Shown here: in pieces, positions 1 through 30,991 of the stretch | How the letters are laid out: every line of letters starts with the position of its first letter | How positions within the stretch are numbered: the first letter of the stretch is position 1 | DNA from: a virus | Direction: 5' to 3' (one strand) | IMG/VR virus record: IMGVR_UViG_3300025413_000084 | Location: 1 to 30,991 of that record | Length of the DNA: 30,991 nucleotides | Program-made: the position numbers and the translations under genes | The notes under the pieces: generated by a model | Database searches by the model: none | Told to the model about the DNA's origin: nothing | The model's input: only the letters and a program-made list of their open reading frames with translations

Positions 1-1008
1 TTTTGTAACATCAATAACATGGAATGCAGAATAATCTAATCCTTTACCACGAGACACATCACAAATAATAACATAAAGATTATTTTGGATTGGTTGAGAG
101 TATGCAGTCAAACCTTCACGTGCATTCAATGGAGTCTGGTGAACAAGTTCTTTTAATTTCCAACCAGCGATAAGAGTGCCAGAGCTACCAAGGAATTCAA
201 CGCAATATTCTTGCTCAAATTTCTCCATGTCGAAGTTCATAGCAGCAAGAGTATCTTTTTGCCACTTTTCATCTCGACCTGGAACGTCTTGCCACATTAC
301 CTTAGTAAATGAATATCCATTTCTACCTTCATTGGCATTAACCCAAATTTTATAAAAATGATTCAAACCATTTGGAGTTGACACAAGAACAATTTTTGAT
401 TCTTTACCAGATGAAATGGTAGGATAAACTGAGGTAAAAAATGCATCCCAATTTTCAATAAATGCTGCTTCGTCGATGAATAGAAGATTGATAGAATAAC
501 CACGAATAGCATCAGAGCTTGTTGCTGCTGCAATAACACGGCTCTCATTTTCGAGTTCCATAGAACCCTTGTTCCATTCCTTCACACCCTGCTGCAACCA
601 TGTCGGAAGATGCTGGTAAGCTAACTGGATACGACCAAGAATTTCTCGTGCTGTCTCGCCTTTATTGGCAAGCAGTGCAACTGTTTTTTCTTTATGGAAG
701 ATAATATACCAGAGCACGAAAGCGCAAGTAACAGTCGATTTACCAGCTTGTCGAGCAGTTGCAATAACATTGAAACGATTGTCCGCCATGGAACGAATCA
801 TATCTTTTTGATATGGATATAATTTGAATGCAACGAGACCACGATCAATATTGATGATTTTCATATATGTTTCAGTAAAATATACTGGATCTTGAGAACA
901 CTTTACGTATTCTTGTACAAGCTCAGGTGTCCATTCTATTGATTGTCTTGCACGTTTTAGATTAATGTTACCATTATAACCACGTGGTGCTTTAGGAGCT
1001 GCTACCAT
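1..1008 (-). CDS. terL: Terminase large subunit, gp17-like (N-terminal 336 aa; runs off left edge)
   Basis: ATP-driven DNA packaging motor and headful nuclease that docks on the portal. The frame is open from ATG at 1008 to base 1, giving 336 codons of a protein that is about 600 aa in T4. Visible motifs: adenine-binding motif YPYQKDM near residue 64; Walker A ARQAGKST at about 85-92; Walker B LLFIDE at about 175-180 with catalytic Glu180; ATPase coupling motif STPNG at about 210-214; and the start of the RNase H-like nuclease, with Asp317 in VIICDVSRG and Asp325 in GLDYSAF, which match the first nuclease aspartates of T4 gp17. Its start overlaps the end of gene 16 by 17 bp, so the two are probably translationally coupled. 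Missing here: most of the nuclease domain. The family assignment is firm. Confidence 0.97.
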   Translation of the reverse strand, partial: MVAAPKAPRGYNGNINLKRARQSIEWTPELVQEYVKCSQDPVYFTETYMKIINIDRGLVAFKLYPYQKDMIRSMADNRFNVIATARQAGKSTVTCAFVLWYIIFHKEKTVALLANKGETAREILGRIQLAYQHLPTWLQQGVKEWNKGSMELENESRVIAAATSSDAIRGYSINLLFIDEAAFIENWDAFFTSVYPTISSGKESKIVLVSTPNGLNHFYKIWVNANEGRNGYSFTKVMWQDVPGRDEKWQKDTLAAMNFDMEKFEQEYCVEFLGSSGTLIAGWKLKELVHQTPLNAREGLTAYSQPIQNNLYVIICDVSRGKGLDYSAFHVIDVTK

Positions 1009-1417
1009 TTTTCATATTCTCGATTACTTTTTGTAACTCAGCTGTCGAACCAACAAACAGATTATTTGTCACTTGCTGAGCCTGTTCATTAGTTGGAGCA
1101 TCAGATGAACTAATGTCACGAATTTTCTTTTGAATATCTAACAGATCTTTGTTAGCATCGAGCATTGTTTTCATGAGAGTACCAAGTACTTCAAATGCTC
1201 TTGGGTGTTGCGAACTATCTGCAATCTGTGCTAGTTTTTCAATAGCATAAGAACCATTCTGAATAATCTCGTGAATATTAGCACGAGCCATTTCGAAATC
1301 ATTCTTAGCACTATCATCATGCGCTGCTGCTACAATTGATTTTATAGGATCATTTTTAGGCATAGGAGCAAGATTAAAAGCTGCACTCAATGGATCATTA
1401 TTTGCACTATTTGTCAT
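992..1417 (-). CDS. terS: Terminase small subunit, gp16-like
   Basis: 141 aa, close to the length of T4-type gp16. It should recognise DNA and regulate the ATPase and nuclease of the large subunit as a ring. The sequence is mostly helical and acidic/amide-rich. The central part (about residues 35-100: EMARANIHEIIQNG, then AIEKLAQIADSSQHPRAFEV) is the typical coiled-coil oligomerisation core of T4-like small terminases. The start codon overlaps the stop of gene 15 as ATGA, and no strong Shine-Dalgarno precedes it, which suggests coupling to gene 15. The 3' end overlaps gene 17. The assignment rests on this sequence pattern plus the invariant 15-16-17 order. Confidence 0.88.
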   Translation of the reverse strand: MTNSANNDPLSAAFNLAPMPKNDPIKSIVAAAHDDSAKNDFEMARANIHEIIQNGSYAIEKLAQIADSSQHPRAFEVLGTLMKTMLDANKDLLDIQKKIRDISSSDAPTNEQAQQVTNNLFVGSTAELQKVIENMKNGSSS

Positions 1418-2256
1418 TCTATTGAATCTGTATCTGTTTTAGTTATAACATAACCAAAGTCGTCGGAAGCTACGATATCTGATACTGGTATTGAAAGAGA
1501 AGCATTAGATGTAGGTTCGCCATTGGCTGTTAAACCAGGTTGAATTTGCACGTATGAAACTGCCCCAACATTTCCAACAGCAGATTGTAACTGACCATCG
1601 GGAACATGAGGAGTGTAGAAAGCAGTATTTGTATACTTAATAACTTTGGTAGTTTTTACTGGTCCATAGATATAACCTTTAATGGTAAAATCTAAAGTCC
1701 AAGTTAATGATTGACGTTCAGTAAATGAACCATCATATGTATCACTGTGACTTACTCTATGTAGTACAACAGGTATTTCCATAGTGATACCCATTTCTGG
1801 AATAAGTTGAACAGTTACAGTAAAATCAGGAGTAAAGAAAGGAAGAATCTGTTCAACGATCTTTGTTCCATCCTCTGTATTTTTTACAAGAATATTAAGC
1901 TGGAAATCAAAATTATATGGAACAGGATTGTATTGATACTTTAAAGAATTTGCTGTATTTGCAACATGTGCAACTCTTCCAACAGTATGTAGTTTTCTTG
2001 ATGGTTCGTAATTCACACCAACCATTTCAAAAGACATTACAGGAAGCGTCATTGTTGCTGTTGGACGATCAATATTAGGATCTTGTTGAAGACGAGCCAA
2101 CATTTTTTCTTTTGGCGCGTAAGTGATTGGCACCTTAATAAGCTGCGTCATGTTTCCGTTTGTATCTGTTCTGATAATAGAAATATTATCGAACAACGTG
2201 CCAAATAAGGTAACATATTTACGGATTGTTGAAAAATAAAAATTTTGACCGAACAT
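1414..2256 (-). CDS. 15: Tail sheath stabiliser / tail completion protein, gp15-like
   Basis: 280 aa. The family forms the hexameric ring that caps the tail tube and sheath and joins the tail to the head neck. The start MFGQNFYFSTIRKYVTLFG parallels T4 gp15, which also begins MFG and has RRYATLMGDLF. The next conserved blocks are IKVPITYAPKEKMLARL (T4 has VPITYASKEHF), QYNPVPYNFDFQLNI and EQILPFFTPDF (T4 EQILPYFQPHF). The length matches the family. The start has an AAGGT Shine-Dalgarno upstream, and ATG overlaps the gene 14 stop by one base (TAATG). It ends by overlapping the terminase small-subunit start. The order 14-15-16 is as in T4. Confidence 0.95.
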   Translation of the reverse strand: MFGQNFYFSTIRKYVTLFGTLFDNISIIRTDTNGNMTQLIKVPITYAPKEKMLARLQQDPNIDRPTATMTLPVMSFEMVGVNYEPSRKLHTVGRVAHVANTANSLKYQYNPVPYNFDFQLNILVKNTEDGTKIVEQILPFFTPDFTVTVQLIPEMGITMEIPVVLHRVSHSDTYDGSFTERQSLTWTLDFTIKGYIYGPVKTTKVIKYTNTAFYTPHVPDGQLQSAVGNVGAVSYVQIQPGLTANGEPTSNASLSIPVSDIVASDDFGYVITKTDTDSIE

Positions 2257-2978
2257 TAGAAATGACCTTCACTGAATGGATCTTGAGCCGTAAAATCTAT
2301 GAAACCTGAAGATTCATTTGCCATGATATCATTTGTTCCTGTACCTTCAATATTATCTAGGTTATATTGTTCAACCTCGATATAATCATCATCTTCATTT
2401 GTAATAGGTTCATTCTGTTCTGTCATAATAGAATAATCAAGAATGTTAGTGCTATACTGAGTTTGGATACGATCAATTTCTGGAATACCAGTGCTGAATG
2501 TTTCGTCACTGTATTCGAATAATTCACAAGTCATTTCCCAAGTCTGTAATGAACCTAATTGATAGAACATTTCAAACTTGTTGACAAATTTAATCTGAAA
2601 ACATTTATTGTTCAATGGAAAATAAATTAAATCGCCTTCGCGTGGTCTAGTAATTGCTGTGTATGCACCAATTTCATTAGAGAATGTTCTTTGTGCAATA
2701 GAGAAAATAACCTGATCTCGAATTTCAAGACCAAACTTAGACATGAAATTACCATCGCCAGAAAATCCATCAACTGATTTGATATAAAATTCTACAAGAT
2801 AAGCATTGGTATACGATGATTGATCGTCAGCTGTGTAAACCTGATCGAGGTTATTAATATTACGAGGAATGTAAAACATATCCTCACCATAAATTTTGAT
2901 CGCTTCAATAATCAAATTTTCCAGCAAATCTTGTTCGCCCGAAGATTTATAGTTATTGAAATAAAAATTAGTTGACAT
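2256..2978 (-). CDS. 14: Neck protein, gp14-like
   Basis: 240 aa head-completion/neck protein that works with gp13 to join the portal vertex to the tail. Diagnostic segments are ENLIIEAIKIYGEDMFYIPR near the N-terminus, an SVDGFSGDGNFMSKFGLEI block that parallels T4 NSFEGYEGQKSFFSNFGMQ, EGDLIYFPLNN (T4 EGDLIYFPMDN) and FEMFYQLG (T4 YDPFYQLG). The tail is acidic and low-complexity. ATG overlaps the stop of the upstream homing endonuclease by one base (TGATG) and has only a weak AAG-type ribosome site, so it may depend on coupling to the inserted gene. Confidence 0.95.
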   Translation of the reverse strand: MSTNFYFNNYKSSGEQDLLENLIIEAIKIYGEDMFYIPRNINNLDQVYTADDQSSYTNAYLVEFYIKSVDGFSGDGNFMSKFGLEIRDQVIFSIAQRTFSNEIGAYTAITRPREGDLIYFPLNNKCFQIKFVNKFEMFYQLGSLQTWEMTCELFEYSDETFSTGIPEIDRIQTQYSTNILDYSIMTEQNEPITNEDDDYIEVEQYNLDNIEGTGTNDIMANESSGFIDFTAQDPFSEGHF

Positions 2979-3655
2979 CAGATTATATTCTTATGTTTAC
3001 ATTTGGCATTGTGGTAACGACCTATGGTTCCTGCATTGCCCTCATATTCACAATGCTGACATTTAATTTTCTTATTATTTAGTTCTTTGAAATGTGTTGT
3101 TTCTCTAATTTGGTTCTTGCGTTCTTCAGAAAGTTTTTTGCCTCTGTTAGCAGCTGCAGCCATTTCACGAGCTTTAAAATTATCTTTACCTACATTTTTA
3201 CCAATCATTGATTGGCGACGTTTTTCTCGAACTTCAATATCAGAACTTCTAGTGTCTCTTGTAGCTAATCCAGCGAGATATTTTTCTCTAACTGATGGGC
3301 GGTACATCGCTTCTTTAGTTTTTTGTGAAATTTTTTCTCTTATTGATAACGAAGAATTTATATCAGTTGTCCAATGACCCCATTTATGCTTACGTAAATT
3401 ATAATATTTTTGACCTAATTCTTCATTTTTAATAAAGGAAAGCCATTTATATTCCTCTTCGAACATCTGATCTCTGTTAGAAATATTCTCAATTAATATT
3501 TTTCTTGTGAAATCTTTAGGTCTACGCTTAAATGCTTTTCTCATCCTATTCGAAGAACAAATATATCCATCATTTTTAAATCCCCAATGACATCCAACAT
3601 AATACATTTTACGTTTTTTATCAAACCAAAGATAAACAAACCCATACTTTTCCAT
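2978..3655 (-). CDS. Free-standing GIY-YIG homing endonuclease (Seg-like)
   Basis: 225 aa from ATG at 3655. This start is preferred over an in-frame ATG 27 bases upstream because AAGGAG lies 8 nt before it and the GIY-YIG core begins at once. The core reads YGFVYL at residues 4-9 and YYVG at 18-21. Then come YICSSNR, basic helices, an EEEY segment (candidate catalytic Glu) and KYYNLRK (candidate conserved Asn). The middle carries NUMOD3-like DNA-binding repeats (REKISQKTKEAM, GKKLSEERKNQI). The C-terminus has a C2HC zinc-finger pattern: Cys199, Cys202, His215, Cys219. Such genes cut phage lacking them and spread into that locus by repair. It is inserted between genes 13 and 14, which are adjacent in T4, and seems to have its own promoter. 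Not essential for the virion by inference. Confidence 0.92.
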   Translation of the reverse strand: MEKYGFVYLWFDKKRKMYYVGCHWGFKNDGYICSSNRMRKAFKRRPKDFTRKILIENISNRDQMFEEEYKWLSFIKNEELGQKYYNLRKHKWGHWTTDINSSLSIREKISQKTKEAMYRPSVREKYLAGLATRDTRSSDIEVREKRRQSMIGKNVGKDNFKAREMAAAANRGKKLSEERKNQIRETTHFKELNNKKIKCQHCEYEGNAGTIGRYHNAKCKHKNII

Positions 3656-3685
3656 TTTAAAACTCCTTAAATTATAGAACATTAT

Positions 3686-3714
3686 ATTCTACTATATAAA
3701 AAGTATTTAGTCAA
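3686..3714 (-). promoter_or_regulatory. Putative sigma70-type promoter for the homing endonuclease
   Basis: On the minus strand, TTGACT (3714-3709) and TAGAAT (3691-3686) are separated by exactly 17 nt. Each hexamer matches the consensus at 5 of 6 positions. It lies in the 68-bp gap between gene 13 and the endonuclease start, just upstream of its AAGGAG ribosome site. It would allow the endonuclease to be made separately from late genes. The gap is very AT-rich, so a chance match is possible. Confidence 0.45.
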
Positions 3715-3723
3715 ACGGTCGCG

Positions 3724-4464
3724 TCAGCCGATCATATCTGTAACTGGGATACTGTTGTAAATGATCATTTCCTTTTCCATTTCTCTGCGCTCTTCATGCG
3801 CTTCATTATAAATCTGTTGACCATTAAAAGTGATACCACCTGGAAGTTGCATATTACCGAACTTCTTTAGGTTTGATCCCCACTGTTCTTTGATAAGAAT
3901 AGTTGCATAATTCTGCAACCAACGCTCTGAGTATGTCTTTGTAAATGTATCTGGATCAACGATCTGATAAGCTTCTGCAATGATATAATCACCAACGTTG
4001 ATGATATTCCAGTCCATGTCAATATACAACTTATTAACATTACGGTTATATCGAATAGGCTGCTGACCAACGAGCATCTGTTCAAGAAACTGGATGTGCT
4101 GGAGAGCCATGTAGTATGGAACCATCGAGACAGAAGTAAGTGTATAAAGATCGTTCAATGCAATCTGATAACGAATGTTGAATAGGTTATTTGTATTCAA
4201 CGCCTGACCGATTGGGAAAAGATTGACAATACCAATAATATTATCAGGAACAGGAAGATACTTGTTATCAATATCAGTCTGTGTTACTTGATACTTGTAA
4301 TAAGTTTTATCAACACCATCGAAATGATAGTCCCAATAAAAACGAAATGCTTCGTCGATACGATCTTCAACCTGATCATCATCAACATTAATTTCAATTA
4401 CAGGAGCGCCTAGCTTACGTAGACAATAAGCTTTAAAATCTGCTCTTGATGCTGGTACTGCCAT
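3724..4464 (-). CDS. 13: Neck protein, gp13-like
   Basis: 246 aa. With gp14 it forms the neck that closes filled heads and docks the tail. The N-terminal stretch FKAYCLRKLGAPVIEINVDD, followed by QVEDRIDEAFRFYWDYHFDG, is the characteristic signature of gp13 in T4-like aquatic phages; T4 gp13 itself (309 aa) is longer. The protein has many aromatic residues and a conserved central MDWNIINVGDYIIAEAYQIVDP block. The start at 4464 has AAGGG about 9 nt upstream and follows a late-promoter-like octamer. It is separated from gene 14 by the endonuclease gene. The T4 number rests on similarity pattern and on gene order 13-14-15-16-17. Confidence 0.88.
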   Translation of the reverse strand: MAVPASRADFKAYCLRKLGAPVIEINVDDDQVEDRIDEAFRFYWDYHFDGVDKTYYKYQVTQTDIDNKYLPVPDNIIGIVNLFPIGQALNTNNLFNIRYQIALNDLYTLTSVSMVPYYMALQHIQFLEQMLVGQQPIRYNRNVNKLYIDMDWNIINVGDYIIAEAYQIVDPDTFTKTYSERWLQNYATILIKEQWGSNLKKFGNMQLPGGITFNGQQIYNEAHEERREMEKEMIIYNSIPVTDMIG

Positions 4465-4486
4465 TTATTTCAACCCTTGTTTTTAA

Positions 4487-4494
4487 TATTTATC
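4487..4494 (-). promoter_or_regulatory. T4-type late promoter candidate before gene 13
   Basis: Minus-strand GATAAATA, one mismatch from the T4 late consensus TATAAATA. It lies 22 bases upstream of the gene 13 ATG, in one of the few non-coding gaps, and overlaps the cupin gene's stop codon. It would start a neck/packaging transcript for genes 13-17. No -35 element is expected for this promoter class. The same octamer also arises by chance inside genes from Asp-Lys-Tyr codons, so position is the main support. Confidence 0.5.
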
Positions 4495-4759
4495 TATTCT
4501 TAGGAATATTAATTAAACGCGAATTTGCTTCAAGAGCAATAAATTCATGCGCTTTTCCAGGTTCCCAATCAACAATATCTCCTGCTTTAGAATTCATTTC
4601 CCAATCATCTCCACGAATATGAAATGATCCTCTAGCAATTATACTAAAATGTATATCAATTTCTGTATGATTATGCATTGGTAAAATATCATTTACTTCT
4701 GGAAAATCATAAACAATTGTAAGTACGTTACCAAATATATGTTGTGCAGATTTCATCAT
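4490..4759 (-). CDS. Small cupin-fold protein
   Basis: 89 aa from ATG at 4759. A further ATG follows at 4756. A longer in-frame reading from TTG 4789/ATG 4786 would overlap the upstream gene by about 26 bp and is less likely. One compact cupin domain: metal-binding motif 1 as MHNHTEIDIH followed by a Gly (ARGSFHI), and motif 2 as GDIVDWEPGKAHEF. The His-x-His, Glu and second-motif His are all present, so a metal site is plausible. Small cupins bind metals, sugars or organic acids or isomerise sugars; no substrate can be read here. It sits between fibre genes and the neck genes, where T4 carries wac (fibritin), with which it shares no visible similarity. Role unknown. Confidence 0.78.
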   Translation of the reverse strand: MMKSAQHIFGNVLTIVYDFPEVNDILPMHNHTEIDIHFSIIARGSFHIRGDDWEMNSKAGDIVDWEPGKAHEFIALEANSRLINIPKNR

Positions 4760-4760
4760 A

Positions 4761-5303
4761 TTATATAACTTTCGGTGCAGTACCATCAAGTATTGGAGTG
4801 ATAGCTACCCAAGATATATTTTTTTCATTCCATCTATAATCTTTACCATCAGTAGGATAAGGAATAGGTGGAATCCATTTTTCTTTCATACTATCAAATA
4901 TAAAAGAAGGAAACGAAGATGGTTTTGTAGGAGTTTTATCAATCCATGATAATGTAGACTCATTCCATTCGTATAATTTATTTTTTGAATCTTCTGGTAG
5001 ATTAACAGGAGCTTCCCATTTGCAAGTTGTTTCGTTTAAAATCCAAGAAGCAAAAAAAGGTTTAGTTTCTCTGAATGCATCTCGTTCAACATCATAAGTT
5101 TCACCAACTATTGCATAATTTTTACGAAATGAACTGTTGTAACTGGTCTGGATCCATTTTGTATTTTCTCCAAATATTTTTTTACAAATTTCAATACCAA
5201 TGGTTTCATTTTCTTTACCAGTTGCATCAATAATATCATCATTACTAATAGTAATAACATTTGTTACAATATTATTTTCATCAATTTGTGCAAAATGTGC
5301 CAT
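4761..5303 (-). CDS. Conserved phage protein with repeated Trp-Asn-Glu motifs
   Basis: 180 aa. The N-terminal domain (MAHFAQIDENNIVTNVITIS, then KWIQTSYNSSFRKNYAIVGETY) is a pattern I recognise from hypothetical proteins near tail-fibre genes of aquatic T4-like phages. The second half has spaced aromatic repeats: SWILNETTCKWEAP, YEWNESTLSWID and YRWNEKNISWVAI, each W-x-x-(N)E-x5-W-like. These could be small beta units that bind sugar or protein. Function is not established; fibre-associated or fibre-assembly roles are inferences from location. AAGGA precedes ATG at 5303. It lies just after the polyglycine adhesin gene and before the cupin. Confidence 0.7.
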   Translation of the reverse strand: MAHFAQIDENNIVTNVITISNDDIIDATGKENETIGIEICKKIFGENTKWIQTSYNSSFRKNYAIVGETYDVERDAFRETKPFFASWILNETTCKWEAPVNLPEDSKNKLYEWNESTLSWIDKTPTKPSSFPSFIFDSMKEKWIPPIPYPTDGKDYRWNEKNISWVAITPILDGTAPKVI

Positions 5304-5316
5304 AGTTTAATCCTTA

Positions 5317-6195
5317 TTAAAGTGGAGCAAGTATGCTAGAACCAGTGAATGTATGATATGTATAACCACCAGAAGAAGTAACAGTTCCGCCACTATATTT
5401 TTGTGTTCCTGCATAACGAATGATAATAATACCAGAACCACCACTACCAGAATAGCCAGGAAATCTAGCACCACCACCACCGCCGCCTAAATTAGTTGTA
5501 CCAGATTGAGCATTTGCACCATTGCCAAGAGAACCAGCTCCATATCCGCCACCACCTACACCACCATTACCACTGCCGCTCAATCCATGACCACCAGCAC
5601 CACCAGCATAGTAAGTTCCATTTACAGACCAACTTGTTCCAGCGCCACCATCTCCACCATAATCATTAATAGTAGTTGATGGATAATAATTTCCGCAACA
5701 ATAGTAGCTAGAACAAATTTGAGTTTGGTAACCTGCGTTACCAACTGCTCCAGCGCCACCACCACCACCAGAACCGCCAGAACCACCATTTTGATTAATA
5801 TTACCAGCGCCGCCATTATGTCCTTGACCAACAGTTCCGGTTCCACCACTACCCGCAGTGCCGCCACCACCACCAGAACCGCCAGAACCACCACCAGAAT
5901 AGTATGCGCCACCGCCGCCGCCACCTGTTGCAGAAATGCTACCAAATGATGAAACACCACCCTGACCACCAGAAGTAGAAGCAGCGCCACCTGCGCCAAC
6001 AATAACATTATAACTTATTCCAGCAGCAGAAGTTGTTCCTGATACAAAACCACCACCTGCACCACCACCACCTGCAATACCATTCCCTCCACCAACACCA
6101 GTACCACCGCCACCACCACCTGCAACGATTAGATAATCAAATGATGTAGGAAATACTTTTGATAATGAACCTAGTAAAACATTATAAATTGACAT
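5317..6195 (-). CDS. Glycine-rich adhesin (polyglycine-helix tip protein)
   Basis: 292 aa from ATG at 6195, which overlaps the previous stop as TAATG. An upstream in-frame TTG at 6243 is rejected because it lies inside the preceding gene. After a short hydrophobic N-terminus, DYLIVAGGGGGG begins a body with dense Gly runs of 4-6 residues separated by short variable loops, then GSGIIIIRY near residues 254-261 and an aromatic C-terminus. This is the layout of gp38-type adhesins of T-even phages such as S16, where polyglycine II helices display receptor-binding loops; that fold is inferred here. One loop at about 155-177 holds Cys161, Cys166 and Cys167 with many Tyr. It probably caps a fibre encoded upstream and binds the host surface. 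Confidence 0.78.
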   Translation of the reverse strand: MSIYNVLLGSLSKVFPTSFDYLIVAGGGGGGTGVGGGNGIAGGGGAGGGFVSGTTSAAGISYNVIVGAGGAASTSGGQGGVSSFGSISATGGGGGGAYYSGGGSGGSGGGGGTAGSGGTGTVGQGHNGGAGNINQNGGSGGSGGGGGAGAVGNAGYQTQICSSYYCCGNYYPSTTINDYGGDGGAGTSWSVNGTYYAGGAGGHGLSGSGNGGVGGGGYGAGSLGNGANAQSGTTNLGGGGGGARFPGYSGSGGSGIIIIRYAGTQKYSGGTVTSSGGYTYHTFTGSSILAPL

Positions 6196-6722
6196 TAGGT
6201 TAAACCGCCGCCAGTGATAACAAATGTATTGGCACCAACGCAAAATACTGTAGCTAACCCACGTTGTGCAAGTGTACGATTACCTGTAGTTGATGAACCA
6301 ACAAGATACATTGTTACACCAGAAGTTTGTACAATAGATTGATTTGCTGAACTGTCATTATAAATGGTTACTGATTGTCCTGCTGAAAAAATAGAAGCAG
6401 GAACAACAATGCCGCCACCTGTAATGTCAATAAACTTACCATTATCAGAAGCAACTAGTGTATAAGCACCACTTGTTTGTGAATTAACTGGAACATTTCG
6501 AATATTACCAATGCTATCAGAAAGTGTATTACTGAAAGTAGCTGCACCAGTTACTGTAATAGTATTACTGACAGCAAGAGAATTAGCAATTACAGCTGTT
6601 GAATTTACTGTGAGTGTAGTCGAACTACCAGCAACAATATTGATCGTATTAGAACCAGCATACTGAAATCTATTGTTGGCAGTAGATTCAAACCAAATAT
6701 TGGCTACTTGTAATGTTGACAT
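6195..6722 (-). CDS. Short tail-fibre-like protein
   Basis: 175 aa. The N-terminus MSTLQVANIWFEST is nearly the same as that of the 397-aa fibre (MSTLQVANI), suggesting a common attachment segment. It then has a Thr/Asn/Ser-rich repeat stretch with GAATFSNTLSD, matching the TFSNT repeats of its neighbours. The C-terminus (SGAYTLVASDNGKFIDITGG, then VTIYNDSSANQSIVQTSG) is a small beta domain often found at fibre ends: the growing 'YTL.ASDNGK.I...G....VP' pattern. No catalytic motif. An AGGT ribosome site lies about 10 nt before the start. The stop overlaps the start of the polyglycine adhesin, so the two may form a fibre/adhesin pair. Confidence 0.75.
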   Translation of the reverse strand: MSTLQVANIWFESTANNRFQYAGSNTINIVAGSSTTLTVNSTAVIANSLAVSNTITVTGAATFSNTLSDSIGNIRNVPVNSQTSGAYTLVASDNGKFIDITGGGIVVPASIFSAGQSVTIYNDSSANQSIVQTSGVTMYLVGSSTTGNRTLAQRGLATVFCVGANTFVITGGGLT

Positions 6723-6725
6723 ATG

Positions 6726-6911
6726 TTAACTACCTGTATTTGCTGTTGGTGCTGGAGTAATAGTAAGCGTACCAGCTTCTACTAATGTCATAATGTTTTT
6801 GTAATCTGTATTTGTAGAATCAATTGGAATGAAACCAGCTATATTATTAATATCACAGCTAATTCCTGTAACTACACCATTAAAAGAAATATATTGAGTA
6901 TTAGTGTACAT
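6726..6911 (-). CDS. Small conserved phage protein (61 aa)
   Basis: 61 aa from ATG at 6911, supported by CGGAG 8 nt upstream; it begins 2 nt after the stop of the 397-aa fibre. An in-frame TTG at 6917 is possible but would overlap that stop. The sequence MYTNTQYISFNGVVTGISCD, with IPIDSTNTDYKNIMTLVEAG further on, resembles small proteins of aquatic phages that follow fibre genes. No known function. It could be a fibre-associated or chaperone-like peptide; that is inference from its fixed place. A deleted copy of this gene follows the paralogous 386-aa fibre (8111-8141), which shows that fibre plus small gene was once a duplicated unit. Confidence 0.7.
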   Translation of the reverse strand: MYTNTQYISFNGVVTGISCDINNIAGFIPIDSTNTDYKNIMTLVEAGTLTITPAPTANTGS

Positions 6912-6935
6912 GATCAAAGCTCCGCTGATGCTGTA
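6904..6935. repeat. 32-bp direct repeat, copy 1 (3' flank of fibre tip)
   Basis: Identical over 32 bp to 8134-8165. It covers the last codons of the 397-aa fibre (ASAEL), its stop, and the ribosome site and first codons of the 61-aa gene. Identity ends abruptly at base 6936 inside the receptor-binding domain. It marks one edge of the variable segment. Confidence 0.9.
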
Positions 6936-8107
6936 TATGTAACATTAGAAATATTGCCTTCTCCAGAACCAGAAGGAGTTTGTGCAAAAGTAATTTGTCT
7001 CGATGTAATAATTGCTGCTGATGGTGAACCTGATGCTGTACCTGCATTTGTATATGCTGGAATAGTAACAGTTGGCGCTGTTCTCATTGTTACAGGCAAA
7101 TATAAACTAGGATAACCAAAAGAAGCCACCGATTGAAAAAATCTAGCAAAAAATATTCCGCTTTCTTGAACATAATATCTCTGACACTGCACCAATTGGT
7201 CGCTGTAGATTTGCAGCTCGTAAGGATTGGCTTTGGTTCCGACTTCGAGCTGGACGCCTGTGATGTACAAGCTCTCATCCGCGCCCGCCGTTCCAGAAGC
7301 GTTCCAAGAAACTTGAAACCCTATTTGTGTAGCTGTAGAAGAAACTGCCCCCGTGTACGCATATAACACCCATCCCGTTGTTATCGATGTGCTAGTGCTT
7401 ACAATTGTTGATTCTCCGGTCCATGCTCCACCAGTCATGTTGCTGAAGCTTTGATCAGTTCCAGTACCGGTGTAAATATTTATACCTATTGGTTGGCTTA
7501 AATTTGCACCCGCTTTTGCATAGAAAGAAAGCGTAATACTTTTTCCTTGCAGGTCGACGCTGTTCAGCGTTTCACAAGCCTGTCCCAAAGCATAAGCAGA
7601 TGTAACCATGTTGCCGGAGGCGCGTTGTAATTTGGCAGCATATTGAAACCCAGTTAAACCAGATGCAACTTGCGAAAAAGTTCCCGCGCCGCCAGCCGCG
7701 CTGTAGTATGCGACAAAGCGATCGATGCTGGGGTATATGGAACTATTGTTTTGAAGAGCGCCAGAAGTACCACGTTGAGCAAATAGCATATTCCCATTTA
7801 TAAGATGGTTGCGTTTGAAGCTGGACGCCATTGAAAAGTTACCGGCAACTGTTGTATCACCAGTAATATTAACTGTATTACTAAATGTAGCAGCACCAGT
7901 ATGTGTTGTTGTATTACTAAATGTAGTGGCACCAGTAATATTAACTGTATTACTAAATGTAGTGGCACCAGTAATATTAACTGTATTACTAAATGTAGCA
8001 GCACCATTTTGTGTTAGTGTACCTGACACAGCAACTGATTGAACAGAAGTTGTACCTAAATTAGATGTTGGTTGACCAACAATGTTTGCTACTTGTAATG
8101 TTGACAT
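6914..8107 (-). CDS. Tail fibre with exchangeable receptor-binding C-terminus (paralogue 1)
   Basis: 397 aa. Attachment-type N-terminus MSTLQVANI, then four 12-aa repeats of the form TFSNTVNITGAT (about residues 33-80) that likely form a trimeric shaft, then a conserved hinge DTTVAGNFSMASSFKRN. The large C-terminal half contains NGNMLFAQRGTSG, SIDRFVAYY, NSVDLQGKSITLSFYAKAG, a beta-sandwich core, GVQLEVGTKANPYELQIYSD and QLVQCQRYY. This order of motifs is a known phage fibre-tip domain resembling carbohydrate-binding jelly rolls. AGGT precedes the start. The shaft and hinge DNA is identical to that of the 386-aa gene, but the tip diverges sharply. It ends SAEL, as does the paralogue. Likely role: binding a host surface glycan. 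Confidence 0.85.
   Translation of the reverse strand: MSTLQVANIVGQPTSNLGTTSVQSVAVSGTLTQNGAATFSNTVNITGATTFSNTVNITGATTFSNTTTHTGAATFSNTVNITGDTTVAGNFSMASSFKRNHLINGNMLFAQRGTSGALQNNSSIYPSIDRFVAYYSAAGGAGTFSQVASGLTGFQYAAKLQRASGNMVTSAYALGQACETLNSVDLQGKSITLSFYAKAGANLSQPIGINIYTGTGTDQSFSNMTGGAWTGESTIVSTSTSITTGWVLYAYTGAVSSTATQIGFQVSWNASGTAGADESLYITGVQLEVGTKANPYELQIYSDQLVQCQRYYVQESGIFFARFFQSVASFGYPSLYLPVTMRTAPTVTIPAYTNAGTASGSPSAAIITSRQITFAQTPSGSGEGNISNVTYTASAEL
7815..7901. repeat. 87-bp direct repeat, copy 1 (hinge before fibre tip)
   Basis: Identical to 8988-9074 at an offset of 1173 bp, compared base by base. It encodes the end of the repeat shaft and the hinge (DTTVAGNFSMASSFK) of the 397-aa fibre. Identity decays immediately on the tip side, where only scattered codons match. 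It forms the other edge of the variable tip segment. Confidence 0.92.
7858..8007. repeat. 36-bp tandem repeat array in fibre shaft (4 units)
   Basis: Units begin CACCAG at 7858, 7894, 7930 and 7966, with the next partial unit at 8002, giving exact 36-bp spacing. Each encodes 12 aa (ATTFSNTVNITG-type). Three units are almost identical; the second has a variant centre (TTTHTG). The near-identity at DNA level suggests recent slippage or recombination, which would change shaft length by 12-aa steps. Confidence 0.88.
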
Positions 8108-8110
8108 TTA

Positions 8111-8141
8111 TTAATTACCTGTATTTGATATTGGTGTACAT
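8111..8141 (-). pseudogene. Deletion remnant of the 61-aa small gene
   Basis: The 31 bases keep the first codons (ATGTACAC, as in MYTN) and the last codons (CCAA..., ending CAAATACAGGTA.TTAA, as in the P-x-x-NTG-stop end) of the intact gene at 6726-6911. About 155 bp between them are missing. The deletion is out of frame, so the ATG now reads MYTNIKYR and stops. The junction lies at a short shared CAC, consistent with a microhomology deletion. The ribosome site (CGGAG) is still present. Confidence 0.82.
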
Positions 8142-8165
8142 GATCAAAGCTCCGCTGATGCTGTA
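8134..8165. repeat. 32-bp direct repeat, copy 2 (3' flank of fibre tip)
   Basis: Identical to 6904-6935. It covers the last codons and stop of the 386-aa fibre and the ribosome site and start of the deleted small gene. Together with the 87-bp repeat at 8988-9074 it brackets the divergent tip. Confidence 0.9.
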
Positions 8166-9304
8166 AAGTTTCCATAGTAATAGGCACCGGCAGTGGACGC
8201 GCCAACTCCGTAAATTTGAAATTGACCTGAGTATGGATTTAATGCCAGCGAGTTGAGATTTGTAGAGGAAACTGAACTTGTAGCCATCGATGGGGCGGTT
8301 CGCATTTCAACAGCAAATGATTGTTGGTAAAACATTGCTGTTGAGTTCAAAATGTAACCGGCTTGACCAAATTTACCAGCTTGATAATACCTCTGACACT
8401 GCGCCAACTGATCGCTGTAAATCTGGCGCTCATAGGGCGTGGCAATTGACCCTGCCTCAAGTTGCACATTACCAATCGTCCACGTTCCGCTGGTCTGCGC
8501 GCCAACAGAAAGAACAATCTGCAAGCCAGTCGTAGCCGCAGAAGGAATGGCAATCTGCACATTGTAGCGCGTCACCGTCGAGCTGACGGTAAACGTTCCG
8601 GTGGCGATGGAAGTGACCGTAGGAGACGCCAAAGTGCCAAACGTGTTCGTCGTGTTGGCGTAGTAGGCAGTCCACGTCACGGTCGTCAAAAGACTGTTCG
8701 CCAGATCGACGGAGAAGGTTGCCGTCGTGCCAGCAAGATCAGCGCAGTTGAGAGCTTCGATACGCTGCGCGAAATTGATGGCAGTGACGGATGCAGCACC
8801 AGTGAACTGATAGCGATACTGATTTGCCGTCGCGCCAGCCACTTGCTGACCCGTCACGTTCGCGCCTGTGCAGTAAGCGTAGAAACGGTCAACCGTATAG
8901 GTCAAAGCCGCACCAGCGGTGATCGTTTGTGCCGCGCCAGCATTGCGCTGGTCCACCGCGCAATTTCCATTGATGATGCGGTTACGCTTGAAGCTGGACG
9001 CCATTGAAAAGTTACCGGCAACTGTTGTATCACCAGTAATATTAACTGTATTACTAAATGTAGCAGCACCAGTAATATTAACTGTATTACTAAATGTAGT
9101 GGCACCAGTAATATTAACTGTATTACTAAATGTTACTGCATTATTGGTAGCAATAACAATAGCATTTGCACCAGAATTGCCTTGGAGAAATACACCACCA
9201 CCCGAAGAGACAATAACTTTACCACCGACAGTATTGCCAGAAGTAACCGTTAGATCGGTTGTACCATTAGCTGTATTAATTGTTGTTACTGAAAGTGTAC
9301 TCAT
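8144..9304 (-). CDS. Tail fibre with exchangeable receptor-binding C-terminus (paralogue 2, GC-rich tip)
   Basis: 386 aa. N-terminus MSTLSVTTINTANGTTDLTV, then GGGVFLQGNSGANAIVIATN, three TFSNTVNITG repeats, and the same hinge DTTVAGNFSMASSFKRN as the 397-aa gene. The C-terminal half has the same tip family motifs (NGNCAVDQRNAG, TVDRFYAY, IEALNCADLAGTTATFSVDL, IGNVQLEAGSIATPYERQIY, QLAQCQRYY) but a quite different core, and ends TASAEL. Its core coding DNA is distinctly GC-rich (67 G/C in the 120 bases 8581-8700), unlike the shaft and unlike the rest of the window, which points to acquisition from another phage or host background. ATG overlaps the 227-aa gene's stop (TAATG). Probable host-glycan-binding tip. 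Confidence 0.85.
   Translation of the reverse strand: MSTLSVTTINTANGTTDLTVTSGNTVGGKVIVSSGGGVFLQGNSGANAIVIATNNAVTFSNTVNITGATTFSNTVNITGAATFSNTVNITGDTTVAGNFSMASSFKRNRIINGNCAVDQRNAGAAQTITAGAALTYTVDRFYAYCTGANVTGQQVAGATANQYRYQFTGAASVTAINFAQRIEALNCADLAGTTATFSVDLANSLLTTVTWTAYYANTTNTFGTLASPTVTSIATGTFTVSSTVTRYNVQIAIPSAATTGLQIVLSVGAQTSGTWTIGNVQLEAGSIATPYERQIYSDQLAQCQRYYQAGKFGQAGYILNSTAMFYQQSFAVEMRTAPSMATSSVSSTNLNSLALNPYSGQFQIYGVGASTAGAYYYGNFTASAEL
8988..9074. repeat. 87-bp direct repeat, copy 2 (hinge before fibre tip)
   Basis: Identical to 7815-7901. It lies in the 386-aa fibre gene at the shaft/tip boundary. High-GC sequence begins just on the tip side, so the repeat edge coincides with the compositional break. 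Confidence 0.92.
9031..9138. repeat. 36-bp tandem repeat array in fibre shaft (3 units)
   Basis: Units begin at 9031, 9067 and 9103 with the same 36-bp unit as 7858-8007; the next block, from about 9132, is degenerate (TGTTACTGCATTATTGG). It encodes three TFSNTVNITG-type 12-aa repeats in the 386-aa fibre. One unit fewer than the paralogue. Confidence 0.86.
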
Positions 9305-9987
9305 TAGATGATCACCGCTCTACCGCCAGTTGAAATTGTGAACGTATTACCTGTGCCAATAGTGATCGGACCAGTAGTCAGAGCATTTTCACCAGCAGCA
9401 ATGGTAATATTATTTGACATCGTATTTCCATTAATACGGAAAAGATTGTTTGCATTTGAAGGCGCGCCAACTGTGCCAGCATTACCTTTATAGTAACCAC
9501 CACCAGATGAAAATGCAGTACCATTAATGAAAACACCAGTACTGGTAAGATATGCATTAACAGTAGAGTTACCAACAAAAATAGCAGAGCTGTTTGAACT
9601 TACATTCGAACCAACAGAAACAACACCACTGAATGTTGGGGAAGCTAGAAGCGCATAGCTCGCAGCAATAGTTCCACCAAGATACAATGCATTATTAGCG
9701 GTAAGCGAAGTCAACGCACTGTTGACGTTTAGATCAGCTTCGTTTTTACCGAAAGCATGAGTAGCATTATTAGCTGTGCTACCAGAGATATTGATGTTTT
9801 GGAGATTAGCTTGCAACTGTGCATTTGATACAACGTTAGCCGCAGAAACAGTTCCAACGTATAAAGCGTTATTAGCCGTGCCAGTGAAGAAAGTAGAATT
9901 TACTGTCGCATTGACAGAAGAGTTGCCGACGATTAAATACGTATTTGCAACTACGCCATTTTTAACTTGGAAGTCTAATGCTGACAT
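9304..9987 (-). CDS. Tail-fibre-like structural protein
   Basis: 227 aa. It starts MSALDFQVKNGVVANTYLIV, a short attachment-type N-terminus common in aquatic T4-like phages. The rest is built of fibre repeats: VGNSSVNATVNSTFFTGTAN, NNALYVGT, and NALYLGGTIAASYALLASPTFSG, the same building blocks as in the 760-aa fibre. The C-terminus turns to TIGTGNTFTISTGGRAVII, a beta-strand ending with no recognisable receptor-binding domain, so the tip may come from a partner. AAAGGGA lies about 8-10 nt before ATG, and a late-promoter-like octamer lies about 32 nt upstream. Its stop overlaps the start of the 386-aa fibre. Confidence 0.78.
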   Translation of the reverse strand: MSALDFQVKNGVVANTYLIVGNSSVNATVNSTFFTGTANNALYVGTVSAANVVSNAQLQANLQNINISGSTANNATHAFGKNEADLNVNSALTSLTANNALYLGGTIAASYALLASPTFSGVVSVGSNVSSNSSAIFVGNSTVNAYLTSTGVFINGTAFSSGGGYYKGNAGTVGAPSNANNLFRINGNTMSNNITIAAGENALTTGPITIGTGNTFTISTGGRAVII

Positions 9988-10018
9988 TATCGGTTCCCTT
10001 TCCCCGAGTTCTTTTTAT

Positions 10019-10026
10019 TATTTATC
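10019..10026 (-). promoter_or_regulatory. T4-type late promoter candidate before the 227-aa fibre gene
   Basis: Minus-strand GATAAATA, the same octamer as before gene 13, 31 bases upstream of ATG 9987 and overlapping the stop of the 111-aa gene. It would launch a separate transcript for the variable fibre set (227-386-397-61-175-292 aa). Position in a gap and identity with 4487-4494 are the support; no experimental evidence. Confidence 0.48.
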
Positions 10027-10357
10027 CAACTGCCCAAGGCAAGGTAGGATTAATTACAGTAGGTGGATTAGCTGAATTGTCAATTGATGTATTAATTAAA
10101 GCTTGTGCATCAGTTATTACTGCTGGATCAGTATATTGTTCAACCCAAGAAATAACATCTGTTTCTGTCAAAGTTGCAAAAGGTTTATATTCAGTTGCTG
10201 GATTATATGGTATATCTGTACTTCCTAATACAATAGAACTGTATGTACCATCTGTACCTTTGTATTCCCATAAAACTGTGAATACAAGATTTTCTAATGA
10301 TTGGTATGTTGGATAACATAAAACGTTTGTTATTCTATAAGAATATGTAATTGACAT
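10022..10357 (-). CDS. Small conserved phage protein next to fibre genes
   Basis: 111 aa. MSITYSYRITNVLCYPT, NLVFTVLWEYKGTDGTYSS, YKPFATLTETDVISWVEQY and a Pro-rich end (NPPTVINPTLPWAVG) match a family of about 110-130 aa phage proteins encoded near tail fibres; I believe Pfam lists it as a DUF (possibly DUF7936), but I cannot check. The usual traits are a beta-rich N-terminus, the T-x-x-x-V-I-S-W-V-E motif and a final P-W. No enzymatic motif. It could be a fibre-associated or assembly factor by location. AAGGA precedes ATG by about 9 nt. Confidence 0.7.
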   Translation of the reverse strand: MSITYSYRITNVLCYPTYQSLENLVFTVLWEYKGTDGTYSSIVLGSTDIPYNPATEYKPFATLTETDVISWVEQYTDPAVITDAQALINTSIDNSANPPTVINPTLPWAVG

Positions 10358-10368
10358 TTTTTATTTCC

Positions 10369-11088
10369 TTAGTATTCAATAATGATTGCACCAGTGCTTC
10401 CTGCACCACCCGAACGACCAGTTGCAGCAGAGCCAGCATAACCACCAGATCCTCCAGCGCCAAATCCAGTGCCAGCAACACCATTAGCACCAGTGATTGG
10501 TGTTGGTGTTAATCCGCCAATACCATAACCAAGTGGTGTACTAGCACCAATACCAACTACTGAAGTAGTTGCAGCTGCAATGCCACCAGTACCACCAGCC
10601 TGACCGTTAATGCCTAATGCATTGGCAGTTGTACCATTTGTAATTGCTGATTGCGTTCCACCAGTTCCACCTGCACCACCAGAAACAGAAGCACCAGCAG
10701 CAACAGTAGCATATGTTGTACCGTTATAAGTTATACTCGAAAGACCACCAGCACCACCTGCACCAGCAGAAGCACCAGCTGTTCCTGCAGCACCAACTGT
10801 ATATGTCATAGTATATACACCAGCAACAACTGTTAAGTAAATAACAATTACAGCTCCAGATCCACCACCACCACCAACTGAACCAATAGTTGCAGCAGAG
10901 CCAGCACCGCCACCACCACCACCAATAATAGTTACTTTAATTTTAGCTCCTGCAAATTGCAAAGCTGTTGGAAAAGTATATGTTGCTGCAGAACCAGTAA
11001 CAAATACAGTCATATTTGAATAACCAGCACCTGCACCGTCAACTAATAATGAACCATAAACTCTTGTTCCACCTATAAGTTTTGCCAT
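10369..11088 (-). CDS. Second glycine-rich adhesin-like protein
   Basis: 239 aa. It begins MAKLIGGTRVYGSLLVDGAG, then a beta segment and FAGAKIKVTIIGGGGGGAGS, an Ala/Gly-rich body with many GGxGG runs, and ends GSTGAIIIEY. The 'VTIIGGGGGG' entry and 'GAIIIEY' exit are the same plan as YLIVAGGGGGG and GIIIIRY in the 292-aa adhesin, but this body has more Ala and Thr and no Cys. This layout is typical of Gly-rich tips of phage fibres. It follows the lectin-like 969-aa gene, so it may decorate a different fibre from the 292-aa protein. AGGAAA precedes the start. Confidence 0.75.
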   Translation of the reverse strand: MAKLIGGTRVYGSLLVDGAGAGYSNMTVFVTGSAATYTFPTALQFAGAKIKVTIIGGGGGGAGSAATIGSVGGGGGSGAVIVIYLTVVAGVYTMTYTVGAAGTAGASAGAGGAGGLSSITYNGTTYATVAAGASVSGGAGGTGGTQSAITNGTTANALGINGQAGGTGGIAAATTSVVGIGASTPLGYGIGGLTPTPITGANGVAGTGFGAGGSGGYAGSAATGRSGGAGSTGAIIIEY

Positions 11089-11106
11089 TTTAATTTCCTA
11101 TTTTAA

Positions 11107-14016
11107 TTATGATGTACCTGTTACTTCATCAAACTGATTAAATATTTGAGTAATACCTGTATTGGACAATTTCATCACCGTTGTATTTGCTGGCAATACA
11201 AAGTTTGGCGTAGCAAATGGAATAGGGCTAGTCTGCTGAGTTGTACTACTCGATGTCAGTGTATAACCATTAAGTGAATTGTCTTTCAATGTTGATGACT
11301 GTGATGTAAGTAATGAAACTTGTGAAGCATTAGCACTTTGACTTGTTGTAGTCAAAGGTGATGTTGATGGAGTAAATCCAGTTGTATATAATGCTGTTCC
11401 TTTAACAATACGAAGGTTAGAAATATACCCATTATATTTCAAAAATTGATCAGAAGCTCTTGCTCCAACATATAATGCCTGCGTTGAAGTATCATCAGCG
11501 GAAACAATGGTTACGCTTGAACTTGAATTTGCCAATGTTCCATTTAAAAACAATCTAGTAGTTGTACCATCATATGTTGTTGCTACGTGATACCAAGTAT
11601 TATTAGCAAGAGCTGATGTTTTTAAATTTCCATTATCTGTATAATACGTCATTGTATTATCAGTTTCTATACGAAAAGTATAACCAAATGTACTTGCTAA
11701 ATTTTTATTGACAAGGTCTTGCTGTGTTCCATTGACAAGCGTTGGATACATCCAATATTCAACAGTATAATTCGATCCAGCTAATACTAAAGATGTATTT
11801 GCTGGAACAGTATAATATGCTGAACCATTAAAGTAAGTACTGAAATAACCATCAGGAAATCCAATAATAGGAAATGGACTAACCGTAGAATTTGTTGGAG
11901 AACCAACTTTTGCAATTGGATTATTATATACACTGATATCAGTTAAATCTGTTTTAAGAGTTCTCAATAATAACGTTGTACTTGCTGTGTTAGTAATAGC
12001 AGAAATATTAGTTCCAGAACCTTGTGTTATTGTCAATAAGTTTGTTGGTGGCGTGAACGTACCAGTATAAACAGCAACACCACTTACAATACGAAGATTT
12101 GAAATATAACCAGGAAAATAACCGCCAACTACAAGACCATAATAACTTCCAATAGTGCTAGTTGTGGGTGTTACTGTATAGTTTATGGAGTCAGTGGCTG
12201 TTGCTACTGAAACACCATTTCTGTAAATCGTTCCTGTTGTTCCACTTCTAACGTAAGCAACATGAAACCATTGACCAGTTGGAAAATCTGTTGTTGATGC
12301 ATCATTTGCACGTATAGCACCACTGCTATACCAGCCAAGACGACCAGCACCACTCAAACCAAAACCAAATGCCCAAGATGTTGTATGTGTTGAATCTCTA
12401 GCATCGATAATATATTGCGATGCTTGTGTAGCAGTAAGATATATCCAAGCTTCAACAGTAAAATTGCCTGTACCAAATGCAACACCAGAGCCTGATGACC
12501 AAGTTAAATACTGAGATGTACCATTGAGCGAAATACTTCCAGTTAAATTAGGATTTAAAGACATTTCATCAAAATTATTAAAAGTTTGTAATACACCATT
12601 GCTGTATTGTTTACTAACCGTTAAACCAAGATTTGCTGCATATGATGGTAACAACTGAAGAGGTAAACAGTTGTTCGTATTTGTTAGCGTAAATGCATTT
12701 GGCGAATTATCAATAATAGTTGGTGATTGACCAGTAACTAAAGATGCACTACCAGGTGGAAGATTATAAAGTGGTGGTGTGAAATTTGATGTATAAATTG
12801 CTGAGTTATTAGAGATACGAATATTAGAAAGATAACCACTGAACTGTGCATTAACAGTGCCAACTGTATCATATCCAATATTTAATACAGCAGCTCCTGT
12901 TCCAGGTTGTGTAATAGTTACTGGTGTTGTCGTAACGCTTTTACCATTAAAATATATCGTAGCAGAGCCAGCATTTGAAACTACTGCAACATGATACCAA
13001 GTATTCAAAGCAATAGATGTATTACTAGAAACACCAGTAGAACCTGTAAGCGGTCGACTAGCAGAAATAGTTGAGTCTGGATTAAGATAAACGGTAAAAG
13101 AATTCGATGTACCATTAACTCCAATCATTATAAATCGACATTGGTTTGAAGCAGGAACTACAGCTGTTTGATATAACCAAGTTTCAATAGTCCAATTACC
13201 ACTAGAAAGAGTAAAAGCTCCGCTAGACGGAGCTGTCAATTTGCTACCATTAAAATATATACCATAATATGCATTTGGTAAAAATGGAGTTGATGCTATT
13301 GATAAAGCAGTACCGACGTTAGTGACTGTAAAAGCATTTGGACTTGAATCTAAAAATGCATCTTTAGTGTATGGCGTATTTAATAACAGAGATGTATTAG
13401 TAATAGGTGTTAACGGTTGCTTTGGTGGAGTAAATGCTGATGTATATACTGCTGTACCTTTTACAATACGGAAATTTGATATATAACCATTCAACGCATA
13501 AGTTGCTGATGGATTGTTACCATCGGCACCGATAATAGGTCTGTTAGCTCCAACAGTATAAGAAGTGGAGTCAGATACGCTCGAACCAACTTGCGATCCA
13601 TTAATATATAATCTTGAAGTGCCGCTTGCTCTAGCAACGGCAACATGATACCAAGTATTGATAGATAATGTTGGTCCAGTTATTGTAGTAGCACTGAGGG
13701 TAGTTGATATAACACCGGCTGTTGATGCTCCAATAACAATATAATTTGTTGTTGATGAAGTACCTGCGGGTCTTAAGTCGAATATCTGACTTGCGCCCGA
13801 TACAAAAGATGTAAAATTTACCCAAAATTCAATAGTAAAATCACCAGCGCCAAAAGTAAACGAAGAAGCCGCTGAGGTTGGAAGATTTAAATATTGAGTT
13901 GATGCTGCAGTGAATGAAATACTACCCATTGCATTAGGATTATTTGTTACTTCGTCGATGTAGCTGTAGGTTTGTAGATTACCAGTATTAGCTAATCTGC
14001 TAACTGTATTTGCCAT
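11107..14016 (-). CDS. Large adhesin with four LamG/ConA-like lectin domains
   Basis: 969 aa. Four concanavalin-A-like (LamG-type) domains at about residues 29-200, 250-415, 492-660 and 722-885. Each has an [FY][ET][IV]E.W strand (FTIEFW, WTIETW, FTVEAW, YTVEYW), a W[YF]HVA strand (TWYHVA three times, QWFHVA once), a glycine-rich NG turn, and GY[IL]SN[FIL]RI followed by A[VIL]YT..FTP. These domains bind sugars or protein ligands in many phages and bacteria. The domains come in two pairs; each pair is preceded by a Q-x-[FY]-x-x-[FI]-D-E linker (D21, D483), and a third copy of the linker (D963) ends the protein. The start overlaps the 760-aa gene's stop. Likely a receptor-recognition or virion-surface protein. 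Confidence 0.85.
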   Translation of the reverse strand: MANTVSRLANTGNLQTYSYIDEVTNNPNAMGSISFTAASTQYLNLPTSAASSFTFGAGDFTIEFWVNFTSFVSGASQIFDLRPAGTSSTTNYIVIGASTAGVISTTLSATTITGPTLSINTWYHVAVARASGTSRLYINGSQVGSSVSDSTSYTVGANRPIIGADGNNPSATYALNGYISNFRIVKGTAVYTSAFTPPKQPLTPITNTSLLLNTPYTKDAFLDSSPNAFTVTNVGTALSIASTPFLPNAYYGIYFNGSKLTAPSSGAFTLSSGNWTIETWLYQTAVVPASNQCRFIMIGVNGTSNSFTVYLNPDSTISASRPLTGSTGVSSNTSIALNTWYHVAVVSNAGSATIYFNGKSVTTTPVTITQPGTGAAVLNIGYDTVGTVNAQFSGYLSNIRISNNSAIYTSNFTPPLYNLPPGSASLVTGQSPTIIDNSPNAFTLTNTNNCLPLQLLPSYAANLGLTVSKQYSNGVLQTFNNFDEMSLNPNLTGSISLNGTSQYLTWSSGSGVAFGTGNFTVEAWIYLTATQASQYIIDARDSTHTTSWAFGFGLSGAGRLGWYSSGAIRANDASTTDFPTGQWFHVAYVRSGTTGTIYRNGVSVATATDSINYTVTPTTSTIGSYYGLVVGGYFPGYISNLRIVSGVAVYTGTFTPPTNLLTITQGSGTNISAITNTASTTLLLRTLKTDLTDISVYNNPIAKVGSPTNSTVSPFPIIGFPDGYFSTYFNGSAYYTVPANTSLVLAGSNYTVEYWMYPTLVNGTQQDLVNKNLASTFGYTFRIETDNTMTYYTDNGNLKTSALANNTWYHVATTYDGTTTRLFLNGTLANSSSSVTIVSADDTSTQALYVGARASDQFLKYNGYISNLRIVKGTALYTTGFTPSTSPLTTTSQSANASQVSLLTSQSSTLKDNSLNGYTLTSSSTTQQTSPIPFATPNFVLPANTTVMKLSNTGITQIFNQFDEVTGTS

Positions 14017-16298
14017 TATGAGAATACCGTGTCAAGACTTCCAGATATTGTATTTATGAACTGATATGCAACACCAGTGCTTGTACCTGTCGCGTTTGTA
14101 AAGGCAATATTAGATACAGCAATAGATGCACCATTACTAAATGAACTACCACCACCCGTTACTGTTGACCAATAAACACCACCAGTAGCATTTGATGTCA
14201 ATACTTGGTTAGCTGTACCATTCGAACCATTTGCTGTAATTACACTGGATACAACTATAGTATTGGAAAATGTGATGGTGTTTGTAAAAGTATATTGGCT
14301 TGCTGTATTAACGCTACCGCTACCACCAGTAACACTTGCCCAAATTGTTGCTGTACCATTTGATGTTAATACTTGGTTATTTGTTCCTATTCCACCATTG
14401 ATTGCGATTGCTGTAGAATTGATATTAACATTAACAGTGTTGTTACCGTGGTTTACAGAAGGAACAGTAATTGCACCAGTAAACAGAGCGCCGGAAAGTG
14501 CAGCATAGTTAGCAAGATTATTAGACAGCTGGAACGATGTAACATAAGAAGAAGAAACAACACCACCAAGATAAGCAGAATTATTAGCATTTAATGCATT
14601 GTTAGCTGTGCCATTTATTGTACTATTAAATATAATAGTGTTCGTAAATGTTTGGGTGTTCGACCAAGTATATTGAGCGTCAGCATTGGCAATATTAGTA
14701 ATTGTTTGCCAAATCGTTGCTGTGCCATTTGATGTTAATACTTGATTAGTTGTGCCAACGCTTCCATTAATAGCAATAGAAGTGGAGTTAATATTTACGT
14801 TTACACTATTATTACCATGATTAACAGAAGGAACAGTAATTGCGCCAGTAAATACTGCACCAGAAAGTGCAGCATAGTTCGCTAAATTATTTGTTAACTG
14901 GAATGCAGTAGTATAAGATGCAGCTGCTATACCACCAAGATAAGCAGAATTATTAGCAGTGCCAGAAAAAGTAGTTGAATTAATAGATGCATTAACAGTA
15001 GAGTTACCAACATAGATTGGATTCTTTGTGAATGTACCTGCATAACCAGTTTCAAGGTAAGTATTACCCGAACCCTGACCAATTACAAAACCTTCAAGAT
15101 TAGAAGCAGCCGCAATGATATCAACGGTATTGTTCGTGTAATAGAATTTGGTAGTTACACCAGTATTGCGACCCATTCTCCAATTAGCATCAGTAATACC
15201 ATTAAAATATATGGCGCTTGTATTACTATTCAAACCAAACAAACCACCATTGATAGATACGTTAGCATTGAACGTATGGTTATTTGTCCATGTAAAAGCT
15301 GCCGCTGTATTCGTGCCAGTAGCTGCAGCTATAGTTGACCAATAAGGAGGGCTAGCACCGTTCGAAGTGAGAACCTGCCCTGCGTTACCATTTGAGCTAC
15401 CAGCAACCAAAGTAGATGTTACTTCAAAAGGAACAACAGCTTTGAAACTAGAAGTTGAACTATTTGCAAATACTGTCCATATTGCTCTCTGACCATAAGT
15501 TGCGTTAGTCGAATACATAACGAAATTGTCATCATTTTGTTGAATAAATGATGAGTATGCAAAAGTATTAACTGTTTGGAAATTTAAACTTTTATTATTG
15601 TTTAGTATGAGATTATTGTTATGTGTTATAACACCTGATAATGTATAGCTTCCAGAAGTATTAACATAAGAAGAAGCAGCAACACCGCCAAGATTGTTGG
15701 CATTGTTAGCAGTAAGAATAGCAACGTTAGCAGCTAGTGTTGAATTGAGCTGATAAGAAGAAGCAGCAGTTCCACCAAGATAAGATGAATTATTAGAACT
15801 ACCAGAGAATGTTGTTCCATTCATGGTAACATATGCAGAATTGTTACCTATCTGTAAAACAGAAGAATTTGCAAAAAATAAGTTAGCTGCTGACGCATAT
15901 GTTGGATTGTTAACAACACCAAACCAAGTGTTACCGCCAGGACCATTATTTCCTGGCCAACCAAGCGTAATTGTTGGACCAAGATTTTGACCACCAATCA
16001 AAGCGTTTGCGCTAAGAGCAACGAAATTGGTTGTAGTGTTAGCAGCTGCAAAGATTGTAGAGTTGACAACAGAATTGACACTAGAATTACCAATGTATAT
16101 TGTATTGGTCACAGATTGATTCAATACATTAGAACCAACGTATATTAAGCTAGTACCATCTGAAGTATAGAGGATTTGATCCGGCATGTTAAGCGCAAAT
16201 TCACCAGCAGCAATATACTGTGTGTTAGATGAATTTGTTGTATTAGGAATTCGTCCAGCAGTGGACGTTCTCTTATGCTGGATAATATTATTAGCCAT
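14016..16298 (-). CDS. Long tail fibre protein with Mtd-like N-terminus and internal duplication
   Basis: 760 aa. The N-terminus (QHKRTSTAGRIPNTTN, AAGEFALNMPDQILYTSDG) is the 'K-R-x3-x-P ... GE-A-N..D..LY..D' pattern of the major-tropism-determinant N-terminal domain that attaches fibres to baseplates. The body is a long array of fibre repeats: YIGNSSVNSVVNSTIF, NSSYLGGTAASSY, NQVLTSNGTATIW, and TANNSAYLGGIAAASY. Two consecutive blocks repeat with a 369-bp period. The C-terminus is short (FINTISGSLDTVFS) without an obvious binding domain, so the following lectin or Gly-rich proteins may serve as tips. A strong AGAGGA site precedes ATG. Confidence 0.82.
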   Translation of the reverse strand: MANNIIQHKRTSTAGRIPNTTNSSNTQYIAAGEFALNMPDQILYTSDGTSLIYVGSNVLNQSVTNTIYIGNSSVNSVVNSTIFAAANTTTNFVALSANALIGGQNLGPTITLGWPGNNGPGGNTWFGVVNNPTYASAANLFFANSSVLQIGNNSAYVTMNGTTFSGSSNNSSYLGGTAASSYQLNSTLAANVAILTANNANNLGGVAASSYVNTSGSYTLSGVITHNNNLILNNNKSLNFQTVNTFAYSSFIQQNDDNFVMYSTNATYGQRAIWTVFANSSTSSFKAVVPFEVTSTLVAGSSNGNAGQVLTSNGASPPYWSTIAAATGTNTAAAFTWTNNHTFNANVSINGGLFGLNSNTSAIYFNGITDANWRMGRNTGVTTKFYYTNNTVDIIAAASNLEGFVIGQGSGNTYLETGYAGTFTKNPIYVGNSTVNASINSTTFSGTANNSAYLGGIAAASYTTAFQLTNNLANYAALSGAVFTGAITVPSVNHGNNSVNVNINSTSIAINGSVGTTNQVLTSNGTATIWQTITNIANADAQYTWSNTQTFTNTIIFNSTINGTANNALNANNSAYLGGVVSSSYVTSFQLSNNLANYAALSGALFTGAITVPSVNHGNNTVNVNINSTAIAINGGIGTNNQVLTSNGTATIWASVTGGSGSVNTASQYTFTNTITFSNTIVVSSVITANGSNGTANQVLTSNATGGVYWSTVTGGGSSFSNGASIAVSNIAFTNATGTSTGVAYQFINTISGSLDTVFS
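14338..14960. repeat. Tandem duplication, 369-bp period, inside the 760-aa fibre gene
   Basis: Segments 14338-14591 and 14707-14960 align without gaps at offset 369 (for example GATGTTAATACTTG at 14362 and 14731, and ACCACCAAGA at 14562 and 14931). Each copy encodes NQVLTSNGTATIW, NLANYAALSGA.FTGAITVP and NSAYLGG. Differences are mostly silent third-position changes, so the duplication is old and the protein sequence is under selection. It encodes a 123-aa shaft unit. Confidence 0.87.
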
Positions 16299-16329
16299 TT
16301 GGCTTCCTCTTTAACGGTATATACCGAGG

Positions 16330-16521
16330 TTAAAAATCTTCTTTGATCTTTGCAGTCTTCTTATTTAAGCTTGACTGTAATTTCTCAACGTCTGCTTGGA
16401 GACTAGCGATCAATTTCTCGGCAATCACTAGTCTCGTTTGCAGTAGAATCTCATTTTTGATGAGATCTGTCAATTTATTATTCATCACTTCAATATAAGT
16501 GTTGACAAACTCTTCATTCAT
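16330..16521 (-). CDS. Small coiled-coil protein (63 aa)
   Basis: 63 aa. MNEEFVNTYIEVMNNKLTDL, then TRLVIAEKLIASLQADVEKL with regular hydrophobic spacing indicates one long amphipathic helix, probably a coiled coil. Short proteins with this opening (N-x-x-F-V-N-T-Y-I-E-V-M-N) occur among fibre genes of aquatic T4-like phages. It lies between two fibres with Mtd-like N-termini. A trimeric foldon or fibre-assembly helper is possible but unproven. The start has only a weak AGAG site. Confidence 0.68.
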   Translation of the reverse strand: MNEEFVNTYIEVMNNKLTDLIKNEILLQTRLVIAEKLIASLQADVEKLQSSLNKKTAKIKEDF

Positions 16522-16551
16522 TAGTATAATATCTCTGTAACCCAGTAATGA

Positions 16552-18366
16552 TTAGAATGTACCACCGTCGAGTGAACCATAGGCTGGTAGGTTGTTGGTG
16601 ATCATGAGTACTTGTCCGTTAGCTACTGATCCAGGAATAGACAGTTTACTTAGTGCTGTTGGATTTGATGTACCAGCATAAAGAATATCACCAGCAGCAT
16701 AAGTGTTAACGCCAGTACCACCAGAAGTAGCAAGTAGAGCAGAACTTAACACCAAAGTATTGGCAGAGAAGTTAACACCGAGTGTAGAGTTCGCTGTAAT
16801 TTGAACATTTGATGTATTGGCAATAAGACCACCACCAACACCATAAGGAGCTAGGTATGCTTGTAAAGTACCAGTCGCGCTATTTGATGCAGAAAGATCA
16901 AAAGTAGGTGAAGTGTTTGGATTTGTATTTGAAGCAAAAATTTGGAAGTATGGACTATTGTTCGATGATTTCGAAGCAATACGACCAATACCTGAATACC
17001 AAACTGAGGTAGAGTTACCTGCAGGAGCATAAAGACCAAAGTCTACCGAATCACTAGTTCTGTTGTTAGAAGCAAGCTCGATAATGTTATCATTAACAGT
17101 AAGCTGCTGAGTGTTGATGGTAGTAACAACACCAGAAACTGTCAAGTTACCAGAAACAGAAAGATCAGCGAATTGAGCAAATACTGCAGGAGCGTATAAG
17201 TTCGAACTGTTCATTACTACAGAGGAACCAATAGTCACAGAAGTAGCATTTACTGTATTAGCTAGAATTGCACCACTGAATGTAATTGTGTTCGAGAATG
17301 ATTGAGTATTAGTCCAAGCAATCTGAGCAGCGGCATTTACACCACCTGAACCTGAAGACCAATAAAGACCAGAACCATTAGAAGTAAGAACCTGACCAAG
17401 TGTACCTGCACTACCATTAGCAGTGATAGATACGCTATTTGCAACAGTAATAGTATTGATACCAATTCTTAGCTTTTCGTTAGTAGTTAGTGTACCGCCA
17501 GTGAAGAAGTTGACATAACCAGCTGCTAGATTCGAACCAAGAGTAAGAGCGCCATTACCAGTAAATAAATAACCATCATTCGGACCATTGATTGTCCAAA
17601 GAGTATTTGACCATTGAGAACTATTAATACCCATGTCAATGAAGTTAGTACCAAGAAGACCACCAACGTCATTGTATGCAGCAAAGTCAGCAGAAGCAGC
17701 AGGACCACTATTAGGGTTTTGGTGAGCAATCTGAACATAGTTGTTTACACTACCAAAACTAGTAAGAGTAGCAGAAGTTGAGGTGATGAAACCCATCTGC
17801 ACATTGGTAGTGGTATTACCAACTGAAACGACACCAATAGTATTATTATAAGTGAAATTAGAAGTACCAGCAATTGTTCCAGAATTATTGTACTGGAACT
17901 GACCATTTGCACCAGCTGGAGTTGTTGCTCCGATAACCTGAGCCTGGACGTAAGTAGTGATAGCGCCAGTAGTAGCAAGTTCGTTATTAGAACCAGCAGA
18001 ATTGATAGAACCTAGTTGACTTGAATTTGCTTGGGAAGAAATAGCATTTACGTAAGATGCACTAGAATTAACAGTGATTGTACCTTCAGAATTATGAAGG
18101 AAAAGACCCTGGGAAAATACATTGCTGATGAACGAGTTAGCATCAACAACCATTGCAGAGTTAGAAGTCAGAACACCTGGAGCTGTTACTTGATCAAGAT
18201 AACCGTATTTATAACCACCAATTCGTACAGCTGTCGCACCTACACCAGTTTGTGCGCCAACATAAAAAGCATTCGAATTATAAGAATAAGCTAATTCACC
18301 ACTGTTTAGTGTTGTTGTTGGCGAAGAAGAAGTATTACTTCTCTTAATTTGGATTAAGTTTGACAT
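16552..18366 (-). CDS. Tail fibre protein with Mtd-like N-terminus
   Basis: 604 aa. Residues 1-50 (IQIKRSNTSSSPTTTLNSGE, LAYSYNSNAFYVG) form the same attachment-type N-terminus as the 760-aa fibre. Residues about 210-302 form a module with ADFAAYNDVG, FIDMGINSSQWS, DGYLFTGNG and TLTTNEKLRI that is also in the 313-aa fibre. Residues 402-431 carry LSVSGNLTVSG and TVNDNIIELASNN, and 546-565 carry TSGGTGVNTYAAGD; both are widespread fibre modules. The protein ends SLDGGTF, like the preceding 86-aa protein (ALDGGSF). GGGA precedes the start. Role: shaft of a host-recognition fibre attached to the baseplate. Confidence 0.83.
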   Translation of the reverse strand: MSNLIQIKRSNTSSSPTTTLNSGELAYSYNSNAFYVGAQTGVGATAVRIGGYKYGYLDQVTAPGVLTSNSAMVVDANSFISNVFSQGLFLHNSEGTITVNSSASYVNAISSQANSSQLGSINSAGSNNELATTGAITTYVQAQVIGATTPAGANGQFQYNNSGTIAGTSNFTYNNTIGVVSVGNTTTNVQMGFITSTSATLTSFGSVNNYVQIAHQNPNSGPAASADFAAYNDVGGLLGTNFIDMGINSSQWSNTLWTINGPNDGYLFTGNGALTLGSNLAAGYVNFFTGGTLTTNEKLRIGINTITVANSVSITANGSAGTLGQVLTSNGSGLYWSSGSGGVNAAAQIAWTNTQSFSNTITFSGAILANTVNATSVTIGSSVVMNSSNLYAPAVFAQFADLSVSGNLTVSGVVTTINTQQLTVNDNIIELASNNRTSDSVDFGLYAPAGNSTSVWYSGIGRIASKSSNNSPYFQIFASNTNPNTSPTFDLSASNSATGTLQAYLAPYGVGGGLIANTSNVQITANSTLGVNFSANTLVLSSALLATSGGTGVNTYAAGDILYAGTSNPTALSKLSIPGSVANGQVLMITNNLPAYGSLDGGTF

Positions 18367-18390
18367 TTCTTTCCCTTTTATTGTTTACAT

Positions 18391-18398
18391 TATTTAGA
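18391..18398 (-). promoter_or_regulatory. Weak late-promoter candidate before the 604-aa fibre gene
   Basis: Minus-strand TCTAAATA, one mismatch (position 2) from TATAAATA, 24 bases upstream of ATG 18366 and overlapping the stop of the 86-aa gene. It has the same placement as the stronger candidates at 4487 and 10019, but the mismatch is at a more important position. Confidence 0.25.
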
Positions 18399-18654
18399 AA
18401 GAACCGCCATCTAAGGCTTCCACGAAAATTGTTATTTGTTTTACTTCATATTTATGAGTGTTAGCATTAAACACTAATGTAGAGCCATCAACAGGAGAAT
18501 TTTCTACTACGTCGAGCAAGTTGTGAACATAACTCTGAGCAATACCAGTGATATTATTTTTAAGATCAATTGGTGGATTCGAATCAGTAGTAGTAAGACC
18601 AACCGTGTTTGCTATGATAACATTTGGTCTTTTGATCGTAGCAATGATTGGCAT
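18394..18654 (-). CDS. Small structural-type protein ending LDGGSF
   Basis: 86 aa. It opens MPIIATIKRPNVIIANTVGL, has TGIAQSYVHNLLDVVE, and then a beta hairpin (STLVFNANTHKYEVKQI) reminiscent of the 'L.DV.....GS.L.Y......W..' linker that many phage fibres carry. It ends ALDGGSF, which matches the end of the neighbouring 604-aa fibre. No enzymatic feature. AAGGT precedes ATG by 9 nt. It may be a baseplate adaptor or a reduced fibre; the function is unknown. Confidence 0.65.
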   Translation of the reverse strand: MPIIATIKRPNVIIANTVGLTTTDSNPPIDLKNNITGIAQSYVHNLLDVVENSPVDGSTLVFNANTHKYEVKQITIFVEALDGGSF

Positions 18655-18659
18655 TTATA

Positions 18660-18983
18660 TTACCTTGAAACACTAGGGTTTACAGTTACAATTCCTTCAA
18701 CAACTCTTGTTATTGTATTTGAACTATCAGTAACGATTACGTCATACACATAACGACCAGCAGTTAAATTACCAGAAGTATTTGAATCTAATGAAAGTGT
18801 TATTTCACCAAGAGATAAACTTATATTAAAATTGACCGCATTACTTGAACTGTAAGATTTACGAATTTGTGATTCGGCTGTATACACAGACAAATCTAAT
18901 GGATTGCCAGAATCATCTGTCAATGAGATAATGGTATTAAATGTAGTTCCCTGATCAATTGATATGTTAGCTTTTGTTGCCAT
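18660..18983 (-). CDS. BppU-N-like virion structural protein
   Basis: 107 aa. Pattern: ISIDQGTTFNTIISLTDDSG, then L-D-L-S-V-Y-T-A, Q-I-R-K-S-Y-S-S, GEITLSLDSNTSGNL, and AGRYVYDVIVTDSSN. This is a small immunoglobulin-like beta-sandwich widely seen in T4-like aquatic phage virions and similar in plan to the N-terminal domain of BppU-type baseplate proteins (my family reading, not tested). Probably a baseplate or fibre-attachment accessory. The start has no clear ribosome site and follows the 159-aa gene's stop by 2 bases, suggesting coupling. Confidence 0.72.
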   Translation of the reverse strand: MATKANISIDQGTTFNTIISLTDDSGNPLDLSVYTAESQIRKSYSSSNAVNFNISLSLGEITLSLDSNTSGNLTAGRYVYDVIVTDSSNTITRVVEGIVTVNPSVSR

Positions 18984-18985
18984 TA

Positions 18986-19465
18986 TTACACCGTTACTAA
19001 AGTTCTGGTAAAGTTGACAGTTGTATTCGTTGAAACAGGAGTAAAGTTTAGAGAAACTGCAGTACCATTGATAGTTGCACCAAATACACCAATAGCTGTG
19101 TTAGTAATAAGTACAGCATATTCAGTAGTATAAACAGTTCCGGAATCATGAGTGACCATAAAACGAGAAGCGTAATAATTATTAGCAGTGTTATCTTTAA
19201 CAGAAATAATATAGTCAGCAGTTCTGTAATTAGTAATCAAATATGAATCAATAACCTGAAGTGTTGCACCAGCGGTCATTGTATTTGAAGAATAAATCTG
19301 TGCTGTATTGTAATTGAAAGCGCCAGTGATGGCAGCATTACCAACAGCTGTATTAGAATTAACAGTGACTGCCAAAGTTGACATGGCACTCGCGACTTCA
19401 TTGGTGCGGTTTCGCCAATAGTCGAACGTATTAGTTATAAGTGTATTGGCTACTAAAGCTGTCAT
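18986..19465 (-). CDS. Fibre-like virion protein (159 aa)
   Basis: 159 aa. It starts MTALVANTLITNTFDYWRNR, followed by TNEVASAMST; the NTFDYWRNRTNE stretch is a recurring N-terminus of small fibre-like proteins in T4-like aquatic phages. The C-terminal two thirds (DSYLITNYRTADYIISVKDN, VTHDSGTVYTTEYAVL, and a final NTTVNFTRTLVTV) form a beta domain that I recall at the ends of other phage fibres, so it may be a complete short fibre: attachment plus tip. AAAGAGA precedes ATG by about 8 nt. No catalytic motif. Exact role unknown. Confidence 0.7.
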   Translation of the reverse strand: MTALVANTLITNTFDYWRNRTNEVASAMSTLAVTVNSNTAVGNAAITGAFNYNTAQIYSSNTMTAGATLQVIDSYLITNYRTADYIISVKDNTANNYYASRFMVTHDSGTVYTTEYAVLITNTAIGVFGATINGTAVSLNFTPVSTNTTVNFTRTLVTV

Positions 19466-19678
19466 TTATTGTCTCTTTAATAATTGTTCTAACATCTGTT
19501 TGATATCACCGATATCATTTTCTAATTTATCTACTCTCTGTGTAGTTGATCTTGCTGCTTCAAGAACTAATTTCTGTTTACGATAAGCATCAAGACCACC
19601 ATTATCAACACTAAGGATGGCTCCAGAATTAGGATCCTTCACCAAACCTTCCACATTTGTCTTTATGTATTTATTCAT
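19466..19678 (-). CDS. Small coiled-coil protein (70 aa)
   Basis: 70 aa. MNKYIKTNVEGLVKDPNSGA at the N-terminus is a conserved opening in T4-like aquatic phages (the 'LV.DP.S.A' element), followed by a charged helix TQRVDKLENDIGDIKQMLEQ with heptad spacing. Likely a virion or assembly protein that oligomerises through the coiled coil; the function is not known. GAGGT lies 6 nt before ATG. It sits directly after the 912-aa baseplate-region protein and abuts the 159-aa gene. Confidence 0.7.
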   Translation of the reverse strand: MNKYIKTNVEGLVKDPNSGAILSVDNGGLDAYRKQKLVLEAARSTTQRVDKLENDIGDIKQMLEQLLKRQ

Positions 19679-19684
19679 AGTACC

Positions 19685-22423
19685 TCAGAGCTGTAGAGCA
19701 AGAGCAGTAAGATCCTGAAGAATCGGAACCTTAGATGAATCATTAGATTGAAGAATTACCTTAATCTGGAATCTTTTGAATGTAGTATAAAGGTTGTTAT
19801 TATTGTTAAGATAAGTCAGACCGTTCTTGCCAATGATATAACCATTTGCACCAGTAAAGTTAGCTGCCCAAGGAGTGCCAACTGTAAGCTGTGTTGCATT
19901 GGCAATAGAAACGATTGCCTGATTATATCCACCGATATTTAAAATCTGTCCTGGAAGCAATGAAGTAAAGTTAGTATTTGCACCAGTGATAATATTCGAA
20001 GTGGTATTAGCAGTAACAGTTGCAACAGCACCAAGAGAGTTAGCGAATGAGCCGCTCGAGTTAGCTAACTGAGTAATAGTATTGCTAGACAACCAAGCTG
20101 TAGTTGGTGGTGGAACAACGAAGTAAGCATTAGCAGTATAGTTACCATTGAACGGTGAATTAATCTGAAGTGAAGTAGTATTTGTAATGGCAGTAACCTG
20201 ACGAGAAGTTTCGTTAAACGTAGAGTTAGCCATCATATTAATCCAGTAACCAACCTGAACATCAGTACCGAATTGAGTACCAGTTCCAGTGATAGAATTT
20301 GAAGTGTTTGCTACTGTAATTGTTCCATTTGTGCTCATCATACCATAATATGGATATGTTGAATAAAGGAACTCACTGAAATCTCCTGGATTACTTGGAT
20401 CAGAGAAAGTATTGTATCCCTGGTTCAACATTGGAGTCCAAGTTTTATTTGAAATTGAATCAGAATCTTCTGAATTCAAAAACTTAACATATACCTTGAT
20501 GTCAGTTCCAGTTGGTCTATGACCGACAACTGTAACTTGAAGATCCTGCGCATCTTGTCCCGGAGCAAGAGTAACGACCTGTGAGACATACTTCGACTTC
20601 GAAGAACCATAGTTGTAATATTCATTGTAGATGTTAGAAACAGAATCTACTTTATTTCCAATTACAAGAGCATGTGCACGAACAGTGTCGATAAGCGGCG
20701 AAAGAAGAACAGAGTCAGATCTAAGTGCAACATGAACATTCGCTGACTTAAGGTTATCTGTTACTTCTGTCGAATTACTTGCAATGATGCGTTCTTTGTC
20801 AAAAAATTCTGTTTCAGAACCAAGTACAACTGATGAAGAAGAACTATCATTTGCAAATGTATTACTGATACCTTTATAATCAAGAGCAATTTTTGTTCCG
20901 GCAGGTGTTATAACAGCTAGTTCTGGAACAAAAGCATCGACGACCGGATTGTAGAAAGAACCAGTATTTGCAGTTGCAATAAGAGTTGAATTGTTAGAAG
21001 TAGTGGAGCTTGAATTGGCAAATCTATGAATTTGAATGAAAGAATTTGCAGTATAGTTACCAGAAGAATTGGAAACATATACGATATTCTTCACGCTGTC
21101 ATAGTAATGAAGAGTGCCAACAATAGAAGTATTTACTGTTGTATTGGTTGCATTAGCAAAAGAGTTTGTTGATTGATAAACAAAATCGCCAGGAAGAATA
21201 GAAACGCTAGTATTATTATACTGGACATTTGAAACTGAAAGATATTCATTGTTCGAATTATTAAAGTAAACTTCGCCAGATCCAGCAGAGAAGTTAGCAA
21301 TATTCAATGTGAACTTAATGTATTCAGTTTGAAGCGCAGTCCATTGAGTAGTTGTAGCACCATAAAATGCAGTACCAATAATTGGTTGGCTGAACACTTG
21401 AATGCCAGATTGCAAATCTGTATCACCAAGGTTTGCACTGTATACCCAATAGTCAGGATCATTATTATCAGGCTTAACAATGAAAGCGTATTCATTGCTA
21501 TTATTCAAGAATACAGGAGCTTCGAATGTAAATGTTGTGCCAACAGAAGAATCAGCACTTACTGCAATATCAGCATATCTTAAATGTACAGTAGAAAATG
21601 GAATTACTTTGCTACCGTCTGGATATCCATTATTTGTTTCGCAAAGATAAACAGTAACACCATTTGTTAAAATTTGTGATTTCTGCTTAAAGAATAATGT
21701 GATCGAAGTCGCAAATACACCAGCTTCGTTATTTGGTGTATTAATCGTAAGACCCTGTGCAATAGGTTCCCATTGCGAATCAATATTAACAACGTCCGGA
21801 ACAAGAACAGTATTTGAAACTGTATTTGAAGCACTGATGAAAACACTATTGGTAACAGGCATTGACGAAATTATAGGATTAACCGTTGTTAACGTAGTAG
21901 CCTGTTTTGTCACACTGAGATTAGAAGCAGTAAAGATAGCAGTTGCTTGAGTTGTGATTGCATCATTGCCTTGCGCAAGATTGGTAACGTCAGCAATTTC
22001 AAGAACACGATCACCAGTTTTAAATGTTGTTGCTGGAATAGCAAACTGACCTGCAACGTGACCTTGAGAATCTGTAGTTATTACAGAACCCCAAGTTGCA
22101 GTTTGTTGCACAGTAGTATATGTCGAAGTGTCAAAATTTACAGAGCTATTACCAGTTCCGGTAGATGCAAGAGCAGGAATAATACCAGGAGAACAATACT
22201 GATCAACAAGAACGCTATCGAAGAAAATATGAACTTGTTTATTTGGTCTCATATTATATGCATAAAATGAGATAATCTGAGGAGCAATATAAGGCTGTAC
22301 ACTAACATCAGTAACAAGATTACCAATGTTAAATGTATTCGCTTGTGATGTAACAACTAGCTGCGTACCAGATCTGTTAGCAGTAGTGGTAGCTGTTGTT
22401 GTCGTTGTTTGAATTACTGCCAA
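19685..22423 (-). CDS. Large baseplate-region virion structural protein (TTG start)
   Basis: 912 aa. The start is TTG at 22423: the first ATG in frame is far inside, while GGAG lies 8 nt before this TTG and the protein begins cleanly as (M)AVIQTTTTTATTTAN. An N-terminal domain has ISFYAYNMRPNKQVHIFFDS, a pattern found in proteins that follow the DUF4815 gene in T4-like aquatic phages. The mid part has LFFKQKSQILTNGVTVYLCE, and later regions hold two 'GTGTxF...G..I' beta modules at about 690-850. The C-terminus ends in FKRFQIKVILQSNDSSKVPI. Probably a baseplate protein linking wedges to fibres. No enzymatic signature. Confidence 0.75.
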   Translation of the reverse strand: MAVIQTTTTTATTTANRSGTQLVVTSQANTFNIGNLVTDVSVQPYIAPQIISFYAYNMRPNKQVHIFFDSVLVDQYCSPGIIPALASTGTGNSSVNFDTSTYTTVQQTATWGSVITTDSQGHVAGQFAIPATTFKTGDRVLEIADVTNLAQGNDAITTQATAIFTASNLSVTKQATTLTTVNPIISSMPVTNSVFISASNTVSNTVLVPDVVNIDSQWEPIAQGLTINTPNNEAGVFATSITLFFKQKSQILTNGVTVYLCETNNGYPDGSKVIPFSTVHLRYADIAVSADSSVGTTFTFEAPVFLNNSNEYAFIVKPDNNDPDYWVYSANLGDTDLQSGIQVFSQPIIGTAFYGATTTQWTALQTEYIKFTLNIANFSAGSGEVYFNNSNNEYLSVSNVQYNNTSVSILPGDFVYQSTNSFANATNTTVNTSIVGTLHYYDSVKNIVYVSNSSGNYTANSFIQIHRFANSSSTTSNNSTLIATANTGSFYNPVVDAFVPELAVITPAGTKIALDYKGISNTFANDSSSSSVVLGSETEFFDKERIIASNSTEVTDNLKSANVHVALRSDSVLLSPLIDTVRAHALVIGNKVDSVSNIYNEYYNYGSSKSKYVSQVVTLAPGQDAQDLQVTVVGHRPTGTDIKVYVKFLNSEDSDSISNKTWTPMLNQGYNTFSDPSNPGDFSEFLYSTYPYYGMMSTNGTITVANTSNSITGTGTQFGTDVQVGYWINMMANSTFNETSRQVTAITNTTSLQINSPFNGNYTANAYFVVPPPTTAWLSSNTITQLANSSGSFANSLGAVATVTANTTSNIITGANTNFTSLLPGQILNIGGYNQAIVSIANATQLTVGTPWAANFTGANGYIIGKNGLTYLNNNNNLYTTFKRFQIKVILQSNDSSKVPILQDLTALALQL

Positions 22424-22431
22424 TTTATATT

Positions 22432-22435
22432 CTCC
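22432..22435 (-). promoter_or_regulatory. Ribosome binding site that fixes a TTG start
   Basis: GGAG on the minus strand, 8 nt before TTG at 22423-22421. There is no ATG near it, so it decides the start of the 912-aa gene. It overlaps nothing but the few bases after the upstream stop at 22439. Confidence 0.7.
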
Positions 22436-22438
22436 AGA

Positions 22439-25400
22439 TTAACTGATTTGTGTTATAGAAGCGTTGCTACCAATACCACCATGACTGCTAGTAAATGTCA
22501 ATGAAGTACCACCAATTACATATCCCTGTGATTGGTATTGAGCAATAGCATTATTAAGAGCAGCTTGTGATGTCGACTGTGTATATTGATAACCAAGTTC
22601 TACGTTATATGTATTAGAGCCTGTTCCGTTAATCACTGAACTGTTCGCATATGTGGTTGATGTTGACCAATTACCCCATACTGAACCGAATGGAGAATTA
22701 GCAAAATTCTGCCAAGGAGTTGCATTATCAAGTGTGATGCTAACAGAAGCTGTGTTATTTGTATCAATGTTATTATTGAAGGAAGGTAGAAGAACCATGC
22801 TACCATTCCAGTGCGAAGCAACGTGAGCTGATGAACGATATTTTGTTGCATAAGGCTGATTGATAAACGAAACACTAGTGTAAGGAAGAGTAATAGCTCT
22901 ACCAGTCTGTTGATAGTTCGTACTGGTACTAGTATTTAGTTTGAATTTGAAACGTTCTGTAACAAACTTAGGACGAGCCTGACCTTTTTTAGAATCAATA
23001 GCAATGCTATATTCTGGGTTAGCAACATCTGAAAGCGAGAAGTCTTGGAATGTTTCAACAAAAATACCATTCTTGAAGCGATTCAAACCATTAGCATCAG
23101 TAACAGTCATGTTAGAAGCTTTTTGCTGCTGGAGCGAAAGCTGTGTATAATATTCAAGATTTGAAATTCTTGTGTCGAGCTTACCAATATCTGACATTGT
23201 ATAACGACGATTAGTTACGAGGTTAACATTAATGGCAGTAGAAGTATCACGAATAAGAGTTTTCGAAAGCTGATTGATACCCTGATCTGAATCAATTTGA
23301 TCAGATGATAATGATGGATATGGAGGAATGTTAAGCACTGCCAATGACATTGCATTATCTGGAAACAGAGGTGATTGAGGAGCAGTGCTAGAAAGACCTT
23401 CAATAACCTTGATCACATTATCAGGAGTAACGATAATCAAATCTTTACGTGGAAGATAAGCAGTGAAATCAGACTGTAAATTCTTACCATATGAAGGAAC
23501 ATTCATACCACCAGAAGGTGTTACGAAGGTAAGAGTTGTTAATGGGTTAGTTGTGGCAGAAGATACAACATTTGCAATAGCAGCTGTATTTGCACCAACT
23601 GGACGGAAGTCAACATAATCTCTTAACCAAATTTTAGTTCCAGCTTCGTCGATATAAAGAGGAATATCTTTAGTTAATACACCAACTGTATTAGCTGAAT
23701 TAACGTCATCAACTGGATATGATTCGACAGTAAAGAATCCAACACCTGATGTATAGTTTGGTGTATAACAATCAAGCTGTACTAGTAGATAAGGATATGC
23801 AGTTGGGCTGTATCCACCATTATTATAAAGGTAGCCTAGATCGTAGTGAGTGTCTTTTTGACCAGAATCGAAAGAGAAGTTTGTTGTTAAATTGGTACCA
23901 GTTCCAGAGAAGCTGCTATCTGGATAACCATAAACTGCAGTCAATTTTGTGATATCACTTACACCCAAGCACCATGGACCAGTAGGACCAGCAATACTAG
24001 AAGCTGGATTCAATTTAACATAAACATTCTTGTTAATTGATTTAGTTGCAGGAGCAACGCCAGTGCGAAGAACATCATAATAAACATCAACAGCCATTGC
24101 AGTTTGAAGAGTATTACTTGTGCCTGCAGCTACAGAGTTGCCTGTATAGACAGTGAATACACTGCTCGAAACAACGTTGATATAACCATTGTTGTAAAGA
24201 ACAGGAATAATTTTACCAGCTTGGAATGTCTTGTAATAAGTTTGACCAGACTGTGTGGCAAGAGTTGGGAAGAAAACACTATCAACAATAAGAGCTGTAG
24301 AGTTAACAACATTCGCAACAGTACGAATAGTGCTTCCAATTTTTATATTATCGCCAGGAGTAAAATCAGTAAGGAACGATGTGCTTGTACCAACGACATT
24401 AGTTGAAGTATTTGTTACTGAGATTGTACCAACAAGAGCATTAGTATCTACACTATTAGCAGCAACAACAGTGATTGATGCAGCATCAGAAGCAGCTAGT
24501 GGTCCTACACCAAATGGAAGAATATCAGTACCGCCTGGAGCAGAAGGTCCAATAGTCAATGAAATCACACCATTTGCATACATACTTGCTGTTGTATTTG
24601 CTGTGCGATAAGTGTATTGAGTATTCTGATTATTGCTTGCATCTCTAAGATTCTTGATACCAGCAGACCCGAATTTATAAAGCTGATCTTTTAGTGAAGA
24701 ACCGATGACACCTGCAGAAGAAACGTCAGCAATGCCATATGGTGCAGATGCATAATAAATTGATTTGATCTGGCTCACAGCAAAACCAGCAGTCATTTTA
24801 ATATTGAATACGTGTAAGTAATATGATGCTGTGTTAGATCCAGGAATACCTGAAACATAAGAGAAACATTTTACTGAAGCAGTACCAATCAAGTTACCGA
24901 CAGGAGAAGTACCAGAAAATGTTCTGTTTGTTACAGCCTGTTGCACTCTATCATAAAGATTTACTGTTTGTGCACCAGTGAATGGGAATAGACCAGCAAC
25001 TTCATTAACAACGAAATAATTTCCATAGCTAAAAGTAATCTGTTGTGCTTTTGTTGTTTGTGTATCAACACCACGACGCATATTGATGTATGCTGTCTTA
25101 AGAATTTCTATTCTTTGACCCTGAGAATAACCAACACCTGGATTAATACGACCAAGAACATTGTTAGCGGAAAGACTAGAAACAATGCTGTTTCCTGTTA
25201 GACCAGTTACAGTGTCGACAACGAATGGGTTAACTACGTAGTTACCAGCTTCATCATAGATACGTTGAGCAATCGCATCGCCAACGATAGAATATACGCT
25301 ACCACCAGCAACTTCTTTATTAACAAGACCACCATAGTTGTAGGTAGCAATTGGATTGAATCCAGCAGTGTTTGCCGCTGTTGCAGGATCTAATGAAATG

Positions 25401-26215
25401 ATAGTTGGAACAAGCTTAAGACGATAAGCGCCAGGAGCATTTTCATTTGGATAACCAAGAGCATTATCTAATAGTGAAGTGTCTTGATTTTCTGTAACGA
25501 TTGATTCAATAAGCTGGAAACCAACAACGTTATTAGCAGCGTATGTGCCAAAGTTATTAACAATACCGATTGTTGGTGTCAATACCTTAATGAATGTGCC
25601 ATTGATAAAGATAACACCATCAGAAACAGAAAGCGTATGGGCATTACCAGATGTATTATATCCAACGGTCGCATTAGCGCCAACTGCGAATGATGTTACG
25701 TTGGCGAAAGTATTAACAGTTGCAATAGTATCAGCTGTTACATTACCTGTTCTTGGAATTTTATAAAAAGTTAATGTTTCATTATTAGAGAATAATGTTT
25801 CACCATTAATACCTGTGTTAATGTAATTAATATAAATGACATTAGTATTGGGAAAATTAGATACAAGACCGCTAGTTGATGATAGAATACGAGCAGTTAG
25901 GTTTGATGTCGCACTAACAACCTGTGTGTTAACAAAGGCAGTGACGTCAAACGATGCAGCATTAATTTGAAAATCTTGAAGACGAACAAATGGCTGGACA
26001 GGAATATCAATGATTGTACAACCAGAAACAATGTCACCATTTTTAAATGCCCAGTTACCAAACTTCTCAACCTGATCCTGAAGAATAGATTGTACTTGAG
26101 TTAATTCTCTTGCCTGGACAGGAACACTTGGTCTAAAAAGAATACGATAGTATTCATTATTTGCATTGTAATCGTCAAAGAATGGAGCAACATTTAAGTC
26201 GGTGTTAATTGGCAT
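22439..26215 (-). CDS. DUF4815-domain virion structural protein (large baseplate-region protein)
   Basis: 1258 aa, the longest gene here. Near the N-terminus it has APFFDDYNANNEYYRILFRP and then VPVQARELTQVQSILQDQVE, the hallmark of the DUF4815 family of T4-like and Ackermann-type phages. Further hallmarks: NGTFIKV, YRLKLVPTI, WLRDYVDFRPVG about three quarters along, and, near the C-terminus, SLQQQKASNMTVTD and a HVASHWNGSMVLLPSFN region. A 'GTSTSFLTDFTPGDNIKIG' beta module lies around residues 600-660. The family is structural and sits in the baseplate/fibre locus, where T4 has genes 9-10. AGGAAG precedes ATG. No visible enzyme motif. Confidence 0.85.
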   Translation of the reverse strand: MPINTDLNVAPFFDDYNANNEYYRILFRPSVPVQARELTQVQSILQDQVEKFGNWAFKNGDIVSGCTIIDIPVQPFVRLQDFQINAASFDVTAFVNTQVVSATSNLTARILSSTSGLVSNFPNTNVIYINYINTGINGETLFSNNETLTFYKIPRTGNVTADTIATVNTFANVTSFAVGANATVGYNTSGNAHTLSVSDGVIFINGTFIKVLTPTIGIVNNFGTYAANNVVGFQLIESIVTENQDTSLLDNALGYPNENAPGAYRLKLVPTIISLDPATAANTAGFNPIATYNYGGLVNKEVAGGSVYSIVGDAIAQRIYDEAGNYVVNPFVVDTVTGLTGNSIVSSLSANNVLGRINPGVGYSQGQRIEILKTAYINMRRGVDTQTTKAQQITFSYGNYFVVNEVAGLFPFTGAQTVNLYDRVQQAVTNRTFSGTSPVGNLIGTASVKCFSYVSGIPGSNTASYYLHVFNIKMTAGFAVSQIKSIYYASAPYGIADVSSAGVIGSSLKDQLYKFGSAGIKNLRDASNNQNTQYTYRTANTTASMYANGVISLTIGPSAPGGTDILPFGVGPLAASDAASITVVAANSVDTNALVGTISVTNTSTNVVGTSTSFLTDFTPGDNIKIGSTIRTVANVVNSTALIVDSVFFPTLATQSGQTYYKTFQAGKIIPVLYNNGYINVVSSSVFTVYTGNSVAAGTSNTLQTAMAVDVYYDVLRTGVAPATKSINKNVYVKLNPASSIAGPTGPWCLGVSDITKLTAVYGYPDSSFSGTGTNLTTNFSFDSGQKDTHYDLGYLYNNGGYSPTAYPYLLVQLDCYTPNYTSGVGFFTVESYPVDDVNSANTVGVLTKDIPLYIDEAGTKIWLRDYVDFRPVGANTAAIANVVSSATTNPLTTLTFVTPSGGMNVPSYGKNLQSDFTAYLPRKDLIIVTPDNVIKVIEGLSSTAPQSPLFPDNAMSLAVLNIPPYPSLSSDQIDSDQGINQLSKTLIRDTSTAINVNLVTNRRYTMSDIGKLDTRISNLEYYTQLSLQQQKASNMTVTDANGLNRFKNGIFVETFQDFSLSDVANPEYSIAIDSKKGQARPKFVTERFKFKLNTSTSTNYQQTGRAITLPYTSVSFINQPYATKYRSSAHVASHWNGSMVLLPSFNNNIDTNNTASVSITLDNATPWQNFANSPFGSVWGNWSTSTTYANSSVINGTGSNTYNVELGYQYTQSTSQAALNNAIAQYQSQGYVIGGTSLTFTSSHGGIGSNASITQIS

Positions 26216-26229
26216 CTTTTACTTCCTGA

Positions 26230-27762
26230 TTAGACCTGAACAATTAATTTATAGGACTCAGTTTGAGTATTGGAACGAGTCACATTAGTAATGTTCTGAA
26301 TGTATATTGGTGTTATGTCTTTTGTATAAATGTTTCCAAGTGTATTTATTTGGATCGTAGAGACTACTGTTCCATTACTTGAAGCAATAGTTTCATTATT
26401 CGAGAAATATTTATCACCTGTAAGATATAACACAGTAGAGTTAGAATATGCAACAGTACCAACAGCACCACTATTTTGACCTGTAACAGTATCGCCAACA
26501 GTAAAAATTGCACCACTGGTAACATTAGCCTGAAGCAATGCATTAAATGTATTTGCATAATATTGAGTTATTGATTTTGTACCAGTGTTCGAAAGAACAT
26601 ATGGATTCTTTACAATACCAATTTTATTGTATGTGATGTTAGTTGAAATTGTATTTCCTTGATTATTCGAAAAAGAAAATGCAGCTGCAAACCCTTGAAC
26701 ATTAAGTTCTGCTGCTGGATTCGAACCATGACCTCCAGGAAAAGGTACAATCGCATATAAATTAGCGCCAGCGCCAAAGATACTTTGTACAGAGACGTTG
26801 GCTCTCGAAACACCAAGACCATTATCAATGATAACAATTTGACTAATCGAATTAGAAATACCATTCACAACACTGTACGCTTTTGGTTGTGATGAACCAT
26901 CAGTATTGAACACAACTTTTGGTGAAATGTGATACTGAGTAACGCTTGGAGTAATATTATTGGTATTTGCAGGAGAATCTAGATAAATCCAATTAACACC
27001 ATTATTAGAAACATATTTTGTTACTGTTTTTAATTGTGCAGTAGCATAACCACTATTGTAGATATAAATGCCATTTTTGGTATAAAAATCATTATCAGCA
27101 GAAGCAGTAGCTTCAATCTGAATAACTGTCGAGTTTACTACACCACGAACAATACCATCATTGTATGCATTATAACCAGAACCACCATTGTTAATCATAA
27201 CAACTTCGACACCAGTGTAATTATATGCACTTGCTGCAATAGATGTATTTGGAAAAATAGGAACATATTGACCAGAAGAAAATTTAAGATAATTTGAACT
27301 ACTGATCGAAGTAATATATCTCCAAGTATAACCATCCGACTTAGTGAAAGAAGAAGGCTGTAGCTGATCTGGTGCCTGTGTAGAAACAGAACCATTGGCA
27401 TTATCAATGCATTTATACACATCGTAAGTACCACCAGAAACCGCTGGTGGAGTAATAACATAATAATTCGAATTAGCTAATGTAGTCGAAGTATTATCAT
27501 ATCTTGTATAAACAGTATTTGATTGCCAATTGATGTTATTAATAACAGGTATAATATCAACGTTATTAATTTTCTTACCGAATATCATCTGCCAATCATT
27601 ACTAAACATAGTTGTGTAATCATCAGCAGTAATTACTGGTGTATTACCAACAACAGGAATAGGGTTGGCGGCGAAAGCATAATATTGAGATGAATTTGAA
27701 CTGATACTTGAAATTACATCATCAATAATTGCTTTTTTATAACTCGGTAAAATTTTACCCAT
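26230..27762 (-). CDS. 8: Baseplate wedge protein, gp8-like
   Basis: 510 aa (T4 gp8 has 334), the extra length being mostly C-terminal. The N-terminal half follows gp8: DWQMIFGKKINNVDIIPVIN, TRYDN, the DVYKCIDNANGS strand (T4 VYRCLD), and then FTKSDGYTWRYITSISSSNY with YVPIFPNT, matching T4 GDGYVWEYLFEI and EYIVVPW. The second half carries 'NNGGSGY' and 'IVIIDNGLG' beta repeats also present in the 754-aa protein. gp8 dimers link wedge components in the baseplate. The ATG at 27762 has only a weak site and follows a short gap after the 313-aa gene. Confidence 0.82.
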   Translation of the reverse strand: MGKILPSYKKAIIDDVISSISSNSSQYYAFAANPIPVVGNTPVITADDYTTMFSNDWQMIFGKKINNVDIIPVINNINWQSNTVYTRYDNTSTTLANSNYYVITPPAVSGGTYDVYKCIDNANGSVSTQAPDQLQPSSFTKSDGYTWRYITSISSSNYLKFSSGQYVPIFPNTSIAASAYNYTGVEVVMINNGGSGYNAYNDGIVRGVVNSTVIQIEATASADNDFYTKNGIYIYNSGYATAQLKTVTKYVSNNGVNWIYLDSPANTNNITPSVTQYHISPKVVFNTDGSSQPKAYSVVNGISNSISQIVIIDNGLGVSRANVSVQSIFGAGANLYAIVPFPGGHGSNPAAELNVQGFAAAFSFSNNQGNTISTNITYNKIGIVKNPYVLSNTGTKSITQYYANTFNALLQANVTSGAIFTVGDTVTGQNSGAVGTVAYSNSTVLYLTGDKYFSNNETIASSNGTVVSTIQINTLGNIYTKDITPIYIQNITNVTRSNTQTESYKLIVQV

Positions 27763-27767
27763 AAAGA

Positions 27768-28709
27768 TTACTTACCTATTGCTTGCCAGTAGACAGTTGC
27801 GTTTGTAGTGTTACCTGTTGCAAGAGTAAATGCAGTAGCATTAATTGCATACACACCAGCATGATATGAAGATACACCAGAGTTACTTGTCGCTGAAACT
27901 GAGAAACAGTTAACTGGGAATGAAACACCTGCAGAAGCAGCGAAAGAAATTACGTTTGGTGTTGAATTAGAAGCAGTGAAAGCGCCCCAAATCATCAACA
28001 AACCATTTGGAAGTACAGTGTAACCATTTGCAGTGGCTAATGTACCAATGTTTGATGAACCAAGAGTTAAAGTATTTGAAGAAACATAAACGTTTCCGCT
28101 TACAGTAAGTGTAGAAGCAGGAGTTGTATTACCGATACCAATATTACCATTTGCAGTAATACGCATGCGCTCATTGGTAGATAAAGTACCATTGCTGTGG
28201 AAGATAACAGAATTAGCAGAAGCAGTACCAATGACCATATTGCTGTTAGAAGAATAAAGGTATGCGTCGCTATAACCAGTGATGGTATATGAAGAATTGG
28301 CATACTGAGAGCTATTGATACCAAGATCAACGTAACCAAATGAATCGTTACCAGTATCAGTTGTTAAGACAAAGTCGCCAGAAGCACTAATACCTGAGTT
28401 AGCATTTTGAATAACAACTTGCTGGTATGTATTAGAATTTGCATCGACTTCGATAAGCGCGATAGATCCAAAATTATAACCTGCAGCATTACCAACATTA
28501 ATTTTAGAAATAACAAGCAAAGTGTTAGTAGTCGTGTTGCTAGTAACAACAAGAGTATTGGCAGCAGTAACAACATTGGTAGAGGTGTTAAAAGCAAATC
28601 CAGAATAAACTTCATTGAAGTTGCCATTGATCTTGGTCATCGCTGTGCGGATCGGATCACCAGTGCCGTCGTTCGCTAATGTACCAATGTTAATTGTTTG
28701 TTGTGACAT
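27768..28709 (-). CDS. Tail fibre with gp53-like C-terminal domain
   Basis: 313 aa. The N-terminus NIGTLANDGTGDPIRTAMTK followed by INGNFNEVY is a very common phage fibre opening. Residues about 96-185 (SGDFVLTTDTGNDSF, YVDLGINSSQYAN, TLSTNERMRI) match the module in the 604-aa fibre. 'NIGIGNTTPASTLTVSGNVY' is a common fibre linker. The C-terminus (GYTVLPNGLLMIWGAF, SFPVNCFSVSATS, and the end YWQAIGK) is the gp53-like tail-fibre tip domain. AAAGGA precedes ATG by 7 nt. It lies inside the baseplate gene block, between the wedge-associated protein and gp8, so it may be a short tail fibre. Confidence 0.82.
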   Translation of the reverse strand: MSQQTINIGTLANDGTGDPIRTAMTKINGNFNEVYSGFAFNTSTNVVTAANTLVVTSNTTTNTLLVISKINVGNAAGYNFGSIALIEVDANSNTYQQVVIQNANSGISASGDFVLTTDTGNDSFGYVDLGINSSQYANSSYTITGYSDAYLYSSNSNMVIGTASANSVIFHSNGTLSTNERMRITANGNIGIGNTTPASTLTVSGNVYVSSNTLTLGSSNIGTLATANGYTVLPNGLLMIWGAFTASNSTPNVISFAASAGVSFPVNCFSVSATSNSGVSSYHAGVYAINATAFTLATGNTTNATVYWQAIGK

Positions 28710-28719
28710 TTAAAATCCT

Positions 28720-30984
28720 TTAGATAAACGCATCGAGCTTGATAATGTTGTCCGAGTATAGGTAGTTTGTATCAGTTGTGGCAGAATTCGAAGTAATCAA
28801 ATAAGTGCTATCAGATGTTATAAGAGTTGAATCCACTTTGAAATAAAGATAATTATCAATATTTGCAGATGTAGTTTCAGATAACAGATTAGCAAATGAA
28901 GCTTCATTATTTATTTGTAAGAATTCACCGAATAATTCAGCTCCAGAAGTATGGAACGTAGTATAAAGAATATCTTTGTATTTATCAAGAGTTGCAGCCG
29001 CTTTGATTTGATAAGAGAAATCTTGATAAAAATAACTATCTTGAATATATTTATCCGAATTTAAAAAGCCTCTGGTAGTTGACCAATATCCAATTTGTCT
29101 ACCAACGCCTGTCTTATTGACACGACCAGTTACTTGACTTGTAGTATTAAAAGGTAGAATAGAAGTTGTCAATACAGCATTAGAACCAGTTCTTGTTTTA
29201 ATTACAATAGTTGGAAGACTAGTATAATTAGAACCGCCTGTGATAGGAACAGAAACAATAGCGCCTGTACCATCTGTGGTTACATAACCAGTAGCTGGCG
29301 AAGTAGATCCGCCGTAGAAATGAACAACATCATTATTAGTATAACCAATACCAGGATTCGTAATAACAATTGGGCTAAGACCATTAAGAAGATATGAAAC
29401 GACAGTTTCACCTTCAATATATCCGCGACCAGAATTGATAGCAGTTGTTGTTGCTACAATGTTATTACCTGTTGAAGGATTGCCAGTAATTAATTCATTA
29501 ATACCATCAATTGATCCATCTGAAGTTAAAACTTGTGGATCATAATAAGCATAGTTAGAAGGAAGCACAACAGGAGCATTTTTTGAAATAGCTGTACCTG
29601 TAGAGTTCTGTTTTGGTGGACCATACAAAGTAATTGTAGTATCATTAACAACAGTTTTAATTACTTGTAATTCGCTAGTGGCAGTATTTGAAGAATCAGC
29701 TTGAAGATAAATTACATCTCCATTTGAATAAAAATATGTGAACGTTGTGCCACTACCAGTAATAGTATTAGAAGTAGTCGAGTACGAAACGGTTCCTGGA
29801 AGATTGTTAGTTGCTAACTGTGTTGATCTAACGAATATACTTGGTGCTTGAGTATAACCATTACCAGTTTGAATATTGGTAAGAGCAGCAATTGTACCAA
29901 AGTTATTATTTTTAAATGTCAAAGTACCTTGGATAGAAGAAATTGCATTCGCGCTATTATTAGCAGGAAACCCATAAGCAGCAGCGCCAATTTGTGTGTT
30001 GTAAAAATCAACAATCAAGTCTGTATTATATGGAAGATTTTGAACGTAGGATAGATTACCTAAACTAAAGCTAGCTCCTGCACCTGTCGAATCTCCTGCA
30101 CCATTGTATAAAAATACATTTGTATTCGATGTGTATCCGAAACCACCCTTGGCAATGTTGAAATTGAGAGAACCTTGACCACGCGAAACGCTAGTAACTC
30201 TTAGTTTTCCATCGATACCATCAGAGATAACATTATTGTTTGCATCTAAATGAGCGATTGCAATGATGTCACCAATGTTGAAACCCTGACCACCATTATA
30301 GATGGAAAGGCTATCGAGAGAACCAACAATGGATGGGGAAGCTGTTACAGCCGCTGTATTACCTACCTGTGATTGAATTACTACTTTTTCACCAGTAAGG
30401 AATGAACCACCTTTTGGCTGCATATTAGAAATGTAAAGAGTTGAAATAATATTTTGATTAATAGGCTGAGAAATATAATCTTCAACAACAGCTGTTGTGT
30501 TTGAAGTAAATCCACGAACAGTTTGACCCACAAAACTTGCAAGATTATTAGTCTGTGTTACTTCAAGATATTGTGGTTGAATCCAAGTACCATCTGATGG
30601 CTTGAGTAGATCTTGTCCTGGAAGATAAATTTCTACGTCTTGATTGTAAATTAGCTTGAATAGAAGTTTATAACAATCAATCGAACCTTTTGAACGATAA
30701 ACGTCAAGAATATGTTTAAGTAAGAATTTTGGATTAGCAATAGTTTTGAATGGAATACCGTAGAGATATTTCTGCTGGAAGTGAGAAAGAAAAGAATCCA
30801 TTGTATTATCAATATCTCGTAGATCAAAAAGACTACGCGATTGATTAATAGCTTGACCTTCAGATTCCATCCATTCATAATATGCCTTAACGAACAACAC
30901 AAAGTTCGGACCCTCATCCAAATAGAACTGAGGGAACTGACTTTCTATGAAGTTCGATATCTTTTTTTCGATTGCAAATTGCAT
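28720..30984 (-). CDS. Baseplate wedge-associated structural protein
   Basis: 754 aa. Only 7 bases of the window lie upstream of ATG 30984, so the start is not fully testable. The N-terminal 130 residues (FIESQFPQFYLDEGPNFVLF, KAYYEWMESEGQ, LKHILDVYRSKGSIDCYKLL) and the C-terminal block (RQIGYWSTTRGFLNSDKYIQ, DSYFYQDFSYQIKAA, ELFGEFLQI) are typical of a large baseplate-locus protein conserved in T4-like aquatic phages. Between them are repeated 'G.GY...P.I.V' beta units (GNGYTQAPSIFV, GSNYTSLPTIVI) and one 'GTTFTYFYSNGDVIYL' module. By position it takes the place of T4 gene 7, but I see no sequence match to T4 gp7. Confidence 0.78.
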   Translation of the reverse strand: MQFAIEKKISNFIESQFPQFYLDEGPNFVLFVKAYYEWMESEGQAINQSRSLFDLRDIDNTMDSFLSHFQQKYLYGIPFKTIANPKFLLKHILDVYRSKGSIDCYKLLFKLIYNQDVEIYLPGQDLLKPSDGTWIQPQYLEVTQTNNLASFVGQTVRGFTSNTTAVVEDYISQPINQNIISTLYISNMQPKGGSFLTGEKVVIQSQVGNTAAVTASPSIVGSLDSLSIYNGGQGFNIGDIIAIAHLDANNNVISDGIDGKLRVTSVSRGQGSLNFNIAKGGFGYTSNTNVFLYNGAGDSTGAGASFSLGNLSYVQNLPYNTDLIVDFYNTQIGAAAYGFPANNSANAISSIQGTLTFKNNNFGTIAALTNIQTGNGYTQAPSIFVRSTQLATNNLPGTVSYSTTSNTITGSGTTFTYFYSNGDVIYLQADSSNTATSELQVIKTVVNDTTITLYGPPKQNSTGTAISKNAPVVLPSNYAYYDPQVLTSDGSIDGINELITGNPSTGNNIVATTTAINSGRGYIEGETVVSYLLNGLSPIVITNPGIGYTNNDVVHFYGGSTSPATGYVTTDGTGAIVSVPITGGSNYTSLPTIVIKTRTGSNAVLTTSILPFNTTSQVTGRVNKTGVGRQIGYWSTTRGFLNSDKYIQDSYFYQDFSYQIKAAATLDKYKDILYTTFHTSGAELFGEFLQINNEASFANLLSETTSANIDNYLYFKVDSTLITSDSTYLITSNSATTDTNYLYSDNIIKLDAFI

Positions 30985-30991
30985 ATTTTTA

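Follow-up and report, generated by a model that had tools for sequence, protein, structure and literature searches.

Two neighbouring tail-fibre genes that share exact repeats and differ in their tips raise the question of whether such a locus is a standing switch of host range, the outcome of a gene duplication, or an assembly of modules exchanged with other phages. We addressed this in the window, by which we mean the whole stretch of 30,991 bases analysed here. It is a virus record representing a fragment of a phage genome rather than a complete one, and its backbone genes are T4-like, including a T4-type terminase, a gp15-type tail sheath stabiliser and a baseplate wedge. The evidence considered below favours the view that modular exchange at three joints (J1, J2 and J3) built this tail-fibre (adhesin) gene cluster of a T4-like phage, a reading to which we assign a probability of roughly 0.85.

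Fibre genes and their joints

The two fibre genes described by the first-pass annotation, of 397 and 386 aa, are present as open reading frames on the minus strand (genes A and B; Table 1). Their sequences place them among known tail fibres, as both match the PHROGs family phrog_4492, and tblastn gave matches annotated as tail fiber in cyanophage S-2L, S-CRM01 and others. Along the minus strand, gene B is followed by a small-gene remnant (MYTNIKYR*), gene A, a 61-aa small gene and finally gene C, a third member of the fibre family. Pfam searches returned no domain in genes A, B, C or the small gene. PHROGs likewise held no family for the small gene of this phage and only families of unknown function for that of a relative; a role for it in fibre assembly is a guess. 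Among bacterial genomes, relatives are few (Herbaspirillum, a proteobacterial MAG and a Nitrospiraceae MAG) and too little for a host call. The cluster is flanked by two glycine-rich proteins (Pfam Gly_rich_2; 10369-11088 and 5317-6243), one of which matches PHROGs tail-fibre families. Elsewhere in the window, a 760-aa structural gene contains an internal repeat (14336-14589 and 14706-14958, 79% alike).

A and B share an architecture comprising a head, a shaft of 36-bp repeats, a CBM4/22-like jelly-roll core and a variable distal tip. The earlier statement that the tips diverge strongly is valid for their DNA but not for their architecture or family, which are the same in both. The common elements are the shaft repeats, with an array in gene B (9031-9133) related to that of gene A, and the joints; the two heads are not alike. 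At their starts, genes A and C resemble each other (6703-6722 = 8088-8107), which A and B do not.

Table 1. Features of the fibre cluster, in coordinates of the window
Feature	Position	Strand	Basis or relation
Tail-fibre gene B, 386 aa	8144..9304	-	ORF; phrog_4492 tail fiber, E 3e-42
Tail-fibre gene A, 397 aa	6914..8107	-	ORF; phrog_4492 tail fiber, E 1e-29
Gene C, third fibre-family gene, 175 aa	6195..6722	-	head recurs in G001 on a core-type tip
Small gene after fibre, 61 aa, MYTNTQY...	6726..6911	-	small-gene type found after J3 in many contigs
Small-gene remnant between B and A, MYTNIKYR*	8115..8141	-	found in G001 too
36-bp shaft repeats of gene A, TFSNTVNITGAT units	7858..8006	-	repeat families D7, D10
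Core of tip B, residues 104-307	8384..8995	-	90-94% DNA identity in L008, L009, L011, L012; fold; GC
Core of tip A, residues 96-312	7172..7822	-	90-93% DNA identity in L088, L089
Distal tip of B, 79 aa	8147..8383	-	replaced in most core-sharing phages; kept in L101, L110
Distal tip of A, 85 aa	6917..7171	-	last part 96-97% identical in G001, detached from core
J1 of gene B, shaft end, ITGDTTVAGNFSMASSFK	8988..9074	-	87-bp repeat copy; shared-core homology starts 8984-9022
J1 of gene A	7815..7901	-	87-bp repeat copy; L088/L089 core homology starts at 7833
J2 of gene B, QIYSDQLAQCQRYY, core/distal-tip border	8384..8467	-	D11 repeat; homology stops within a few bp
J2 of gene A	7172..7255	-	D11 repeat
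J3 of gene B	8134..8165	-	32-bp repeat: fibre end ASAEL*, GGAG, next ATG; 19-bp core widespread
J3 of gene A	6904..6935	-	32-bp repeat; crossover site relative to G001

The repeats of 87 bp and 32 bp, which had been reported as perfect, are indeed exact and lie where they had been placed. When the window was resampled 30 times under an order-3 Markov model, the longest exact repeat measured 14-17 bp, and both observed repeats are therefore far beyond chance. They are direct, not inverted, and the longer of them is part of a 171-bp stretch, 91% alike, that includes the 36-bp shaft repeats. A third, weaker repeat (D11; 84 nt, 73%) had escaped the first-pass annotation. The joints accordingly number three: J1 where the shaft meets the core, J2 at the codon that follows QCQRYY, and J3 where the fibre gene ends. 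Position 7833 of gene A, at which core homology begins, is equivalent to 9006 in gene B. Literature searches on the QCQRYY motif yielded nothing relevant, and a search of other contigs for exact A or B heads or J1 recovered only the same phage and the relative G001 discussed below.

J3 is widespread: part of the 32-bp repeat, the 19-bp sequence GCGGAGCTTTGATCATGTA, was recovered from the viral collection in 38 stretches, of which 36 lie outside this phage, and each ends a fibre-type frame (...AEL, stop) with the ATG of a small ORF two bases on. Among 69 fibre ends that were not chosen for their J3 sequence, GGAG was present in 43 of the 57 with an ATG within 5 bases as opposed to none of the 12 without one (p about 1e-6), and the last Glu codon was GAG in 53 of the 69 as against 160 of 372 elsewhere in the genes. 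Going by these patterns, J3 likely has two uses: it supplies the last codons of the fibre and, for the small gene behind it, the ribosome-binding site and start. Such a double use would explain why J3 is constant at the DNA level, and this constancy would in turn make it a ready place for homologous crossover.

For the core, an AlphaFold2 model of B built with 60 relatives gave a confident structure for residues about 120-290, the distal part being less certain. This predicted core matches the jelly-roll of CBM4-2 in the PDB (2y6j; Z 15.8, with 2.4 A over 154 residues) as well as phage CBA120 TSP4 (Z 13.4); a PDB sequence search with the fibre alignment found a single weak match, to a phage spike (E 0.003). 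The core is thus predicted to fold like a CBM4/22-type module, a fold which alone is no proof of sugar binding. We infer that the tips may bind bacterial surface sugars and that their exchange would change host range.

Modules shared with dissimilar phages and a recombinant relative

The core of B (8384-9006) recurs at 90-94% DNA identity in four contigs (L008, L009, L011 and L012) that are otherwise dissimilar to the window: when flanking DNA was compared up to 6 kb on each side, no other match was found in these or in L088 and L089, which share the core of A, the exception being a B-core fragment in L089. Highly identical modules are in this way embedded in unrelated flanks. The GC content of the B core is 55-57% versus 37% for the window. 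L101 shares the end of the B core and the distal tip that goes with it; its portal belongs to phrog_156 and its terminase to phrog_3717, and an endolysin of phrog_315 is found in both L101 and L088; on account of these genes the two look like another kind of phage.

Most core-sharing pairs (cores 85-97% identical in DNA) show only background identity in the distal tips and over the 300 bp upstream. The borders are sharp: of 52 deduplicated pairs, 30 lose their homology no more than 3 bp from J2 and 40 no more than 12 bp from it, while at J1 (SFKRN) 20 of 53 pairs do so within 12 bp. These counts derive from 36 contigs with loci picked for core similarity to B, and as pairs share members they are not independent events, yet picking by core similarity creates no sharp borders. 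Conservation of the core alone is insufficient as an explanation, because G001 keeps the distal tip of A without A's core. The proposal that tips are exchanged between anchors is therefore borne out by modules that are shared with dissimilar phages and break at the joints, while the picture of just two anchors gives way to one in which exchange also occurs at a third, J2.

We also observed relatives of both cores in one otherwise dissimilar phage (L089/L127, 3300025723_000926), at positions 1-191 and 3617-4132 of L089. The B-type core (97% DNA identity) and the A-type core (93%) lie ~3.4 kb apart in the same order as in the window, and the former carries a different distal tip. Tandem fibre pairs of this core type were found elsewhere too (L020, L023, L049, L109 and L118); in L118 and L109 each tandem fibre appears to have its own small gene after it.

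A trace of exchange at a joint is found in G001 (IMGVR_UViG_3300021138_000105, also L090, L124, L133 and L134), whose large backbone proteins are about 55-60% identical in amino acids to those of the window. Its fibre cluster (L133 12354-18639) occupies another place in the genome, between two baseplate genes, which suggests that the cluster moves as a block. Its heads are, in order, of types B, C and A, each on a tip other than that in the window, and its shaft has one unit fewer than the 36-bp array of gene A. One junction in this cluster combines the surroundings of the two window genes: its left side is identical to the end of A at 56 of 60 positions versus 23 of 60 for the other parent, the joint itself at 22 of 22, and the right side, which includes the small-gene remnant and A's head, at 190 of 198 to the sequence following B here versus 51 of 198 for the other parent. 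Relative to the window, the junction is a clean crossover inside the 32-bp repeat, such as would result if the ends of A and B recombined unequally. It comes from one diverged relative and one contig, and the piece of the A tip in G001 sits on an 80-aa ORF that is possibly non-functional. The first-pass annotation had proposed relatives with a different tip between the same anchors as support for exchange, and G001 is such a relative. Owing to its recombinant junction, tip exchange at the anchors is shown over evolutionary time.

In the scheme that we favour, the fibre cassette consists of head, repeat shaft, CBM-like core and distal tip, with a small gene behind them. Its pieces would be swapped by homologous recombination, whether between phages or between the copies of one array, at the shaft end (J1), at the codon that follows QCQRYY (J2) and at the fibre gene end (J3). 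The last is probably held constant in DNA because it both encodes the final residues of the fibre and provides the ribosome-binding site and start codon for the next gene. The cores and tips of A and B would have been acquired separately, with only shafts, joints and some gene starts in common. We infer general homologous recombination to be the agent; T4-like phages usually carry their own general recombination genes. In keeping with the earlier remark that no recombinase or reverse transcriptase is involved, searches of the window, a genome fragment, recovered neither a reverse transcriptase nor a tyrosine integrase or serine resolvase; a site-specific inversion or integrase switch would call for such a recombinase and for inverted sites, and the 87- and 32-bp repeats are direct. 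A 234-aa protein (window 2978-3682, start ...YGFVYLWFDKKRKMYYVGCH) has, by eye, the look of a GIY-YIG homing endonuclease and has no Pfam match; enzymes of this type could favour nearby exchange.

Going further, we tentatively entertain a broader picture, which we hold to be possible rather than probable: environmental phages of different families might draw CBM-type tips from a common pool via three standard DNA joints, with J3 as a general landing site held by its double use and tandem fibres as a small within-genome library of tips.

Switching, duplication and artefact

The first-pass annotation had gone beyond exchange as such and viewed the locus as a standing host-range switch, in which the repeats would recombine frequently at present and the population would mix phages with one tip, the other, or both. 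The direct repeats are long enough for homologous recombination, and the J3 junction expected from such events exists in G001. Against this, three near-identical contigs (the window, 3300025391_000052 and 3300006117_000052, which may be related samples or reassemblies) all have B and then A, spaced by 1173 bp; they are identical in the fibre genes and across 6.9-9.1 kb, and no recombinant arrangement was seen among them. Additionally, recombination between direct repeats gives deletion or expansion of a tip, not reversible flipping. We consider a switch operating today unlikely.

If one fibre gene had simply been duplicated in tandem and the tips had then diverged fast, the common shaft and joints, the shared protein family and the recurrence of tandem pairs elsewhere would be accounted for. 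This origin is opposed by the differing heads of A and B, by the differing GC of the cores and, above all in our view, by the 90-94% DNA relatives that each core has of its own in other phages, and it strikes us as quite improbable. Duplication of the whole fibre gene was rejected on the last of these grounds. By the same token the two tips are not a recent duplication, and the claim of a standing duplicate is not supported: what is repeated is the shafts, joints and gene starts, and the cores look like separate imports. Of the original recombination proposal, module exchange at anchors is thus supported, whereas the standing switch, the duplicated tip and the restriction to two anchors are not.

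Could the assembly have merged two phages at their shared repeats? Shared cores can break assemblies, and L016 starts inside a core at a contig end; but the three near-identical contigs are base-for-base equal across the fibre genes and the repeats are shorter than usual short reads, which leaves an artefact very unlikely. Least credible of all is a diversity-generating retroelement rewriting the distal tips as variable regions from a template, since, for all that the variable region lies at the C terminus and its end is constant, the tips vary in length and do not align, no template repeat of the tip occurs in the searched interval 5500-11500, and no reverse transcriptase was found in the window or in seven related records (all fragments).

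Relation to known systems

Modular exchange at the three joints places tail-fibre exchange points between otherwise dissimilar environmental phages at base resolution, and the overlap of a gene end with a ribosome-binding site offers a reason for the DNA constancy of one of them. Receptor-binding tip swapping without a dedicated enzyme thereby becomes testable on sequence data, and the exact joint motifs can be used to find and sort such tips in metagenomes. New in detail is a cassette with three joints, of which the dual-use J3 spans a gene border; a limited literature search found no description of it.

In T4-like phages the fibre genes form a variable, mosaic region (PMC2993671), and changes of host range through recombination of fibres and duplication of adhesins are known (Riede 1986 and Tetart 1996, cited in PMC9004378). 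The present phage parallels these in its T4-like backbone and mosaic fibre genes; unlike theirs, its fibres are short ones with CBM-like cores, and their breakpoints fall at three defined joints. Receptor-binding proteins more generally undergo domain shuffling, in which near-identical fragments turn up in proteins and genomes that otherwise differ (Smug et al. 2023, PMC10684548), and recent cases between families or lifestyles were found only in fibres and spikes (PMC10684548). Near-identical modules in otherwise different genomes are seen here too, but the borders are placed to a few bases and one of them runs across a gene border, from the fibre end to the next start. At the level of fold, CBA120 TSP4, the Klebsiella K2-2 TSP and Kp7 gp52 have CBM-fold domains with the jelly-roll predicted for the core (Z about 12-13), whereas sequence identity to this group is low (7-18%); moreover, CBA120 TSP4 is an enzyme-bearing spike, and no enzyme domain was seen in the fibres here. 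Taken against these systems, the locus is a clear example of a known process, that of mosaic tail fibres, and not a new switch.

Follow-up and report, generated by a model that had tools for sequence, protein, structure and literature searches.

The question raised by this locus is what the three similar linkers of one long phage protein are, and why the protein ends just after the third of them. The window is the whole of a linear IMG/VR virus record of 30,991 bases, and its genes are T4-like, with neck, sheath-stabiliser, terminase, baseplate and tail-fibre functions. The protein, here P0001, is encoded by an ORF of 969 amino acids on the minus strand (11107-14016). The linkers are called FDE motifs below, and the stretches between consecutive motifs are called gaps. 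The features of P0001 and its neighbours, all on the minus strand, are the following.

14016..16298, minus strand: fibre-like gene upstream of P0001, 760 aa, whose stop overlaps the P0001 start (TAATG)
14022..14066, minus strand: C-terminus of the fibre-like protein, YQFINTISGSLDTVF; this tail is conserved in fibre genes that precede three-motif genes (tail comparison)
11107..14016, minus strand: three-motif protein P0001 with LamG pairs in both gaps (ORF, PF13385 and motif profiles)
13945..14007, minus strand: FDE motif 1, residues 4-24, TVSRLANTGNLQTYSYIDEVT (motif profile)
13378..13929, minus strand: LamG1, residues 30-213 (domain boundaries)
12733..13269, minus strand: LamG2, residues 250-428 (domain boundaries)
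12559..12621, minus strand: FDE motif 2, residues 466-486, TVSKQYSNGVLQTFNNFDEMS (motif profile)
12001..12543, minus strand: LamG3, residues 492-672 (domain boundaries)
11320..11847, minus strand: LamG4, residues 724-899 (domain boundaries)
11179..11343, minus strand: spacer of the ordinary type that follows LamG4, residues 892-946; as with the other three, any linker comes after it (spacer profile, E 2.9e-6)
11119..11181, minus strand: FDE motif 3, residues 946-966, TVMKLSNTGITQIFNQFDEVT, with the C-terminus three residues further on (motif profile)
10369..11088, minus strand: gene downstream of P0001, 239 aa, starting MAKLIGGTRVYG and with a Gly-rich C-terminal domain, PF21722 (domain and start match)

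The preliminary description of this DNA had read P0001 as four LamG domains with three similar linkers, whose aspartates at 21, 483 and 963 are spaced by 462 and 480 residues. The first point is confirmed by PF13385 and the linker alignment, and the second follows directly from the positions of the FDE/IDE residues. PF13385 (Laminin_G_3) matches four stretches of P0001 with an E value of 1.4e-79 and 265.9 bits, against a gathering cut-off of 27.6, and a fold search leads to the LG domains of laminin, neurexin and pentraxin; the LamG domains presumably bind sugar. Ungapped BLOSUM62 scores between the linkers are 44, 55 and 53, while the highest-scoring window among 200 shuffled copies of P0001 did not exceed 36 for linker 2 and 33 for linker 3. 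The likeness among the three linkers exceeds chance.

A profile built from 320 inter-LamG spacers of relatives in other phages matches P0001 four times, once behind every LamG domain (residues 203-252, 423-449, 673-716 and 892-946; E 3e-14 to 2e-5). The linkers are found at the N-terminus before LamG1, after the second spacer and, after the fourth spacer, at the very end. That they are duplicated ordinary spacers was rejected, since the same profile scores them no higher than shuffled copies; as the last LamG also has its normal spacer, the linker is a separate element. AlphaFold2 predicts four confident LamG domains, with residues 1-25, 458-491 and 933-969 below pLDDT 50 and the linkers themselves at about 31-37, from alignments with almost no linker homologues. 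A second run with linker 2 and LamG3 only, again with almost no linker homologues in the alignment, gave the linker a pLDDT of 30-40. At values this low the models give no confident structure for any of the three linkers.

Scans based on proteins found the linker in the phage of P0001 and in the locus L083 only. The DNA pattern NTG-x7-FDEVT returned 16 stretches, two from the same phage, twelve from other phages carrying the motif and two (L108 and L114) judged by eye to be chance matches, in what we take to be DNA-ligase reading frames. Five of the twelve stretches from other phages hold, as open frames, whole three-motif proteins of 72-88 aa, and a further motif scan gave 27 loci. Stand-alone proteins of 71-80 aa which consist of the three motifs only are present in many uncultured phages. 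An apparent relative in a Bacteroidales genome (L102) was discarded: the match is due to chance and lies antisense to the frame of a longer gene, presumably an aldolase. From these sequence comparisons the linker is better read as the diagnostic motif of a family, P0001 being a member with LamG cargo.

The number of motifs was counted in the ORFs that lie next to the fibre-like genes, with profiles (HMM) of the three motif types and a pooled profile at a cut of 5 bits. From 75 collected ORFs two unrelated small ones (L150 and L226) were dropped, and L106 was kept despite its open 3' end. Exactly three motifs were detected in 61 of the 73 distinct ORFs, in detail in all 24 short and in 37 of the 49 long ones; after shuffling, these 73 sequences yielded no motif match. 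The training motifs came from the 24 short and about ten larger proteins, so that the figure for the larger proteins, still partly trained, is the fairer one. Among the twelve exceptions ten have two motifs, one has one and one has four, the extra motif lying inside a LamG domain. About eight of these still fit three by regular expression or by eye, and L160, L164, L168 and L207 could not be placed. A further FDE- or LDE-like site, found by regular expression or below the cut, is present in L107, L118, L172, L190, L194, L206 and L218.

The cargo of these proteins is variable. The LamG counts in the first and second gap include 0+0, 0+1, 1+0, 1+1, 2+1, 1+2, 2+2 (P0001) and 4+4. LamG domains occur in gap 1 in L146, in gap 2 in L111/L126, L121 and L124, and in both gaps in L110 (1+1) and L106 (4+4), the second motif of the latter, TVSKQYRDGIFKTTNNIDEVT, being close to that of P0001. 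Non-LamG inserts fill both gaps in L117, and cargo follows the motifs in L116 and in gp332 of phage S-SRM01 and precedes them in L127, L137 and L140. It had been suggested that the protein grows and shrinks by whole double-lectin units, and that counting units in relatives would reveal it. The LamG number does vary; the motif number is mostly three with 0, 1, 2 or 4 LamG domains per gap, which speaks against whole units. Nor does the C-terminus of P0001 represent the first piece of a further repeat, since many relatives also end on the third motif, with the C-terminus at most nine residues past it in 46 of the 61 three-motif ORFs. As larger relatives mostly keep three motifs, the C-terminal linker is the third of three standard ones.

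The genes on both sides of the three-motif gene are conserved. In the loci listed, each three-motif ORF with a visible upstream neighbour is preceded by a fibre-like ORF ending in SLDTVF or a variant of it. The first 148 sources contain 2034 distinct ORFs with a length of 100 aa or more. Of these, 28 have the ending [SNTQ][LMIV]DxxF, and in every case the next gene is a three-motif gene; the HMM recognises it in 27, and in the S-SRM01 pair gp331-gp332 it was identified by eye. As these sources had mostly been gathered by motif, a scan with the fibre tail only was added, using a pattern derived from fibres adjoining motif genes. It returned at least 120 stretches, and 80 loci were analysed among the matches listed, of which 16 lie, by contig name, on contigs of the motif-selected set. 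In these matches listed the pattern is the C-terminus of an ORF in 80 of 80 loci, the next ORF starts within -10 to +70 bases in 78, and 59 of the 66 distinct next ORFs are motif-positive by HMM. The seven failures include L159, L186 and L188, which by eye resemble members, L164 and L184, which are doubtful, and the unrelated small ORFs of L150 and L226. Of the two remaining loci, where no ORF starts within this distance, L201 encodes a motif-positive protein slightly further on and L204 has no room for one. In L150 and L226 the SLDTVF fibre is followed by the small ORF (M.I.F.F.T.YG...) and then by a MADRYWVGG protein running off the contig, whose start is like that of the cargo-first members L161 and L221.

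Downstream, where there was room for a gene, 51 of 55 genes start with MAKLxxGTR(I/V)YG. The four exceptions are L164, which reads MAKLQGGSRTYG by eye, the non-members L150 and L226, and L107, which differs. The stop of the fibre gene overlaps the start of the next ORF (gap -1) in 38 of 78 pairs, as does the TAATG in the window. P0001 thus combines motifs at residues 4-24, 466-486 and 946-966 with the fibre tail upstream and a MAKL-type gene downstream. In S-SRM01 the three-motif gene is flanked by two genes that carry a baseplate wedge subunit annotation; the gene downstream of it starts with MALLKTNTG and does not have the GTRIYG part. Fibre tail and motif 1 co-vary weakly (rho 0.17, reached by 11 of 500 permutations), to a degree that shared descent alone could produce. 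These loci show a family with a mostly fixed number of three motifs, variable cargo and a conserved gene cassette.

The reading that we prefer, with a probability of roughly 60%, is that P0001 is a tail-fibre accessory protein, whose motif triplet attaches to the upstream fibre at its C-terminus and whose LamG domains, or other cargo in its relatives, are displayed. The three FDE motifs of about 21 aa each would form one small docking module and bind the SLDTVF-type end of the fibre encoded upstream, by which the triplet protein would join the fibre. A docking module is suggested by the mostly fixed motif number, by triplets that carry no cargo and by the position of the triplets behind a single type of fibre C-terminus. 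The upstream fibre is presumably a trimer with perhaps one P0001 chain per fibre; if so, its threefold nature would be a simple reason for three motifs. LamG or other domains placed before, between or after the motifs would be optional cargo shown to the host surface, in P0001 two LamG domains from each gap. The idea already voiced in the preliminary description that the linker is a capping or docking element fits this evidence well, docking itself being the probable rather than the observed part. In a more specific form, which we put forward tentatively, each FDE motif would pair with one of three identical C-terminal tails in the upstream trimer, and the single chain would make a pseudo-threefold joint to the next (MAKL) fibre with loops that tolerate whole domains. 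Were this true, fibre symmetry would dictate the number three, and phages would alter their host range by exchanging the cargo while the socket stayed the same.

The alternative that survives best, although we regard it as rather doubtful, is that the triplet is a joint and not the decoration of a tip, connecting one fibre at its C-terminus with the N-terminal end of the following, MAKL-type, fibre. The model for it is gp35 of T4, a monomer at the knee between the trimeric gp34 and gp36/gp37 half-fibres, as far as described in the part of the source consulted (PMC3004832). Both are encoded among fibre genes, and gp35 is a single chain that meets trimers between fibre segments, as the triplet protein would; here the likeness is one of gene order. 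The order of fibre, triplet and MAKL gene in the 51 of 55 loci agrees with such a joint. In L121, L124 and L126 two fibre-triplet pairs follow each other, the MAKL-start gene itself being the second fibre, and this agrees with a joint as well. Against a joint, the MAKL product of the window is a short Gly-rich protein of 239 aa and not a long fibre, and the downstream gene of S-SRM01 has a different start. No sequence match to gp35 was found for P0001 or the short proteins in PHROGs, Pfam and PDB.

It is improbable that the triplet serves the upstream fibre as a chaperone in folding or as a clamp in assembly, and is kept or cleaved off once assembly is complete. The small size of the triplet, its constant neighbour and the often overlapping stop and start would suit this role, and fibre chaperones may adjoin the fibre gene, as does gp38 of T4, the chaperone of gp37, in the portion of PMC12892980 available to us. 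Against it, lectin, Gly-rich and other cargo is fused to the triplet, and from this fusion we argue that the triplet protein is a part of the virion which meets the host. According to the same portion of that source, gp38 of the T2/S16 type holds the tip of the gp37 trimer with its N-terminal part and meets the receptor with a variable part (PMC12892980). This is one of the closest likenesses to the accessory protein proposed here, with which the gene order at the P0001 fibre agrees and for which that fibre would have to be a trimer. The two differ in that gp38 has glycine-rich polyglycine-II loops and P0001 has LamG domains on a three-motif scaffold; a Pfam scan of P0001 down to E 1 listed 10 families, none of them gp38 or a phage adhesin, and P0001 has no poly-Gly stretch.

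The ancestry of the LamG domains was followed in a tree of 91 domains, whose bootstrap had not converged, so that its support values are rough. The sister of LamG1 is a domain of L083 (100/97) and not LamG3, LamG2 forms a pair with an L042 domain (100/85), and LamG2 and LamG4 fall within one supported set of seven rows (97/80). The best bit-score pairs inside P0001 are LamG1-LamG3 and LamG2-LamG4. The linker DNA copies are 54-62% identical with identical runs of at most 9 bases, so that no trace of a recent unit duplication is left; such a duplication is ruled out by the tree and the DNA identity together. Nor was a change of copy number seen between samples: two further contigs of this phage encode exactly the same 969 residues. 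That LamG domains are generally paired in relatives was rejected as well, since lag 2 exceeds lag 1 in 29 of 61 arrays, a figure expected by chance. That the linkers are flexible spacers duplicated with lectin pairs, the array changing by linker-LamG-LamG units, is for these reasons very unlikely: it would agree with their unstructured appearance in AlphaFold2, with the bit-score pairs and with the shared set of LamG2 and LamG4, but LamG1 and LamG3 are not sisters, pairing is chance-like, the triplet occurs alone (71-80 aa) and with non-LamG cargo, and it is the LamG number that varies while the motif number is mostly fixed.

The cargo of P0001 belongs to the LamG_3 (concanavalin-like) arrays of the fibre and baseplate proteins of cyanophages and jumbo phages, and its LamG domains have many cyanophage matches. 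LamG in phage fibres is known, and Laminin G3 is described in jumbo phages, in the part of PMC7824862 consulted. These arrays differ from the triplet in having no fixed unit number, with 1 to 14 LamG domains per ORF in 70 complete ORFs, and in the array proteins of L003-L079 the FDE motif was not found at a cut of 12 bits. The loci selected with P0001, the window and L002 excluded, contain 92 LamG ORFs whose 3' end is visible. Of these, 80 end at most two residues past the last LamG, seven have long tails and five finish on an inter-LamG spacer that may or may not carry a linker (L001, the twin of P0001, L015, L029 and two in L027). The BACON repeats of crAss-like phages are likewise tandem domains in tail proteins and evolve by domain duplication and transfer; the abstract of PMC6949934 describes no three-motif scaffold.

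No Pfam or NCBIfam model matches the motif triplet, PHROGs give weak matches to very small unknown families only, none with a function, and a sequence search of PDB returned nothing better than E 0.7. By tblastn of the linkers, the short proteins, the fibre tail and the MAKL start against an isolate phage collection, the only credible member is S-SRM01, a freshwater Synechococcus phage, whose three-motif protein is annotated as hypothetical. A description of the triplet was not found in the published literature by text searches, which cannot query sequence motifs, and a search by terms for such a protein in the accessible part of PMC6957217, on the receptor-binding module of a long tail fibre, had no match. 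Judging from these comparisons, we regard P0001 as a probable tail-fibre accessory protein on what appears to be a new scaffold, given that the triplet has no Pfam or NCBIfam model, PDB relative or functional PHROG and one isolate member.

If the preferred reading of a fibre-docked accessory protein is right, a common, unnamed family of uncultured aquatic phages would serve as the standard socket by which host-binding cargo is attached to the tail fibre. Receptor-binding proteins could then be found in metagenomes by the short motif and the cassette and not by the fast-changing lectins, and it would become testable whether a three-in-one-chain motif caps a trimeric fibre, whose symmetry would fix the number three.

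Two further repeats are present in the fibre genes of the window. A direct repeat of 250 bases, 79% identical, lies at 14340-14589 and 14709-14958 inside the fibre gene upstream of P0001. Another of 171 bases, 91% identical (7790-7960 and 8963-9133), is common to two adjoining tail-fibre genes (6914-8107 and 8144-9304), which also hold shorter internal repeats, and is likely a site of exchange between them. A homing-endonuclease-like gene (phrog_314) is found at 2978-3682 between neck genes.
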